Below are positions 1 to 64,000 of a stretch of DNA of 64,000 nucleotides, piece by piece. The translations under genes and the position numbers were made by a program. Numbering within the stretch: position 1 is the first letter of the stretch; each line of letters starts with the position of its first letter. The DNA is from Pontibacter korlensis (GTDB lineage Bacteria; Bacteroidota; Bacteroidia; Cytophagales; Hymenobacteraceae). A model generated the notes under the pieces. That model did no database searches and was not told where the DNA came from. It worked only from the letters and a program-made list of their open reading frames with translations. Location: NCBI RefSeq assembly GCF_000973725.1, contig NZ_CP009621.1, positions 1,369,501 to 1,433,500 on the forward strand. Reading direction: 5' to 3'.

Positions 1-927
1 GCGGGCATCCATGCCACCACCTAGTATGTTGTTCATCAAAGATGCCGCTACGGCATCCTCTGCACCTGGCTTCAGGTCGATAGGATTAGTTAGCACCAGT
101 GAGCTCTGAACTGAGCTTGGGCGATCAACAATCACCACCTGCGTTTGCTCCGGCTGTTGCGGCAGCTCATACTTAGCCTCCTGCACAGTGCCTTTTTGCC
201 ACTTGCCAAACGATTTCTTCAGGAGCTTTTTCATCTCCTTCGGAGTAACGTCACCTACTACGGCCAGGTAGCCAATGTTTGGCTTATAATAAGTGTTGTA
301 GTAGTTCTGGATGTCCTGCAGCGTAAAGTTATCTACCGTCTGCTCTGTCATCAACTCCCCATACGGGTGGTCTTTACCGTACAGCACCAAATTATGAGTG
401 CGGCTGGCAATAGCATCCGGGTTGTCCTTCGACTGTGCCAGACTAGCCTTCATCTGCTTTTTGATCTTGTCCAGCTCCTCCTGCGTAAACTTCGGATTCA
501 ACAAGGCATCTGTAGTAAGGTCAAGCAGAGTAGGCAGGTGCTTCTTTAAAGAAGAGGCATTAAAACCCGTAGAGGAGAAGCTCAACTCAGCACCAACAAA
601 GTCAACCTGCTCATCAAACTGGTCTTTAGTTCGGTTAGTAGTACCGGTGCGCATCATTTGTCCGGCAGCCTGTACGTAACCTGCTTTATCGCCTTCCAGA
701 ATCGGGTCGCGGTCCAGCACCAGCGACAAAGACACTACCGGCTGTTTGTGGTTTTCTACCACGTATACTTTCAGGCCGTTCTTCAAAGTAAAGTGCTCGT
801 ACTGACCTAGCTCAATTTTAGGAGCGGGCCCCGGAGGCGGTGGTGTTTCTTTAGTTTGTGCCTGTGCCGGCATTACACACATCAGTGCCAGCGCCAGAAA
901 TGCAGTACTATATAATTTCTTTATCAT
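1..927 (-). CDS. M16 family peptidase, zinc-motif-less subunit (partial, runs off window)
   Basis: The first 309 residues are visible; the C-terminal part lies beyond base 1. The protein starts with a lipid-free signal peptide ending near AQA (residues 1-22), then a Pro-rich linker, then an M16 N-terminal fold (YEHFTLKNGLKVYVVENHKQP). Where active M16 enzymes carry HxxEH, this protein has AAGQMMRTGTTNRT, so the zinc site is absent. M16 peptidases often occur as an active plus an inactive subunit, and the neighbour at 1066-2400 is the active partner, 138 bases upstream on the same strand. A periplasmic heterodimeric peptidase is inferred. The ATG at 925-927 (complement) begins the signal peptide and is the natural start. 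Confidence 0.85.
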   Translation of the reverse strand, partial: MIKKLYSTAFLALALMCVMPAQAQTKETPPPPGPAPKIELGQYEHFTLKNGLKVYVVENHKQPVVSLSLVLDRDPILEGDKAGYVQAAGQMMRTGTTNRTKDQFDEQVDFVGAELSFSSTGFNASSLKKHLPTLLDLTTDALLNPKFTQEELDKIKKQMKASLAQSKDNPDAIASRTHNLVLYGKDHPYGELMTEQTVDNFTLQDIQNYYNTYYKPNIGYLAVVGDVTPKEMKKLLKKSFGKWQKGTVQEAKYELPQQPEQTQVVIVDRPSSVQSSLVLTNPIDLKPGAEDAVAASLMNNILGGGMDAR

Positions 928-1065
928 GATTGCTTTCTTTAAGAAAGGATACAAGTATCGAGACACAGGACGAAAGACTTATTGTGGTTTTCAAAAATGT
1001 CTGGCCGCGTAGATCGCTTGAGGTTTGTATCTGGATACTTTGTATTACCCTCTTATGTCTAAAGT

Positions 1066-2400
1066 CTATTTCGGTTGAGCTGATTTTGGCAGGTAGTGAA
1101 GCACCACACGATTGTTCTTAGTCAGGTACTCCTTAGCCACGCGCTGGATATCCTCCTTCTTCACGTTCAGGTAACGCTGCAGCTCTGTGTTGATCAGGTT
1201 GGCATCGCCGAAGTACACATGGTAATTTGCCAAGCTCTCGGCTCGACCAGCCACCGTGCTGTTCTGCTGCACAAAATTGCTTTCTACCTGGTTGCGTAGC
1301 TTCTGGAATTCGCGATCAGAGAGTGGCTCTGTCTTTACGCGCTCAATCTCAACATCCATTGCTTGCTCTAGCGCATCTACCTCCACACCCATGTTGGCAA
1401 TGGCAAAAGTCAGGAACAGGCCTGGGTCTTCGGTAGGGAAGGGAATAGAGGCTGCGGCCACTGCTTTCTGCTGTTTGTCTACCAAGGCTTTTGGCAAACG
1501 GGCACTCTCACCACCCGATAGCAGGGTAGTTAGCATAGAGAGGGCGTAGAAATCGTCAGTGCCTTGCTCAGGCACATGGTATGCCTGAATAACTGCTGGC
1601 AGTTGTATGTTGTCATACACTGTTTTGCGACGCTCTTCCGTCTGCTTCGGCTCTACAACGTCTGGGCGCGGGATCTCTCGGGTACCTTTCGGAATGCCTG
1701 AAAAATACTTCTCGATCATCTTGCGAGTTTCCTCTACATTAATGTCGCCAGCCACAGAAAGCGTTGCATTATTCGGCACGTAAAAGGTCTTGTAGAAATC
1801 GCGGAATTCTTCGATGCTGGCTGCGTTCAAATCCTCAAAAGAACCAATAGGCATGGTTTTGTATGGGTGCTTAGTGTAAGCCAACGAGAACACGTTCTCA
1901 CCCATAGAACCGTATGGCTGGTTATCGATACGCTCACGCTTCTCCTCCTGCACTACCTTGCGCTGGGTTTCCACACCAATCTCATCCACCTTAGCGTGCT
2001 TCATGCGCTCAGCCTCCAGCCACAACCCAAGTTCCACCTGGTTAGATGGCAGTAACTCATAATAATAGGTGCGGTCAAAAGAGGTATTGGCGTTTAACGC
2101 GCCGCCTGCTTTTTGCACTAATGAGCTGTACTCGCCCCGATCAATATTTTCTGTGCCCTCAAACATCAGGTGCTCAAAAAAGTGAGCAAAGCCTGAGCGT
2201 CCTTCTACCTCATTCTTAGAGCCTACATGGTACAGCACCGACACTGCCACGTTAGGCGTAGAATTATCCTGGTGCAGGATAACATGCAGGCCGTTCGGGA
2301 GCGTGTACTCCGTGAACTCAATCTTGTTGCTCTTGCTTTGCGCCATTGCAGCCAGGCTGGTGGCACACCACAAAAGGCAGATGATAAACTTGCGTTTCAT
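1066..2400 (-). CDS. M16 family zinc peptidase (pitrilysin-like, active subunit)
   Basis: A 444-residue secreted metallopeptidase. I take the start at MKRKFIICLL (2400) because it opens a signal peptide ending AAMAQ; an in-frame start further upstream (2469) would put 23 non-signal residues in front. The inverted zinc motif HFFEH is at residues 73-77, followed by the distal glutamates in VVQEEKRERI (about 152-153). The length matches a two-domain M16 subunit of roughly 440-460 residues. It is probably co-transcribed with the inactive M16 gene at 1-927. Two inverted repeats lie just upstream (2429-2468). Substrate is unknown; peptide clearance in the periplasm is the usual role of the family. 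Confidence 0.9.
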   Translation of the reverse strand: MKRKFIICLLWCATSLAAMAQSKSNKIEFTEYTLPNGLHVILHQDNSTPNVAVSVLYHVGSKNEVEGRSGFAHFFEHLMFEGTENIDRGEYSSLVQKAGGALNANTSFDRTYYYELLPSNQVELGLWLEAERMKHAKVDEIGVETQRKVVQEEKRERIDNQPYGSMGENVFSLAYTKHPYKTMPIGSFEDLNAASIEEFRDFYKTFYVPNNATLSVAGDINVEETRKMIEKYFSGIPKGTREIPRPDVVEPKQTEERRKTVYDNIQLPAVIQAYHVPEQGTDDFYALSMLTTLLSGGESARLPKALVDKQQKAVAAASIPFPTEDPGLFLTFAIANMGVEVDALEQAMDVEIERVKTEPLSDREFQKLRNQVESNFVQQNSTVAGRAESLANYHVYFGDANLINTELQRYLNVKKEDIQRVAKEYLTKNNRVVLHYLPKSAQPK

Positions 2401-2428
2401 GTGTTTTATTTGGTTGAATTTAGTGAGT

Positions 2429-2468
2429 ATGACTTTAAAGTCATCTGTAATTACTGTGCTACAGCACA
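2429..2468 (-). promoter_or_regulatory. Two inverted repeats upstream of the M16 gene pair
   Basis: A perfect 16-base palindrome (ATGACTTTAAAGTCAT, 2429-2444) is followed ten bases on by TGTGCT-AC-AGCACA (2455-2468). Both sit 29-68 bases upstream of the M16 start codon. Palindromes here could be operator sites, but no regulator is identified, so the function is inference. Confidence 0.35.
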
Positions 2469-2620
2469 TAAATTTAGTACTATCTTGGGCAAGATACTAG
2501 TTTTGGAAGAGGCCGCACCTCTCGTTTCGGCCAATCAGGCGGGCATGCAGATAAACCTGTTCACTTCATAGACAAACAGGGGAGGGAAAATTTGCTGCAA
2601 GTTCTATAGAGTACCGCTGC

Positions 2621-3838
2621 TTAGAATAGCAGCTGCAGCTGACTAACAACAAATTTCTTAGGTACATTGAGCAACAATGATATTACAAAAAAGCCAAACA
2701 AGACATATTTAGCTCGCACCACTTCTTTGTGCGTATTGGGCAGCAAACTAAAGGTATGTATCAAACTTATAAACACAAGGAAGCTAAACGGTGAAAGAAG
2801 GCGGTAATCCAAATCGTCAAAGTGTGACAATGTACGCAGTGCCAGTATAGCCATTAAGTATAGGCTAGCTATACCTGCACAAGCAACAGCAAACTTGTTC
2901 TTCTTAAATGCTTGCCAAAAATTGAAGTGCCTGTTTATTGTAAAGCAGATGTAAAACAGTACCAGCAGTTGCAAAGCAGCTGTGACATATAGTAAATAAT
3001 CTGGTTGGTTAGCAGGCCTGTACTCCCGAATGATAAGAAACTCGTTCAAAAGTCCTCTTAGCAACATTTGCACAAAGCTACCTGCGTTTTCCGTTTCTGC
3101 TTCTAGTCTATCAAAACCTGTGGTAAAACCGCTTAAGGCGTAGTTGGTATAAAGATAGGCTCCCGCAAGTATGGTTAAGAGTACAGCACTAACGAGTAGT
3201 ACAATAGCCGCCCTAACGTTTTGCCTATACCCATAGTATAGCCCAAGCAACACAGGTACACCAAACGAGAAAGCTCCAACATACCGCAGTAGAAACAGCG
3301 TAAGGCAAAGCAGGAATATGAACACAGTGTTCCTATAAACATCCTGCTGCTCCCAAACCTTATAGACAAGGTGTGCTAACAGCAGCAAGCATAACAGAAA
3401 AGGAGCCTCAGACCATGTGAAGCTGTAGACTTCCATAAAAGTATAGGCTCCGTACACAGAAGCTAACAAGTAGGAGTACTGACGGTTCAACTGCCTAAAC
3501 AACGCGAATCCACCTGCCAGCAATAGCAAGTTTAATACCTTCGATGACCAATATATACTTATGGTTGTAAGCTCTGAGAACAAATAAATAAGCACAGGAT
3601 AACCTACTGGCCACGTAGAAAAGTAATGCCTGCCTGTTCCATCAGAGTTCAGCACATAAAATCCATAGCCATCTTTCAAATTTTGTGCTAACCCCAGATA
3701 AGCTTTTGAATCTGGGCTAAGATAGCCGGTACCCTCTACGCTAATCCTAAAGAGAATAATAACAGCCGTGGCTACATATAGCAATAACAGCAGTAAATCA
3801 GCTTTATAAAGACTTTTCTGATTAGTTAGTTTTTGCAC
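2621..3838 (-). CDS. Polytopic membrane protein, GT-C-like glycosyltransferase (paralogue B)
   Basis: A 405-residue protein with about ten hydrophobic segments. Its first periplasmic loop begins EGTGYLSPDSKAYL, the acidic first-loop signature seen in GT-C (PMT/ArnT-type) enzymes that use polyprenyl-phosphate sugars. It is clearly paralogous to the next gene (3851-5065): both share EGTGY-SPDS, TWPVGYPVL, a NRQYSYLLASVYG-like stretch, and the ending PKKFVVSQL. The start codon is GTG. Only 12 bases separate it from its paralogue, so they share an operon with dgt. Which sugar and acceptor are used cannot be read from the sequence. Confidence 0.75.
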   Translation of the reverse strand: MQKLTNQKSLYKADLLLLLLYVATAVIILFRISVEGTGYLSPDSKAYLGLAQNLKDGYGFYVLNSDGTGRHYFSTWPVGYPVLIYLFSELTTISIYWSSKVLNLLLLAGGFALFRQLNRQYSYLLASVYGAYTFMEVYSFTWSEAPFLLCLLLLAHLVYKVWEQQDVYRNTVFIFLLCLTLFLLRYVGAFSFGVPVLLGLYYGYRQNVRAAIVLLVSAVLLTILAGAYLYTNYALSGFTTGFDRLEAETENAGSFVQMLLRGLLNEFLIIREYRPANQPDYLLYVTAALQLLVLFYICFTINRHFNFWQAFKKNKFAVACAGIASLYLMAILALRTLSHFDDLDYRLLSPFSFLVFISLIHTFSLLPNTHKEVVRAKYVLFGFFVISLLLNVPKKFVVSQLQLLF

Positions 3839-3850
3839 GTGGAGTCTGTG

Positions 3851-5065
3851 TTATAGAAGTTGTGAAAGCAGAAACTTCTTTGGCAAATTAAGGAATAGTG
3901 ATAGGGCAAAAAAGATCGCAATGATATACTTTGTGCGTTTAGCCCCTGTAATGCTATCCGGCAAAGCAACGATGTAGTTAACAACTGCAAAAAGCATCAG
4001 GAAAGTAAAAGGGGACAGGAGGCGATAATTCAGTGGATCGAACTGGGATATACTCCTTAAGAAAACCAGTACAAGTAAGTAGGCCACTGCTACTACCACA
4101 GCTATGTGAGAGAGCAAGTTCTTTTTCATCTCATAGATTACCTTTTTGCTCTGCATTCGCATTACCTTAATAATATAAATAGTCACTATCAATTGTAACA
4201 CGGCAGTAGCTACTGTTAGAGCATCTGGAATACCAGACAGGTAATAATTCCTTATAAGGAACAACTCTACTGTTAATCCTTTCAACGCCATCCAAAGCAC
4301 TTCAATTGGAGTCTCCATGTCTGTTGTTAAACGTTGCGCATCAGTATTGAAACCGGCTATATAATGATTATGGAACACATAGCTACAGACTATTGCCACA
4401 TTAAGCACAAAGGCAGTAAATAGGTGCTTGCTTAGGCTTTTCCGCCCCTCTACCCAACTTATCAAACTAAATAACAACGTTACTCCTCCTGCAAAGAAGC
4501 CTACATACCGAATGAGGAACATAAAAGCTGCCGAAGCTAACAAAGCATAAGCCGTCATAGCTTTACCACTGCTGTACACTTTATAAAGCAACACAACGTA
4601 ACACAGGCACCCAAACATAAATATACATTCAGACCAAGTGTAGGAGTACATTTCTATAACCGTGAATGATCCATAGACAGAGGCAAGAACATAAGAGTAC
4701 CTCTGGTTAATATGCCGCAACAGAAGAAAGCCCATGCCCACAAAAAGCAGGTTAACTACCTTAGATGCCCAGAAGAGGCTGAGTCCGCTAACCCAGGAAA
4801 CTGACACAACTAAAACAGGATAACCAACAGGCCAGGCCGTAAATGGAGTTAAAGCATTTACTTGACCTGTATGAAGCCCATATAAGTCTTTGATAATGAA
4901 TTGGTCTCCATCCTGTAAACTCCTCGCAGCTTCTAAGTAATATTCAGAGTCTGGGGATGTGTAGCCTGTACCTTCTATAGTAACTCTCAGAACCACTGCT
5001 GCACAATAGAATATGTACAGCAACATCAGCAGCAGGTCTGGTCTTATTGATTTATTCTTCAGCAC
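3851..5065 (-). CDS. Polytopic membrane protein, GT-C-like glycosyltransferase (paralogue A)
   Basis: About 404 residues, with the same topology and conserved motifs as the gene at 2621-3838 (EGTGYTSPDSEYYL, AWPVGYPVL, a C-terminal PKKFLLSQLL). I chose the GTG start at 5065: it gives an N-terminus the same length as the paralogue's and lies 10 bases after the dgt stop. A longer TTG start at 5098 would overlap dgt by 23 bases. The pair looks like a recent tandem duplication that has since diverged. The GT-C assignment rests on the acidic first loop and the many membrane spans, not on a full match. Confidence 0.72.
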   Translation of the reverse strand: MLKNKSIRPDLLLMLLYIFYCAAVVLRVTIEGTGYTSPDSEYYLEAARSLQDGDQFIIKDLYGLHTGQVNALTPFTAWPVGYPVLVVSVSWVSGLSLFWASKVVNLLFVGMGFLLLRHINQRYSYVLASVYGSFTVIEMYSYTWSECIFMFGCLCYVVLLYKVYSSGKAMTAYALLASAAFMFLIRYVGFFAGGVTLLFSLISWVEGRKSLSKHLFTAFVLNVAIVCSYVFHNHYIAGFNTDAQRLTTDMETPIEVLWMALKGLTVELFLIRNYYLSGIPDALTVATAVLQLIVTIYIIKVMRMQSKKVIYEMKKNLLSHIAVVVAVAYLLVLVFLRSISQFDPLNYRLLSPFTFLMLFAVVNYIVALPDSITGAKRTKYIIAIFFALSLFLNLPKKFLLSQLL

Positions 5066-5075
5066 AATTCCACTA

Positions 5076-6449
5076 TTAATACATCCTTGGCAACTCAATC
5101 CCTTTTATTTTGCGGTATAGCCCTAATGCCGCCTGATCTGTTAAGCTAGTAACGAAGTCGCAGATGTGGATAATGCGCTCATAGTCAGTTGTAGTGCTCG
5201 GTAGTTGCAGGTAGTGGGGCGGAATGAGTGCTGCCAGCTTACGGTGGTGCTTCGACTCAGGCTTGAAAACAGCTTTTATTCCAGCGTCTAACAATCCCCC
5301 TAACACCTCAAAGCCTGCTGCTTCTATTTCTAATACAGGTCTGTTTTGGTAGATTAACTTAATAGACAGATCCTTGACCTGGTCTAGCACAGGCTTACAG
5401 CTTAGCTCGTTTATTAGCGGCTTGTCATATGTGCCAGCTAGAATCTCTTCCTCATGCTGTAGGAAAATAACAGTGGTCTCTTCTATCAACCTGCCGATGA
5501 TACGTGCACGCAGGTATCCTATTTCCTCGCGCCAGTCATAAAAAGTAAGGCTTGACTTACGGTTAGGGTCATCGTTCAGTATCTGCCGAAGCAGAGCCAG
5601 CCCTTGTTCCTGTGGCACTAAACCCAGCTTCAGCCCATCTTCAAAATCAATGATGCGGTAGCATATATCGTCGGCGGCTTCCACCAGGAACGCCAGTGGG
5701 TGCCGGTGGTAAAACACCTCTCCCTCATCCCCTTTTTTCAGCAGGCCCAGCTCTTGCGCAATGGTGTTAAACCATGCCTTCTCCGTCTGAAAGAAGCCGT
5801 ACTTCTTTTCACTGGTATTTCCTTTACTTGAAGAGATAGGCAACGACTCTTTCGGATATTTGGTAAAGGTTGCCAGTGTAGTATAGGTTAAACTAAGTCC
5901 GCCGGGCAGGCTACAGTGTGCCGGGTACGTATACGTCAGTACACGAAAACCTGCAGCGTTGCCTTCGTAGCGGTGTAAGTCAGCTTTTTCAGCTTCTGAT
6001 AGGTTAGCCAAGTATGGCTGCGACTCATCGCTCTGGAAGAAAGCCGAAATGGCGTCCTCCCCGGAATGCCCAAAAGGCGGGTTTCCAATATCATGAGCTA
6101 GACAGGCCGCTGCTACCACATCTCCAAAGTCAGCTTCCTGTATATTCTTTTCCTGTGCCAGCTGTGGGTAACGTTCCAGAATGCTTTTGCCTACAATCCG
6201 GCCTAATGATCGCCCTACCACTGAGGCTTCCAGGCTGTGGGTAAGGCGCGTGTGCACAAAATCACTCTCTGGCATAGGCATCACCTGCGTTTTGTTCTGC
6301 AGCCTTCTAAAGGCTGAGGAGAATACAATACGGTCGTAGTCGCGCTGAAATTCGCCTCGTACCGACTCATCTGAAGTATACTTTTTATCAGTCGTTTCGA
6401 AGCGTTTTTTAGAGATGAGTTTATCCCAGGTGGTAGTGTTGTTAGGCAT
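5076..6449 (-). CDS. dgt: Deoxyguanosinetriphosphate triphosphohydrolase (dGTPase, HD superfamily)
   Basis: A 457-residue cytosolic HD-domain enzyme that hydrolyses dGTP (or other dNTPs in family members) to the nucleoside and triphosphate, trimming dNTP pools. The N-terminal signature RDYDRIVFSSAFRRLQNKTQV is followed by FVHTRLTHSLEAS (metal ligand H71), then ACLAHDIGNPPFGHSGE with the HD pair at 119-120, and VEAADDICYR near the middle for the last metal aspartate. Length is typical of dGTPase-like type 1 proteins. It is the first gene of a likely operon with the two GT-C genes. A TATATTTG box lies 38 bases upstream. Confidence 0.93.
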   Translation of the reverse strand: MPNNTTTWDKLISKKRFETTDKKYTSDESVRGEFQRDYDRIVFSSAFRRLQNKTQVMPMPESDFVHTRLTHSLEASVVGRSLGRIVGKSILERYPQLAQEKNIQEADFGDVVAAACLAHDIGNPPFGHSGEDAISAFFQSDESQPYLANLSEAEKADLHRYEGNAAGFRVLTYTYPAHCSLPGGLSLTYTTLATFTKYPKESLPISSSKGNTSEKKYGFFQTEKAWFNTIAQELGLLKKGDEGEVFYHRHPLAFLVEAADDICYRIIDFEDGLKLGLVPQEQGLALLRQILNDDPNRKSSLTFYDWREEIGYLRARIIGRLIEETTVIFLQHEEEILAGTYDKPLINELSCKPVLDQVKDLSIKLIYQNRPVLEIEAAGFEVLGGLLDAGIKAVFKPESKHHRKLAALIPPHYLQLPSTTTDYERIIHICDFVTSLTDQAALGLYRKIKGIELPRMY

Positions 6450-6486
6450 AAAAGGTTAGGTAAAGGCCGAATTGATTTGGCTCTTC

Positions 6487-6494
6487 CAAATATA
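6487..6494 (-). promoter_or_regulatory. Candidate -7 box (TATATTTG) of dgt
   Basis: On the minus strand the octamer TATATTTG fits the Bacteroidota -7 consensus TAnnTTTG and sits 38 bases before the dgt ATG. No well-spaced -33 TTG is present, so support is moderate. Confidence 0.45.
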
Positions 6495-7129
6495 GCCTTA
6501 TACCTATAACAATACCAGTTCATTAGATTAGAACCAGTGCCTCATTCAAAAAAGCTTGATGGTGTAACAATATTTTTTTCTGACCCCATGTTACAAAATG
6601 CATTCGTTTTGACAAGACAAAGTGCTACTAGTGCTTAAAAACAAGTATTACAGTTTCAGACTGCACGAATATCGGCTTATTCCTGATGTTACATAAGTGC
6701 CTATAAATACCTTGTGTTATAGAATTAAGCTGCCCAAATTTGTATCACGTGCAACGCCATCCAAGCTTAGAAAACAACTTATTGCTCTAAAAGCCCTTAA
6801 CTATGGCAAGTATACTGTAGCCGGAGTTTCCATGTGTTTCGCTACTGTATCACTAAGGCCACACACTCTTAGAAGGCAGTCAGTTTATAGCTCCCCACTA
6901 TAAACTAACTGCCTTTTACGTTTCTGAAGTACTGCCAGCCAGATTATCAAATACCCTACAACCTAAGCTTCTGCCAACTTCTCATATTTCAAAGTGAACG
7001 TTAATTCTACCAATGTCTATACCTCCTGTTCATTACAACACCTGATTTTAGGTAGCGTAAAAAACATATAAAACACTAACCACCAATTTATTAACATTAA
7101 TAGATTTTAAAATAAGAGGAGGACAAGCT
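6495..7129. other. Long intergenic region dgt / hsp20, no convincing gene
   Basis: About 680 bases lie between divergent dgt and hsp20. The only open frame over 60 codons (6697-6903, plus) has no recognisable protein features and runs into the stem of a hairpin. A strong terminator-like hairpin on the plus strand (6873-6920) ends nothing that is annotated, so a small RNA could be encoded upstream of it. The last 130 bases are the hsp20 leader. Confidence 0.4.
6873..6920 (+). terminator. Orphan intrinsic-terminator-like hairpin
   Basis: Arms of 18 bases (6873-6890 and 6898-6915, one mismatch) enclose a 7-base loop, followed by TTTTACGTTT. No annotated plus-strand gene precedes it. Confidence 0.55.
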
Positions 7130-7591
7130 ATGGCAGATTTAATAAAAAGGAGAGGAGGAGCACCGATGCGCTCTGTTTTCTCCGACTTCTTTAGCGATGT
7201 AGATCGCTTCTTCGAAAATGACTTTTTGAGAATGCCTTCACAAGTTGGCCGCCAGATGATGAGTAATGTGCCTGCCACCAACATTAGAGAAAACGAGAAG
7301 GACTTCACCATTGAGGTAGCTGCTCCTGGGCTAAACAAAGAGGATTTTCATATTGATGTGAATGAGGGTGTGCTGACAATCAGCTCTCAGCGAGAGGATG
7401 AGCGCACGGATGAACAGGAGAATTTTACCCGTCGTGAGTATAATTACAGCTCATTCAGCCGCTCTTTTCGCTTGCCCGATACTGTGAAAGAAGACGATAT
7501 TAAGGCACGGTATGAAAACGGGGTACTGCACGTTTCTGTGCCCAAAGGTACAGAGCAGGAGCGGCCAAGGCGCCGGATTAACATTGACTAA
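7130..7591 (+). CDS. Hsp20/alpha-crystallin small heat-shock protein
   Basis: A 153-residue cytosolic holdase chaperone. The alpha-crystallin domain spans roughly residues 45-145: VPATNIRENEKDFTIEVAAPGL, then KEDFHIDVNEGVLTISS, ending with the ENGVLHVSVPKG segment. The start is ATG at 7130 behind AGGAGG (7117-7122), an unusually canonical Shine-Dalgarno for this phylum. A second Shine-Dalgarno-plus-ATG lies inside the gene (MRSVFSDFF, about base 7166) and could yield a form 12 residues shorter. The gene is monocistronic and closed by a strong hairpin at 7598-7645. Heat-shock regulation is expected for the family, but I could not identify an operator. Confidence 0.93.
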   Translation: MADLIKRRGGAPMRSVFSDFFSDVDRFFENDFLRMPSQVGRQMMSNVPATNIRENEKDFTIEVAAPGLNKEDFHIDVNEGVLTISSQREDERTDEQENFTRREYNYSSFSRSFRLPDTVKEDDIKARYENGVLHVSVPKGTEQERPRRRINID

Positions 7592-7597
7592 GTACTT

Positions 7598-7645
7598 AAC
7601 ACAGCGGCCCCGGAGCATGTAGTTCTGGGGCCGCTGTGTTTGTGT
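7598..7645 (+). terminator. Intrinsic terminator of hsp20
   Basis: Fourteen-base perfect arms AACACAGCGGCCCC (7598-7611) and its complement (7627-7640) are followed by a T-rich tail. It also faces the end of the convergent protease gene at 7658. Confidence 0.85.
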
Positions 7646-7657
7646 TGTGTTTAATTA

Positions 7658-9820
7658 TTATAGCTTCAGGATCTTCTCTGTGCCGCTCTGGTTGCTTTCC
7701 TGCCATTTAAGGAAGTAGATACCTGCAGCCAGACTACTTAGGTCGAGCGTGTATGAACTTACTCCTGTGCTGAAGTTTAACTCATACTCTTTTACAATTT
7801 GCCCCTTCGCATTGTAGAGCTGCGCCTGCATGGTTGCACCACGGTTTACCAAGTAGTAGAGGGTAAGCTGACTACCGTTTTGAGAGCCTTGCCCTGAAAC
7901 AGGATTCGGGAAATACCTTAGCACCCGAATATCTGCCGGGTTAAGCACCACCACCCGTGGCGAGAAACTGCTCTCACCATTCTGATACACTACTTCTAGC
8001 CTGTAGTAGGATTGGTTTCGCAGCGGGTCTAAGTCAGTGAAAGTATACTGTAGCTCACCGCCATTGCTAGGCCCTTCAGATTCTACAGTGCCCACATCAC
8101 TCCAATTTACTCCATCTGAGCTACGCTGCACTATAAAGTTATCTATGTCCTGCTCATTGCGTGTAGTCCAGCTCACTAGCACAGCATTAGATGTTGTAAA
8201 TTCCGCCTCTAACGTCAAGACTTCTGGCGCTAAGTTACACTCGCTGCTTTGGCTTGGCTCTATAGGGCCAGGCATATCTCTGCAGAGGAATTCATCAAGC
8301 GTCTCGCCCTGCTCCAGGCTATGAGCCATTACCAGTTCTGCCCCTTCAATATCAAGCGAGCTTAGGTCGCGTTCTAGCCGCGCGTATTCTATGGCATAAT
8401 ACATAACAGCACGCGGCAGATTAACGTGGCCCAGCTGGTGCGCATGGCCGAGCTCGTGCAGCATTACAGTTTCAAAATCGAACTGCTGGCTACTTGGGCC
8501 ACCAGGACCATACTGCCAGTCTATCTGCTCATTAATCTCCATATCAAACTCCGTTACCCAAAACAAAGTGTCAGAGCTGCTGGCGCAGCCTTCGTAACGG
8601 CTTATGGTTCTGGCCAAGACAGACTCTCCAACTGTAGACTGTGAGGCAAAGCGTATTACCGAAGACCCGTCATCTGCAGCAGCATTAATGGTAGTGGAGC
8701 CACCTAACTTCCAGTTAATCTCCGACACGCAAACCCATGTATTTACTGCTCGCCTGAAGCCCTCTTTGGCTGGCAGCCTATTGTCCATACTTTGGGCAAA
8801 CAAGATGGTATAACCTCCAGCGTTATCTTGCTCTGTAAGTATAGGCTTAAAAGATTTATCGTCGAACTCTACGTTGGAGTAGGCAAACTGTAGCGTAATA
8901 GGAGTGACGGAGGCAAAAGAACTGCCATCGTTGGTTGTAACGCGGATAGGTCCTGAGCCGGCAGTACCCTCATCTTGCATTACCGACGGAATATACATTG
9001 TGATGCGGGTGTTTGTCCAGGAGATGTACTCTGTTGGCAGCGGCCTAACCCAAGTCTGCCCGCCATCGTCTGCGTTTCTAAATTCTACATGCCCCTCGCC
9101 ACGGGTGTTGCCAAAGCCAGTACCGTTTATGGTCAGAATTCTACCCGTACCAGCGCTTGCCACTGCTGGCGAGAAGGATGTAATAACAGGTGCCAACGGA
9201 GCACTTTGATTTTGTTTCTGGCTTTCCTGAACAGCAGATACCTTAAGCTTCTGGTTCTCGGTAACGGTTCGGAATTTCTTTCCTGTTTTTTTAGTAACAG
9301 CGTCGTATAGCTCCTGCACGTTAGCATAGTTTTCAAATACTCCGCGTGCTGTTCGGTTCTTTACATCATACTGCACAAAGCCCTGCTGGCTGCCATAGGC
9401 TCGGGTACTAAGGGCAGTCTTGCCAGGCGTGCGTTGCACTAGTTGCTGCCGCTTCAGAAAGAATATCCCCTGCTGTCCTTGCCTTAACTTAAGTGCTGTC
9501 GAGAAGACGTGCTTCTTCAGGCCTATTGCGCCTCCTTCTGTCACAATCTCTACTAACTCGGTTTGTACCTCGCCTTTAAACAGCTTGTACACTTTAATGA
9601 TGTTGGAAGTATAGATATTCTCCTGTCGTGCATCCCAAAACGACTCCTGTCGCACAACTTCGCCTTCTATTACCATTTCGGCCTGCTGCACACGCTCTTC
9701 TAGCGTGAGCGGTACCATATGCTGGTTATCAGAGGCAAAAGTATAAGAGGCAAACAGAGTAAGGAGCAGTGTAAGCGCAGCACGCAGACACGCCAGAGCA
9801 GGAGTATTCGTTTTAGCCAT
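7658..9820 (-). CDS. Secreted metzincin-type metalloprotease with IPT/TIG domain and T9SS type A sorting domain
   Basis: About 720 residues. I start at ATG 9820 (MAKTNTPALA), which opens a signal peptide; the longer frame begins at TTG. Counted from this start, an N-terminal region is followed by an IPT/TIG Ig-like fold (about 210-310, PVITSFSPAVASAGTG). The catalytic domain carries HELGHAHQLGH at 455-465, a full HExxHxxGxxH zinc site, and a Met-turn VMYYAIE at about 472. A fibronectin-like segment (about 535-625) precedes the C-terminal T9SS type A domain (YFPNPVSGQG ... LAAGIYFLKW ... KILKL). Export through Sec and then T9SS to the surface or medium is the known fate of such proteins. Substrate unknown. 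Confidence 0.88.
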   Translation of the reverse strand: MAKTNTPALACLRAALTLLLTLFASYTFASDNQHMVPLTLEERVQQAEMVIEGEVVRQESFWDARQENIYTSNIIKVYKLFKGEVQTELVEIVTEGGAIGLKKHVFSTALKLRQGQQGIFFLKRQQLVQRTPGKTALSTRAYGSQQGFVQYDVKNRTARGVFENYANVQELYDAVTKKTGKKFRTVTENQKLKVSAVQESQKQNQSAPLAPVITSFSPAVASAGTGRILTINGTGFGNTRGEGHVEFRNADDGGQTWVRPLPTEYISWTNTRITMYIPSVMQDEGTAGSGPIRVTTNDGSSFASVTPITLQFAYSNVEFDDKSFKPILTEQDNAGGYTILFAQSMDNRLPAKEGFRRAVNTWVCVSEINWKLGGSTTINAAADDGSSVIRFASQSTVGESVLARTISRYEGCASSSDTLFWVTEFDMEINEQIDWQYGPGGPSSQQFDFETVMLHELGHAHQLGHVNLPRAVMYYAIEYARLERDLSSLDIEGAELVMAHSLEQGETLDEFLCRDMPGPIEPSQSSECNLAPEVLTLEAEFTTSNAVLVSWTTRNEQDIDNFIVQRSSDGVNWSDVGTVESEGPSNGGELQYTFTDLDPLRNQSYYRLEVVYQNGESSFSPRVVVLNPADIRVLRYFPNPVSGQGSQNGSQLTLYYLVNRGATMQAQLYNAKGQIVKEYELNFSTGVSSYTLDLSSLAAGIYFLKWQESNQSGTEKILKL

Positions 9821-9953
9821 AGAGTAGTGTGGGTGATGATGATACAACAAATCTTCAGGCCAGCCGCAGAGGCAGGCACTGCATACTTACGCAATTTACC
9901 GTATACAGGGATACTTTCCCCTGTTATAAAGTATAGCCTGCCAGCTACTTAAA

Positions 9954-9998
9954 ATAATAAAGCCTACCTTTCTTTACTTCAAAGGTAGGCTTTATTAT
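9954..9998 (-). terminator. Bidirectional hairpin ending the BlaR1-like gene
   Basis: Eighteen-base perfect arms (9954-9971 and 9981-9998) with AT-rich flanks lie between the end of the M56 gene (10030) and the protease promoter region. Confidence 0.8.
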
Positions 9999-10029
9999 GA
10001 AATATGTCTAGCCGCGGCTAAGGCAGAAG

Positions 10030-11952
10030 CTACTCCTCCTTATCTGGTGCCAACCACTTTTTATACTTGTTGTATACTTCCTGAGGCTGCTTTTTGCCGT
10101 TAATGAGCAGCTCATCATTATTGATTTGAATGCTCAGGTTGCTGCTGTCGCTCTCTATCAAGCCGTCCTTTACCAACTCCTTCTTCATCTGCTGCATTTT
10201 TTCAGCCTGCTGCTTACGACGCTTTTCCATTTCCTCCCGCCGAACTTCCATTTCGGCTCTGCGGGCGCTCATTTCTTCCTGGTGTGCTCTCATTCTTTCT
10301 GTGTGTTCTTTGTGTCGCTGTACCATTTCTGTTCGTCGTAAGCTATCTTGTTGGGTATGCCTCCTGATGACTCTTTCTTCGTACCTCATCATGCCCTGCT
10401 CCAGTTTCTGCAGCTCTTGCTCATACTGCTTTCGTTCTTCCTCATACTTCTTCAGGTCACGCTTATACGCTTCCTTTTCTTTTTTGCTTGCCCCTGCTGG
10501 TGGGGCTGGTGGGGCAGGAGGAGCAGGCGGTACACCTGGAGCCGGTGGTACCGGTGGAACTTCCATCACCTCAAATTCCCTGAAGTGTCTTCGGCTTTGC
10601 CCTCTGGCTACTGCTTCCTGTTGTCGATCTATTATTACCTCAACCTCCTCGCGCGTTGCCTTAGAGGCGTTTTTTGTTGCCTGTAAGCGCTGGTCCACGA
10701 GATCCTTATACTGATCAATGTCCTTTTTCGGGATACGCTTTCCGTCCACGTACAGTTCTTTTACCTTTCCTTTTTTGTTGGTGATGATAACGACGCTGCG
10801 GTTGTTTCCCTGAGCGTCCTGAGCCGTGTACGTTACAGCACCTGCATCATCCTCAGAGATCTCTGCAGCTGCAGCGGTTTCTTTAGCAGGCTTAACTTTC
10901 TTCTGTTCTTCTAATGGCTGCCGCTCCGCTACTGCCCCGAAAGACAAGGCCAACAAGCCTACTACCAGCACTAGCCCAGCTGCGAACCCTTCTGTAAACG
11001 TTGGCTTCAGTGGCTGACCTACCAAACGTTTGATACGGGTCATCAAGGATCCTCTGTTGCCTGAAAAAGCTACTGCCATACCTGGCGCTGCTGGCATACG
11101 CATGGCTTCCAATTCTGTAAGGGCTCGGGCATAGGTTAAGGTATCGCCACAAAGAGCTACAGCAATATCATCGCAGCAGTTTTCGCGCTCGGCTCGCACC
11201 ACTCCTGATACCCACCACATAGCTGGGTGGTAGAAGTATAGCATGTCTACTACAGACTGCAACATGTTAAGCAAGTAATCCTTACGGAGGATATGCGCCA
11301 GCTCGTGGGCAAGCACTGCCTCTACCTGCGCCTGTGTAAGGCCTGTAACAGCGCCTATCGGTAGTAGTATAACCGGCTTCGCCACACCTATTGCCATCGG
11401 TACCTTTACCAATGCCGACTCTACCAATCGCACTGACTGCTGCACGCCCAACCGCTCACGCAGGGCATCTAGTTTTTGCTGCCACTGCACACCCATAGCA
11501 GACGTTTTATAGTGACGCAGGCGTTGTGTGTATGCCAGTCCACCCATAAACCGGATTGCCATCAGCGTTAGTCCCAGTAGCCACAGCGTTACTAAAAGTG
11601 GCAGCTGCTGCTCGAAATATACCTGGGTGACAGAAAAAGGATCAGCCCAGAAAGGAGTGGTGCTGACTGTTATAACAGATGCTTCAGTAGTAACCGCAGC
11701 TGTACCATACTGGCCCGGCACCTCTTGTGAGTGATTTGAGTAGTAGGCGAAAGTGCCTGCCGAAAGCACTAGTTGCAGGAGCATTGCTGAACTGGCCACT
11801 ATGTAGCGGACTCTGGCTGAGTGGCGATGCAGCAGCACCAACAGCAGGCTCAGCAGTAGTGCCACAAAGGCACCCTGCCACAAAGCGTGTAGCAAGGTCC
11901 AGCCAAGGGCACTTACTAAGCCCTCCGGTATCAGGTGTTCGATTTGGTTCAT
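10030..11952 (-). CDS. M56 family (BlaR1/MecR1-like) membrane metallopeptidase with proline-rich and coiled-coil tail
   Basis: A 640-residue membrane protein. Hydrophobic spans lie at about 12-42, 52-72 and 115-138; then comes the zinc site HELAH at 216-220 with RAERENCCDD (253-262) supplying the third ligand, and a further span near 322-342. M56 proteases sense an extracellular signal and cleave a BlaI-type repressor. The sensor part is not a penicillin-binding domain: after the last span come about 300 residues with a run of PPAP repeats (about 473-493), a long charged Glu/Lys/Arg coiled coil and a short C-terminal domain (LSIQINNDELLING). So beta-lactam sensing is unlikely; envelope stress is one guess. 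It overlaps the repressor gene by 4 bases (ATGA). Confidence 0.88.
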   Translation of the reverse strand: MNQIEHLIPEGLVSALGWTLLHALWQGAFVALLLSLLLVLLHRHSARVRYIVASSAMLLQLVLSAGTFAYYSNHSQEVPGQYGTAAVTTEASVITVSTTPFWADPFSVTQVYFEQQLPLLVTLWLLGLTLMAIRFMGGLAYTQRLRHYKTSAMGVQWQQKLDALRERLGVQQSVRLVESALVKVPMAIGVAKPVILLPIGAVTGLTQAQVEAVLAHELAHILRKDYLLNMLQSVVDMLYFYHPAMWWVSGVVRAERENCCDDIAVALCGDTLTYARALTELEAMRMPAAPGMAVAFSGNRGSLMTRIKRLVGQPLKPTFTEGFAAGLVLVVGLLALSFGAVAERQPLEEQKKVKPAKETAAAAEISEDDAGAVTYTAQDAQGNNRSVVIITNKKGKVKELYVDGKRIPKKDIDQYKDLVDQRLQATKNASKATREEVEVIIDRQQEAVARGQSRRHFREFEVMEVPPVPPAPGVPPAPPAPPAPPAGASKKEKEAYKRDLKKYEEERKQYEQELQKLEQGMMRYEERVIRRHTQQDSLRRTEMVQRHKEHTERMRAHQEEMSARRAEMEVRREEMEKRRKQQAEKMQQMKKELVKDGLIESDSSNLSIQINNDELLINGKKQPQEVYNKYKKWLAPDKEE

Positions 11953-12338
11953 TTTGTACCTCCTTCCAATTTATCTAATAGGTTTCTGATCTCATAGAGT
12001 TCTTCTTTGGATGTGCGGCTGTTGCCAAGTGCCTGCATCACTAGTTTACTGGCCGAGCCCCGGAAGGCAGTATCCAGAAACCGGTTCAACAGCTGCTGTT
12101 GTGTGTCCTCCTCCTGCAGTAGAGGTTTAAAGATGTGCGAGCGGCTTGATTTGTCGGCCTCCAGCATTTCTTTTTCTGTCATCAGCTGCATGATTTTTAA
12201 GGTAGTAGTATAGCCTACTTCCTTTGTTTTGCTTAGCTCCTCATGCACAAATCGAACTGTGCTAGGGCCATGCTGCCACAGCACCTGTAAAATCTCCAGC
12301 TCGGCTTCTGTTGGCTTTGGTGTGGATTGTATACTCAT
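11949..12338 (-). CDS. BlaI/MecI/CopY family transcriptional repressor
   Basis: A 129-residue winged-helix repressor. ATG 12338 (MSIQSTPKPTEAELEIL) matches the usual family N-terminus; a longer frame starts at 12365. The motif LQVLWQHGPSTVRFVHEEL and the recognition helix region GYTTTLKIMQLMTEKEML (about 35-65) are typical, followed by a C-terminal dimerisation and cleavage region (QQLLNRFLDTAFRGSASKLVMQAL). It is translationally coupled to the M56 protease that should inactivate it. Two operator-like dyads lie 46-93 bases upstream, consistent with autoregulation of the pair. The wider regulon cannot be seen from this window. Confidence 0.92.
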   Translation of the reverse strand: MSIQSTPKPTEAELEILQVLWQHGPSTVRFVHEELSKTKEVGYTTTLKIMQLMTEKEMLEADKSSRSHIFKPLLQEEDTQQQLLNRFLDTAFRGSASKLVMQALGNSRTSKEELYEIRNLLDKLEGGTK

Positions 12339-12383
12339 CGTTGTTAATAGGTTATACTTCTGCAATGTTGTACTACAAGTATA

Positions 12384-12430
12384 TACGATTAGTTTCGTAC
12401 ATCAAGCATTTATTTACGATTTTTTTCGTA
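12384..12430 (-). promoter_or_regulatory. Two operator-like dyads for the BlaI-type repressor
   Basis: Two 16-base sites share the pattern TACGAT-n4-TTCGTA: TACGATTAGTTTCGTA (12384-12399) and TACGATTTTTTTCGTA (12415-12430). Each is an inverted repeat of TACGA/TCGTA. They are offset by 31 bases, about three helical turns, so two dimers would sit on the same face of the DNA. Position and symmetry make them the likely autoregulatory operators; binding itself is inferred. Confidence 0.7.
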
Positions 12431-12577
12431 ATTGCCATACATACAAATGCTACTGCACCGCAGAAGAGGGTAGAGCTAATGCTGTTTTTTATAGGGAAAG
12501 ACAGAAGGTAAGCCAAGGAGGCTGCTTAAATACTTGCAGGAGACAGAATGAAACAGGCCTTAACTACCTACAAAGCA

Positions 12578-12612
12578 AAAGAGGCGGCAGGTATAACCCT
12601 GCCGCCTCTTTC
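12578..12612 (-). terminator. Terminator of the OmpA-family gene
   Basis: Fourteen-base perfect arms (AAAGAGGCGGCAGG, 12578-12591, with 12599-12612) are followed on the minus strand by TTTTGCTTTG. Confidence 0.8.
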
Positions 12613-12642
12613 GTATTTCTGTTAATCTGCGTTCGTGCGCCC

Positions 12643-14634
12643 TTACCTCAGGATTTTGAACTCTGTGCGTCGGTTCTCCTGGTGCAGTTCTTCAGCACAT
12701 GATATGCCGTCTCTACACTTATTAATAAGCCTTGTTTCACCGTAGCCTCTTGCTACCAGCCTATTACGGTCTACTCCTTTAGATACCAGGTAATCTACCG
12801 CCGACTGCGCACGCAGCTGCGATAAAACCTGGTTATACTTGTGCGTCTGGCGGCTATCTGTGTGGGAGCTAAGCTCGATACGGATACGCGGATTGTCTTT
12901 CATCATCTGCACCAGCCTATCTAGCTCTAAAGCGGCAGCAGGCTTGATGTCAAACTTATCCAGGTCGTAATAGATGTTCTCAATTACGACAGGCTTGTTT
13001 GGTGTACTGCGGATAAACGTCAGTTCTACCTCTACTGTATCGGCATCATTTAAGCACTCTGGTGTAAATGCAACAGTCTGCGACAGGTATCCTTTCTTGC
13101 TACCTTTGATCTGGTACTTTGTACCTGCCATTACTGGGAAAGAGAAGTTTCCTTCTGCATCTGACTTTGTCTCAATAGCCTCTTCGCTACCATCCACGTA
13201 CAGTTGCAGCATGGCATCTGGCACCGACGTTATGATAGTTTTGACCGTTCCTGATTGTGCGAACTTTTCTACAACTCTACCCACCAATAAGCATGGGCCC
13301 TTGTACTCTTCAAACGTAAGAATGTCATCGAAACCGTTATCAGATAAGCGGCTGGATGAAAGCAGCCCTTTTTTACCTGTGCTGTCTACTTCAATGCCAA
13401 AATCATCTTGGGAAGTATTAAGCGGGTACTGTAAATTCTCTACTTGCGTCCATGCTTTGTGTGTACCATTTGCTCTGAAGAGATCCAAGCCTCCCATACC
13501 CATGTGGCCGTCGGAAGAGAAGTACAGCTTACCATCCTCTCCTAAGTTTGCAAAGCTTTCGCGGCCGCTGGTGTTTATTACAGGCCCTGCGTTTGTAGGT
13601 TTTCCCCAAGATCCATCAGCCATGCGCTCACTATAGTAAATATCTGTTTCGCCATAGCCTCCGGGCATGTCTGATACAAAGTATAGTATCTTCCCGTCTG
13701 GAGAAATGGCAGGATGACCAATAGAGAATTCATCCGTATTATTATACTTGAAAGCTTCTACATTTTCCCATTTAGAGCCATTGAATTTAGACATATAGAT
13801 GCCGTGGCGGTTGGTGTGGGTACCATTATCGCTGCCTTTAAACCAGCTTGTTGGATCAGAGTTCACGCTGCCGGTTGCCCTCTTTTTCACCACATGCGTG
13901 CGGGTAAAGTATAGCGTTTGGTCTTTCTCCAGGTAGTCGGCAGGGCCGTTATGGTACTCTGTGTTGATAGACGGAGGTAGCGGCACCGGATTAGCCAGAG
14001 TTGTGGTCGTGTCTGACAGCTTTTGCGCAAAGTACATCTGGATAAAGCCATTGCCAGTCCAGTTGTTACGCGCAGTCTGCTGCTTGTTGCCTACTTCCAG
14101 TCTGTCAGAAGAGAAGAGTAATCCATCCTTGGTACGCACAGGACCGAAGTCGGCGCCATCAGAGTTTACCACCTCCATCTTTTCTACTACATAAGGCTTA
14201 GGGTTTTTCATCCACTTCTTAGCTGTATCGCACGAGGCAGCCATGCGCAAGGCCACCTCGCGCTGTGCCGGCACTTTTTCGCTATACTCTAGAAACAGCT
14301 GCTTTGCCTTGTCATAGTTAGCATTACGCTTAGCCGACTCTGCATAAAGGTAAATGTTAGCAGGGTCTGAATTAGGGAAGGCTATAACCTGGGCATACCA
14401 GAATTCCGCCTCTTTGCTGTTGTTAAGGATGCGGTAGCTGTCGGCAATGCGCTGCACCACCAAGAGGCTCGGCTCCTCTTTCTCCAGCACCTTTTTGTAG
14501 GCTTCCAGAGCCAGACTAAACTCAAAGTTGTTAAAATACTTGTCAGCCTGCTTCATGTCCTGTGCCAGCACAGTCATGAATCCGCTGGCTGCCATCCAAA
14601 CCAGCACCAGGGCAAGGGTAAACGTGCGCTTCAT
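12643..14634 (-). CDS. TPR-PD40-OmpA family outer-membrane/periplasmic protein (PorE-like architecture)
   Basis: 663 residues with signal peptide (ends VLAQ). Domain order: TPR-like repeats (about 25-130, FNNFEFSLALEAYKKVLEKE), then WD40-like PD40 propeller repeats (about 165-440; SPDGKILYFVSDMPGGYGETDIYYS, GKLYFSSDGHMGMGGLDLF), then a carboxypeptidase-regulatory-like beta domain (about 470-530), then OmpA peptidoglycan-binding domain (about 550-663; YYDLDKFDIKPAAALELDRL, SSHTDSRQTHKYNQVLSQLRA). This matches PorE, which anchors T9SS components to peptidoglycan, but similar proteins accompany SprB/SprF-type adhesin modules. It lies 16 bases after the PorP/SprF gene and closes the adhesin operon. 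Confidence 0.88.
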   Translation of the reverse strand: MKRTFTLALVLVWMAASGFMTVLAQDMKQADKYFNNFEFSLALEAYKKVLEKEEPSLLVVQRIADSYRILNNSKEAEFWYAQVIAFPNSDPANIYLYAESAKRNANYDKAKQLFLEYSEKVPAQREVALRMAASCDTAKKWMKNPKPYVVEKMEVVNSDGADFGPVRTKDGLLFSSDRLEVGNKQQTARNNWTGNGFIQMYFAQKLSDTTTTLANPVPLPPSINTEYHNGPADYLEKDQTLYFTRTHVVKKRATGSVNSDPTSWFKGSDNGTHTNRHGIYMSKFNGSKWENVEAFKYNNTDEFSIGHPAISPDGKILYFVSDMPGGYGETDIYYSERMADGSWGKPTNAGPVINTSGRESFANLGEDGKLYFSSDGHMGMGGLDLFRANGTHKAWTQVENLQYPLNTSQDDFGIEVDSTGKKGLLSSSRLSDNGFDDILTFEEYKGPCLLVGRVVEKFAQSGTVKTIITSVPDAMLQLYVDGSEEAIETKSDAEGNFSFPVMAGTKYQIKGSKKGYLSQTVAFTPECLNDADTVEVELTFIRSTPNKPVVIENIYYDLDKFDIKPAAALELDRLVQMMKDNPRIRIELSSHTDSRQTHKYNQVLSQLRAQSAVDYLVSKGVDRNRLVARGYGETRLINKCRDGISCAEELHQENRRTEFKILR

Positions 14635-14650
14635 ATAAGGGTATTGTAAA

Positions 14651-15619
14651 CTATAGGTTTCTTGGAGTCAGAATTCGGCCATACTTCTTCTTCAGGAAGT
14701 AGTAACCTACCGACACCTCGTGGCTTGAGTAATTTCTAAATTTGTTGAGGCTAATATCGTAGGAGTAGCCTATGCGCAGCTTCTGTGTCGCATACACCTG
14801 TGCAATCAGCACCACAGCATTGCGCTTATCCAGCTCCTTCATCTGCTGATCCGTGAACATCGGCAAAGCAGTACGGTAAGAAGCTCCTAGCCACAGGCGG
14901 TCAAACAGCAGCACGAAGGAGTTCAGGTCAACTGCAGTAGGGCTTCTGAAGTCTTCCTTTACCAGTACACTTGGCTTCAGACGTACATTTCTGCTTAGGT
15001 CAAACACATAACCACTCGACAGGAAGTAGTGACGGCGCGGTGTGGCTATCTCTGTCTTACTGTCTTTGAATGGAACCAGGTTTGCTACCGACAGGCCTGC
15101 ATAAAAGCGCTCAGTGTTGTAGAAAGCACCAATCTTTAGATCTGGCAGCACTTGCGATACCCGTCCCTCCGGGATTGCCTGGTCCGGCATCTCACTTCCT
15201 GGATCCAATCGGGTACCATCTAATACATACTGCGACACGCCTGCTGCTATACCCAGAGCCAGATCAGAGTAACGGTCCAGCCTGATTCTGGTAGAAAGAG
15301 CTCCGTAAACAGATGTCTGGCTCTGCGCTCCGATCTCATCGTTCAGCAGGTGCACTCCCCAGCCCAAGCTCTTGTTGTTCGTAGGGCCGTCTACACTCAA
15401 TGTCTGAGAAGTAGGCGCACCCTGAAGTCCTGTCCATTGGGTACGGTAGGTACCGTTTATGCTTGTTATCTCCTTACTGCCAGCATAGGCAGGATTTACC
15501 ACCAGCTCATTAAATATGTACTGGCTGTACTGCGGAGCCTGCTGGGCAAAGGCCGACGGAGCCAGCGCAATGCCTATCAGTACAAGAAGTTTCTTTATTG
15601 GTTTAATGTTCGTTCTCAT
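14651..15619 (-). CDS. PorP/SprF family type IX secretion outer-membrane protein
   Basis: 322 residues with a signal peptide (ends AFAQQ) followed by the family opening QYSQYIFNELVVNPAYAGSKE and a beta-barrel-like remainder ending in GYYFLKKKYG. SprF-type proteins are needed for secretion and surface attachment of the specific type B CTD adhesin encoded beside them. Here the adhesin gene ends 4 bases upstream, so the pair should be co-transcribed with the OmpA-family gene downstream. It differs considerably from the second copy at 21165-22127, as expected if each serves its own adhesin. Confidence 0.92.
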   Translation of the reverse strand: MRTNIKPIKKLLVLIGIALAPSAFAQQAPQYSQYIFNELVVNPAYAGSKEITSINGTYRTQWTGLQGAPTSQTLSVDGPTNNKSLGWGVHLLNDEIGAQSQTSVYGALSTRIRLDRYSDLALGIAAGVSQYVLDGTRLDPGSEMPDQAIPEGRVSQVLPDLKIGAFYNTERFYAGLSVANLVPFKDSKTEIATPRRHYFLSSGYVFDLSRNVRLKPSVLVKEDFRSPTAVDLNSFVLLFDRLWLGASYRTALPMFTDQQMKELDKRNAVVLIAQVYATQKLRIGYSYDISLNKFRNYSSHEVSVGYYFLKKKYGRILTPRNL

Positions 15620-15623
15620 CTCC

Positions 15624-18600
15624 TTACCTTACTATCATCACGTAACCTTTAAACATTTTATCCTGGCCGTCGCAGAGCTTCACACGCACCATGTAGAAGT
15701 AGGTGCCCTCGCTCAGGTTGTCGCCGTCCCAGTCGTTTTTGTAAGACTTGCTGTGATATACCTCGTTGCCCCAGCGGTTAATGATCGTTACTTCGTTATC
15801 TGGGTAGTTTAACAGGTTCCTCACCTCCCAGCGGTCATGTGTGCCGTCGTTGTTAGGAGAGAACACGTTCGGGAAGTGTAGTTCGCTATTAGCCCTGATT
15901 GGCTGAGGCGTAATGTAAAGCGGCTCATCAGTACAGCCTCCGTTGCTCACCACCACTGAAATGTCGCCGTTACCAAACCCTGCGGTTACAGTAATCTTAG
16001 GTGTGCCCTGGCCAGAGGTGATAGACCATCCTGCCGGCACCGCCCATGTATAAGTAGTGGCACCCGGAACTGGCTCTACTTCATAGCTCAGGCCTTCGCA
16101 TGGCGTACTGGTATCTCTGATAACGGTAGCACCTTCAGCTGGCATAACAGCTACATCTAATGAGGCTGGATCTGTAGTACCGCATCCGTTTACACCTTTT
16201 ACTGAGATGGTGCCTGCATTTTGCCCTGCTCTTACGGTGACAGTTGCCGTACCTTGACCTGATACAATCTCCCAGCCTTGCGGAACCGTCCAGGAGTAAG
16301 AAGCGCTGTTGCTTGGGTTCTGAACTGTGTAGCTCACTGTACTGCCAGCGCAAATACCCGTTTCACCAACAATGGCTTCTGGAGCAACTGGCTTAGCTGG
16401 TGATGGCACAACTTCTAATTCAGCTGTTCCGCTAGCTTGGCAGCTGTTTACAGCCGTTACTCTGATTGTGCCAGCTGTGCCGTCTACTAGTACCTCGATT
16501 GTGTTTGTATTGTGGCCTGATACAATCTCCCATCCTGCCGGCACTTCCCAAATGTAAGAGTCTACATTTCCGGTGGTGTTGGCTGTTACGCTATATGTAG
16601 TGGTTACGTCCTGGCAAGGGTTTACTGACCCGATAGAAATCTCTGGTGTTACTGGAATAGATTGAGGCGCTACATCCACACTAGCTGTTCCTCCATTGCC
16701 GCAGGCATTTACAGTTGAAACCGTTACCTGGCCTGCCATTGTGCCGGCTGTAACCGTAATGCGGGTAGTTCCCTGACCAGAAGTGATAGTCCAGTCAGCA
16801 GGCACAGTCCATGCATAAGAAGCTGCACCGCTTACTGGGCTGATGCTGTACTCCAAGCCCTCAGTACCAAGGCAGAAGCTTCCTGTTGGAGCCGTTATCG
16901 CTCCTGGTGCAACCGGAGTATTGTCAGCTACTTCTACAGCCAATGTAGCAGTTCCGCTACCACCGCAGCTATTTGCAGCTGCTACAGTCACGTTACCTGC
17001 TGTTGTGCCCACTAACACTTCAATACTTGTAGAGCCTTGTCCGCTAAGTATCTCCCAGCCCTGAGGCACAGTCCATACATAAGAAGACGCTGTATTTACA
17101 GACTCAATGCTGTAGGTGGCAGTGCTGTTTGTACATGCTTGCGGCGACCCGGCTATTGGTCCTGGTGTGGCAGGTGGAGCTGTGTTAAGCAGAATGGCCC
17201 GCGAAATAGAACCGCCATCGCCGCACTCATTTAATGTAGTTACAGTAACAGTTCCAGCCACAGTACCGACCTGTACTACCACAGTTGCCGTTCCTTGACC
17301 AGATAGAATTGCCCAGCCCAGCGGTACGCTCCATGCATAACCTGATGCGCCATCTACTTCTTTAACAGAGAAAGTAGCCTCGCCTCGGGCACAAACATCA
17401 ACATTACCAAGTATAGCCTCTGGAGCAACCGGTGCTGTGGTTGATGGCACCACTTGCAGGCTACGCTCTATACCTGGCCCGCAGCTGTTTTCTGCTGATA
17501 CTCTTACTGCACCTCCTGTACCGTTTGTAATTACAACAATAGATGTTCCGTTGTTCTCTAGAATTCTCCAGCCTGACGGAACACTCCAGTTATACTTGAA
17601 AGCATCTTTTACTGGGTCAATGCTAAAGGTGTAGGTGGCGCCTACACATGGCACGGTGCTACCGTAGATTGGTCCAGGCATTCTTGGCACCTCACTAGTA
17701 ACCATAGCCGTTAGCTCCGACTCTTCAGTAACACCACAGGCATTAACCGCTCTCACAGTAATTACAGTCGATGCAGTGCCTGCATTTACAACTATTCTGG
17801 TTGTACCCTGACCAGAAACAATTTCCCAGCCATTATTATCGCCAACTGACCAGATATAGGAAGAGGCGTTTGCCACTGGCTCGATCGAGTATACTATATT
17901 TTGCTGTCCATTACATGCAGATGGCAACCCGTTGATAGCACCTGGCTGATCAGGGATTGATGGTAGCAGGGTTACATTTAGGCTAGCATCCGCTCCTGTG
18001 CCGCAATCATTTTCGCCTTTCACAGTTACTACTCCGCCTACTTTACCGGCAGTCACAGTTATACTGGCAGTACCTTGGCCCTCAGTGATGGTCCAGTCAG
18101 CAGGAACAGTCCAGATGTAGCTGTTCACACCTGCTATTGGATTCACACTGTACACGTAGTCAGTACCGTTCTCACAGACTTCTGCAGGACCATTGATAGG
18201 AGTAGGAGGGGAAGGAGGCGTTGTCTGAGGCACCACGTCAAGCTCGCTTACAGCACCAGTACCGCAACCGTTAATGGCGGTTACAGTAACCTTACCGTTA
18301 TTTGTACCTGTCTCTACTACAATTGAAGTTGTACCCTGACCAGAGACGATCGTCCAGCCAGCTGGCACAGTCCACACATAAGAGTTTGTACCAGTAACCT
18401 CTTCTATACTATAAGTAGCGTTATTCCCCACGCAACCATATTGCATACCAGATATCGGTCCTGGCTGCAGTGGCACATCTTCTGTTGGTACCACAGTTAA
18501 AGTACTTGGATCACTAGGACCGCAATCGTTCCAGGCTACCACAGTAATCTCACCGCCGTTAGCGTCAGTATTTACAACGATTTTAACAGTGCCCTGACCA

Positions 18601-20639
18601 GAAACAATTTCCCAGCCGCTTGGCACCGTCCACTCATAGCTTGTGGCATTGGCAATAGGCTCTACTGAGTATTCTAAACCAACTTGATTAATACAGGTAT
18701 TCACGTCGCCTATAATTTGACCCGGAGCTGGGCTTGGTGATGTTACTGGCTCTACTGGTTTAGAAATCGGCTCGCTAACACCACATCCGTTTTCAGTAAC
18801 TACTGTTATTTCACCGGCCGTGCTGCCTACTCTTACCATCACTTTTCTGGTACCCTGACCAGACTGGATTTCCCAGCCAGCAGGTACCGTCCAATTATAA
18901 CGCGTGGCTGTAGGCACTTCTGCCACCTCATAAGGTACCACCGTATCCAAGCACCCCTGTAAAGTGCCTATTATCTCTGAAGGCGCCTCTGGTGCAGCGT
19001 TGTTTACCTGTACATATAGCGTTTGTGGCTCACTGTCGCCACAGGCATTTGCAGCGATTACAGTTATAGTTCCGCTGTTATCCCCTGGATTTACAACAAC
19101 TTCTGTTAGGTTCTCCCCAGTCATTGTAGAGCCACCCCCTGATGCGAAAGTCCAGCCATTTGGCAGGGTCCATGTATAGGAAGATGCGTTTTCAACTGGT
19201 GCAATGCTATAAGTAACGCCTGTTGCACCCTGGCAAATAGCGTCAGGGCCAGAGATAGGCCTAGGCTGAGAAGGCACTCCTGATAATAATCTTAAATTAA
19301 CACTTCTTGAAGGACCAGGTCCGCAGCTATTACCAGGCGTAACCGTAATCCAACCAGTATTATCTGGGAAATTTGGATCATCACCTACCGTTACCTCTAT
19401 TCTTAGAGAGGCGTTAGGTGTATCAAGCTCCCTTACTACCAAGCCATTGGAAGCTACCCATTCATAATATGTAGCTCCCTCTACACTCTCAATGCTATAT
19501 ACAAGCACGTCTCCCCTACATATCTCTACAGGTCCGCTAATTTCTCTGATTTCTGATAGTAGCACGCAGAAACGTACAACACTGTCATCATTAGAATTTA
19601 CCTCATCAATATCCTCCCAAGAAACACTTACTAAGCTCGAATGAGAACCCGCTCTGTTAGCTTCTGCTTCAACAGTAATAGTTACTTCTTCTTGATACTT
19701 CAGCTCGGAAACCAGAAGACTGTTAGTCTTTTCTACATAAGATGTTTTGTTTGGCATAGAGGAAGTATAGCCCTTAACTAAGCCAATGAGCTGACCTAAA
19801 GGGATACTTACCCCTCTTGCATTAACAGGCCCATTATTGCGAACGGTAATGTTATAGGTAAGCTTCTCTCCTATTGTATACTTATCATCCCCGCTGACAC
19901 TCGGAAGCATAGAGAGTTGAACAGCTAAGTCAGTAGGGTGATTTAAAGAATTGCTGCTAAAGATAATAGACCCTGCTTGAGTAGGCGAGATTACTCGGCC
20001 CCTTAACCGGGCTCCATCCTCCATCGTGATCTTGCCTTTGGCAAAGATGTTACCCCGCGCGGCCCCTCCACTCTTTACCACCACATTTCCGTCAACCAGC
20101 CAGAAAAGATTAATCCCCACAGCATTACTTTGCAGTTCATACTTTTCTACTCTTCCTATAGTAAGGTCGCCCTTAACTTTGATGATAAAGACAGGATTAC
20201 TCTGCGAAGCTCCGTTTAACTTCAGTATTGATCCGTCATCTAGTGAGGCAGCTCCGTTTATTACATGAACACCAGGGTTCAAAGTTGCACCACTAAGGTT
20301 ACCATTAGAAATGGTATTGGTAGCTGTTAAACTGGCCATATAAGCCATGGCATCCAGAGCATCTGCCACAGCTTGTTTGGCCAAGTCGTCATTCTTGTGG
20401 ATGCCTCGTACAGCTGTGCCTTCACTGCCTTCATCTGGCAAGAAACCAGTCAAGTTACCGTCAGACACTCCAACCTTACCTTGCACCGTAGTTTTACCAG
20501 TGCTCGAAATACTAGATGATGCGACTGCTCCAAATTCGTACAGAGCTCCAAGAGTTGGCGCCTGCTGAGCAAGAACCCCAACAGACATCATGCAAAAGCA
20601 CACTAGCGATAGTATGACTTTTTCTAACCAGCTTCTCAT
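15624..20639 (-). CDS. Giant surface adhesin: DUF3494 ice-binding-like domain, 14 PKD-like repeats, T9SS type B sorting domain
   Basis: A 1671-residue secreted protein. Signal peptide (ends VLAQQ); residues about 27-235 resemble DUF3494 (APTLGALYEFGAVAS ... GNIFAKGKITMEDGARLRGRV ... AGSIIF), the fold of type I ice-binding proteins. A DUF11-like Ig module follows (about 240-360), then 14 tandem repeats of about 85 residues with consensus SYxWTVPxGWxIxSGQGT, each with one Cys near its start and a CG near its end. The C-terminus (FPNVFSPNNDG, NRWGNEVY, DGDNLSEGTYFYMV) is the gliding-motility/T9SS type B domain. Surface anchoring via the adjacent SprF-like protein is expected. Ice, surface or partner-cell binding are all possible; ligand unproven. 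Confidence 0.9.
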   Translation of the reverse strand: MRSWLEKVILSLVCFCMMSVGVLAQQAPTLGALYEFGAVASSSISSTGKTTVQGKVGVSDGNLTGFLPDEGSEGTAVRGIHKNDDLAKQAVADALDAMAYMASLTATNTISNGNLSGATLNPGVHVINGAASLDDGSILKLNGASQSNPVFIIKVKGDLTIGRVEKYELQSNAVGINLFWLVDGNVVVKSGGAARGNIFAKGKITMEDGARLRGRVISPTQAGSIIFSSNSLNHPTDLAVQLSMLPSVSGDDKYTIGEKLTYNITVRNNGPVNARGVSIPLGQLIGLVKGYTSSMPNKTSYVEKTNSLLVSELKYQEEVTITVEAEANRAGSHSSLVSVSWEDIDEVNSNDDSVVRFCVLLSEIREISGPVEICRGDVLVYSIESVEGATYYEWVASNGLVVRELDTPNASLRIEVTVGDDPNFPDNTGWITVTPGNSCGPGPSRSVNLRLLSGVPSQPRPISGPDAICQGATGVTYSIAPVENASSYTWTLPNGWTFASGGGSTMTGENLTEVVVNPGDNSGTITVIAANACGDSEPQTLYVQVNNAAPEAPSEIIGTLQGCLDTVVPYEVAEVPTATRYNWTVPAGWEIQSGQGTRKVMVRVGSTAGEITVVTENGCGVSEPISKPVEPVTSPSPAPGQIIGDVNTCINQVGLEYSVEPIANATSYEWTVPSGWEIVSGQGTVKIVVNTDANGGEITVVAWNDCGPSDPSTLTVVPTEDVPLQPGPISGMQYGCVGNNATYSIEEVTGTNSYVWTVPAGWTIVSGQGTTSIVVETGTNNGKVTVTAINGCGTGAVSELDVVPQTTPPSPPTPINGPAEVCENGTDYVYSVNPIAGVNSYIWTVPADWTITEGQGTASITVTAGKVGGVVTVKGENDCGTGADASLNVTLLPSIPDQPGAINGLPSACNGQQNIVYSIEPVANASSYIWSVGDNNGWEIVSGQGTTRIVVNAGTASTVITVRAVNACGVTEESELTAMVTSEVPRMPGPIYGSTVPCVGATYTFSIDPVKDAFKYNWSVPSGWRILENNGTSIVVITNGTGGAVRVSAENSCGPGIERSLQVVPSTTAPVAPEAILGNVDVCARGEATFSVKEVDGASGYAWSVPLGWAILSGQGTATVVVQVGTVAGTVTVTTLNECGDGGSISRAILLNTAPPATPGPIAGSPQACTNSTATYSIESVNTASSYVWTVPQGWEILSGQGSTSIEVLVGTTAGNVTVAAANSCGGSGTATLAVEVADNTPVAPGAITAPTGSFCLGTEGLEYSISPVSGAASYAWTVPADWTITSGQGTTRITVTAGTMAGQVTVSTVNACGNGGTASVDVAPQSIPVTPEISIGSVNPCQDVTTTYSVTANTTGNVDSYIWEVPAGWEIVSGHNTNTIEVLVDGTAGTIRVTAVNSCQASGTAELEVVPSPAKPVAPEAIVGETGICAGSTVSYTVQNPSNSASYSWTVPQGWEIVSGQGTATVTVRAGQNAGTISVKGVNGCGTTDPASLDVAVMPAEGATVIRDTSTPCEGLSYEVEPVPGATTYTWAVPAGWSITSGQGTPKITVTAGFGNGDISVVVSNGGCTDEPLYITPQPIRANSELHFPNVFSPNNDGTHDRWEVRNLLNYPDNEVTIINRWGNEVYHSKSYKNDWDGDNLSEGTYFYMVRVKLCDGQDKMFKGYVMIVR
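15895..19560 (-). repeat. Fourteen tandem PKD-like repeats inside the DUF3494 adhesin
   Basis: Units of about 255-270 bases (85-90 residues), each with a Trp-Thr-Val-Pro core and GW 5-6 residues later. Copies are related but clearly diverged, so they are not recent duplications. The unusually regular two-cysteine pattern suggests one disulfide per repeat in an oxidising extracellular setting. Boundaries are approximate. Confidence 0.8.
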
Positions 20640-21164
20640 TAAATTAATAGTAAAATTTTCTTATAAATTCTTTATTTGAAGTGAAACATTGAGTTCTGCT
20701 CTGGCGTACTACATTGTACTAAATCAACCACTTCTGCCGGTGATAACTCATTGAGTCAGTTTTTCTGGTGCAATATTAGACTTTAAAAGTAACATTGAAA
20801 AATTATTAAAACTGCACTCTACATTTATCCTCTATAATACACCTAAAATTTCACAATTTTTGGTGCAACACCGTATTTACTCAAAAGTTAAAATAATTTC
20901 ACCCGCAATCAATATAAGATCATATAGATAATGCTATTTCTATTGCTTCGGCGGCATTATTCTATAACTATAAATACACTTGCCTGCACCAATTATTTTT
21001 TGCACTTATACCTTATTGCGACCCCACACAACCCTATAACATCACATACAGGTCCTGCAAAAAAAATTTAAGAATAAACTGATAATAAATCAAATTGCCC
21101 TGGCTACTGCGTTTACAGTGGCCAGGGCAATTTGATTTATAGGACGATTAAGACTAGTTAAGTC
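20640..21164. other. AT-rich intergenic region between the two adhesin modules
   Basis: About 525 bases without a credible gene, rich in A/T runs. It must hold the promoter of the 1671-residue adhesin, and its far end holds the terminator of the upstream module (21087-21138). The phrase TGGTGCAA/TTGCACCA recurs at least twice (near 20769 and 20860). I find no clear -33/-7 pair. Confidence 0.4.
21087..21138 (-). terminator. Terminator of the second adhesin-SprF module
   Basis: Eighteen-base perfect arms (21087-21104 and 21121-21138) with GC-rich core and A/T-rich outer ends, located 27 bases after the SprF-like stop. It separates the two adhesin transcription units. Confidence 0.85.
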
Positions 21165-22127
21165 TTACCACACCCACTGCGGACAAATGATGCGATTGTC
21201 GTTGAGCAGCTTAAAGCCAAGAACAACTTCATGCGTACCTGCACTTACCCGATTTAAGTCTGAAGTAGTAAAGTCATAGGAGTAGGAGAGGTCTAGTAAT
21301 GGGCTGATGTATACACCAACCATTGCCACCAGGGCATCTTCGTGGCGGTAGGAGCCACCGACCCAGAAGCGCTCGGCGTACATTACACGCAAACTGGCAT
21401 CGATAGAGGCCGGACTTGGATCGGCAAGCTTCACCATAACGGACGGAATGATATCTATATTTTCCGTAGGCTCCAGACGATAACTACCTGTTATAAAGTA
21501 GTGCCGCTGCAAGGGCAGTGCTGCCTCACCACGCCTGTCGGCATTAAAGCTGCCGGCATCTTCTAACAGCTGCGCTCCCGCTACGCCCACCGAAAAGTTA
21601 CGCGAATAGAGCCATAGACCTAAGTTCAGATCCAGCACCGTATTGTTGATGTTGCCCCCACCTAGCAGCGGGTCGTTCTCGTTGGAGAAGTCGAGCTCGT
21701 TAGAGTTGACAGAGTTGCGTATTACCCCCGTAGACACGCCTCCCGAAACATTCAGGCTGGTGGTAAGGGGCAGGTGATAAGCATAAGAAACGTTTACTCC
21801 TGTGCGGCGCAAGGGGCCTGTTTTATCAGTGTGTATTGTTGCCCCCACACCATGGTGCGCTAAAGCCCGATGATATTTGTTGCTTGCCGCACCTTTATTC
21901 AGTGGGGTGTGAGCCGACACATAGTAGGTGCTTGGCGCCCCATCTATGCCTACCCACTGCCGCCGATGGCTAAGCCTGATGTCGGCATAGTCCTCAATAC
22001 CTGAAATAGCTGGGTTTAGCAGGTAGTTGTTAAGCATGTATTGACTGTACTGGGGCCGTTGCTGCCCCACAGCCTGCATGGCTACGGCAAAAAGAAGCGA
22101 AAGTATAAGTATGAGCGGCTTAGTCAT
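21165..22127 (-). CDS. PorP/SprF family type IX secretion outer-membrane protein (second copy)
   Basis: 320 residues with a signal peptide (ends AVGQQ) followed by RPQYSQYMLNNYLLNPAISGIED, the family opening, and RLSHRRQWVGIDGAPSTYYVSAHTPL, which parallels the first copy. The stop of the adhesin gene lies 3 bases upstream, so the two are translationally and transcriptionally linked. It is probably the dedicated partner of the 1227-residue adhesin. No OmpA-family gene follows this copy, in contrast to the first module. Confidence 0.92.
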   Translation of the reverse strand: MTKPLILILSLLFAVAMQAVGQQRPQYSQYMLNNYLLNPAISGIEDYADIRLSHRRQWVGIDGAPSTYYVSAHTPLNKGAASNKYHRALAHHGVGATIHTDKTGPLRRTGVNVSYAYHLPLTTSLNVSGGVSTGVIRNSVNSNELDFSNENDPLLGGGNINNTVLDLNLGLWLYSRNFSVGVAGAQLLEDAGSFNADRRGEAALPLQRHYFITGSYRLEPTENIDIIPSVMVKLADPSPASIDASLRVMYAERFWVGGSYRHEDALVAMVGVYISPLLDLSYSYDFTTSDLNRVSAGTHEVVLGFKLLNDNRIICPQWVW

Positions 22128-22130
22128 GTC

Positions 22131-25100
22131 TTATCGGATAATAGTCACGTTACCAGAAATCGGCTGTTCGTTTGTGCTGCGCAGGTAAATGAGATAGTAA
22201 TAAGTTGCCACAGGCAGCTCCTTTCCGTTGTAGGTACCATCCCAAGGTTCGCCGTAGCCTCTCGAGCTAAAGACTTTGTTACCCCAGCGGTTAAAGACCT
22301 CTACCCGCATATCCGGATAGTTCTGATAGTTCTTTATTTCCCACACCTCATTCACATTATCGCCATTAGGAGTGAAGGCATTCGGCACATCTATAGCCGG
22401 AATCACCTCTACTGTTACACTAGCTGTATCTACACAGCCTTCCGCTGTAGTTATTGTAAGGGTGTAAGTGGTAGTTTCCTCAGGTCTTGCAATTGGGTTC
22501 TGCAGGGAAGGGTCGTTTAGCCCTGTAGCTGGCTCCCACAGATAAGTAGCACCACCGGAGCCACGTAACTCAGCAGGCTGCCCTTGTATAATGGTCACAT
22601 CTTCGCCTGCATTGGCCTCAGGTATTACTACGGTTATGGTGGCTGGCGTCCGCACGGCGCTGGTACACTGCTGGCCATTCACGGCCTCTACATAGTAGGT
22701 TGCCGACTGTGTGACGTTATCCACAGGAAACTCTGCGCCTATGAAAACTGGGTTACCGCCTGTGGAGGAAGTATACCATCTGTACTCCAAGCCATTGGCA
22801 TTGGCAACTGCCAGTGTAGCAGACTCCCCGAAGCAAGCTGTGGCATTGTTCACCGTCAACGTAGGCGCTTCCGGCAACGGAAGTATACTTATACTTGCTA
22901 CATTAGAAGTATCCGAACAGCCACCGGAGAACACAATTCTACGGAACCAGGTATCGCGGTTGAGCGCGCCGGGCTGATAATTCTGCCCTGTGTTCGTGCC
23001 TGCAGCTTCCACAAAGCCTGCATCAGGACCTACTGTGCTGCTCTCCCATAGGTAAGTGTAGCCTCCGGCACCATCTGTTGGCGTACTTCCGTTAATCTGC
23101 GGTGGCTCCTGCGATTGGCACACATCAGGCTGTGTGGCCGTAATGGTGTTGTTGCGCAAAGCAGGAGCCACTCTTATCTCCAGCGCCTCAGAAGTATTGG
23201 TGCCACAGGAGGCCGAGGTTACCACGCGGCGGAACCAAGTGGTAGTGGTAAGTATACCCGGTGAATAATTCTGCCCGTTGTTAATACCAGCAGCATCTCT
23301 AAAACCTGTGTCTGGTCCGGTGGTGCTACTTTCCCAGCGGTAAGTATAGCTGCCGCTGCCGCCTGTTGGTTCAGTGCCGTTTAGTATAGGTGACGCGGTG
23401 CCAACACATACCTGCTCTTGCTCGGCGCTGATCTCGTTATTCTCCAGACTTGGGAAAAGCACAATCCGCACGGCTTCTGAGTAAGATGTACAACCGCCGG
23501 AAGTAACTGCCCTTCGGAACCAGGTTTCGCCCTGTCGTAGCGCACCAGCCGGTATCGTATAGTTCACATCATCGTTTGTGCCAGGAGCTGCTGCAAAGCC
23601 CTCATCAGGGCCGGCTGAACTCACCTCCCACAGGAAAGTATATGGTCTGCCACCGCCACCTGTAGGCTCTGAACCAATAAGTTGTCCGGGTGTGTCACCT
23701 TCGCAAACTTCTGTTGGCTCGGCAGTGATAGTGTTGGCGTTGGCTGGCACCGGATCTACCGCTATAATTGACACTACATTGCTTATGTTCTCAGAGCAAC
23801 TACCGGAAAATACTACGCGTCTAAACCATGTATTACCTGAGACTGCCTGCGTAGGCGTATAATCTTTTGTATTGTTTGTGCCGGGAGCCGCCGTAAAGCC
23901 GGCAGTTGGACTGGTGGTACTGATCTCCCAGCGGTAGCGAGGCGCTGCGCCCGGGGCTCCGCCAGTAGGGGTGGAACCGGTGATAGTTGGCGGCACGGCA
24001 CCTTTACACAGGCTCTGCACCTGCTCTCCCTGTACCTCTATGGTGTTATCTGCAATAGCTGGCACTACCGTGATCGGTACTGGTGTAAAGTCGCTGATAC
24101 AGATAACGCTGTTAGCTGTATCTATAGCCGCTACATAATAAGTTACATCGTTTGTTAAAGATGGTGTAGTGAAGGTAGGTCCTGTAAAGATTGGAGCAGC
24201 AGCAGGATCGTTAGTGTCAAACCAAGCAAATATTGGCCCCGGCCCTGAAGGGGTGAGCTCCACCATATCGCCTTCACAAGCTGTAACTGGCGTTTGTACA
24301 ATAGGCGCTGCTGGTTGCTGTAGTATAACCACCTCCTGCACAGGCGCTGGCTGCCCTTGATAAATAGCATTAGAGCTACCACACTCGTTTATGGCTTCCA
24401 CCGAGACAGTATACCTACCGGGCTGCGTGAACTGGTGCCGGTACTGGAAAACATCAGAATTGAAGGTTTGTGTAGTGCTTACCGGCCCAGTAATTGTAAG
24501 TCTTACAGTAATATTTTCGCCTAGGTTTTTGTCTACAAACATGCCGCCACCAAGTCCACCTCCAGGACCACTGCTGCTATAGTCTATCTCGGTAGGGCCG
24601 CATACAGTAACACTTGGCGGTAACTGCACCTGTGGCCACCCTACCACAATACCCTGCGAGGTAGTATCAGACTCACAGCCATTGGTTACGATTTGCTCTA
24701 TTGTATAAACTCCCGATTGCGTGAACCTAATGCTAGGCTCGGCAGAGGCAGAATCACCTGTTTCGAAAGTCCACCCTTGCTCCGGCTGCACCGACCACTT
24801 ATATGTAAGACCCCCTCCGGTGGCACTATCAGCCAATGTCACAATAATTGGCACGCAAGGAGGCTGCTGATCTTCTTCTACCCGCTCCTTGTTCTCTACG
24901 GAAAAGTTAGCTTTAGGCTCTTTATTAACATTAAACTCCTGTGTAAACGTCACCTCACACCCATTACCCGCAATCGCTCTGATAATTATAGGGAACGTCC
25001 CAATGGTATCATAGGCGGTAGGGTTGGAGATTGGGAAGTCGCCGCGGTTATACTGCTGCTCAGGTTCGCCATTTCCCCAATCTACAAAGTAGGTGCGTAT

Positions 25101-25814
25101 GTTTGACAGGTAGGGCTCTACTGTTTCATTGGCGATAACTGCAAAAACCTCTATTTCATCATCCTCTACAGAGTCAGGTAAACATACCTGAAAGTTCTGC
25201 TCTTCTGAGAAGTTTAATTCTGGCAAACGGTTTACAACCACATTTCTGCGCACAGTGTCTGTCTCACAACCTACCGCATTGGTTGCAAATGCCTTCACCT
25301 CAAAAGTTTCAGCATCCACTCCTATAGCAGTGTAAGTATGTGTTACTTCTGAGCCTCTGGCTGTACTACCATCACCAAAAAGCCAAGTATATGTTACATC
25401 AGGCTGAGGTGCATTAACAGAAAATGTTAGTTGGTCACCAGAGCATATAGGGTTTCCAGGAGCTGGAGTAGGGGTGACAATATAATTGAAAGGGTTGGGC
25501 TGCGGATTAACTGTGATCACTCTCTCGCTGGAGGTCGCTGTTTGGCAAGTAGCACCTGACACCCGCACCTGATAGCTTCCAGGTTCGCTCACCTCCAGCC
25601 TTTGCCCTGTCTGGCCGGGTAAATCTGCACCGTCCCTTATCCATTGATAAGTGTATCCTTCAGGCGCAACCAACTCAGTAGTTTCTCCCTGACAAAGCAC
25701 AGTTCGCCCGTTAACGGTTACGTTAGTAGGACACTGCGCCCAACTAGAATGGCTAAGCAGTAGAAGCAAAGGAAGCAAGCTAAGAAACAAATACCTTTGA
25801 AAAAGAAGGTGCAT
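22131..25814 (-). CDS. Large surface protein with PKD/Ig-like domains, four TWFRR repeats and T9SS type B sorting domain
   Basis: 1227 residues. A signal peptide (ends SWAQ) is followed by an Ig-like domain (TVLCQGETTELVAPEGYTYQWI), a PKD domain (ICSGDQLTFSV ... YTWLFGDGSTARGSEVTHTY) and further Ig/PKD modules to about residue 590. Four repeats of about 95 residues then follow with consensus GSxPTGGxG-YTYxWESSTxGPDxGF and ending TWFRRVV. Another Ig module and a proline/threonine-rich segment lead to the type B CTD (NAFTPNGDNVNEVWEI, NRWGNKVF, PVATYYYLIYL). It is a cargo of T9SS, probably an adhesin or matrix protein; no enzymatic motif seen. Encoded directly upstream of its SprF-like partner. 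Confidence 0.9.
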   Translation of the reverse strand: MHLLFQRYLFLSLLPLLLLLSHSSWAQCPTNVTVNGRTVLCQGETTELVAPEGYTYQWIRDGADLPGQTGQRLEVSEPGSYQVRVSGATCQTATSSERVITVNPQPNPFNYIVTPTPAPGNPICSGDQLTFSVNAPQPDVTYTWLFGDGSTARGSEVTHTYTAIGVDAETFEVKAFATNAVGCETDTVRRNVVVNRLPELNFSEEQNFQVCLPDSVEDDEIEVFAVIANETVEPYLSNIRTYFVDWGNGEPEQQYNRGDFPISNPTAYDTIGTFPIIIRAIAGNGCEVTFTQEFNVNKEPKANFSVENKERVEEDQQPPCVPIIVTLADSATGGGLTYKWSVQPEQGWTFETGDSASAEPSIRFTQSGVYTIEQIVTNGCESDTTSQGIVVGWPQVQLPPSVTVCGPTEIDYSSSGPGGGLGGGMFVDKNLGENITVRLTITGPVSTTQTFNSDVFQYRHQFTQPGRYTVSVEAINECGSSNAIYQGQPAPVQEVVILQQPAAPIVQTPVTACEGDMVELTPSGPGPIFAWFDTNDPAAAPIFTGPTFTTPSLTNDVTYYVAAIDTANSVICISDFTPVPITVVPAIADNTIEVQGEQVQSLCKGAVPPTITGSTPTGGAPGAAPRYRWEISTTSPTAGFTAAPGTNNTKDYTPTQAVSGNTWFRRVVFSGSCSENISNVVSIIAVDPVPANANTITAEPTEVCEGDTPGQLIGSEPTGGGGRPYTFLWEVSSAGPDEGFAAAPGTNDDVNYTIPAGALRQGETWFRRAVTSGGCTSYSEAVRIVLFPSLENNEISAEQEQVCVGTASPILNGTEPTGGSGSYTYRWESSTTGPDTGFRDAAGINNGQNYSPGILTTTTWFRRVVTSASCGTNTSEALEIRVAPALRNNTITATQPDVCQSQEPPQINGSTPTDGAGGYTYLWESSTVGPDAGFVEAAGTNTGQNYQPGALNRDTWFRRIVFSGGCSDTSNVASISILPLPEAPTLTVNNATACFGESATLAVANANGLEYRWYTSSTGGNPVFIGAEFPVDNVTQSATYYVEAVNGQQCTSAVRTPATITVVIPEANAGEDVTIIQGQPAELRGSGGATYLWEPATGLNDPSLQNPIARPEETTTYTLTITTAEGCVDTASVTVEVIPAIDVPNAFTPNGDNVNEVWEIKNYQNYPDMRVEVFNRWGNKVFSSRGYGEPWDGTYNGKELPVATYYYLIYLRSTNEQPISGNVTIIR
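22880..24050 (-). repeat. Four tandem TWFRR repeats in the 1227-residue surface protein
   Basis: Units of about 280-290 bases. Each contains a Cys-Gly near the start, PTGG, WESSTxGPDxGF, GTNxxxNY and TWFRR(V/A/I)V. Divergence between copies is moderate. Boundaries are approximate. Confidence 0.75.
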
Positions 25815-26225
25815 CTAGGTAGGAGTTAAGGGTGATCTATAGGCTAAGTATTTTTGCATTACGAAAATCATATATATTAAGATACACAAGCCATTAGCTT
25901 TGTACCGGCCACAACGTGTCGCCATCGGGACCAGGGCAGAGGAAGAGAGCAGCGCATACTATCGGTAAGAGGTATGCAGGAGACACTAAACCACCATTAC
26001 CTCTATTGCCAAAACCTGTAAAAGGTTACAGCGCATCTTTGCTTTTTATTATGTATAAAAAACTAACGATCTGGCTTCCTGTAAATTGCATCACAAAAGC
26101 ACAAAAACAACAATGCCTGTAACCGGAGTTACAGGCATTACGCTGTATCACTAAATGCTATGGTAAGTGAATGCATGCCTTCATACAAAATAGGCAGCTA
26201 CTAAGAAATCATAAGTAAATAGAAA
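25815..26225. other. Intergenic region upstream of the 1227-residue adhesin
   Basis: About 410 bases; no credible gene on either strand. It contains the terminator of the minus-strand gene at 26226 and, nearer 25815-25900, AT-rich sequence likely to include the adhesin promoter. Confidence 0.4.
26112..26139 (-). terminator. Terminator of the nuclease-like gene
   Basis: Twelve-base perfect arms AATGCCTGTAAC (26112-26123) and complement (26128-26139) around a 4-base loop; on the minus strand followed by GTTGTTTTTG. Confidence 0.75.
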
Positions 26226-26939
26226 TCATAGGGCAGTATCGAACAGAAGCTCATTTCTTTGCTTGCCAACAACAGAGAGGGCCTCCATTTTACGCAAGCA
26301 GTAGGTAATTTGGCGGCACCTGTGTATAGGCAGTGCCAGTGCTGCGGCTAAGGTCTTGTTGGAAAAGGGTCGGGGCAAACCTAGTGGGATAAACTGTAGA
26401 AAATCTTCTGCTTTTGTAAAGCGGTGCGAGCTAACCACCTCCAGAAGCCTTCTATCTTTTATACTTTCCCGCTTTCGGTGTTTGCTGCCCTTGCCATCGC
26501 GGCAGCGCACTTCCTCCTCCCGGATCAGTGGAAACTCAACGGTAAAGTTTTCATGCTTAACCAGTTCAGGAATCCGCACCAGTTCCTCAAAAATATCAGT
26601 TAGCTTGCCTCTATATGGGGACTTGCGCCTCGACAACACCTTAGTACCGACACGGTCTACCTGCAGCACCCACTTTTCGAAGGTGATAGGATGCAGGAGA
26701 TGCACCTGGTGCTCCTGAAGTAGTGTCTGCAGTTTTTGGCGAATAGCTGAAAAGTTGCGGGTCTGTATTTCCACCAACTGCTTACCACGTACTAAGTCGA
26801 TAAAAAAGCCATTTAGCGGCACCTCGAACTGGTCTTCCGGCTCCGCATACCATTGCTTCAGAGCAGCATGTAAAGAGCGCTCATTTTGTACACCTATACC
26901 TTTGCTTATCACCTGCTTGCACTCCTGTTCTTTGGACAT
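26226..26939 (-). CDS. Unrecognised protein: putative PD-(D/E)XK nuclease fold plus C-terminal winged helix
   Basis: 237 residues from ATG 26939 (the frame can extend to a TTG at 26945). I do not recognise a named family. The N-terminal third reads ERSLHAALK (Glu 20), then GFFIDLVRGKQLVEIQTRN with Asp 48, Glu 57 and Gln 59. This E...D...ExQ arrangement on a beta hairpin is the signature of PD-(D/E)XK nucleases. The C-terminal 70 residues (FTKAEDFLQFIPLGL ... NKTLAAALALPIHRCRQITYCLRKMEAL) look like a winged helix that could bind DNA. No defence or restriction partner lies nearby; the gene stands alone with its own terminator. Nuclease function is inference. Confidence 0.6.
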   Translation of the reverse strand: MSKEQECKQVISKGIGVQNERSLHAALKQWYAEPEDQFEVPLNGFFIDLVRGKQLVEIQTRNFSAIRQKLQTLLQEHQVHLLHPITFEKWVLQVDRVGTKVLSRRKSPYRGKLTDIFEELVRIPELVKHENFTVEFPLIREEEVRCRDGKGSKHRKRESIKDRRLLEVVSSHRFTKAEDFLQFIPLGLPRPFSNKTLAAALALPIHRCRQITYCLRKMEALSVVGKQRNELLFDTAL

Positions 26940-27206
26940 CCCCAACCCCTGCCTCCGCTATTTAAGAAATGAATTATCCCCAAAGCTAGTTATTTGAGCT
27001 GCCTTTTGCCACAAGATGTCGTCTCAGCTTTGCTAAAGCTGCATCTGCACAAAACCGCCTGCAACACTCCTTCATTACAAAAATTGCATTTATTTACTTT
27101 TTATCCTGACATTTCCTTGTAAAAAGCGTAAAAACAGAACTCGGTTGTAACACGTCCCCCTGTGCTGCACTTGAGAGCACCCCCACATTTTTAATATAAT
27201 TAGTGT

Positions 27207-28442
27207 ATGTTCAAGGATACCCCTGAGTCACTTGCCAAAAGCGAGATTGAGCTTGTATCTCAAGTAGCTACAAGCGAAAATCGTCATAAGAAAACAAACA
27301 AAACAGGTATAGAAGACTTCTTGCACCAGCTCCCGGATGTAGTAGGTCTCTCGCACCTACGTTGGGACTTTGTATATCAACGGCCACAGCATCTGTTGTC
27401 TCGCTTTACCCACTACGGACGTCTTTTCTTTATAGAGGAGCCAGTATTTACAGACACTCAGGCCCCCTACCTGCACACTTCTTCCAGAGGAGAAAACCTG
27501 GTACTGGTGGTTCCTCACCTGCCCCCACGGTTTGCAAGAAGAGCAGGTTGAAAACGCTCAGCGCCGACTGCTGAACCAGCTCTTCGTGGAGCGCCAGCTA
27601 GAGAAACCTATTCTTTGGTACTACACACCAATGGCCCTCGGCTTCACGAATCACCTGCAACCTGCTCTTACCGTGTACGATTGCATGGACGAGCTGTCGG
27701 CTTTCAAGTTTGCTCCGCCACGCCTGAAAGAGCTGGAGCAGGAGCTTTTTAAAAGAGCTGACTTGGTGTTTACAGGAGGCCAGAGCTTATACGAAGCAAA
27801 GCGGGAACAGCACCCTGCCGTGGCAGCTTTCCCAAGCAGCATCGACAAGAGTCACTTTGCACAGGCAAAAAAACATTACCACCACCCACCGACCAAGAAC
27901 CCATACCTGAGCCGCGACTAGGCTTTTTCGGTGTGATAGATGAGCGAATGGATACTAATCTGTTAGCGACCCTTGCCGACGCCCGCCCGAATTGGCACCT
28001 CGTGATGATAGGCCCGGTGGTGAAGATCGACCCAAGTATACTGCCGCAGCGCCCGAACATCCATTATCTAGGAGGCAAGTCATACCAGGAGCTACCCGCT
28101 TACATCAGCGGTTGGCAAGTAGCTTTGCTGCCCTTCGCCCTCAACGAATCCACTACTTTTATTAGCCCTACCAAAACTCCTGAATACTTGGCAGCAGGAA
28201 AGCCTGTGGTATCTACTCCTATCCGGGATGTGGTGCGCCCCTACGGAGAGCAGGGCTTGGTGCACATTGCAGATACAGCAGCGGAATTTGTTCTAGCAGT
28301 GGAAGAGGCTATGACACAGCGGGATGACCAGGAATGGCAGCGCAAAGTGGAGGCTTTCATGCAGGATATGTCCTGGGATCAGACTTGGCACGGCATGGTA
28401 GAATTGATGGCTCAAGCGAGCCGTGAAAAGCACAGCATCTAA
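27207..28442 (+). pseudogene. Glycosyltransferase (GT4/GT1-like), coding frame broken twice
   Basis: Three overlapping or adjacent open frames (27207-27551, 27532-27921, 27933-28442) join into one glycosyltransferase of about 410 residues. The first carries LSHLRWDFVYQRPQHLLSRF, the second YDCMDELSAFKFAPPRLKELE, the last the donor-binding half (GFFGVIDERMD, KTPEYLAAGKPVVSTP). Frame is lost at a five-C run (27522-27526, one base too many) and restored at a seven-A run (27867-27873, one base too few). Correcting both gives LPHGLQEEQVEN and AKKTLPPPTDQEP, continuous with the family. Either a true pseudogene or two homopolymer sequencing errors; nearby genes are intact. The product would act with glf downstream. 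Confidence 0.82.
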
Positions 28443-28459
28443 AGCGAAAGGAGGCAGGC

Positions 28460-29650
28460 ATGTTTGATTACCTGATTGTAGGTGCAGGGTTTGCAGGGAG
28501 CGTACTTGCGGAGCGGCTAGCATCGCAGTTAAACAAAAAAGTACTGATCATCGACAAGCGCAACCATACAGGCGGCAACGCATACGACCACTACAATGAG
28601 GAAGGAATATTGGTGCACAAGTATGGGCCGCACATCTTCCATACCAACTCCAAAGAAGCTTTTGAGTACCTGTCGCAATTCACTGCCTGGCGCCCTTATG
28701 AGCACCGGGTGTTGGCAAGTGTAGACGGGCAACTGGTGCCAATCCCAATCAATTTAGACACTATCAACAAATTATATGGTCTTAGCCTGACTACCTTTGA
28801 TGTTGAAGGCTTTTTCAGCTCTGTAGCGGAGAATGTAGCGTCTGTACGCACTTCGGAGGACGTGGTGGTGAGCAGGGTGGGACGGGAGCTATACGAGAAG
28901 TTCTTCCGCAATTATACGCGCAAGCAGTGGGGTGTGGACCCATCAGAATTAGACAAGTCAGTTACCTCGCGGGTACCGGTGCGCACTAATCGCGACGACC
29001 GTTACTTTACCGACACCTATCAAGCCATGCCGTTGCACGGGTACACAGCCATGTTCGAAAAACTCCTGGCGCACCCCAACATCAAGATTATGCTTAATAC
29101 TGCTTATCAAGATATCGTGGATATGATCCCGTTTCGGGAGATGATCTACACCGGGCCGGTAGATGAGTACTTTGGCTACCGTTACGGCAAGCTACCTTAC
29201 CGCTCGCTGGAGTTCAAGCATGAAACGCTAGATAAGCCTGTGCACTTACCTGCCGCCGTAGTTAACTACCCGAACGAACACGCCTATACCCGTATCACAG
29301 AGTTTAAATACCTGACAGGGCAGCAGCACCTTAAGACCAGCATCGTGTATGAGTACCCACAGGCTGAGGGAGATCCTTATTACCCCGTACCTCGACCTGA
29401 GAATGCAGCGATCTACAACAGGTACAAGAAGCTGGCTGATGCCACACCTGCCGTGCATTTTGTGGGCCGGCTAGCCACCTACAAATACTATAACATGGAC
29501 CAGGTAGTGGCGCAGGCACTCACGCTCTTCAGGAAGCTCTCCGCTGCAAAGTCAGTTCAGGCTACAGAGAGCACTGTACAAGAACTAAACGGATCTGGCA
29601 AAGTATGGAATGACGCCATAACAGACATCAGCAACAATGGAGTTCACTGA
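28460..29650 (+). CDS. glf: UDP-galactopyranose mutase
   Basis: 396-residue flavoenzyme interconverting UDP-galactopyranose and UDP-galactofuranose, the donor for galactofuranose-containing glycans. The FAD-binding motif DYLIVGAGFAGSVLAERLA lies at 3-21, then KRNHTGGNAYDHYNEEGILVHKYGPHIFHT (33-62), and FRNYTRKQWGVDPSEL near 150-165, all diagnostic. Arginine and tyrosine residues that contact substrate are in TRKQWG and in VDEYFGYRYG. It starts 17 bases after the glycosyltransferase pseudogene and overlaps the next gene by 14 bases, so the three form one unit, presumably for an exopolysaccharide or surface glycan. Confidence 0.96.
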   Translation: MFDYLIVGAGFAGSVLAERLASQLNKKVLIIDKRNHTGGNAYDHYNEEGILVHKYGPHIFHTNSKEAFEYLSQFTAWRPYEHRVLASVDGQLVPIPINLDTINKLYGLSLTTFDVEGFFSSVAENVASVRTSEDVVVSRVGRELYEKFFRNYTRKQWGVDPSELDKSVTSRVPVRTNRDDRYFTDTYQAMPLHGYTAMFEKLLAHPNIKIMLNTAYQDIVDMIPFREMIYTGPVDEYFGYRYGKLPYRSLEFKHETLDKPVHLPAAVVNYPNEHAYTRITEFKYLTGQQHLKTSIVYEYPQAEGDPYYPVPRPENAAIYNRYKKLADATPAVHFVGRLATYKYYNMDQVVAQALTLFRKLSAAKSVQATESTVQELNGSGKVWNDAITDISNNGVH

Positions 29651-31178
29651 GCAAAAGCAGGATACAGCAAACATTGATACTGCCTCTGAAAGCAGTATAG
29701 ATAGGAGCACTAAAGCTAGCACAGCAAAAAGAAAAGCCCGTCCTGCATTCAAATTGGAGCAGGACCTGCCTTGGGTTCAGGTAGCCGCAGATGCACCTTA
29801 CTTCATAACTGAAACCGGTGATAACTGGGCGCCCATTGGGCAGAACGATGCTATTACTTGGCCAGACTTTGCGGGCCTCTTCCGCCGGAAGAACCTGCAG
29901 CAGGTAGAGGGCCATCTGGCGTGGCTTGCTGCGAACGGAGTTACTTGTCTGCGCCTGATGTTGGAGTATGCACAGGGGAAACACCGCTACTTTGAGAAAC
30001 CTGCCGGCACATTTGCTCCGAACATGGTTCAGCTCTGGGACGATCTTTTCCACCTCTGCGCCAAGTATAACATCCGTATTCTTCTAACCCCAGTGGATAC
30101 GTTCTGGATGTGGATCAAGTGGAAGCACCACCCTTATAATCACCTGAATGGTGGCCCCTGCAAGGACCGCTCCGAATGGCTCCTTTGCTCGGACACTCTA
30201 GAAGTGATAAAGAACCGGTTGAGCTTTGTTGCAGAGCGCTGGGGCGGCAGCGGTGTGCTTTTTGCCTGGGATCTTTGGAATGAAATACACCCTGCTCACG
30301 CTGGTGGCAGAACAGAGGTATTCGCTGACTTTGTACAGGAACTGAGCCAGCACCTACGCCAGGAAGAGCAACGCTTGTACAGGCGCTGCCATCCGCAGAC
30401 GGTTTCGCTCTATGGGCCCGTGCTGGACGAGCACCCAGCAGTGGCAGACGTTATTTTCCGACACCCGGCACTAGATTTTGCCAGCACCCACTTTTACGAT
30501 GCTGCCACGATCAACAATCCTAAGGATACCTTGTGGTCAGCCATCGTGGCGGGGCGATTAGTGCGGGAGGCACTAGAGCACCTGCAGGGCAACCGCCCCT
30601 TCTTCGACAGCGAGCATGGCCCCATTCATGCTTTTAAGGACAAGCACATTAGTTTTCCGGAATACTTCGATGATGAATACTTCCGGCACATACAATGGGC
30701 GCATCTGGCCTCTGGCGCTGCTGGCGGTGGCATGCGTTGGCCCAACCGTCATCCGCACTACCTCACCCACGGCATGCGCCGTGCCCAGAAAAGCATGGCT
30801 GAGTTTGTAAAACTGATCGATTGGAAGAATTTCCGGAGAAAGAACCTAAACAGAGAAGCAAAAGTTAGTAGCCCTTCATTTGTGGTATTTGCCTGTGCTG
30901 ATGAAAGGCAGGCTGTGCTATGGCTGCTTCGTACAGATAATTACGTGACAGGGGCAGATGGACTGACCATCATAAACCGAGAGGCCGAACCGCTAACGGC
31001 AGAGGTACAGATTCCGGGTATGACTTACGGAGTATATAAGGTGACTTGTTGGGATACTTTGGAGGGTATGGTGACAAGCTCTGATCTTGTACATTATACT
31101 TCGGGCCCACACCTATTGCTGCACTTACCCTCCGTTACAACTGACGTAGCCGTGGCCATACAATCGGAGCAACTGTAG
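29637..31178 (+). CDS. GH5-like (clan GH-A) glycoside hydrolase, apparently cytoplasmic
   Basis: 513 residues. A (beta/alpha)8 barrel is suggested by WLAANGVTCLRLMLEY, YNIRILLTPVDTFWMW, then FAWDLWNEIHP with the acid/base Glu 216 after Asn 215, and RPFFDSEHGPI with the nucleophile Glu 326. This is the clan GH-A catalytic pair. The closest known theme is GH5 cellulase or mannanase. Unusually there is no signal peptide: the first 35 residues are polar and basic (STKASTAKRKARP). It overlaps glf by 14 bases, so it belongs to the same operon and may process a cytoplasmic glycan intermediate, or leave by an unconventional route. Residues 400-513 form a beta-rich tail. Confidence 0.82.
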   Translation: MEFTEQKQDTANIDTASESSIDRSTKASTAKRKARPAFKLEQDLPWVQVAADAPYFITETGDNWAPIGQNDAITWPDFAGLFRRKNLQQVEGHLAWLAANGVTCLRLMLEYAQGKHRYFEKPAGTFAPNMVQLWDDLFHLCAKYNIRILLTPVDTFWMWIKWKHHPYNHLNGGPCKDRSEWLLCSDTLEVIKNRLSFVAERWGGSGVLFAWDLWNEIHPAHAGGRTEVFADFVQELSQHLRQEEQRLYRRCHPQTVSLYGPVLDEHPAVADVIFRHPALDFASTHFYDAATINNPKDTLWSAIVAGRLVREALEHLQGNRPFFDSEHGPIHAFKDKHISFPEYFDDEYFRHIQWAHLASGAAGGGMRWPNRHPHYLTHGMRRAQKSMAEFVKLIDWKNFRRKNLNREAKVSSPSFVVFACADERQAVLWLLRTDNYVTGADGLTIINREAEPLTAEVQIPGMTYGVYKVTCWDTLEGMVTSSDLVHYTSGPHLLLHLPSVTTDVAVAIQSEQL

Positions 31179-31312
31179 ATTCAGCAAGTATACCTAGAAA
31201 GTATAGTAGCAGTGGCGAGTTCTTTGTCAGCGCAAGAACACAAACGGCAAAACATTTTTAAGGCTTGTGGAGAAATTTCCTCTATAGAAAGCTTAGATAT
31301 CAGAGTAAAAAC

Positions 31313-31346
31313 AAAACGCCTGACTCATTTCTGAATCAGGCGTTTT
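31313..31346. terminator. Bidirectional terminator between GH gene and tRNA
   Basis: Fifteen-base arms (31313-31327, 31332-31346, one mismatch) with A-tract and T-tract on both sides. It can end the plus-strand sugar cluster and the minus-strand tRNA transcript. Confidence 0.85.
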
Positions 31347-31353
31347 TCTGAGG

Positions 31354-31426
<73 letters not shown>

Positions 31427-31440
31427 CTGTTATTATGATG

Positions 31441-31471
31441 CAAAAGTATACTAAAGATATTTACCATGCAA
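31441..31471 (-). promoter_or_regulatory. Bacteroidota-type promoter of the initiator tRNA
   Basis: On the minus strand TTG, exactly 20 bases, then TACTTTTG, ending 14 bases before the mature tRNA. It is identical in both elements and spacing to the rplU promoter (42857-42887). Confidence 0.8.
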
Positions 31472-31509
31472 GTGTGTATACCTAATATCGTTAAAAAAGT
31501 TAGTATTTA

Positions 31510-33330
31510 TTAAAATTTACTGGTTATCCCAAAGTGAATCTTAGAATACTTAAAAGATAAAGGTTGTTGTTCTGATTGGCCAAGCGAGTAAACCAGTTGG
31601 AAGATGCCTGCACCTGTGCTGAAACTTATACCTGCTCCTACGCCAAACGGGTAATCATCCTTAAAAGACCGTTCCAAATCGCTGCGGTAGTAGCCTTGGT
31701 CATAGAAAAGCAGCGCATAGGAGTCGGCAGCGGTGAAGAGGCGATACTCCAGCGTACTTACAGCATAGCTCGAAGCATAGAAGAAAAAGTCGTCGAAGCC
31801 GCGCAAGGAAGCCAAGCCACCCAGCCTGTACATGTCGTTCAGGAAGATGTGATCACTGAAGAGCGCCTCCCCACGTAGCCTTGTAAGCAAGGCGCTGTTT
31901 TTGCCCAGACGCAGGAAGTTCTCAAAGCGCAGACTAACACTTAACTGAGATGCCTTCATGTCCAGTGCATCATAAAAACTCTTCTCCAGCTCAGCATTGC
32001 GCAGTAGCTTCTTTGTACCGGCAGCAAACTGCAGCTCCAACAGGCGGCCACGCCTCGGAAAGTAAAAATCATCCAGGTTATTCCAGAGATAGTTTAGACC
32101 ATAGGAGGTAGTTTGGGCATCAGATAGCTCTAGCTGCTGTAGCTTTTGTGGGCTAACTTCAGAAAGGATGCGTGAATTACGCCACTCAGTGAACACGCTA
32201 AACTTGCCATATTTCAAAGTATAATACCCTAGCTGTAGCCTTGGTTGCACAGTAATAAACGTGGAGTCTTGTTTGAGCAAGCTAAACTTGGTGCCGGCCT
32301 CAAACGGGCTGCCCAGCAGGTTAGGGTGCAGGTACTCCCCATTTAGTATAACAGACCCAGCACTTACCCGCCGCCATTGTAAACCCAGCTGCTTACCAGA
32401 ACCCCGGATGTTGCGGATATTCACGTTAGCTTCTCCGGTAATCAGCAGTTTATTTTCCCGGTTTGGGTCAGGCAGAAAGCCTACTACTCCGTCTAGCTGG
32501 TTTGCCTGTCGATCCTCCAGGAAATAATGCACTTTGGCCTTATCGCTAACAAACCGTACTTGTGGGGCACGGGAAGCTTTTATGTAAGGAAGCTGCGTCA
32601 GCATCCGTTGCGATGCGTTTACCTGGTCCTGATTGTAGAGCTGGCCCGGCAACAGCTGTAAATAGCGCATCAGGAACTTTGGCTGCGTTTTAGTTTTACC
32701 AACAATCTCCAAGGTGTCATAAGTCACGACAAAAGCTTTGTCCAGCATCAGGGTGGCAGCCACCTTATTGTCTTCTATAGTAACCGAATCTAGCCAAACT
32801 GAGGCAAAAGGGTAGCCGTTGCGCTCGGCATAATCAAGAATACGCTGTTGCAACCGCACAAACTCAACAGGCTTGAAGGGTACGCCACGGTAAAACTTCT
32901 CCCTGAATCCAGACTCCACCAGAAGCCCTTCACCAATATTCCCGTTACGAAGCTGCGCCCACTCAAATGGTTGACCTACATGAAGTTTCACGTGGAGCGT
33001 ATCGCGAGAGAAGTATAAGCTATCGGCAGAGGTAAGCAGGTAAGCATCCTGCTGCAGCCGGTATATCAACGCCCGCACCTCCTTTAGCGCCTCTGCAGAG
33101 TCGGCAAGCGTTTCCCGGAAGTTATACCTCTTGAGCACCTGTCCTCCAGCTGGCTCTATGGCCTTCACCTGCAACTGCACCTTGTTGGCTGGGGCTTTTT
33201 CCGGCTGCTTCTCGGGTTGCTTTTTCTGCTCCTGCTTTACAACAGGCACAGGCTGTGGCGGAGCCTCCTGGGCCCACAACTGCGGTAGCCAAAGCACCAT
33301 GCAAAATAAGAAGGCAGCTATTTTGTACAT
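31510..33330 (-). CDS. BamA/TamA (Omp85)-family outer-membrane protein
   Basis: 606 residues. A signal peptide (ends LWAQ) is followed by a Pro/Gln/Lys-rich linker (about 22-50), POTRA-like regions (about 50-290; FRETLADSAEALKEVRALIYRLQQDAYLLTS, DTLEIVGKTKTQPKFLMRYLQLLPGQLYN) and a C-terminal 16-strand barrel (about 300-606) ending in IHFGITSKF with a terminal aromatic. GGLASLRGFDDF fits the conserved loop-6 RGF motif of Omp85 proteins. It is shorter than BamA, so it resembles TamA or one of several Bacteroidota Omp85 paralogues; exact substrate unknown. A TACCTTTG box lies about 75 bases upstream. Confidence 0.87.
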   Translation of the reverse strand: MYKIAAFLFCMVLWLPQLWAQEAPPQPVPVVKQEQKKQPEKQPEKAPANKVQLQVKAIEPAGGQVLKRYNFRETLADSAEALKEVRALIYRLQQDAYLLTSADSLYFSRDTLHVKLHVGQPFEWAQLRNGNIGEGLLVESGFREKFYRGVPFKPVEFVRLQQRILDYAERNGYPFASVWLDSVTIEDNKVAATLMLDKAFVVTYDTLEIVGKTKTQPKFLMRYLQLLPGQLYNQDQVNASQRMLTQLPYIKASRAPQVRFVSDKAKVHYFLEDRQANQLDGVVGFLPDPNRENKLLITGEANVNIRNIRGSGKQLGLQWRRVSAGSVILNGEYLHPNLLGSPFEAGTKFSLLKQDSTFITVQPRLQLGYYTLKYGKFSVFTEWRNSRILSEVSPQKLQQLELSDAQTTSYGLNYLWNNLDDFYFPRRGRLLELQFAAGTKKLLRNAELEKSFYDALDMKASQLSVSLRFENFLRLGKNSALLTRLRGEALFSDHIFLNDMYRLGGLASLRGFDDFFFYASSYAVSTLEYRLFTAADSYALLFYDQGYYRSDLERSFKDDYPFGVGAGISFSTGAGIFQLVYSLGQSEQQPLSFKYSKIHFGITSKF

Positions 33331-33501
33331 TTGTGCAGTTGATTGTTGAATTGTTTGAGGGCTGAATTGTTAATGGTTACAGACACGCCATACTTTACAC
33401 CTGCAAAGGTAAGGAGTGCTGATAGATTATCTGTTGTACAGGCAACAACTCCAGCTAGTGCAACAACAATCTAATTTACAATCAATTTAAGAATAAAAAC
33501 T

Positions 33502-34635
33502 TTGGCCGGAATATACCTCCATATACCCTTTTGTAAGAAAGCCTGTCATTACTGCGACTTTCATTTCAGCACCTCCATGGGGCTGAAAACCACAACCATA
33601 CAGGCTATTGCCCGCGAGCTGGAATTACGCCAGGATTACCTACAAAATCAGCTCGTAGAAACTATTTACTTTGGCGGCGGCACTCCATCTTTGCTCACAC
33701 GGGAGGAGTTGCAGTTACTCCTGCAAACCATCAAGAGGCTGTTTATAGTTTCGGACAATGCAGAAATTACCTTAGAGGCTAATCCAGACGACCTGTCGCC
33801 AGCAAAACTGCAGGAGCTGCAGGCTACAGGCATCAACCGCCTGAGCATAGGATTGCAGTCGTTTCATGAGCCTCACCTGCAGTTGATGAACCGCGCCCAT
33901 ACCGCCACAGAGAGCCTTCAGTGCGTAAAGGATGCCCAGGCGGCAGGCTTTAATAACATCACAGTCGATCTTATTTATGGTATACCGGCCCCAGACCATA
34001 GCGTATGGTACGAGGACCTGAAAACGCTTTTCCCGCTAGGTGTACAGCATGTGTCCTGCTACGCGCTTACCATTGAGCCAGGCACAGCCTTCGGGCGCTG
34101 GAGCCAGAAAGGCCGTTTTAAGCCTTCTGAGGATGACTTCACGGCACAGCAGTTTGAGATTTTGTTGGAGCAAATGAAACAGCACGGTTTTGCGCAGTAT
34201 GAGATATCCAACTTCTGCCAGCCGGGCTACGAATCGAAGCACAACAGCAACTACTGGCGAGGCGTGCATTACCTGGGCGTAGGACCAAGCGCGCATTCTT
34301 TTAACGGTTATAGCCGCCAATACAATGTAGCCAATAACAAGAAGTACACAGAGGCCATTAACCAAGACATTGTGCCGTTCGAGTTGGAAGAATTATCATT
34401 GGCTGATCAGGCTAACGATTACCTCCTGACGACCCTTCGCACTATCTGGGGCTGTGACCTAAGCCTTCTTGGCAGCAAGTATAACTATCATGTGCAGGCA
34501 ACACATGCTACCTACCTGCAGGAGCTCCAGGAAAAGGAACTGGCAAGTATAAAAGATGATATACTGTACTTAACAGACAAAGGCAAGCTACTTGCCGACC
34601 AGATTACACTGGAGTTGTTTGTTGAGGAAGTATAA
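33502..34635 (+). CDS. hemW: Radical SAM heme chaperone HemW
   Basis: 377 residues. The radical SAM cluster motif is C11-KKA-C15-HY-C18 in IYLHIPFCKKACHYCDFHF; TIYFGGGTPSLLT and RLSIGLQSFHEPHLQLMNR follow, typical of HemW/HemN. HemW inserts heme into respiratory proteins; it lacks coproporphyrinogen oxidase activity in known cases. The start codon is TTG at 33502: an in-frame stop (33472-33474) lies upstream and no ATG or GTG intervenes, and the resulting MAGIYLHIPFC matches the family. No clear Shine-Dalgarno. It converges with lhgO across a shared terminator. Confidence 0.93.
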   Translation: MAGIYLHIPFCKKACHYCDFHFSTSMGLKTTTIQAIARELELRQDYLQNQLVETIYFGGGTPSLLTREELQLLLQTIKRLFIVSDNAEITLEANPDDLSPAKLQELQATGINRLSIGLQSFHEPHLQLMNRAHTATESLQCVKDAQAAGFNNITVDLIYGIPAPDHSVWYEDLKTLFPLGVQHVSCYALTIEPGTAFGRWSQKGRFKPSEDDFTAQQFEILLEQMKQHGFAQYEISNFCQPGYESKHNSNYWRGVHYLGVGPSAHSFNGYSRQYNVANNKKYTEAINQDIVPFELEELSLADQANDYLLTTLRTIWGCDLSLLGSKYNYHVQATHATYLQELQEKELASIKDDILYLTDKGKLLADQITLELFVEEV

Positions 34636-34647
34636 AAGAAGTAAAAC

Positions 34648-34688
34648 GGCCTTTACGATAGTGTAAGCCCAATCGTAAAGGCCATTTT
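34648..34688. terminator. Bidirectional terminator between hemW and lhgO
   Basis: Perfect 12-base arms GGCCTTTACGAT (34648-34659) and complement (34672-34683), with ATTTTG after and AAAAC before. Confidence 0.8.
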
Positions 34689-34709
34689 GTAGCTGAGTAT
34701 CGTCTGAAT

Positions 34710-35930
34710 TTATACCAGTGCTTCCTGCCCGCTTAGTTGGTTTACAATATACTTGCCTATAGCCAGCGAGGATGTTGCAGCAGGCGAAGGAGCGTTACGC
34801 ACATGAATAATGTTTCTGCTCTTTAGAATATCAAAGTCATCAATCAGCTTACCGTTTCGATCACATGCCTGGGCTCTCACACCTGCTCCGCCTTCTACCA
34901 AGTCGTTTTCCTGCACTTCCGGAATCAACTTTTGGAGCGCTTTTGTAAAGGCAGCCTTCGATAAAGACCTGTACATTTCTCCTAAGCCTGTTTGCCCGTA
35001 TTTGGCCGCAATCTTCCAGAACCCGGGCCAGGTGAAGGTATCTTTTGTGTCCTTTAGGTTAAAGTTCTGGAATTTATACCCTTCCCGCTTGAAAGCTAGC
35101 ACAGCGTTTGGCCCTGCCTCCACACCGCCGCGAATCATGCGTGTAAAGTGCACTCCCAGGAAAGGGAAGCTAGGGTCTGGCACAGGATAGATCAGAGTTT
35201 TTACCAGGTGCTCTTTCTCCTTGCTTAGTTTGTAGTACTCCCCTCTAAAAGGAATGATACGCAGATCGTTCTCTTTCTCCGTCATGTTGGCCACCCTGTC
35301 TGAGAATAGACCTGCACAACTTACGATATTGTCCGCCATGTAGGACAGCTTGTTTGTCTCTACGAGCACCATATTTCTTTGAGTATGGATGTTAATCACC
35401 TTCTCCCCAAAGACAGCCTCACCTCCATACTTATTCTGATAAAGATCCAGTAGCTTATCAGCCATCTTAGGATAGTCGATGATTCCCGTTTGTGGAACAT
35501 GGATGCCCTTGATGCCTGCACAGTGAGGTTCTATTTCCTGTATTTCCTCCCTAGACGACAGCTTTCTCAGGTTCATCAAGCCGTTGTTGATACCTCTTTC
35601 ATAGATATCATTCAACTTATTCACCTCTCCTGGCGTGGTGGCTACTATAACTTTACCACAAAGCTCATAGGGTATGTTATGCTCATCGGCAAACTCTATC
35701 AAAGAGTTGTAGCCGGCTATGCAGTTCTTAGCCTTGAGGCTACCTGGCGCATAGTATATGCCGCTGTGCATTACACCACTGTTGTTTCCTGACTGGTGCT
35801 TGGCCACACTACTTTCTTTCTCTATGATCAGGACTTTGGCATCCGGGTTCTTTTGCTTTAGATGGTATGCGACGGAGAGGCCGACCAAGCCCGCTCCTAT
35901 TACAATAGTATCGTATTTTTTAACTGACAT
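34710..35930 (-). CDS. lhgO: L-2-hydroxyglutarate oxidase
   Basis: 406 residues from ATG 35930 (MSVKKYDTIVIGAGLVGLSVAYHL); the longer frame to 35999 adds 23 residues with no similarity to an FAD domain. The dinucleotide-binding motif GAGLVG is at the N-terminus, then AKHQSGNNSGVMHSGIYYAPGSLKA, a hallmark of LhgO-like DAO-fold enzymes, and the C-terminal ALQKLIPEVQENDLVEGGAGVRAQA plus NAPSPAATSSLAIG. It oxidises L-2-hydroxyglutarate to 2-oxoglutarate, feeding electrons to the membrane quinone pool. Monocistronic, with about 250 bases of upstream intergenic sequence. Confidence 0.93.
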   Translation of the reverse strand: MSVKKYDTIVIGAGLVGLSVAYHLKQKNPDAKVLIIEKESSVAKHQSGNNSGVMHSGIYYAPGSLKAKNCIAGYNSLIEFADEHNIPYELCGKVIVATTPGEVNKLNDIYERGINNGLMNLRKLSSREEIQEIEPHCAGIKGIHVPQTGIIDYPKMADKLLDLYQNKYGGEAVFGEKVINIHTQRNMVLVETNKLSYMADNIVSCAGLFSDRVANMTEKENDLRIIPFRGEYYKLSKEKEHLVKTLIYPVPDPSFPFLGVHFTRMIRGGVEAGPNAVLAFKREGYKFQNFNLKDTKDTFTWPGFWKIAAKYGQTGLGEMYRSLSKAAFTKALQKLIPEVQENDLVEGGAGVRAQACDRNGKLIDDFDILKSRNIIHVRNAPSPAATSSLAIGKYIVNQLSGQEALV

Positions 35931-36177
35931 GTTGCTAGGTATCCTTTCGTTGAAATAAGCACTCTCACTCACAATCACTCTCGCGTTGTAGGAAAGCAAG
36001 CAGGCTTCTATACGATAGGGTATATCTAAAGATCAGAATATACCTAAATATTTGTGCAAAAATTCCTGACGAATAACTAAGGCTACCCTTCTTCTGCTTT
36101 AACCTGTCTTCTGTAGATGCAACACCAGAAGTAACAAGTCTCGTCTATTTCTGCTATACTTGCCAAAAGCACGAAGT

Positions 36178-36939
36178 ATGACAACAGCCACTATCACTTA
36201 CCTGGATCAGACCTACTCTTTTAACCCACTGGAGCCACAGGACATTTCGATGCCCCTGCATAACGGGCAGCCACAGCCGGAGTGCTTCTGGGCAGAGCCG
36301 GTTGCGTTCGATGTAATCAGGGTAGGGGACTTTGTCGGAAGTGTGGCAGAAGGAGGCAACACAAATTATAAGCGCGTACACGTAACACCCCACGGCAACG
36401 GCACTCACACCGAGTGCTACGGACATATATCTCCCGACGAAAGTGCTACCATTCATAATTGCCTGAAGCGTTTTTTATTTGTGGCGCAGCTTATCACTGT
36501 TACACCCAGGCAGCAGGAAAACGGAGACGAAGTAGTGATGCTAGAGGATGTACTAAGCCAACTGCAGGAGATAAAGCCAGAGGCAGTTATACTTCGCACG
36601 CTGCCCAATACGGATGCTAAACTTACCCGCCACTACTCTGGCACTAATCCACCTTACCTGGACTACCACATTGGTGAGTACTTGGCAGAGCAAGGTATAC
36701 AGCACCTGCTGCTCGACCTGCCCTCGGTAGACAGGGAATCGGATGAAGGCAAACTCTTGTGCCACCACGCCTTCTGGCAGTACCCGCACAATACCCGCAG
36801 CAGTGCCACCATCACCGAACTGATCTTTGCTCCACAGCACATTTCGGACGGTTTATACTTGCTGAACCTGCAAATCGCCAGCCTGCAGCTAGATGCCAGC
36901 CCCAGCAAACCAGTACTGTACCGACTGCAGCAGCTATAA
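36178..36939 (+). CDS. Cyclase/kynurenine-formamidase-like metal-dependent hydrolase
   Basis: 253 residues from ATG 36178; an in-frame TTG lies 18 bases upstream but gives no motif. The hallmark HGNGTHTECYGHIS (about residues 81-94) corresponds to the cyclase motif HxGTHxDxPxH, whose histidines and acid bind the metal. Related enzymes hydrolyse N-formylkynurenine or cyclic amides. The rest (SQLQEIKPEAVILRTLP; HYSGTNPPYLDYHIGEYLAEQGIQHLLLDLPSVDRESDEG) is typical. The third-position Asp is replaced by Glu here. Substrate not predictable. It converges with metF across 62 bases holding only a weak GGCTGG/CCAGCC hairpin. Confidence 0.85.
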   Translation: MTTATITYLDQTYSFNPLEPQDISMPLHNGQPQPECFWAEPVAFDVIRVGDFVGSVAEGGNTNYKRVHVTPHGNGTHTECYGHISPDESATIHNCLKRFLFVAQLITVTPRQQENGDEVVMLEDVLSQLQEIKPEAVILRTLPNTDAKLTRHYSGTNPPYLDYHIGEYLAEQGIQHLLLDLPSVDRESDEGKLLCHHAFWQYPHNTRSSATITELIFAPQHISDGLYLLNLQIASLQLDASPSKPVLYRLQQL

Positions 36940-37001
36940 AAAGTAAGGCTGGAGCTATTGCCCCAGCCTCAGGTAGTTTAGTTGTTTAAGGTGTGTGGTT
37001 T

Positions 37002-37958
37002 CTAAAATAAGGCTTCTGCCACTTTTCTTACTGAGCCAGACTTACCCATTGAGTAGTAGTGCAGGCATGGTACGCCAAACTCCATCAGCTCTTTTGACTG
37101 CTGTATTGCCCATTCTACGCCTACTTCGGCGGCGGCCTTGTTATCTGCGCAGGCCTCCACGGCATCAGCCAAATCGCACGGAATGTCTATGTGGAAGAGG
37201 CTTGGCAACAGCGACAGCTGTGTTTTAGTTGTCAACGGCTTTAGCCCTGGAATAATGGGCACGTCAATACCTTCCTCGCGGCACAGCTTCACAAAATCGA
37301 AGTACTTCTGGTTGTCGAAAAACATCTGCGTAACGATGTAATTTGCGCCCAGCTCAATTTTCTTCTTCAGCCAGCGCAGGTCCGACCTCAGATTTGGCGC
37401 CTCAAAGTGCTTTTCAGGGTAGCCAGCCACTCCGATGCAGAAATCGGTGCCATTGTTGTTCAGTTGCTCATCATCCAGATAGCGGCCATTGTTCATATCT
37501 ACCACCTGCTCTATTAGTTCGGAAGCGTAGTTATGTCCGCCTGCCTCTGCCACAAAACGCTGCTCGCTTTTCACGCAGTCGCCGCGCAGCACCAGCACAT
37601 TATCTATACCCAGAAAGTGCAGGTCGATAAGGGCATTCTCTGTTTCTTCTTTGTTAAAGCCCCCGCAAATCAGATGCGGCACAGTGTCTACTTTGTAATT
37701 GTTTTGGATGGCCGCACAAATACCCACCGTACCCGGGCGTTTTCTGGTGGAGCGTTTTTCCAACAGGCCATTTTCCCGCTGCTTGTACACATACTCCTCG
37801 CGGTGGTATGTCACGTCGATAAACGGCGGGTTAAACTCCATCAACGGGTCAATGTGGTTGAATAGAGTCTTCATGTTTTCTCCCTTCAGCGGAGGCAGTA
37901 TCTCAAAAGTGAATAAGGTCTTCCCGTTGGCGTTATTGAAGTGGTCCGTTACTTTCAT
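37002..37958 (-). CDS. metF: 5,10-methylenetetrahydrofolate reductase
   Basis: 318-residue flavoprotein reducing methylene-THF to methyl-THF, the methyl donor for MetH. Key segments: LFTFEILPPLKGE (catalytic Glu near residue 19), FIDVTYHREEY, TVPHLICGGFNKEETENAL, LVLRGD, FCIGVAGYPEKH, GANYIVTQMFFDN and FVPIIPGLKPL-like PIIPGLKPLTT. Length matches bacterial MetF. It lies 75 bases after metH on the same strand, so the SAM-riboswitch controlled transcript probably includes it, unless the inverted repeat across the metH stop attenuates it. Confidence 0.96.
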   Translation of the reverse strand: MKVTDHFNNANGKTLFTFEILPPLKGENMKTLFNHIDPLMEFNPPFIDVTYHREEYVYKQRENGLLEKRSTRKRPGTVGICAAIQNNYKVDTVPHLICGGFNKEETENALIDLHFLGIDNVLVLRGDCVKSEQRFVAEAGGHNYASELIEQVVDMNNGRYLDDEQLNNNGTDFCIGVAGYPEKHFEAPNLRSDLRWLKKKIELGANYIVTQMFFDNQKYFDFVKLCREEGIDVPIIPGLKPLTTKTQLSLLPSLFHIDIPCDLADAVEACADNKAAAEVGVEWAIQQSKELMEFGVPCLHYYSMGKSGSVRKVAEALF

Positions 37959-37997
37959 ATATATTGAAAGGGTGAATTTTTAGTTAGGTTTAAGGTG

Positions 37998-38041
37998 CAG
38001 TTTAAATAAGACAAAGCTTTTACTGTGTCTTATTTAAACTG
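37998..38041 (-). repeat. 16-base perfect inverted repeat across the metH stop codon
   Basis: Arms CAGTTTAAATAAGACA (37998-38013) and complement (38026-38041) with a 12-base loop; the right arm contains the metH stop (38034-38036). AT-rich and without a T-tract on the minus strand, so it may be a processing or partial-termination site rather than a full terminator. Confidence 0.6.
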
Positions 38042-41000
38042 CCTGTTGTGCTACTGGCTTCGGTTCGTAGTTCAGGTTCGGCGACAACCAGCGCTCCAGC
38101 TCTTCTTTTGGCATGTTTTTGCGCTTCGCAATGTCGGCCACTTGGTCTTCTCCTATCTTGCCCAGGCCAAAGTAGCGCGACTCCGGATGCGAGAAGTATA
38201 AGCCGCTTACTGCTGCTGTCGGGTACATGGCCAGGTTCTCGGTCAGGATAACGCCTGTTTGTTCTTCAGCCTTCAGCAGGTTAAACAGCGTGATTTTCTC
38301 CGTGTGGTCCGGACAACCAGGGTAACCTGGCGCAGGACGTATGCCCTGGTACTGCTCTTTAATTAGCCCCTCATTGTCCAGGTTTTCCTGCGGTGCATAG
38401 CCCCACAGTTCCTTGCGAACTTTGGCGTGCAGCAGTTCGGCAAAGGCTTCGGCTAAACGGTCGGCCAGTGCTTTCACCATGATGGACAAGTAGTCATTGT
38501 GGTCAGCCTCGTACTTCTCTACCAGCTTCTCAATACCAAAGCCAGTGGAAACTACAAACCCGCCGATGTAATCCTGTTTGCCTGTTTCTTTCGGCGCCAC
38601 AAAATCAGAAAAAGCCAGGTTTGGCACATTGCCGCCTTTCTTACCCTGCTGCCGCAGCGTGTGGAACTCCGTGAGCATGTTTTCACGTGAATCATCGGCA
38701 TAGACTTCTATGGTATCATCGGCTTCCACGTTGGCAGGATAGAAACCTACCACCGCACGTGCTTCCAAAAGTTGATTGTCCACTATCTCCTGCAGCAGTT
38801 GCTGCGCATCGGCAAACAGTTTGCGCGCCTCTGCTCCGTATTCTGCATCATCCAGAATCTTCGGATACTGGCGCTTCAGCTCCCAGGTATGGAAGAACGG
38901 AGTCCAGTCAATGTAAGGCACGATTTCTGACAACGGATAGTTTTTAAACACTTTGGTGCCCAGGAAGCTTGGCCTCGTTGGCTGTGTGGCCTCCCAATCT
39001 ACCTTGAGCTTATTGGCGCGCGCTTCTTCAATGGTGGCGAAAGAACGCTCTTTGGTGCGGCTCAGGTGATCTTCGCGCAGCTTCTGGTATTCTGCTCTGA
39101 TTTCGGCCACATACTCCTTTTTATTGCTGCCCAGCAGGCTACCTACTACGGTTACACTACGGGAGGCATCGTGCACGTGCACCACCGGCCCGCTGTATTG
39201 CGGCGCGATTTTAACGGCTGTGTGTACGCGGGAGGTAGTGGCTCCGCCAATCAGCAGGGGAATCTTCATGCCTCTTCGTTCCATCTCCTGCGCCACATAC
39301 ACCATTTCATCCAGTGAAGGCGTAATCAGACCGCTCAGGCCAATGATATCCACCTTCTGTGCTTCGGCCTCTGATAATATCTTATCCAGCGACACCATCA
39401 CGCCAAGGTCAATCACCTCATAGTTGTTACAGGCCAGTACCACGCCCACAATGTTTTTGCCGATGTCGTGTACGTCGCCTTTCACGGTCGCCATCAGGAT
39501 GGTGCCTGCCGTTGATTTGGAGGTATCGGATGCCAGTTTCTCCTGCTCCATGAACGGCAGCAGGTACGCTACGGACTTCTTCATCACACGGGCACTCTTC
39601 ACGACCTGTGGCAGGAACATTTTACCGGCACCGAACAAGTCGCCTACTACGGTCATACCGGCCATCAGCGGACCTTCAATCACCTCTAAGGTTTTAGTGG
39701 CTTTCTGTCGTGCTTCCTCGGTGTCCTCTTCTATAAATTCTACAATGCCTTTTACCAGGGCATGCTTCAGGCGCTCTTCCACAGGCACTTTGCGCCAGCT
39801 GTTGTCCGCCTGTGCAGCACCCTTGCCTTTGCCCTTGATGGTATCTGCATAGGTTACCAGTTTCTCTGTCGCATCCGGGTGGCGGTTGAAGATGACGTCC
39901 TCAATCAGGTCGCGCAGCTCTACAGGTACCTCGTCATAAACACCCAGCATACCGGCGTTCACAATACCCATGTCCATGCCGGCCTGCACCGCATAGTACA
40001 GGAAGACTGTATGCATGGCCTCGCGCACCAGGTCATTACCGCGGAATGAGAACGACAGGTTACTTACCCCACCACTCACTAGCGCGTGTGGCAGGTTAGC
40101 TTTTATCCATTTTACCGACTCCAGGTATTCTACTGCATAATTGTTATGCTCTTCTATACCGGTGGCAATGGCTAATATATTCGGGTCGAAAATGATGTCT
40201 TGTGGCGGGAAACCTACTTCTTCTGTCAGGATGCGGTAAGCACGTCCGCAGATTTCAATTCTTCGCTCTAGTGTGTCGGCCTGGCCTTCCTCATCGAATG
40301 CCATCACAACGGCAGCAGCGCCATACTGGCGCACTTTGCGGGCCTGCTGCTTAAAGTTCTCCTCGCCTTCTTTTAAGGAGATGGAGTTGACGATGGACTT
40401 ACCCTGCACACACTTCAGGCCTGCTTCCAAGACCGTCCATTTAGACGAGTCGATCATGATCGGCAGCTTAGCTATGTCCGGCTCGGAGGCAATCAGGTTC
40501 AGGAAGTTGGTCATGGCCTCCTCAGAGTCCAGCATACCTTCGTCCATGTTCACGTCGATGATCTGGGCACCGCCTTCTACCTGCTGCTGCGCTACCGAAA
40601 GAGCCTCTTCAAACTCTCCGTTTACAATCAGGCGGGCAAATTTTTTGGAGCCGGTTACGTTCGTGCGCTCGCCCACATTCACAAACAGGGTTTCCGGTGT
40701 AATGGTAAGCGGTTCTAGTCCGCTGAAGCGCGAGTAAGCAGGAAGCTCAGGAACGACACGTGGTTTATGTTTGGCAGAAAGTTCTGCAATGCGCCGGATA
40801 TGATCCGGTGTGGTACCGCAGCAGCCACCTAATATATTTATCAGGCCTTCCTGCAGGTACTCCTCTACAATAGCACCCATTTCATCTGCCGTTTCATCGT
40901 AACCGCCAAAGGCATTTGGCAGACCGGCATTCGGGTAGGCACTGATATACACATCCGCAATACGCGACAGTTCCTGGATGTGTGTTTTCAGCTGGCGCGC

Positions 41001-41744
41001 CCCCAGGGCACAGTTAAAACCAATGCTGATGATAGGAGCATGCGAGATAGAATTCCAGAATGCCTCTACCGTCTGGCCAGACAAGGTACGGCCGCTGGCA
41101 TCGGTAATAGTACCAGACACCATGATGGGCAGCTCTTTGCCGCCATCCTGCACATATTGCTCTGCGGCAAAAAGGGCAGCCTTACAGTTGAGCGTATCGA
41201 ACACCGTCTCTATCAGCAGCACATCGCAGCCACCATCCACCAGGCCACGCACCTGCTCATAGTAAGCTTCCACCAGTTGGTCGAAAGTGATGGCGCGGTA
41301 GCCAGGGTTATTTACATCCGGGGAAAGGGAAGCTGTACGGTTGGTTGGGCCAATGGCGCCGGCTACAAAACGCGGCTTGTCCGGGTTCTGCGCTGTTACC
41401 TCGTCTGCTGCCTCGCGTGCCAGCCTGGCCGATTCATAGTTCAACTCATACACCAGGTCCTCCATATGGTAATCGGCCATGGCAATGCTGGTGCCGCTGA
41501 AAGTGTTGGTTTCCACAATATCGGCACCAGCGTTCAGGTACTCCACGTGTATGGCCTTGATAATGTCCGGGCGGGTGATGGAGAGCAGATCGTTGTTGCC
41601 CTTCAGGTCACTGGGATGATCTTTAAAGCGTTCGCCACGGAAATCTGCTTCTGAAAGCTGGTAACGCTGAATCATGGTGCCCATCGCGCCGTCCAGCACG
41701 AGCACACGCTCCTTCAGCAAACTATGAATGGGATGTTTTGTCAT
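38034..41744 (-). CDS. metH: Cobalamin-dependent methionine synthase
   Basis: 1236 residues, the full four-module length. The homocysteine-binding domain (about 1-330) has zinc cysteines in [10 protein letters not shown] and [10 protein letters not shown]. The pterin-binding domain (about 350-620) follows with [18 protein letters not shown]. Next come the four-helix cap and the B12-binding domain with [21 protein letters not shown], whose histidine ligates cobalt. The C-terminal reactivation domain contains [15 protein letters not shown]. It transfers methyl from methyl-THF to homocysteine. A SAM-I riboswitch in its leader gives feedback control by the downstream product SAM. Only one AAGTATA word occurs in 3.7 kb. 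Confidence 0.98.
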
Positions 41745-41782
41745 TTTCGGTGTCTTCTTTCTTCTCTAAGTCTTCTACACAA

Positions 41783-41921
41783 CTTATCAAGAAGGACACC
41801 TGAGTTTAGGCAGGAGCAATCTTATCTTCCCTGGCAATGCACCAGGAGGGAGTTAGCACCAAGCTTTATACATGGTTGCTAAGACGTCATCGGGCCCTAT
41901 CCCTCAGTCTTTCTTGATAAG
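41783..41921 (-). ncRNA. SAM-I (S-box) riboswitch in the metH leader
   Basis: On the minus strand P1 is CTTATCAAGAA (5' arm, plus 41911-41921) with the complement at 41783-41793. The core reads GAGGGATAGGGCCCGATGA, then TTAGCAACC, then GGTGCTAACTCC, the conserved SAM-I motifs. It ends 39 bases before the metH ATG, so control could be at translation or by early termination; no T-tract hairpin is evident in between, which favours translational control. Confidence 0.95.
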
Positions 41922-41926
41922 AGATG

Positions 41927-41957
41927 CAAATATAATGGGATATCCGTAGAAAGTAAA
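41927..41957 (-). promoter_or_regulatory. Promoter of the metH riboswitch transcript
   Basis: TTT, 20 bases, TATATTTG on the minus strand, ending 6 bases before the riboswitch P1. This places the transcription start at the first bases of the riboswitch. Confidence 0.7.
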
Positions 41958-42009
41958 TATTTGTTGCACCAGGCACACCTTTACTTTTTCTGAGAAGGCC
42001 ATAAATGCG

Positions 42010-42035
42010 AAAAGGGACACTGATGCGTCCCTTTT
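42010..42035 (-). terminator. Second hairpin after rplU-rpmA
   Basis: Arms AAAAGGGAC (42010-42018) and complement (42027-42035). Loop and stem resemble the hairpin at 42125-42157 (both GGGACAC...TGA...TCCC), so the two look like duplicated tandem terminators. Confidence 0.6.
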
Positions 42036-42124
42036 CTTGAAGAGGTTTAATTTATTACCTATAACCTCTTTGTTATTTATACGCCAGTAAAACTGGTTTG
42101 TTGCTTTCCGCTGCCTAAAAACAA

Positions 42125-42157
42125 AAAAGAGGGACACCTGAGCGGCATCCCTCTTTT
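42125..42157 (-). terminator. Terminator of rplU-rpmA
   Basis: Ten-base perfect arms AAAAGAGGGA (42125-42134) and complement (42148-42157), 19 bases after the rpmA stop, with a T/A-rich exit on the minus strand. Confidence 0.75.
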
Positions 42158-42176
42158 CTATAGTGGTAAAGCTAAA

Positions 42177-42446
42177 TTAAGCTTCTGCCTCTACTTTAGG
42201 AACTACAGAAACGTAAGAACGGTTTTTCTTACCTTTTCTGAACTGTACAGTACCATCAACCAGTGCAAACAGAGTATGGTCTTTGCCTATACCTACGTTT
42301 GTGCTTGGGTGGTGCGCAGTACCTCTTTGTCTTACAATGATGTTACCTGCAATAATGTCCTGGCCACCGTAAATCTTAACACCAAGTCGTTTAGAATGCG
42401 ATTCGCGGCCGTTATTGGAACTACCAACGCCTTTTTTGTGTGCCAT
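42177..42446 (-). CDS. rpmA: Ribosomal protein bL27
   Basis: 89-residue large-subunit protein whose N-terminus reaches the peptidyl-transferase centre. [29 protein letters not shown] is the conserved opening, with [27 protein letters not shown] following. No cleavable N-terminal extension of the Firmicutes type. It lies 70 bases after rplU and is co-transcribed with it. The final EAEA is a common Bacteroidota tail. Confidence 0.98.
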
Positions 42447-42516
42447 TTTCTTTTACTATTTAACTGGGTTAGGAAACCTAAACCCAAAAGTTCTACGATT
42501 AATTTCTTCTTACTGC

Positions 42517-42825
42517 TTAACCAATGTTTTCGATAAGAACCTTGGTATACTGCTGGCGGTGGCCGCGAGACTTCTTATACCCTTTTCTTCTCTTCTTCTT
42601 GAAAACAAGCACTTTGTCAGCTTTAACGTCTCCTAGGATTTTGCCAGTTACCTTAACACCATCCACAAAAGGAGCGCCAACAGTGATTGTACCGTTGTCA
42701 TCAGTTAGAAGAACATTGGCGAACTCAACGGCGTCACCTTCATTGCCGGAAAGCTTGTTAGCGTAGATGAACTTACCGCTCTCTACTTTGGTCTGTTGAC
42801 CTGCGATTTCTACAATTGCGTACAT
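42517..42825 (-). CDS. rplU: Ribosomal protein bL21
   Basis: 102 residues from ATG 42825 (MYAIVEIAGQQTKVESGKFI), the canonical start; an in-frame extension to 42873 would overlap the promoter. The middle ANVLLTDDNGTITVGAPFVDGVKV and the basic end FKKKRRKGYKKSRGHRQQYTKV are diagnostic. It binds 23S rRNA. Leading gene of the L21-L27 unit, with a strong promoter 32 bases upstream. Confidence 0.98.
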   Translation of the reverse strand: MYAIVEIAGQQTKVESGKFIYANKLSGNEGDAVEFANVLLTDDNGTITVGAPFVDGVKVTGKILGDVKADKVLVFKKKRRKGYKKSRGHRQQYTKVLIENIG

Positions 42826-42856
42826 CAGCTTCAATGTATGTTTAAAGTTTAGTCCG

Positions 42857-42887
42857 CAAAAGTACGGCTTCATTTTGATATTTGCAA
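42857..42887 (-). promoter_or_regulatory. Bacteroidota-type promoter of rplU
   Basis: Minus strand TTG, exactly 20 bases, TACTTTTG; the -7 box ends 31 bases before the rplU ATG. Same elements and spacing as the initiator tRNA promoter. Confidence 0.8.
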
Positions 42888-43462
42888 CGGCTTGTATAAC
42901 AATTTGTTCTCACTTCATTTACCTTTCACAATACTGTGGAAAACTTTGTGCATAAACTCGTGTCATTTTTGGAAAACTCTCAAAACCCTGCATAAGATGT
43001 TTTGCAACAAGCAGTTGCAGCCAAAACTCCAAAACAAACTTTTCCACAAAAGTTGCCCAAAGCATGCCTGGCAGAGCCAAACAACCCCTTAACTACAGAC
43101 ACACACCTCTGTTTGCAACTGCAACACCCTCTCTTACACTATAATTACACAGCTCAAAGCAGCGCAAAATGCACTTAACACCGATTACATATAGCATTTA
43201 CAATATTTATCACTTTATATATAAGTGGATTGCAATGTGGATAACGGTGTGAATTACCACTAAAATCAGCCAAAACAGAGCGCTGAGTGGGTGTGCATAA
43301 ATTGAACAACTTTCGCCCCGCAAATCAAGTTCATTTCTATATATTTGAAGTCAGGATATAAGTAGTAAAACACCCATGGAGGCTGTAAACATTTCCTGAG
43401 CTCAAGAGGTTTTGATACTCATTATTAACCAAGACCCTTTAACTATATAAAATTACGTGATT
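42888..43462. other. AT-rich intergenic region with clustered DnaA boxes (candidate oriC or nrd control region)
   Basis: About 575 bases without a gene between divergent rplU-rpmA and nrdB. Three sites match TTATNCACA exactly (as TGTGNATAA on the plus strand): 42947-42955, 43236-43244, 43292-43300. Two more have one mismatch: 42935-42943 (TGTGGAAAA) and 43040-43048 (TTTTCCACA). A very AT-rich stretch (43185-43230) contains the near-palindrome CACTTTATATATAAGTG (43211-43227), which could be an unwinding element or an NrdR-type site. Both readings, replication origin and DnaA control of nrdBA, are inference. Confidence 0.5.
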
Positions 43463-44422
43463 ATGGAGCCAATACTGCAAGAGAACCCTAACCGCTTTGT
43501 ACTGTTCCCTATACAGCATGACGAGGTGTGGCAGATGTATAAGAAGGCAGAAGCCAGCTTTTGGACAGCCGAGGAAATTGACCTGGGCCAGGACCTGAAA
43601 GACTGGGAAAACCTGAACGACGGCGAGCGCCATTTCATTAGCCACGTACTGGCTTTCTTCGCTGCCTCCGACGGCATCGTGAACGAGAACCTGGCCGTGA
43701 ACTTCATGAATGAGGTACAGATACCAGAGGCTCGTTGCTTTTATGGTTTCCAAATCATGATGGAGAATATCCATGCAGAAACATACTCTCTCCTGATCGA
43801 CACTTATGTAAAGAAGCAGTCGGAGAAAGATTTCTTGTTTAACGCCCTGGATAACGTACCAGCCGTGAAGCGTAAAGGCGAATGGGCGCTTAAGTGGATT
43901 GAGAGCGAGAACTTTACCGAGCGTTTGATCGCCTTTGCAGCTGTAGAAGGCATTTTCTTCTCTGGCTCTTTCTGCTCTATCTTCTGGCTGAAGAAGCGCG
44001 GCCTTATGCCAGGCCTTACCTTCTCAAATGAGCTAATCTCCAGAGATGAAGGCCTGCACTGCGATTTTGCTTGCTTACTATACTCTATGCTGCAGAACAA
44101 ACTGCCAGAGGAGCGCGTGCACGATATTATTCGTGATGCGGTAAGTATAGAGCAGGAGTTCGTAACCGATGCGCTACCAGTAGACCTGATCGGCATGAAC
44201 GCTAAGCTGATGAGCCAGTACATCGAATTTGTGGCTGACCGCCTGTTAAGTGAGCTTGGTTATAGTAAGATCTATGGCTCCACAAATCCATTCGACTTTA
44301 TGGAAATGATCTCGCTGCAGGGCAAGACAAACTTCTTCGAAAAGCGTGTGGGCGAGTACCAGAAAGCTGGCGTACTGGGCGACAAAGACAAAAATGTTTT
44401 CTCGCTGGACGAAGACTTTTAA
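43463..44422 (+). CDS. nrdB: Ribonucleotide-diphosphate reductase beta subunit (class I)
   Basis: 319 residues from ATG 43463; a GTG two codons earlier is in frame but less likely. The diiron/dimetal carboxylates lie in [18 protein letters not shown], in [17 protein letters not shown] (ExxH), and in [21 protein letters not shown] (second ExxH). This subunit generates the radical passed to NrdA. The C-terminal acidic tail [12 protein letters not shown] should dock on NrdA. A hairpin (44438-44499) separates it from nrdA, 368 bases downstream. It is the first gene right of the DnaA-box region. Confidence 0.96.
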
Positions 44423-44437
44423 GATTAGAGATTACTT

Positions 44438-44499
44438 AGTAAGTTTAGGTGGCCAAAGGGAGAAAGCACATCTTCTTTCCCCACCTAGACTTACTTTTA
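44438..44499 (+). terminator. Long hairpin after nrdB
   Basis: Fifteen-base arms (44438-44452, 44481-44495, one G-T mismatch) with a partly paired interior, followed by TTTAA. It suggests nrdB and nrdA can be separate transcription units. Confidence 0.65.
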
Positions 44500-44790
44500 A
44501 TATCGTAGTACCCGGGCGGCAGTAGAAGTAGCAGAGGCGACCGCACCACCGCTCCCGGAGCAAAAGCTGGCATCATCGCCATCTAAAGGGGCATCTCAGC
44601 CCTGCTATATAGTAAAAGCATTTTGCTTAACCTATAATCATTTGTACTACAACGGCTTACACTTTTCTCACCGTAAGAGCCGAGTAGTAATACCCCAAAG
44701 TATACCCGCCTGCTGCAGCGGCAGAGGCTAATTTATATACCTGTTTTAATTAATCACCCGGGCCCTTGACACCCGCTAATTGTATACGCT
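44500..44790. other. Intergenic region nrdB / nrdA
   Basis: About 290 bases. One plus-strand frame is open for about 75 codons (44508-44735, Ala/Pro/Glu-rich at first) but has no start codon and no recognisable similarity, so I do not call a gene. It should contain the nrdA promoter; no clear -33/-7 pair is seen. Confidence 0.35.
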
Positions 44791-47175
44791 ATGTTAGTAG
44801 TTAAACGAGACGGCAGACGCGAATCCGTCAAATTCGACAAGATTACCGCACGCATTGAAAAGCTGTGCTATGGTTTACACATGGATTATGTGTCGCCGAT
44901 TGAGGTGGCTAAAAAGGTGATCGACGGCATCTACGATGGCGTGACCACCGTAGAGCTTGACAATCTGGCTGCCGAGACAGCTGCGTCGCTTACCACCAAA
45001 CATCCGGATTACGCGGTGCTGGCTGCACGTGTAGCTATCTCTAACCTGCACAAGGTTACGAGCAAGTCTTTCTCCAACACCATGAAGCGCCTGTATACTT
45101 ATACAGACCCTAAAACGGGAGAGAATGCATCGCTGATCGCCAAGGATGTATATGAGATCATCCGTAAGAATGCGGCCCTGCTCGACTCTACCATCATCTA
45201 CGACCGCGATTACAACTACGATTACTTCGGTTACAAAACACTGGAGCGCTCTTACCTCCTTCGCCTGGATGGCAAGATTGTGGAGCGCCCACAGCATATG
45301 TTAATGCGTGTGGCCGTGGGTATCCATAAGGAGGACATCGAATCTGCCATCGAGACTTATAATCTCATGTCAGAGAAATGGTTTACGCACGCCACGCCAA
45401 CATTATTTAACGCCGGCACGCCAAAACCACAGCTTTCTTCGTGCTTCCTGCTAACCATGCAGGACGACAGCATTCCGGGCATCTACGATACCCTGAAGCA
45501 GTGCGCGCAGATCTCGCAGAGCGCCGGCGGTATTGGCCTGAGCATCCACAATGTGCGTGCTACCGGTTCCTACATCAAAGGCACCAACGGTACTTCCAAC
45601 GGTATCATCCCAATGCTGAAGGTGTTTAACGACACAGCCCGCTATGTAGACCAGGGTGGTGGCAAGCGTAAAGGCGCTTTCGCTATTTACCTGGAGCCAT
45701 GGCATGCGGATATCTTTGACTTCCTGGAGCTGAAGAAGAACCATGGTAAGGAAGAAAACCGTGCCCGTGACTTGTTCTATGCCCTCTGGACACCAGACCT
45801 GTTCATGAAGCGCGTGGAAGAGAACGGCGACTGGAGCCTGTTCTGCCCGAACGAAGCACCAGGCCTGAGCGAGTGCTGGGGTAAAGACTTTGAGCGCCTG
45901 TACGAGAAGTATGAGCGTGAAGGCCGCGCCCGCAAAACAGTAAAAGCACAGGAACTGTGGTTCCACATACTGGAGTCTCAGATCGAGACGGGTACACCAT
46001 ACATGCTGTATAAGGACCACGCAAACCGCAAGTCTAACCAGCAGAACCTGGGCACCATCAAGTCTTCGAACCTGTGTACTGAGATTATGGAGTACACCAG
46101 CAAAGACGAAATTGCTGTATGTAACCTGGCATCTCTGGCACTGCCTCGCTTCGTGAAGGAAGATCAGAACGGTAACAAGACCTTCGACCACCAGAAGTTG
46201 TTTGATGTAACCTACCATGCAACTGTTAACCTGAACAAGGTTATCGATATAAACTACTACCCTGTACAGGAGGCCCAGAATTCTAACCTGCGCCACCGCC
46301 CAATTGGTTTGGGTGTACAAGGCCTGGCTGATACCTTTATTCACCTGCGCATGCCATTCGAAAGCGAAGAGGCAAAAGGCTTGAACAAGGATATCTTCGA
46401 GACCATCTACTTCGCTGCCATGACGGCTTCTAAAGACCTGGCGAAGAAGCAGGGACCATACGAGACATTTAAAGGTTCTCCACTTTCAGAGGGTAAATTC
46501 CAGTTCGACCTATGGGGCGTAACACCAGAGAGCGGCCGCTGGGATTGGGAAAGCCTGCGCCAGGACGTAGTGAAGCACGGTGTGCGTAACTCGCTGCTGG
46601 TAGCGCCTATGCCTACTGCCTCTACTGCACAGATTCTGGGTAACAACGAATCGTTTGAGCCTTATACCTCTAACATATACCTGCGCCGCGTACTGTCTGG
46701 CGAGTTCATGGTAGTGAACAAGCACCTGCTGCGTGACCTGATTGCGCTAGGTATCTGGAACGATAAGATGAAGAACGACATCATCGCGGCCAACGGTTCT
46801 GTTCAGGATATCCCGAACATCCCGCAGCACATCAAAGACCTGTACAAGACAGTATGGGAGATCAGCCAGCGTGCTGTAATTGATATGAGTGCTGACCGTG
46901 GTGCCTTTATCTGCCAGAGCCAGTCACTGAACCTGCACGTGCAGAACGTGAACTTCGGTAAGCTGACTTCGATGCACTTCCACGCCTGGAAGAAAGGCCT
47001 GAAAACAGGTATGTACTACCTGCGCACCAAGTCTGCTGTAGACGCGATTAAGTTTACGGTAGAGAAACAAGCCGCCGAAACCCTTTCGCCGGTATACAGC
47101 AACCAAGACCAGAACCGCAGCGACATGGCTTGCTCGCTAGACAACCCAGACGCTTGCGAAGCTTGCGGATCGTAA
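44791..47175 (+). CDS. nrdA: Ribonucleoside-diphosphate reductase alpha subunit (class I)
   Basis: 794 residues. The N-terminal ATP-cone (1-95, [24 protein letters not shown]) is the allosteric activity site, so dATP inhibition is expected. Catalytic core: [14 protein letters not shown] with the first redox Cys, [17 protein letters not shown], the active-site segment [12 protein letters not shown] (thiyl-radical Cys), and [19 protein letters not shown]. The C-terminus CEACGS carries the CxxC that relays electrons from thioredoxin. The terminator lies 10 bases after the stop. Codon choice looks biased toward major codons, as in highly expressed genes, and only one AAGTATA word occurs. Confidence 0.97.
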
Positions 47176-47184
47176 ATAACTAAA

Positions 47185-47217
47185 GAAGGAGGGCACATCG
47201 CCCTCCTTTTTCTTTTT
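47185..47217 (+). terminator. Terminator of nrdA
   Basis: Perfect ten-base arms GAAGGAGGGC-type (about 47186-47194 with 47200-47208) followed by TTTTTCTTTTTT. Confidence 0.85.
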
Positions 47218-47479
47218 TCTACCTCTTATACACTCCATGCTACTGCTGGCGCCCTGCCAGCGGATGGAATACTGTTGTTCATACTTTTAGCCAATCCTAA
47301 AGACTTGCCATACAGCAAGCACAAAATGCTCACGAATCAAGATCAGTTTAACAAAGCAATGGCCCTGCGTATGGTTCTTACAAGAATTGCAACAGGGCAG
47401 ACAAAGCAGAAGACAGTGGAATGAGCTGCAAAAACTACACAGGCTGTAATGTCTGAACTACTAAGCAAAGCCCCTGCGA
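47218..47479. other. Intergenic region after nrdA
   Basis: About 260 bases between convergent genes; no open frame of note. A weak GCCCTG...CAGGGC pair (about 47372-47400) may end the minus-strand lipoprotein transcript. Confidence 0.3.
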
Positions 47480-48199
47480 CTAATACTCCAGCTCCACCAT
47501 TACGGTGTTGTAGTATAGTGTAGTGGTGCCCTCGAAGCCGGAGTCTGTGCCTACAATAACCCAGAGGCTACCGTTGCTGTCTGTTGTTATCTCGATAGGG
47601 TCTTGCCGGTTATCCCGCTGAATGAGCTGGTACTCGAACGCCTCTCCAGGTATACCAACCGTACCAAGCACCTTCATATCTCTGCCGCCCTGCGCTTGGT
47701 TACCTTTGTCTATATTCATCCCGATGTTGGTTCCTGCCTCGATAGGAGCAGGTTCTATGGTGGCCCCACCTGCCTTCAGGTAAACACTTGCCCCCGGGCT
47801 ACCACCTATACCAACCGACTGCTCCGGATACATAGAGGCTAACTCCACCAAAAAAGTAACCCGATACTTATGATTAGGCTGCAGTCCTGTTATCTGCCTC
47901 TTCATAAACATAAACAGGTCATCGCTGATGTTTCGGCCAGATATCTTCATGCCTTGGCCTCCCTCATTTATTGTTTCAGGCAGGTCAGCATGCTCGAATA
48001 TAAACTCCAGACGCTCGCGATCCCAATCTTTGGGGTAGTCGGACACACCTCCTTGCCATCCCTCAGCCCCCTGCTCAAAAGTGTAGGTAAGTTTTTCTAT
48101 AGGTTTGATGGGGTTGGTGTCAGACTCATCATCTTCTCCGCACCCCAGGCTCAGTAGAGCCCATGCCACTAATAAGGCATATTTTACAACTGCTTTCAT
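47480..48199 (-). CDS. Lipoprotein of unknown function
   Basis: 239 residues from ATG 48199 (MKAVVKYALLVAWALLSLGCGEDDE), preceded by AGAGAGG; the frame opens further to 48274. Lipobox LSLGC puts the acylated Cys at residue 20, and acidic EDDESD follows, a possible surface-export signal in Bacteroidota. The mature part is beta-rich with W-rich segments (YTFEQGAEGWQGGVSDYPKDW), resembling carbohydrate-binding-like jelly rolls, but no family is certain. Next to an OmpA-like lipoprotein, with a terminator in between, so they are separate transcripts. Confidence 0.7.
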   Translation of the reverse strand: MKAVVKYALLVAWALLSLGCGEDDESDTNPIKPIEKLTYTFEQGAEGWQGGVSDYPKDWDRERLEFIFEHADLPETINEGGQGMKISGRNISDDLFMFMKRQITGLQPNHKYRVTFLVELASMYPEQSVGIGGSPGASVYLKAGGATIEPAPIEAGTNIGMNIDKGNQAQGGRDMKVLGTVGIPGEAFEYQLIQRDNRQDPIEITTDSNGSLWVIVGTDSGFEGTTTLYYNTVMVELEY

Positions 48200-48278
48200 A
48201 CCTCTCTGCTTTATGCCCCAGTAACTATTAAATATACGTTTGCCAACCTGCCGTGTTAGTGCGCACAGCCCCAAAAGA

Positions 48279-48307
48279 AAAGCCCCTGGTGGTGTACCAG
48301 AGGCTTT
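48279..48307 (-). terminator. Terminator of the OmpA-like lipoprotein gene
   Basis: Twelve-base arms (48279-48290, 48296-48307, one mismatch) 22 bases after the stop. Confidence 0.7.
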
Positions 48308-48328
48308 CTGCTCTTTATATGGTGGTGG

Positions 48329-48961
48329 CTATTGTTGCGGCCGTGTTACGGCTACAATAGCTACACGGCGGTTTAGCTGTCGGCCTCTCTCTGTATCGTT
48401 ACTGGCTCGTGGTGCATCTTCGCCCATCGCTTCTATAGACAAGCGGTTAGATGCTATGCCTCCTTCGTTCCGAAGCCAATCTTTTACTGCATTGGCCCGC
48501 TCCCTTGAGAGCTCTACATTGTACTCTTCGCCAGCACGTGCATCGGCATGCCCGAAAACACGGATTGGCCCGTTAGGTGGCAGGCTCTTTAGCTCTTCTG
48601 CAATCTGCTGCAGCTTTTCTTTGCCTTCCGGGCGTATCTGAGCTTTGTCAGTATCAAAAAGTATCTTGTCTTCCATTCTGTAGATGTTGTATTCGTTGCT
48701 AGAGCGCATCTCTACTCCAGCGTTCTTCATCTCAGGGTCGTCAGCGACAGGTGAGTTCCAGTCTATGTTCACCCAGAAGCCTTCATCAACATCAATAATT
48801 TCTACTGCGTCGGCCTCTACTTGCCCCCGCTCATCGTCATATACTACAGCGGAGTCGGCTGTAACATTGGCCATAGTATCTTTCTCCACGCCTCCGTCCG
48901 GATTATTACATGCACCTAACATCCCAACTCCTATAAATATCAATAAAGTAGTCTTTTTCAT
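48329..48961 (-). CDS. OmpA-family (Pal-like) lipoprotein
   Basis: 210 residues. Signal peptide with lipobox LGAC (Cys 18), an acidic linker (about 19-85), and an OmpA C-terminal domain (about 95-205): ILFDTDKAQIRPEGKEKLQQIAEEL, then VFGHADARAGEEYNVELSRERANAVKDWL, and GRQLNRRVAIV. The Asp of HADA and the Arg of LNRR are the peptidoglycan (diaminopimelate) contacts. It probably tethers the outer membrane to peptidoglycan. It differs from Pal by the long acidic N-terminal region. Confidence 0.88.
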   Translation of the reverse strand: MKKTTLLIFIGVGMLGACNNPDGGVEKDTMANVTADSAVVYDDERGQVEADAVEIIDVDEGFWVNIDWNSPVADDPEMKNAGVEMRSSNEYNIYRMEDKILFDTDKAQIRPEGKEKLQQIAEELKSLPPNGPIRVFGHADARAGEEYNVELSRERANAVKDWLRNEGGIASNRLSIEAMGEDAPRASNDTERGRQLNRRVAIVAVTRPQQ

Positions 48962-49088
48962 AGCTCTAATAATCTTTGGTCATATTAAAATCTACGGGGT
49001 GCATACATAGGGCATGGTTATTTTAGCTGCCTCTGAGCTATTGTGCAGCGGCAAGCAGAAGGGCGCAGGAGAGTACCTGGGCCATAAA

Positions 49089-49125
49089 CAAGAACGCCGC
49101 TGATTAAGCATCAGCGGCGTTCTTG
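49089..49125 (-). terminator. Terminator of the gene at 49178
   Basis: Fifteen-base perfect arms CAAGAACGCCGCTGA (49089-49103) and complement (49111-49125); TTGTTTAT follows on the minus strand. Confidence 0.85.
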
Positions 49126-49177
49126 TTTACTTAAATATCTCTGGTAGGAAAGGAGCACTTATATGAAATAGTTTAGC

Positions 49178-49582
49178 TTAAAATGGCTGTTTGAGCCAGC
49201 CCATAGCAAGTACCTTGTTGTTAAAGTCTTTGGTTACCAAATCGCTTAGCCCTTCAGCACGTTTGTAGATCTGCTCTACTGCTGTTTTGTTGAAGAAGTC
49301 TTCGGATACCAGCACAGCGTTACGTCGCAACGTTGAGTGCTGAAGCCTGGGCAGAATATTTTCTATAAACCACTCCTGGTCAGCCTGACGGATAACCCGC
49401 ATTTTGCGGTTATCTCCCAGCCACCTCAGGATTTTGTACTCCTCCATCATCTGCACACATGTACTAATGGCCCCTCTAAACTCCTCGCTCGAAAGAAAAC
49501 CTTTCCAAACAGCTGATCCTAATCGTAATTCCTCATCATACGTGATAGTTACCACATGATTTTGGAAGTAATTTATCTCCAT
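49178..49582 (-). CDS. Conserved-looking protein of unknown function (STAS/SpoIIAA-like?)
   Basis: 134 residues, cytosolic, no signal peptide. The alternating beta/alpha pattern (VVTITYDEELRLGSAVWKGFLSSEEFRGAI ... ILRWLGDNRKMRVI ... NAVLVSEDFFNKTAVEQIY) is reminiscent of SpoIIAA/STAS-like folds found as orphan proteins in Bacteroidota. No catalytic motif. Monocistronic, with its own terminator. Function not inferable from the sequence. Confidence 0.6.
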   Translation of the reverse strand: MEINYFQNHVVTITYDEELRLGSAVWKGFLSSEEFRGAISTCVQMMEEYKILRWLGDNRKMRVIRQADQEWFIENILPRLQHSTLRRNAVLVSEDFFNKTAVEQIYKRAEGLSDLVTKDFNNKVLAMGWLKQPF

Positions 49583-49866
49583 AAATAAAAAAAGCGTGCT
49601 AATGGACTGTTGTAGCCTACAAAAATAGGCTTATACTCATAAAATAACAATAGATGTTATAGCATTCATACCTCTGTAACACTACTTTAAACCCCTTTTA
49701 TAATTTGCATAAATGCGATAAACCCACCTCTTGGGTGTATTTCCACCAGGCAAAGCAAGCCAGCAGATAGCAACAACGCTTTATACAAGGAAATATTTTT
49801 AAGGTTATAGAACCTGCAGTCGCTTTTCTACGAAAGCCTAAGCAACACATCAAAAATCGTAAGATC

Positions 49867-51393
49867 ATGGCAGCAGATCACATTACACAAGCATTATGGA
49901 GCGCAACCACTCCCTTCAGAACATATCCGCAACTCTCAGGCGACATAGAGGTAGACGTAGCCATAGTAGGTGCAGGCATAACCGGCATTAGCACTGCCTA
50001 CAACTTAGCCAGGGCGGGCCAACGCGTAGCGGTGCTGGAAGCCTTGAAAGTAGGATCTGGCACCACCGGCTCCTCAACCGGCAACCTGTACGCACCTGTA
50101 GACGAGCGCTTGTACAATGTGGAATCGAAGCACAACGAAGAAACGCTGAAGGCAGTGGCATCTTCGCGCAGTACCGCTGTAGACTTTATTGAGCAGCGGG
50201 TACAGGAGTATAACATAGACTGCGAGTTTAAGCGGGTGCCCTGGTACCTGTTTTCAGAGCCAGGCAACGACCTGATGGCACAAGTGGAGCGTGAGCGGAG
50301 AGCCGCTGAGAAAGCTGGTCTACCCGTCACTGACCAGGCTCCTGCCGGATTCCCGTTCAAAGTAGAGTCTATAACAAACATAGCTAACCAGGCACAGTTT
50401 AACCCGCTAAAGTATGTACAGGGGCTGGCTGCTGCCATTGAAGGAGAAAACTGCCGTATTTTTGAAGGCACCAAGGTAACAAACGTAGAGGATGGAGAGC
50501 CTTGTGTGGTACATACAGAGCAGGGCAAAGTAACGGCTAAACATGTGGTAATGGCTACGCACTCACCTAAAGGTATCTACGCCGTGCACACAGCCATGGA
50601 GCCGTACCGGGAGTATGCTATGGCGGTCCGCCTGAAGGGAGAGGTCCCGGCAGGGGGCGTATACTGGCATGTGCAGCAGATGCAGCACTACTCTGTTCGC
50701 CCGTACAGCAACGAGCAAGGCAACTATTTGCTGGTACTAGGGGAGGCGCACAAGGTAGGACACCAGGAGCACAACGAAGAGAACTTCCTGAAGCTGGAGC
50801 AATACCTGACGGAGCGATTCGATGTAGACCATATTGTGTATAAATGGGCGGCCCAGAATTATAAGCCAGCTGATGTACTGCCTTACATTGGCACCAGCCC
50901 TATGCAGGACCATACTTACATCGCCACTGGTTTTGCTGCCGATGGCCTTACCTGGGGCACTGTGGCAGGCATGATTATTACTGATGCCATACTTGAGAAA
51001 GAAAACCCATGGGCTACCTTCTTCGATCCAAAGCGTTTTACCCCTATAGCCTCCGCGCCTAAGTTTGCCAAGGAGAACATTAGCGTGGCTACACACCTGG
51101 TAAAAGACTGGCTCTTCTACGGCGAAGCTGAACAGCTAAAAGATATCAAGCCTGGCGAGGGCAAAACCATAGAGATAGACGACGAGAAGCTGGCCGCCTA
51201 CCGCGACGACGAAGGCAAACTACATGTAGTGTCGTCGGTGTGCACCCACATGGGTTGTATTGTTCACTTCAACAACGCTGAGAAAAGTTGGGATTGCCCA
51301 TGCCACGGCAGCCGTTTTTCAGTAGAAGGGGAGGTGCTGGAAGGACCTGCTTATTACAATTTGGCTAAGCCTGATGCCACTAAAAACGATTGA
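49867..51393 (+). CDS. FAD-dependent oxidoreductase fused to a Rieske [2Fe-2S] domain
   Basis: 508 residues. N-terminal DAO-fold with the nucleotide-binding motif VAIVGAGITGISTAYNLA (about 31-48) and SGTTGSSTGNLY; a Rieske domain at the C-terminus has CTHMGC (459-464) and CPCHGS (477-482), a complete two-His two-Cys cluster. Known relatives use Rieske electrons to work with amino-oxidase-like flavin domains; the actual substrate is unknown. ATG 49867 follows an AT-rich leader. No signal peptide. Convergent with a T9SS cargo gene. Confidence 0.92.
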   Translation: MAADHITQALWSATTPFRTYPQLSGDIEVDVAIVGAGITGISTAYNLARAGQRVAVLEALKVGSGTTGSSTGNLYAPVDERLYNVESKHNEETLKAVASSRSTAVDFIEQRVQEYNIDCEFKRVPWYLFSEPGNDLMAQVERERRAAEKAGLPVTDQAPAGFPFKVESITNIANQAQFNPLKYVQGLAAAIEGENCRIFEGTKVTNVEDGEPCVVHTEQGKVTAKHVVMATHSPKGIYAVHTAMEPYREYAMAVRLKGEVPAGGVYWHVQQMQHYSVRPYSNEQGNYLLVLGEAHKVGHQEHNEENFLKLEQYLTERFDVDHIVYKWAAQNYKPADVLPYIGTSPMQDHTYIATGFAADGLTWGTVAGMIITDAILEKENPWATFFDPKRFTPIASAPKFAKENISVATHLVKDWLFYGEAEQLKDIKPGEGKTIEIDDEKLAAYRDDEGKLHVVSSVCTHMGCIVHFNNAEKSWDCPCHGSRFSVEGEVLEGPAYYNLAKPDATKND

Positions 51394-51457
51394 TAGGCTC
51401 TATCCCTTTCACTAATTTATCAGAGAAGGGGGCTAAACATATTACTGGATAAAAGCA

Positions 51458-51488
51458 AAGCCCCGGCACCTACAAAGGGCCGGGGCTT
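51458..51488. terminator. Shared hairpin between convergent genes
   Basis: GC-rich arms AAGCCCCGGC and GGCCGGGGCTT around a short loop between the FAD-Rieske gene (plus) and the T9SS gene (minus). Confidence 0.75.
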
Positions 51489-51514
51489 CTTGAACGAACA
51501 AAGTAAAGTTCTTA

Positions 51515-52678
51515 TTACTGCTTCACGAAACGTTGTGTCTGGCGCTGCGCGCCGTCTGTAACTGTCACGAAGTACATACCGCGCTGTAGCTGGCTCACTG
51601 GCAACACAAGATGATGACCTGCATTGCTGTATTGTGCCACCTGGCGGCCGTTAGCGTCCATCACTGTTACCTGTGCATTGTTCAGGGCAAGGCTAACGTT
51701 TACCTCATCCGTAGCAATGGTAGGATATACCTTAGCCAGGTCACCGTTCAGCGAACGCTGGCGGCCCATAAACTGCAGGGCTATTACATTAGAAACTTCT
51801 TCAGCACCGCTGAAGTCTATCTGGCGCAGGCGGTAGTAGCTTGTTCCCTCAACCGGGTTAGTATCTGTAAAGCTATAGTACAGGCGGGTTACGCTGTTGC
51901 CGTTGCCTTTTACCTCACCAATTTTGCTGAAGCTCTGGCCATCCAGGCTGCGCTCTACCACAAACTTCTCGTTGTCTAGCTCCTGTTCTGTAGCCCAGCT
52001 CAGCTTAGCATTGTTACCCTGTACCGCACCTTTAAAGTAAACCAGCTCTACTGGCAGCGTTCCCATCTCCTGGTCGCTTTCGCCCCAGATTCTGATATCA
52101 TCCAAAGCGTAGTAGTCTGCATTGGCGGCATTAACGGTGATTGTCCATCTGAAGTAAACCTTCTCCTGGTTCATTAGATCCCAAGGCAGGAAGATTGGCT
52201 GACCTTTGTTAACAGATGCCCAAGTAAAGAAATTGCTCGTGTTCTGGGTGAAATTGATGCCTTTAGAAGAGAAGTTAACTCCATCAAGGCTATACTCTAG
52301 TACGATAGGGTTGATGTTATCTATTTTAGTAGAGTGGCCGTTTTGTCTCTCTCTAAGGATTGTACGATTAGCATCGTTGTGGCGCCAGTTCTGCGTTCTG
52401 TACTCCTTCCAGGTAGCCATCAAACCAACCATACCTATAGTAGAAACTGTCTTGGTAACGGTGAATTGCTTAATGTTGCTGATAGATGTAGAAACTCTTG
52501 TTCTGAAATAAGCACCTCCGGTAGTACCGTTTGGATATTGTGTATCTACAACCCAGGTTGCGGTTTGTATTTCTGGTGTTGTAGAATTGAAATTTTGCTC
52601 GTAAAGCGTAACCTCCTGTGCCTGCACAGAAAAAGCCAATAAAAGCAAAAAGGAGATAAGGGTGTAAAGTTGTTTCAC
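51515..52678 (-). CDS. Secreted protein with T9SS type A sorting domain
   Basis: 387 residues. Signal peptide (ends SVQAQ), a jelly-roll-like N-terminal domain (about 25-200; YEQNFNSTTPEIQTATW ... YYALDDIRIWGES), a fibronectin-like module (LSWATEQELDNEKFVVERSLDGQSF), and a C-terminal type A domain (KVYPTIATDEVNVSLAL ... LQRGMYFVTV ... FVKQ). No catalytic motif. Exported via Sec and T9SS and probably lipidated on A-LPS at the surface, by family knowledge. Role unknown. Confidence 0.87.
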   Translation of the reverse strand: MKQLYTLISFLLLLAFSVQAQEVTLYEQNFNSTTPEIQTATWVVDTQYPNGTTGGAYFRTRVSTSISNIKQFTVTKTVSTIGMVGLMATWKEYRTQNWRHNDANRTILRERQNGHSTKIDNINPIVLEYSLDGVNFSSKGINFTQNTSNFFTWASVNKGQPIFLPWDLMNQEKVYFRWTITVNAANADYYALDDIRIWGESDQEMGTLPVELVYFKGAVQGNNAKLSWATEQELDNEKFVVERSLDGQSFSKIGEVKGNGNSVTRLYYSFTDTNPVEGTSYYRLRQIDFSGAEEVSNVIALQFMGRQRSLNGDLAKVYPTIATDEVNVSLALNNAQVTVMDANGRQVAQYSNAGHHLVLPVSQLQRGMYFVTVTDGAQRQTQRFVKQ

Positions 52679-53244
52679 TGTATTACTTCGTTTCGTTCGA
52701 TGTTATACAATGAAAGAAGCATGCCAGCCCTATACCCCTCTATCACAATAGAATATAGTAATATAACATTACCCAGCCGTTCCCATATTGGCCACCATAT
52801 TACCCCTGTATATCAATCACTTATATTTATTGACTTATTTTACAATAAACTTTAACTAAGAACATTTTTATTTTCAATGCATTCATAGCTTTTCTCTATT
52901 ATTCCCAAAATGACACCCTTATTCTATTTTATATACTTCCATTCTATTTTTGGGAAAACCGCTATACTATAAAGGATGTCTATCTGGAGAACTAGGCAAT
53001 AAATGGCAGAAAAAGCACCTTAGAAATACACAATAGAAAGAGGCTTGAGAGCAAGAAGCTAACGCTACGGAAAAGTAGGTTTGATCCTATTTAAGTGACA
53101 GCTTGACACCTAAAATAGCTTATAAAGCATTGATTATAGTCATTTTGACTTAAAAATATATCTTCATATAACAGTATGACACAAAGTTGCATATGGCATC
53201 AGGTTTGCACTAGGAGGCATATAAGAACTAAGAAGGAGAAAGCG
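52679..53244. other. AT-rich intergenic region
   Basis: About 565 bases between divergent genes; no credible open frame. ATTCTATTTT recurs (about 52904-52950). It should contain both promoters. No regulator site recognised. Confidence 0.35.
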
Positions 53245-53631
53245 ATGAAATTGATAAAGGATAAAGAGTTTTTAAGAAACATTGCACACCAGATTGACCT
53301 GCTGAACACGCTTGGCGGTGGCGTGAGCGAGACATATGTGGATATAAAGAAGTATAAGAAAGGCGCTGTAATTAATGTTTGGGCTGCCGGTGTAAGCCCA
53401 GAGTCATTCAAGGTAGTGCTGCACAATAACCAGCTTACCTTATTTTCAGTGCTGCACAACGAAGAAAACCCACAGATGGCTGCCCCAATGTTCAACAGAA
53501 CATTTATACTGCCTCCGCAGGTTGACCTGGGCCGTATAGAGGCCGTGCATGAAGATGGACAGCTACAGGTAAGGCTGCCATACTACGAGGGTATCAATCA
53601 GCCTCGTGAGATCCAGATTAAGCAACAATAA
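53245..53631 (+). CDS. Hsp20/alpha-crystallin-like protein (short form)
   Basis: 128 residues from ATG 53245, which follows AAGGAGAA; the frame extends to 53176 without features. The alpha-crystallin-like core reads VSETYVDIKKYKKGAVINVWAAGVSPESFKVVLHNNQLTLFSV, with the closing hydrophobic VDLGRIEAVHEDGQLQVRLPYYE matching the end of the domain. Unlike the Hsp20 at 7130-7591 the C-terminal IxI motif reads IQI. A second, divergent holdase-like protein. Ended by a small hairpin (53639-53659). Confidence 0.8.
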   Translation: MKLIKDKEFLRNIAHQIDLLNTLGGGVSETYVDIKKYKKGAVINVWAAGVSPESFKVVLHNNQLTLFSVLHNEENPQMAAPMFNRTFILPPQVDLGRIEAVHEDGQLQVRLPYYEGINQPREIQIKQQ

Positions 53632-53638
53632 CGATAAA

Positions 53639-53659
53639 GGCTACCAATGGTAGCCTTCG
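53639..53659. terminator. Small hairpin between Hsp20-like and downstream convergent gene
   Basis: Nine-base perfect arms AAGGCTACC/GGTAGCCTT with a 3-base loop. Confidence 0.6.
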
Positions 53660-53682
53660 TTGTTTGTAGACCTTCGAGCTGA

Positions 53683-53946
53683 CTACACAAACTTTGCCTT
53701 GATAATTGAGGTCAGGAAGTCATGTACCTCCACTGTCTCCTTATCATGATCAAAGGTATTAAAATCGTCGGGGGTGGTTTGCTTTACGCGACAGCCGTTC
53801 TCAACCATCATGAAAATCAGCTCACGCAGGCGATACGGGTGACCTGCAATATTCAGTACACACACTACATCACTACTCTCCACTAGCAGAAACATGTGCT
53901 GCACGTGGTTCTCGTCGGCCATTATCCTCTCTTGCGTCTTGTTCAT
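53683..53946 (-). CDS. Small protein of unknown function
   Basis: 87 residues, soluble, no signal peptide or membrane span. A beta-rich centre (MFLLVESSDVVCVLNIAGHPYRLRELIFMMVENGC) precedes a polar, acidic half (PDDFNTFDHDKETVEVHDF). The start ATG (53946) is clear but no Shine-Dalgarno is obvious. I recognise no family. Coding-like composition and convergence with the Hsp20-like gene support a real gene. Confidence 0.55.
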   Translation of the reverse strand: MNKTQERIMADENHVQHMFLLVESSDVVCVLNIAGHPYRLRELIFMMVENGCRVKQTTPDDFNTFDHDKETVEVHDFLTSIIKAKFV

Positions 53947-54090
53947 ACTTATGTCTTTGGCTATACCCTATAAGAGTAAAAAGACATAAAAAGTGCCCAT
54001 TTTGCCACAGGCTCCCGTTACCACGCCATTTTCTTGATTTTACTATTCGTTGTACTTGCCTCTGTACAACGCCAGAAGGGGGTAGAGCCA

Positions 54091-54270
54091 CTAATGCCGC
54101 GGATGTTCTTTGCGCCAACCTACCACAAACAGTATAAACCAGACAGGGTAAAATGGAGATATAACAGAAGCCAAGTAGGGGTCTACGGCAAAAAACAGCA
54201 CCAGCTGCACCGCCAAACTTATGATGGCACCAATTAAGGCTATTTTATAGTATGGGTTTTTCAGATTCAT
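54091..54270 (-). CDS. 59-residue membrane protein
   Basis: Read directly on the minus strand from ATG 54270 to TAG 54091. The product begins MNLKNPYYKIALIGAII, has two hydrophobic segments (about 10-29, IALIGAIISLAVQLVLFFAV, and about 40-51, YPVWFILFVVGW) split by DPYLASVISPF, and ends WRKEHPRH. Positive charges flank the second span, so both ends probably face the cytoplasm. GCAGGT lies immediately upstream. It is below usual size cut-offs, so it is easily missed. Function unknown. Confidence 0.6.
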   Translation of the reverse strand: MNLKNPYYKIALIGAIISLAVQLVLFFAVDPYLASVISPFYPVWFILFVVGWRKEHPRH

Positions 54271-54340
54271 ACCTGCGTATACGGGAACAGTACCTAAAGC
54301 TTTTTACAGGTAATCTGAATAGGGAAGGAGGCAATAAAAA

Positions 54341-54363
54341 ACCCGTCCGGGTTACGGACGGGT
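54341..54363 (-). terminator. Terminator with the stop codon of the preceding gene in its loop
   Basis: Arms ACCCGTCCG (54341-54349) and CGGACGGGT (54355-54363); the TAA of the gene at 54352-54579 lies in the loop. AAAAAA precedes on the plus strand, giving a T-tract on the minus transcript. Confidence 0.8.
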
Positions 54364-54579
54364 GTTCATTAAACGAAAAGCTTCAGCTCTCGTTATTCCT
54401 TTTTCTATGAGTATAGGCGGGTCATTTTCTTTCGCTACCACCAGCTTAAACTTGTTGTCTTTGTCCTGGTAATAGATAAGCGTAGTAAGATCTTCGTAAG
54501 CTACACTAAAGATCTTTCTTGTTTCCCCACCGGCATAAAAATTATAATTATCTAACGTTATATTTCGCATTAACTTCAT
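54352..54579 (-). CDS. Small protein of unknown function
   Basis: 75 residues, soluble and basic/acidic mixed (DNYNFYAGGETRKIFSVAYEDLTTLIYYQDKDNKFKLVVAKENDPPILIEKGITRAEAFRLM). Two Met starts are possible (residues 1 or 4). Its last codons form the stem of its own terminator, which supports a genuine, tightly ended gene. No family recognised. Confidence 0.6.
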   Translation of the reverse strand: MKLMRNITLDNYNFYAGGETRKIFSVAYEDLTTLIYYQDKDNKFKLVVAKENDPPILIEKGITRAEAFRLMNTRP

Positions 54580-55130
54580 ATCCCTACAATCTCCTGGTAT
54601 TTTAACGGTGAAACACCCAATTTATGTTTCAAAAAAATTAATAGTACAAGTAGATTCTTCAGAAAACAACATAGCTGATAAACAGCATTTTAAGGCTATC
54701 GAGCCACTATTTCGGCATTCAATCCCATTGTTTGCATAAGATCGGCACTTGCAGATGTCCACCCAAAGCAGTACAAAAAGCAGGCCAAAGTATATAGTTA
54801 CTGCTATACTCCTATGTATACATCAGACAACAAATAATAATATTCTGCACGAAGCCGGAGAAACAGCATAACCCACTGCATTCTAGACACCTGCATTATC
54901 GCACATAATACACTTTTGATGAATCCGAAAAATGCGTAGGTTTATCTGGTTTTTGGTGAGGTGCTAAGTTTACAGCGGAAGCTAGTAGGAAGCCCAGAAT
55001 TTAGCAGCGGGTGGGGAGGATCAGAATACGATGAAGCAGCATGCTTTCGTTACTGAAGACACCGTACACCGCTATTACTTCCGGACCGGACACTGCATCA
55101 AGTGCTGGCAATTTATAAGATCCTGAACCT
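54580..55130. other. Intergenic region without a supported gene
   Basis: About 550 bases between divergent small genes. I see scattered AT-rich segments and one AAGTATA word but no credible open frame, tRNA or strong hairpin. Confidence 0.35.
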
Positions 55131-55436
55131 ATGAGCAGCAGCAAACAGACTTGGCTGAACTGGCTACTATACTTTGTTGTTTTTGAGCTAGTAGTGTTCT
55201 TTGGACTGCAGTGGCTCTTGTCGGGTATGGGCATGAGCAACCAATACCAGCCCGAGAATACAGTGGTGCCTAACTGGGTGAAAGCAGTTACGTTTATACT
55301 TCTTTACCTGGTGTGCCTATTGGCAGCAGTCTTAATTGTGAGTAGCTCAGTACCAAGCAAGCACCGCCCCCAACTCATGCGCTGGGTATACCTGGCTCTA
55401 CTGGGGATGATCATTATGTTGTTTTTCCTGTTTTAA
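55131..55436 (+). CDS. Small membrane protein, three predicted spans
   Basis: 101 residues: WLNWLLYFVVFELVVFFGLQWLL (about 8-30), VKAVTFILLYLVCLLAAVLIV (about 50-70) and WVYLALLGMIIMLFFLF (about 85-101) are hydrophobic. The loop GMSNQYQPENTVVPN lies between spans 1 and 2. Start ATG with no clear Shine-Dalgarno. 30 bases before the next gene, so possibly co-transcribed. No family identified. Confidence 0.7.
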   Translation: MSSSKQTWLNWLLYFVVFELVVFFGLQWLLSGMGMSNQYQPENTVVPNWVKAVTFILLYLVCLLAAVLIVSSSVPSKHRPQLMRWVYLALLGMIIMLFFLF

Positions 55437-55466
55437 CCGATACTCAAGATTATATACACTACAAGT

Positions 55467-56225
55467 ATGATAAGGACAAAGAATCTTTTACCGCTAATAC
55501 TCTGCCTGCTGCTTGGTTATACCGCCTTTGGCCAAACCAGCAGTGGGCAAGGCCGCTATTTTATACAGCTGCAAGACGGACGAATTGTTTATGCTGACAA
55601 GCTGCAGTACAAATCGCCTATCTTTAAGTCAAACCACTTCCTGCTGGATGACTCTCTAAAGTATAATCCAAGCATGGTGAGTGTTTTTCAAAACGAGGAT
55701 GGCTTTTTTGCACGTGTAGAAGCTGGCAGCAGGTACGATGCTTTTGCCAAGCGCCTTACCGATGGCCCACGTATAGATAGATTCTACACAACCCGCACGT
55801 ATTATGACGGAGGTGGCTATGGTTACTCTCCGTACGGCTATGGTTACGGGTATGGCATGCCGCGCACCAGCCGCAAGCGCATCTACTTCTTCTCAAAAGA
55901 CAACGGGCCTCTTTACATCATGAACTACGACAACCTGGAGACAGCCCTCGCAGACAATGCTTCCAGCATGGCGCTGCTTCGCCGGTACAAGAAGGACAAG
56001 CTGATTAACACAGGTGTATCTATAGTTGGAGCGGGCTTGCTGGCGGTAGGCGCAGTTAAGTCTATCAATGACTCGCAAGAGATAAATGGCACCACAAACC
56101 TAAAGGTATCCCCGCTCATGTATGCCGGGGCAGGCATCTTAGGTGCTCAGCTCGTTATCAACCTCTTCCAGAAGGATAAGCTGACTCAGGCCATGGAGGT
56201 TTACAACTACCAACTAAAGCAATAA
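55467..56225 (+). CDS. Secreted Tyr/Gly-rich protein of unknown function
   Basis: 252 residues. A signal peptide (ends AFGQ) is followed by a domain with LQDGRIVYADKLQYKSPIF and NHFLLDDSLKYNP, a short Tyr/Gly-rich stretch (about 117-131), then YFFSKDNGPLYIMNYDNLETAL, and a hydrophobic helix pair near the end (INTGVSIVGAGLLAVGAV, PLMYAGAGILGAQLVINLF). The location may be the outer membrane or periplasm. No family recognised. Convergent with a MmcQ/YjbR gene through a shared terminator. Confidence 0.7.
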   Translation: MIRTKNLLPLILCLLLGYTAFGQTSSGQGRYFIQLQDGRIVYADKLQYKSPIFKSNHFLLDDSLKYNPSMVSVFQNEDGFFARVEAGSRYDAFAKRLTDGPRIDRFYTTRTYYDGGGYGYSPYGYGYGYGMPRTSRKRIYFFSKDNGPLYIMNYDNLETALADNASSMALLRRYKKDKLINTGVSIVGAGLLAVGAVKSINDSQEINGTTNLKVSPLMYAGAGILGAQLVINLFQKDKLTQAMEVYNYQLKQ

Positions 56226-56262
56226 AATAAAAGCCGGAGCCGCAAACTCCGGCTTTTATTTT
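56224..56262. terminator. Bidirectional terminator between convergent genes
   Basis: Sixteen-base perfect arms (56224-56239, 56247-56262), with GCCGGAG core and A/T-rich outer arms; it overlaps the stop of the minus gene (56261). Confidence 0.85.
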
Positions 56263-56614
56263 ATACTTCCAGGCCCAGCTCCTTCTGCACTTTTCTCGGC
56301 AGCTTTTGTGCCACCATTCTGTACGAGGCCAGAATATACTGCTCCCACTCCTGTGGCTTCAAGCGATTCAGATCGTCTACTGCTACCCACTTGTACCGCG
56401 CCAGGTAAGGAGCAGGGCTAAAACCAGGGCAGCTGCTTAACTCATCAAACTCCTCCGGACTAGCTTTAAAAGAAGCAGAGGTAGGCGTTTGATCAAGACC
56501 TGCTATCAGAAACATCTTGTCGCCTACGCAGAAGCACAAGTCGTGCTCCCACTTTATACTTTCAGTTACACCAGGCAGCTGCCGGCATAACTCCTGTAAG
56601 TTCTCAATTGTCAT
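56261..56614 (-). CDS. MmcQ/YjbR family protein
   Basis: 117 residues. The family core runs SIKWEHDLCFCVGDKMFLIAGLDQTP, then SFKASPEEFDELSSCPGFSPAPYLARYKWVAVDDLNRL, with the closing YILASYRMVAQKLPRKVQKEL helix. Members have a cyclophilin-like or DNA-binding-like fold; a DNA-binding role has been proposed but is not established. Length is typical. Confidence 0.88.
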   Translation of the reverse strand: MTIENLQELCRQLPGVTESIKWEHDLCFCVGDKMFLIAGLDQTPTSASFKASPEEFDELSSCPGFSPAPYLARYKWVAVDDLNRLKPQEWEQYILASYRMVAQKLPRKVQKELGLEV

Positions 56615-56682
56615 ACGAACGTGCTGTTTATACTTGCGGCTGGCAATTTATACTTTCATCTGCATTGTTGAAGTGATTTTCG

Positions 56683-56690
56683 TAGTTTTG
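56683..56690 (+). promoter_or_regulatory. Candidate -7 box (TAGTTTTG) of the alpha/beta hydrolase gene
   Basis: TAGTTTTG fits TAnnTTTG and lies 29 bases before the ATG at 56720. The -33 element is not well placed. Confidence 0.4.
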
Positions 56691-56719
56691 GATAAAGCCC
56701 ACTACACCAGCTACCTTCT

Positions 56720-57436
56720 ATGGAAAACCTACTGCTATTACACGGAGCATTAGGCTCATCAACTACAATGGAGCCGCTGAAACAGGCTCTACAAGATACC
56801 TTTCTAGTACATACCCTGGACTTTTCAGGCCACGGAGGTAAGCCCTTACCGCAGGAGCCTTTTACCATGCATCTGTTTGTACAGGACATTCTGCAGTTTC
56901 TGGAGCAGGAGCAGATCAGTAGCACGCATATCTTTGGCTACAGCATGGGCGGGTATGCCGCGCTAATCTTAGCCATGCACCACCCTGAGTGCATCCGCAG
57001 CATTTATACCTTAGCTACTAAGTTTGCCTGGTCCGAAGAAGCTGCGCAGAAGGAAATCAAATTGCTGAACCCAACGAAAGTGGAGGAGAAGGTACCAGCC
57101 TTTGCCGCTGCACTAGCCAATCGCCATACTCCGCAGGACTGGAAACAGGTAATGCACCATACAGCTGGCATGATGCTCCAGCTTGGCCAAAGCCCTATCC
57201 TCTCAACCGAAACACTTCCAAAGGTACAGCTCCCCGTGCGGGTAGCAGTAGGAGATCGGGACAATATGGTATCTGTAGAGGAAACGCTCTGGGCTTACCG
57301 CTTATTACCTGATGCGCGCCTGCAGGTGCAGCCCAACACACGCCATCCTCTTGAGGCACTCCCGGTTTGCGAATTAAGCCAGCAGATAAGGCAATTCATC
57401 GGGCAACTAACCGTTTACCCTTCAGTAACACATTAG
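56720..57436 (+). CDS. Alpha/beta hydrolase
   Basis: 238 residues, cytosolic. LLLHGALGSS is the oxyanion-region loop, LDFSGHGGKP follows strand 3, and the nucleophile elbow is GYSMGG (about residues 73-78). The acid lies in GDRDNMVSVEE and the catalytic His probably in NTRHPLEAL. Family members are esterases, MenH-like enzymes or thioesterases; substrate cannot be assigned. The stop is 3 bases before the RlpA-like gene, suggesting co-transcription. Confidence 0.87.
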   Translation: MENLLLLHGALGSSTTMEPLKQALQDTFLVHTLDFSGHGGKPLPQEPFTMHLFVQDILQFLEQEQISSTHIFGYSMGGYAALILAMHHPECIRSIYTLATKFAWSEEAAQKEIKLLNPTKVEEKVPAFAAALANRHTPQDWKQVMHHTAGMMLQLGQSPILSTETLPKVQLPVRVAVGDRDNMVSVEETLWAYRLLPDARLQVQPNTRHPLEALPVCELSQQIRQFIGQLTVYPSVTH

Positions 57437-57439
57437 CCT

Positions 57440-57877
57440 ATGCTTTCTTTTTTACCCTTTTCATTCAAATCTGCATTTTACCGCCTGACCAAAGCCACAG
57501 TTGCCGCTGCCACAGCAGCACTTTGCCTCAGTTCCTGCGCCTCTTCTGCTCCTGGCTTTGGGGAGAAAGGATATACCGAAGAAGGCAAAGCTTCTTACTA
57601 CGCCCGCAAGTTCCAAGGCCGGAAAATGGCTAATGGCGAGGAGTACCGCCGTGGTAAAATGACTGCCGCCCATAAAACGCTTCCTTTTGGCACCAAGGTA
57701 AAGGTTACAAACCTACAAACGCACAAAACGGTGAAGGTGGAGATTACCGACAGAGGCCCTTTTGTACGTGGCAGAGTTGTAGACTTATCAGAAGCCGCTG
57801 CCAAACGTGTAGATATGATGAAAGCGGGTGTGGTACCTGTCAGAGTGAAAGTAGTGAAGTCTGCAAAATCAAAATAG
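57440..57877 (+). CDS. RlpA-family septal lipoprotein/lytic transglycosylase-like
   Basis: 145 residues. A lipobox LSSC places the lipidated Cys near residue 32; the double-psi beta-barrel follows: [21 protein letters not shown], then [42 protein letters not shown]. The catalytic/binding Asp lies in ITDRGPF. RlpA cleaves naked glycan strands at the septum in Pseudomonas; activity varies between species. No SPOR domain follows, so septal targeting is less certain. Confidence 0.88.
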
Positions 57878-57995
57878 AGCCCCCCTAATATAACTGTAGT
57901 AAGCTGCACGTAAACTGCAACATACATTCACCCTATGTTTAGTGTATTTATCTAAAACATAGCAACTTCTTCTTGATATTCCGCAATTCTTTGTA

Positions 57996-58003
57996 TAGCT
58001 TTG
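57996..58003 (+). promoter_or_regulatory. -7 box immediately before the start codon (leaderless candidate)
   Basis: TAGCTTTG ends 3 bases before ATG 58007, so transcription would start at or near the A of the start codon. Confidence 0.5.
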
Positions 58004-58006
58004 GGC

Positions 58007-58387
58007 ATGTTTAAAGCTTGGGAAAAAGTGCGCGATTTTCTGCCTATGGCAGCCGTTCTGCTGCTATGCATGCTGGTTATGCCCGCTACCCAAGCCTATG
58101 CAGATAACAACAATGGCTCATCTGCCACTACCACTACTGTACAGACACAGGTAGTACAGCCGGGCCAAGAAACAAAAGCTGGCACAGATAAAGCTAGGCC
58201 AAAACCCACAGCCACCAAACCCCAGGATAAGTCGGTACTGGATTCGGACGTATTGGAAAGCCCACTGGCTTATTTCCGCGACGCCTTCACACCGGAAGAG
58301 GAAGACTCTAATGATGCCTCAGGCGCTGGCGTTATCATGATCACTATCAAAGCACTAATTGCAACGTTGCTGTCCACAGTAATGTAA
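58007..58387 (+). CDS. Secreted or anchored protein of unknown function
   Basis: 126 residues from ATG 58007; an in-frame TTG two codons upstream overlaps the -7 box. An N-terminal hydrophobic segment (FLPMAAVLLLCMLVMPATQAYA) is a signal peptide, then a low-complexity Thr/Gln/Lys/Pro region (about 33-75), an acidic stretch (FTPEEEDSND), and a hydrophobic C-terminus (GVIMITIKALIATLLSTVM) that could anchor it. No family recognised. Possibly translated from a leaderless mRNA. Confidence 0.6.
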   Translation: MFKAWEKVRDFLPMAAVLLLCMLVMPATQAYADNNNGSSATTTTVQTQVVQPGQETKAGTDKARPKPTATKPQDKSVLDSDVLESPLAYFRDAFTPEEEDSNDASGAGVIMITIKALIATLLSTVM

Positions 58388-58778
58388 TTTCACTCTCCCT
58401 TTTTAAGCGTAACCTTCGAAAAGAACCTTCCACTATGGTTCGCTGCTTTTACGCACCTGAAGAAACCTTATTTCCTACTACTCTTACCCCTGCTTTCCCA
58501 AAGAATGCCGAGGAGGAGTTATAGCGACGCTCTGGCTGACCTATCAATGCAAAGTATACACAACTATAACGTGGCTACTCTTCTAGCTAACTAAGCAAGA
58601 AAGCAGCTGATTTTATACTCTTTATTAAACCTTGGCTTAGGCACCGGGTCTAAGAACTGAAGATTACTACAGCAGAAAAGCTGTTTTTAAAGGTGAGTTT
58701 GGCCGGAGTTGGTAGCTCCGGCCTTTTTTATGTTCCTCCGTTACACTCCTGATCAACAGGCAGAAGCCCATGTAAGCC
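58388..58778. other. Intergenic region with an orphan terminator
   Basis: About 390 bases. No credible gene; short frames of 29 and 15 codons (58435, 58547) lack support. The strong terminator at 58701 lies about 310 bases after the preceding gene, leaving room for a long 3' UTR or a small RNA. Confidence 0.35.
58701..58730 (+). terminator. Intrinsic terminator
   Basis: GGCCGGAG (58701-58708) and CTCCGGCC (58716-58723) followed by TTTTTTA. Ends the 58007 transcript or a separate small RNA. Confidence 0.8.
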
Positions 58779-59534
58779 TTATATAAAGTCACTCACCAGG
58801 GCGAGTACAAGGCCAAGCAGCGTTGCAAAAAGCTTATTACGGTTAAAGTGGTGGTCCGGGCTTGTTTCGAATAGTATGGTAGTGGAGATGTGCAGAAAGT
58901 TACCTGCAACCAATCCTGTAAGGGCAGTGAAAACCAATCCGTCTGCAGCTTCCTGTGTCAGTAACGTATTACTCACCAGGATACCCAGTGGCGAACCTAT
59001 GGCAAACACCAACAACCACAGAAAAGCCTTCCGGAAATTCTCCAGCCGCGACAATAGTACCGACATAAGGGCAAAAGCCGCAGGTATATGGTGCAACGTT
59101 ATGCCGAGTAGTACCAGGTAAAAATTATTTGACGTGTGCTCATATCCGCCACTGTGTGCATGCGCGTGCCCATGCTCTACCAGTATACTTCCTTCCAGGA
59201 AGGAGTGTACAAACAGCGAGCCCAGCAATAGAAACGGCATGGAGTCGGTGTGCCCGTGGTGGTGAATATGACCATGCTCTACACCATGAGAGAAAAGCTC
59301 CAGCACTAACTGTAAGAAGAAACCTGCCAGAACCCAGTATCCTACCCGATAGGGGCTACTGCTACTATTTAGCAACACCTCTGGCAGCAAATGAATAATG
59401 GTAATTGTAAATAGGTAGGCTCCGCTAAAAGCCAGGGCCATTTTAAGCCACTTAGCATTAGTTGGCGGAAACACTTTTACTAAAAAGCCGGATAATATTA
59501 CTGTAAAGAAAAGCGCAAGTATAGCTATGGTCAT
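58779..59534 (-). CDS. ZIP-family divalent metal transporter
   Basis: 251 residues with eight hydrophobic spans. The TM4 motif HSFLEG (110-115) and TM5 motif HHIPAA (148-153) are the zinc-binding signatures. Two His-rich loops, HGVEHGHIHHHGH (83-95) and EHGHAHAHSGGYEH (120-133), flank TM4 and probably collect metal. Zinc or iron uptake is likely by family. It ends 8 bases from the methyltransferase gene (both minus), so the two probably form an operon. Confidence 0.93.
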   Translation of the reverse strand: MTIAILALFFTVILSGFLVKVFPPTNAKWLKMALAFSGAYLFTITIIHLLPEVLLNSSSSPYRVGYWVLAGFFLQLVLELFSHGVEHGHIHHHGHTDSMPFLLLGSLFVHSFLEGSILVEHGHAHAHSGGYEHTSNNFYLVLLGITLHHIPAAFALMSVLLSRLENFRKAFLWLLVFAIGSPLGILVSNTLLTQEAADGLVFTALTGLVAGNFLHISTTILFETSPDHHFNRNKLFATLLGLVLALVSDFI

Positions 59535-59542
59535 GCAGGGCG

Positions 59543-60286
59543 TTATTTTTTTAGCACGAATATCATTCTATCGCTAGTAGCTTGGTTGTATGGTGTCAAC
59601 TCGTAACTTCCGAAGGTTTCGACCAGGCGCAGTTGCGTCATGCTGAAGTACTCCAGAAAATCCTCTTGACGCAGTGCCCGCACTCGCTCTACATAGTTAT
59701 GCTCCTTCCCCTGATCGTGAAACCTGATGCTCTTCACAATGAAGCCATTCTCTACGCCACGGGTAATCTTAAAGTTTATACCCTGCACTTCCTTCTCCTC
59801 CGTGGCTACTAAACGGTCTATCACCTTATCAGTGTTCATGAAATCGATTACCAGCTTGCCTCCGTGTTTCAGGTTCTCGGCTGCAGCACAAAGAGCTACT
59901 ACATTCTCCGTATCGGTATCAAAGTACCCGAAACTGGTAAACAGGTTAAGTATAAAATCAAAACCCTCAGGCCTGAATACCTCCCGCATATCGTGTCGCA
60001 CAAAATGCAACCGCTCGTTCTCATGCTGCTTGGCAAACTGTATGCTTTTTTCTGACAGGTCTATACCCGTAACATCAAAGCCTTTCTGGTTAAGGTAAAG
60101 CGAGTAGCGACCTTTGCCGCAAGCTAAATCCAGCAGCTTCTCGTGTGGCTTAGGGTGCAGGTATGCCAGCAACCTATCCATGAAATGCTGCGCCTCCTGC
60201 ATGTCGCGGTGTTGGTAAAGAATATGGTAATACGGCGAATCGAACCAGGTACTAAACCACTCCGCCGTGTCCGGTTGTGCTTCCAT
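59543..60286 (-). CDS. Class I SAM-dependent methyltransferase
   Basis: 247 residues. Motif I LLDLACGKGRYSLYL (about 52-66), motif II acidic VTGIDLSEKS (about 73-82), and FDFILNLFTSFGYFDT for motif IV are present. The C-terminal part has two antiparallel beta strands (EHNYVERVRALRQEDFLEYF). Substrate is not predictable; small-molecule methyltransferases of this type are common. A TATATTTG box lies about 28 bases upstream (60314-60321). Confidence 0.9.
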   Translation of the reverse strand: MEAQPDTAEWFSTWFDSPYYHILYQHRDMQEAQHFMDRLLAYLHPKPHEKLLDLACGKGRYSLYLNQKGFDVTGIDLSEKSIQFAKQHENERLHFVRHDMREVFRPEGFDFILNLFTSFGYFDTDTENVVALCAAAENLKHGGKLVIDFMNTDKVIDRLVATEEKEVQGINFKITRGVENGFIVKSIRFHDQGKEHNYVERVRALRQEDFLEYFSMTQLRLVETFGSYELTPYNQATSDRMIFVLKK

Positions 60287-60313
60287 GCAAGTGTTCTAAA
60301 AGCAATAGTGTTG

Positions 60314-60321
60314 CAAATATA
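60314..60321 (-). promoter_or_regulatory. Candidate -7 box (TATATTTG) of the methyltransferase-ZIP unit
   Basis: TATATTTG on the minus strand, 28 bases before ATG 60286. No clear -33 TTG. Confidence 0.45.
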
Positions 60322-60400
60322 GGTGAAAATTACCGAACCCGGGTATACGTATCATAAATTGGAAAGTGTTGTTCTAAAATACTGCTGTATGGACACAAAA

Positions 60401-60438
60401 AAGCCTGCCGCAGCTGCTTATGAGCTGCGGCAGGCCTT
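60401..60438 (-). terminator. Terminator of the small lipoprotein gene
   Basis: Fifteen-base arms AAGCCTGCCGCAGCT (60401-60415) and complement (60423-60438, one bulge); T-rich exit on the minus strand. Confidence 0.85.
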
Positions 60439-60454
60439 CTATATTTTCAGAAAA

Positions 60455-60763
60455 TTATTCTTTTGTAGCGCCAGCTTTAGTGTTTGTCTCTGTAGCTTCA
60501 GAAACAGTGTCACCAGGGTTGATGGTATTACCTCCCAAGTCACGGTCTGGCATTATCTGTCCGTGCTCTGTTTCACCACCCTGCACACCACTAGTCGTTA
60601 CTTCTGGCGATCCGGCATCAGAAACATTAAAAGTTTGGCGTGTACCTGGCTCTACATAGTCTGTAGACACTTTCTCGTCAGGTCTGAGGTCTGATGGTGT
60701 ACCACAAGAAGCCACCAATAAACCGCAGGCTGCGGCAAATACTGCTGTTAGATTCTTATTCAT
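60455..60763 (-). CDS. Small lipoprotein of unknown function
   Basis: 102 residues. Lipobox VASC gives an acylated Cys at residue 20. The mature part is hydrophilic and rich in Thr, Glu, Gly and Asp (VSTDYVEPGTRQTFNVSDAGSPEVTTSGVQGGETEHGQIMPDRDL), probably disordered. No family. It is monocistronic with a strong terminator, and two AAGTATA words lie just before its start. Confidence 0.7.
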   Translation of the reverse strand: MNKNLTAVFAAACGLLVASCGTPSDLRPDEKVSTDYVEPGTRQTFNVSDAGSPEVTTSGVQGGETEHGQIMPDRDLGGNTINPGDTVSEATETNTKAGATKE

Positions 60764-60871
60764 TTTTTATACTTTTTTATACTTTCCGAATAAGCACCTT
60801 GCCTCCTATAGCAAAAGCAAAGCCTTATTTATCAATATTTTACGACACCTTACCTTAAATAGGTTATAGTA

Positions 60872-61462
60872 CTACTCTGCCAGCAGATTTTTGCGGCGCA
60901 GATAGCTCTCCATCAACTTCAGGTCGTTAGGGCTGTTAAAGATGCGGAACGGCATATGGATGAAAACCGGCACCTGGAATGTACGTGCAACCCAACCTTT
61001 CCAACCTCCTGGTAGTTGGGCATTGTTTGGCGGCTGCAACCACAGCATATAACCACTGTCTTTCTTTTGGGCACGCTCGATCATATCCCAGGTCAGGGCC
61101 ATTCCTTCGCGCTCATTTCGTCTGAGCAGGATCTGACGCTGATCTACCTCGTAAGTAAGCTTCTCGAACAGCGGGCTGCCCTGCTCTACCTGCGTTACAC
61201 TCATTACCTGCGCCGAACGCAGCAGCACGAAAAGCAGCGTTACGATGATGGCACCAGCCACCCACCACCACGAAAAGCTAAAGATAGCTGGCAGCAGGAA
61301 TAATACCAGTGGAATTAAAGCTTGCCACCAGCTCTTGCTCCATACCTGGCCTAGTGCCATACGGGTATAATCGTTTTTATCTAGTTGATATTTCTTTGTT
61401 CGGATAGCCAGTGGATTAGCTCCCTGCGCCATCCGGCGACCTCTTTGGTTTGGTTGCTGCAT
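60872..61462 (-). CDS. Membrane protein with YcxB-like C-terminal domain
   Basis: 196 residues. A basic N-terminus precedes two adjacent hydrophobic helices (WWQALIPLVLFLLPAIFSFSWWW, VAGAIIVTLLFVLLRSAQ, about 46-87). The C-terminal part, TYEVDQRQILLRRNEREGMALTWDMIERAQKKDSGYMLWL and PVFIHMPFRIFNSPNDLKLMESYLRR, resembles YcxB-like domains. Function not established. Located just upstream of nadC on the same strand's far side, with about 100 bases between. Confidence 0.7.
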   Translation of the reverse strand: MQQPNQRGRRMAQGANPLAIRTKKYQLDKNDYTRMALGQVWSKSWWQALIPLVLFLLPAIFSFSWWWVAGAIIVTLLFVLLRSAQVMSVTQVEQGSPLFEKLTYEVDQRQILLRRNEREGMALTWDMIERAQKKDSGYMLWLQPPNNAQLPGGWKGWVARTFQVPVFIHMPFRIFNSPNDLKLMESYLRRKNLLAE

Positions 61463-61564
61463 AAATTAATTAGTGTAAATTCTCTGTCTTCTTTTCCAGC
61501 CCCTCCGGCCATGCCTGCAGAGCAAAGTCAAGTTAATTCCCGCTGGTAAACAGGGGCAAATGGT

Positions 61565-62422
61565 TTAAAAAGCCTTAAGACTTAGGTCTATGCTTCTGTT
61601 AGAGTGGGTAAGTGCGCCAACGGAGATATAGTCTACGCCACACTCTGCCACGGCACGTATGGTTTCTTCTGTGATACCTCCAGATGCTTCTGTTTCGTAC
61701 TTGCCTCCGATCATGGCCACTGCCTCCCGCATCATATCTGTACTCATGTTGTCTAACATAATGCGATGGATGCCGCCTGTCTCCAGAGCCTCCTGTACCT
61801 CCTGCAGGTTGCGCGTCTCCACCTCTATCTTCAGGTCTTTGCCTTTTTCCTGCAGGTAGCGTTGGGTAGCAGTAATGGCTGCGTTCACGCCTCCAGCATA
61901 GTCCACGTGATTATCCTTCAGCATTACCATATCATAGAGGCCAAAGCGGTGGTTATGGCCGCCACCTATCACTACAGCCCATTTCTCCATCAACCGGAAA
62001 TTTGGGGTGGTTTTGCGGGTGTCTAACAGTTTTGCTCCGGTACCCTCTATCAGGCTGGCCATATAATTGGTATACGTCGCAATGCCGCTCATACGCTGCA
62101 TACAGTTCAGCACCAGTCGCTCAGCAGTAAGTATACTTTGTGCCTTTCCCTTCACGGTAAAAGCCACATCGCCACGCTGCATGCGGTCGCCATCGTGCAT
62201 CTTTACATCCAGTTCCAGACCAGGGTCTACTGCTTTAAAGATGTAGCCAGCCAGCTCTACACCAGCCAATACGCCATCGCCTTTTACCAGCAAGCGTGCC
62301 TGGTTTTGTGCATCGGTAGGTATGCCCGCCAACGAGGAATGATCTCCGTCGCCTACGTCCTCTGCCAAGGCCTTGGCGATGAACTCGTTTATGCTTGTTT
62401 CGGTCAGGTATGTCGGTTTCAC
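61565..62422 (-). CDS. nadC: Nicotinate-nucleotide pyrophosphorylase (carboxylating)
   Basis: 285 residues. Catalyses quinolinate + PRPP to nicotinate mononucleotide in NAD synthesis. AEDVGDGDHSS near the N-terminus, TAERLVLNCMQRMSGIATYT (about 100-120), LLDTRKTTPNFRLMEKWAVVIGGGHNHRFGLYDMVMLKDNH (about 133-173), and EVETRNLQEVQEAL then IMLDNMS are the family signature. The start codon is GTG 62422, confirmed by its match to the usual N-terminus. It follows a TATTTTTG box by 4 bases (CACC), so the mRNA may be leaderless. Confidence 0.95.
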   Translation of the reverse strand: MKPTYLTETSINEFIAKALAEDVGDGDHSSLAGIPTDAQNQARLLVKGDGVLAGVELAGYIFKAVDPGLELDVKMHDGDRMQRGDVAFTVKGKAQSILTAERLVLNCMQRMSGIATYTNYMASLIEGTGAKLLDTRKTTPNFRLMEKWAVVIGGGHNHRFGLYDMVMLKDNHVDYAGGVNAAITATQRYLQEKGKDLKIEVETRNLQEVQEALETGGIHRIMLDNMSTDMMREAVAMIGGKYETEASGGITEETIRAVAECGVDYISVGALTHSNRSIDLSLKAF

Positions 62423-62426
62423 GGTG

Positions 62427-62434
62427 CAAAAATA
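62427..62434 (-). promoter_or_regulatory. -7 box 4 bases before the nadC start, inside a terminator T-tract
   Basis: TATTTTTG on the minus strand directly follows the T-run of the hairpin at 62438-62465 and is followed by CACC-GTG. Spacing fits a transcription start at the initiation codon. Confidence 0.5.
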
Positions 62435-62437
62435 AAA

Positions 62438-62465
62438 AAAGGCTCGGTATAAACTCCGAGCCTTT
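62438..62465 (-). terminator. Terminator of the DUF4783 gene, abutting the nadC promoter
   Basis: Perfect ten-base arms AAAGGCTCGG/CCGAGCCTTT followed on the minus strand by seven T residues and ATTTTTG. It lies 24 bases after the DUF4783 stop and 16 bases before nadC. Confidence 0.85.
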
Positions 62466-62488
62466 GTAAAAATCTCATTAGTATCGTC

Positions 62489-62902
62489 TTAATCTTTGAT
62501 AAAGTTCATCGAGTGGATGAGGTATTTGTCGCCAGAGGACTTCATCCGGATCAGCACTGTATAAGAGCCCCCCTTAGAAGTATAGGTGCCGATGGCGTAC
62601 AACTGGCCCTTATCTGAGGTACCGTTATGGTTCACACTAAAGTCTACAGGTGCGTTCTTTGAGAAAAAGTTCTTCATCACGAACTCAGCCTGAGTGCTGC
62701 TGTAGCTAGTGGCTTCGCTGCCATCAAGGGTGATTTCTACCATGTTGCCAAAGCTTCTGGACAGATCTTTGGCCGAGCCTGCCTTCATTGCCTGCTTTAC
62801 GCTGTTCATGGCATCGCCCTGTGCCATGGCTTGCCCTGCCGTTAAAAGAACGGCCACCAATAACATAGAAAAAGCTACTGCAAAGTGTTTAAAGTTTTTC
62901 AT
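62489..62902 (-). CDS. DUF4783 family secreted protein
   Basis: 137 residues from ATG 62902 (MKNFKHFAVAFSMLLVAVLLTAGQAMAQ), which opens a signal peptide; the frame extends to 62932. The mature domain (about 28-137: DAMNSVKQAMKAGSAKDLSRSFGNMVEITLDG ... TYTSKGGSYTVLIRMK ... YLIHSMNFIKD) matches DUF4783, a SnoaL-like small fold in Bacteroidota. Such genes frequently precede nadC in this phylum; the reason is unknown. Its own promoter (62937-62968) and terminator make it a separate unit. Confidence 0.85.
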   Translation of the reverse strand: MKNFKHFAVAFSMLLVAVLLTAGQAMAQGDAMNSVKQAMKAGSAKDLSRSFGNMVEITLDGSEATSYSSTQAEFVMKNFFSKNAPVDFSVNHNGTSDKGQLYAIGTYTSKGGSYTVLIRMKSSGDKYLIHSMNFIKD

Positions 62903-62936
62903 AAATGAGGTTTGTATTGCTTGCCCATGCACGAGC

Positions 62937-62968
62937 CAAAACTATGCCAAGTACTGGCGCAGAATCAA
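62937..62968 (-). promoter_or_regulatory. Bacteroidota-type promoter of the DUF4783 gene
   Basis: Minus strand TTG, 21 bases, TAGTTTTG, ending 34 bases before ATG 62902. Confidence 0.65.
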
Positions 62969-63126
62969 TGTCTCTAATATAACATGAATATCCTGATAAA
63001 GAAAGAACTCAAGCTTGACAGCTCGTATACTTTTATATATACTTCTTAAGCTTAAGCAGCACTGGCACAGCAGCGCTTTAAAAGAAACACGGACAGGTTA
63101 GCGCCTGCAGCTTCAAAGATAATAGC

Positions 63127-63134
63127 TATATTTG
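63127..63134 (+). promoter_or_regulatory. -7 box 4 bases before the gpmI start (leaderless candidate)
   Basis: TATATTTG then CACC then ATG, the same arrangement as nadC (TATTTTTG-CACC-GTG). Transcription would begin at about the start codon. Confidence 0.5.
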
Positions 63135-63138
63135 CACC

Positions 63139-64000
63139 ATGGACAAGAAGGTACTCTTAGTGATTTTAGATGGTTGGGGCCTCGGCACCAACCCAGAGGT
63201 TTCGGCTATTCATAAAGCCAACACGCCTTTTATCGATTCTATTTTTGAAAAATACCCTACCACTACGCTACAGGCATCCGGCGAAGCTGTTGGTTTGCCC
63301 GAAGGCCAGATGGGTAACTCTGAGGTAGGGCACATGAATATTGGTGCAGGGCGTGTGGTGTACCAGGACCTGGTACGAATCAACAAAGCTATCGCAGAGC
63401 GCAAGCTGGGATCTATGCCAGCACTGGCAAATGCTTTTGCCTATGCCAGAGAAAGCAAGAAGGCAGTACACCTGATCGGCCTGGTATCGGATGGGGGAGT
63501 GCACTCGCACCTTAACCACCTGAAGGCTCTTTGCTCTGTAGCACACGACCAGGAGCTGCACGAAGTATACATCCATGCCTTTACCGACGGTCGCGATACT
63601 GACCCTAAGAGCGGCGTGAAGTTTATCAATGAACTGGAGGAGCACCTGGAAAATACAACCGGTACCATTGCTTCTATAGTTGGCCGATACTATGCCATGG
63701 ACCGCGACAACCGCTGGGAGCGCATTAAGCTGGCTTACGACCTGATGGTAAAAGGTACAGGAGAGCCTTCGCAGAACCTTATCAAATCAATGCTGGCTTC
63801 TTACAACGCTGGCGTTACGGATGAGTTTATCAAGCCAATTGTAAAGGTAAATGACCGCCAGGAGCCTATTGCCACTATCAAGGATGGCGATGTGGTTATC
63901 TGCTTTAACTTCCGTACAGACCGTGGCCGTGAAATTACCCAGGCACTGACCCAGCGCGATTTCCCGGAGCACGACATGCACAAGCTGAACCTGCGCTACG
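63139..64000 (+). CDS. gpmI: 2,3-bisphosphoglycerate-independent phosphoglycerate mutase (partial)
   Basis: The first 287 residues are visible; the gene continues past base 64000. It interconverts 3- and 2-phosphoglycerate in glycolysis. LVILDGWGLG carries the metal ligand Asp 11, and GQMGNSEVGHMNIGAG carries the phosphoseryl nucleophile Ser 61. HLIGLVSDGGVHSHLNHL, AFTDGRDTDPKS and GRYYAMDRDNRWER (substrate and metal contacts) follow. Start ATG 63139 is fixed by the canonical N-terminus. No room for a ribosome-binding site if transcription begins at the -7 box 4 bases upstream. Confidence 0.96.
   Translation, partial: MDKKVLLVILDGWGLGTNPEVSAIHKANTPFIDSIFEKYPTTTLQASGEAVGLPEGQMGNSEVGHMNIGAGRVVYQDLVRINKAIAERKLGSMPALANAFAYARESKKAVHLIGLVSDGGVHSHLNHLKALCSVAHDQELHEVYIHAFTDGRDTDPKSGVKFINELEEHLENTTGTIASIVGRYYAMDRDNRWERIKLAYDLMVKGTGEPSQNLIKSMLASYNAGVTDEFIKPIVKVNDRQEPIATIKDGDVVICFNFRTDRGREITQALTQRDFPEHDMHKLNLRY

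Follow-up and report, generated by a model that had tools for sequence, protein, structure and literature searches.

The window, that is, the whole 64,000-nucleotide stretch analysed here, spans bases 1,369,501-1,433,500 of the 5.46 Mb genome of Pontibacter korlensis, which is assembled as one contig. It contains a divergent gap of 637 bp (42826-43462 of the window), with rplU on the left and nrdB on the right. According to the gene calls, rplU, rpmA, metH and metF run leftward and nrdB and nrdA rightward. The nrdB gene (43463-44422, plus strand) encodes the small subunit (319 aa) of a class I ribonucleotide reductase (RNR), and nrdA (44791-47175, plus strand) encodes the large subunit (794 aa). 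The start of rplU is probably at 42825 rather than at the first ATG of the open reading frame (ORF) at 42873, because the L21 model begins at residue 18 of that ORF. The GC content of the gap is 37%, versus 48% for the window.

A putative promoter element of the TAnnTTTG type, which is established in Bacteroidota, can be assigned to each side of the gap. For rplU-rpmA, the candidate -7 element is TACTTTTG (42857-42864, minus strand); of 22 upstream regions from Hymenobacteraceae (loci among the best 80 of 591 relatives, plus the window), 14 contain GCAAAAGTA. For nrdB, the candidate -7 element is TATATTTG (43340-43347, plus strand), present in all 50 Pontibacter genomes compared. The gap also contains an AT-rich near-palindrome, CACTTTATATATAAGTG (43211-43227), of which the ATAT core alone is partly conserved in Pontibacter, and a conserved block, ATTGAACAACTTT (43301-43313, plus strand), which abuts the last of the boxes described below and is found as TTGAACAAC in 45/50 Pontibacter.

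The whole array of DnaA-type boxes lies inside this gap. A motif scan gives three exact matches to TTATNCACA, all on the minus strand: TTATGCACA at 42947-42955, proximal to rplU, TTATCCACA at 43236-43244, and TTATGCACA again at 43292-43300. Weak boxes with one mismatch are TTTTCCACA at 42935-42943 (minus strand) and at 43040-43048 (plus strand), and TAATTCACA at 43248-43256 (minus strand), which starts 12 bp after the start of the 43236 box. The original prediction had listed the three exact sites as sharing one orientation, the one-mismatch sites at 42935 and 43040, an AT-rich stretch with a TATATA near-palindrome beside them, and genes diverging from the site (rplU-rpmA-metH to the left, nrdB-nrdA to the right). 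All of these agree with the scan and the gene calls; the one-mismatch site at 43248 had been overlooked.

In the whole window there are 6 exact TTATNCACA sites, versus 2.57 +/- 1.66 in shuffled sequence (6 or more in 6 of 100 shuffles), and 58 sites if one mismatch is allowed, versus 59.4 expected. The excess therefore resides in the clustering of the sites and not in their number across the window. Markov-1 sequences modelled on 42874-43462 contain 0.057 exact sites on average, and none of 5000 reached three. Genome-wide, TTATSCACA occurs 97 times (49 + 48), compared with 24 + 26 for the reversed control. From 97 randomly placed sites, 0.002 triplets within 346 bp would be expected; three are found, in the nrdB gap, at 2012.5 kb before a gene for an ECF sigma factor, and at 5160.0 kb before mraZ.

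The second of these clusters (2012394-2012717) comprises seven DnaA-type boxes with at most one mismatch, and a very similar set of eight boxes precedes the gene for an 84%-identical ECF sigma factor in another Pontibacter. The third (5160039-5160085) lies before mraZ-rsmH in the dcw cluster and includes an exact TTATCCACA, as do all 30 genomes read of the 60 searched. A second TTATNCACA follows 9 bp on in 26/30 and an inverted copy lies near the gene in 22/30, with varying spacing. This stretch is rich in GTGG repeats, which resemble the boxes of MraZ itself. Since it may be MraZ's own site, DnaA control of mraZ was set aside and is not used here as evidence concerning DnaA.

Conservation of the array was assessed within the genus in the nrdB upstream regions of 50 Pontibacter genomes. 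All 50 have TTATNCACA in the 600 bp before nrdB, and 35/50 have it within 300 bp, a count that stays the same at 400 bp. On the minus strand, the place of the 43236 box (near -230 relative to nrdB) is occupied by TTATNCACA in 25/50 and by the looser TTATNMACA in 40/50; the corresponding counts for the 43292 box (near -173) are 33/50 and 43/50. A minus-strand TTATNCACA also lies between -560 and -500 in 33/50, and the box at 42947 is probably the counterpart of this box near -530 in the relatives. Plus-strand boxes occur in 10/50 between -560 and -500 and in 10/50 near -430. Both promoter boxes read TTATTAACA in 5 Pontibacter. Some other 9-mers equal or exceed the boxes in frequency among the 50 genomes, with TATATTTGA and ATATTTGAA at 50 each, TTATCCACA at 47 and AACAACTTT at 46, and 9-mers of the promoter (50/50) outnumber TTATCCACA (47/50).

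Five of the 50 Pontibacter, P. korlensis included, carry a second nrdB elsewhere in the genome. In the 700 bp upstream of each of these paralogues no exact site is found (0/5), and one one-mismatch site is present in 2/5. The P. korlensis copy (787684-788640) encodes a protein that is 91% identical, and there is no ORF of nrdA length within about 4.5 kb of it. Because kinship inflates the Pontibacter counts, this paralogue control and the Hymenobacter triplet described next carry the most weight.

Beyond the genus, the nrdB loci of relatives were drawn from the best 80 of 591, and consist of 22 Hymenobacteraceae loci, including the window, and 59 others. Among these, TTATCCACA is the most widespread 9-mer of the Hymenobacteraceae loci over the 600 bp preceding nrdB, and 18/22 contain it; in 30 Markov shuffles of the same 22 loci it averages 0.1, and the best shuffled 9-mer reaches 6. 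It is present in 10 of the 59 remaining loci (shuffle mean 0.2) and is not the commonest 9-mer there. In 12 of the 13 Hymenobacter loci among the best 80, three box-like 9-mers precede nrdB at fixed spacing. The first is TGTGGAYAA or a variant; at the middle position 7 loci have TTATCCACA, 3 have TTGTCCACA and 2 have a variant; the last is TGTGGATAA in 10 and a variant in 2. These boxes are mostly of the textbook DnaA type (TTATCCACA, TTGTCCACA) and stand in both orientations in GC-rich genomes. The DNA around the triplet is poorly conserved (mean column identity 43%), except for a downstream TATCTTTG/TATATTTG element.

The two latter boxes also permit a search by pattern. In 120 genomes of the family, TTATCCACA-N{5,9}-TGTGGATAA occurs at 31 places in 26 genomes, and its reversed control at none. 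Hymenobacter accounts for 28 of these places in 23/42 genomes, always with a spacing of N7: 19 are between rplU and nrdB, 6 are within an ORF, and 3 are intergenic, next to an inverted repeat of high GC content. The ORF with the N7 pair, from six Hymenobacter genomes, is 515-613 codons long from stop to stop, and is of the YjeF/carbohydrate-kinase type in the one scanned (L136). When TTATNCACA is counted within 400 bp of nrdB, the values for Pontibacter (35/50), Hymenobacter (11/13) and Chitinophaga (4/9) are equalled by 0 of 400 permuted patterns. Conserved boxes are found upstream of the RNR promoter in Hymenobacteraceae, and more weakly elsewhere.

Support becomes weaker outside Hymenobacteraceae, where the motif degenerates. 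The same count gives 5/20 for Pedobacter, reached by 4 of 400 permutations, 12/41 for a family designated f6, reached by 2, and 3/30 for other loci, reached by 13; with the looser pattern TTATNMACA, there are permutations that score as well in Pontibacter, Hymenobacter, Pedobacter and f6. Boxes stand at differing positions before nrdB in Adhaeribacter and Chitinophaga. In Pedobacter and a relative, a recurring TGTTAACAACT is located at about -150 to -315 before nrdB, often with TTATTAACA 109 bp upstream of it and in some cases with TGTGGATAA about 20 bp upstream; the full palindrome GTTGTTAACAAC is present in three Pedobacter-group loci (L097, L099, L106). We know of no regulator for this TGTTAACAACT element. 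The ATTGAACAACTTT block of P. korlensis is similar to blocks found at nrdB in Pedobacter and f6, namely AACAACT and AAAAACTT.

Family f6 is probably Flavobacteriaceae, judging from its low GC content and large size. It was represented by 41 genomes, 13 from a 148-genome phylum sample and 28 from 30 loci listed among the matches (43 of 60 family genomes matched). Exact TTATNCACA is found near nrdB in 12/41, that is, in 9/13 of the first sample but only 3/28 of the fresh one, and a rule placing TTATNCACA near -110 in this family, suggested by the former, failed in the latter as a general rule. That place is often occupied by TTATAAACA, and TGTKNATAA is present there in 23/41. A conserved module of the f6 nrdB promoter takes the form TTGTTAAAAAC..TTGTTGACAA-TGTTTATAAC, in some cases with TTGTGAATAAG or TTGTGGATAAC. 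With exact TTATNCACA limited to 12/41 here and TTATTAACA at both promoter boxes in 5 Pontibacter, the motif drifts from the textbook box.

A 12-bp tandem, TGTKRANAACTTTGTKRANAAC, occurs once each in 8/60 f6 genomes (reversed control, 1). It was derived from f6 nrdB promoters, and its four matches there are therefore by construction. The other four sites precede an RNR alpha-subunit gene, a divergent RNR beta-subunit gene and a 2OG-Fe(II) oxygenase gene, or lie within an ORF. In one f6 genome (G310), whose skew reaches its minimum near 228 kb, a 587-bp divergent gap lies 10 kb from that point, at 218.0-218.6 kb. This gap holds 6 TTATNMACA sites versus 0.10 expected and is the top window of 220 kb, with a motif chosen after the promoters had been seen. 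Its boxes include TTATTCACA and TTATAAACA, the usual f6 nrdB variants, as well as TTATTAACA. In this one genome, such sharing of variants favours DnaA as the reader of both this gap and the nrdB promoters.

The GC skew bears on the other half of the original prediction, which had proposed a chromosome origin at this site and had named a skew minimum near 43.1 kb of the window as the check. Instead, the sampled skew has a negative sign to the left and to the right of the site, and the cumulative curve bottoms out near 1.502 Mb, about 90 kb rightward, in continuous sequence from the window to 1.70 Mb minus 6.5 kb. In 20 sampled 20-kb stretches plus the window, the skew is positive at 1.68-3.66 Mb and negative over the arc that runs from 3.92 Mb across the zero coordinate to 1.46 Mb. 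The box array, at 1.4123-1.4130 Mb, is within the negative arm, and the dnaA gene is at 2.268 Mb, away from the array. Although the rplU-nrdB gap holds a cluster of DnaA boxes as an oriC does, its position (1.412 Mb) is not that of the cumulative minimum. In a second Pontibacter (G002), in which the skew is weak, the sign changes somewhere between 2.77 and 3.0 Mb, to the right of nrdB at 2.708 Mb; the skew of one Hymenobacter genome (G056) is too noisy to locate the origin.

A better origin candidate is the 1.4 kb gap at 1510683-1512123, flanked by transposase and Na/H exchanger genes, roughly 10 kb from the skew minimum and about 99 kb from the array. It contains six one-mismatch boxes, weaker ones by eye, and no exact site. 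The box kinds are those of the nrdB array, and the candidate has TAATCCACA, TTTTCCACA and TTATCCACG. The stretch upstream of the exchanger was read in 20 Pontibacter including P. korlensis (41 genomes searched), and in 20/20 the 1000 bp before the gene contain 3-11 sites (mean 6.1), counting those with one mismatch or none, versus 0.9 per kb in the window, AT content being uncorrected. A further candidate, judged by a simple score, is the gap that follows glyS at 1518.7 kb. The distance between nrdB and the exchanger is 78-132 kb (median 97 kb) in 33 of the 34 Pontibacter with both on one contig, the exception (G075) having them 350 kb apart on opposite strands; in 7/41 genomes they are on different contigs.

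The P. korlensis genome encodes a single, ordinary DnaA of 474 aa, with DnaA_N, Bac_DnaA and Bac_DnaA_C domains. Its DNA-binding domain is normal: domain IV matches PDB 1j1v (E 7e-18), and the full-length protein matches 8btg. These two entries are the E. coli and B. subtilis proteins. A search for NrdR gave no match in the P. korlensis genome, whereas 9/14 control genomes gave matches; of the two Bacteroidota genomes checked in all, the control Bacteroides ihuae likewise gave none. The TATATA near-palindrome was considered as an NrdR box and rejected, given the absence of an NrdR match and its own lack of conservation. With no NrdR match in the genome, the reading that assumes least is that DnaA controls nrdB.

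We consider it likely that the array is a cis-regulatory region of nrdB(A), in which DnaA controls nrdB transcription as it does that of nrdAB in the distantly related E. coli. DnaA would bind three boxes on the minus strand (43236, 43248 and 43292). They precede the TATATTTG element at 43340 by 40-104 bp, from where either an activator or a repressor can act, and binding would change nrdB transcription. Transcription of the reductase may then follow how much DnaA is present or which nucleotide it carries, by which dNTP supply would be kept in step with replication initiation. The rplU-proximal boxes at 42935 and 42947 may reinforce the array or act on rplU-rpmA. Of the two readings first offered, origin or DnaA control of nrd, it is the latter that conservation of the boxes at nrdB supports, while the former fell with the skew. 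If correct, this model would explain how dNTP supply is matched to replication in a genome without NrdR, by means of a compact promoter. A full-text search of open-licence papers did not find DnaA control of RNR in Bacteroidota.

A broader proposal is more tentative, and we would put it at somewhat less than an even chance: that DnaA is a standing transcriptional regulator of RNR across Bacteroidota, with boxes re-created in lineage-specific arrangements on RNR genes of different families. The Hymenobacter triplet, the f6 12-bp tandem, and the paired and single boxes of Pontibacter would be such arrangements. If this is true, a conserved link between initiator and dNTP supply would be far more ancient and widespread than E. 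coli alone suggests.

It may be instead that a dedicated RNR regulator, and not DnaA, reads these DnaA-box-like sites and stands in for NrdR. The missing NrdR match would accord with such a protein, as would the conserved ATTGAACAACTTT block beside the last box, the TTATTAACA form of both promoter boxes in 5 Pontibacter, and the fact that two of the four TGTKRANAACTTTGTKRANAAC sites away from nrdB precede RNR alpha- and divergent beta-subunit genes. Nevertheless, the Hymenobacter sites are mostly textbook DnaA boxes in both orientations, and similar variants are found in origin candidates; we regard this explanation as unlikely. Less probable still is that the array chiefly titrates DnaA, holding it near the origin and limiting re-initiation, with control of nrdB secondary. 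The steady distance from the origin candidate in 33/34 Pontibacter and the existence of another box cluster at 2012.5 kb would fit titration, but the boxes are few, and they occur at the nrdB promoter in other genera too, the origin distance being established for Pontibacter only.

That the sites are a chance cluster, kept by descent without function in close relatives, seems very improbable. Pontibacter gaps are indeed related, and other parts of them align as well, yet the Hymenobacter triplet persists within poorly conserved DNA, the boxes of Adhaeribacter and Chitinophaga are placed differently, and the paralogous nrdB genes lack an exact site. A chromosome origin, for all that the box cluster, AT-rich gap and divergent genes recommend it, is hardly credible and was rejected, both on the skew minimum about 90 kb off, together with the position of nrdB left of the weak sign change in G002, and on the existence of a better, box-rich gap near the skew switch in 20/20 Pontibacter. 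A tempting false origin call is thereby corrected, and a better candidate for the Pontibacter origin supplied.

With DnaA control of nrdB as the preferred reading, the region can be set beside systems already described. Like oriC, it has a box cluster in an AT-rich divergent gap; unlike oriC, it is off the skew minimum, near which a gap rich in weaker boxes stands instead. E. coli datA and the DnaA-box clusters of B. subtilis are DnaA titration sites. The array resembles them in that its DnaA boxes are clustered and, within Pontibacter, keep a steady distance from the origin candidate, but differs in its association with the nrdB promoter in several genera. NrdR boxes are control sites of RNR promoters, and the setting at an RNR promoter and the TATATA near-palindrome are reminiscent of them, although no NrdR match is found in the genome and the near-palindrome is not conserved. 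The studies of Goranov and of Hottes, both from 2005, reportedly concern RNR genes in B. subtilis and Caulobacter.

The best-known case of DnaA acting on ribonucleotide reductase is that of E. coli. There, DnaA binds three boxes at nrdAB and can activate or repress it according to its amount and nucleotide state, as described in PMC8203912, which on RNR genes also refers to Goranov 2005 and Hottes 2005. Pontibacter departs from E. coli nrdAB in the gene order nrdB-nrdA, in divergence from rplU, in the putative TAnnTTTG-type element and in the lack of an NrdR match. As in E. coli nrdAB, several DnaA-type 9-mers lie upstream of a class I RNR operon, and the nrdB control region is probably a new instance of this type of DnaA control.
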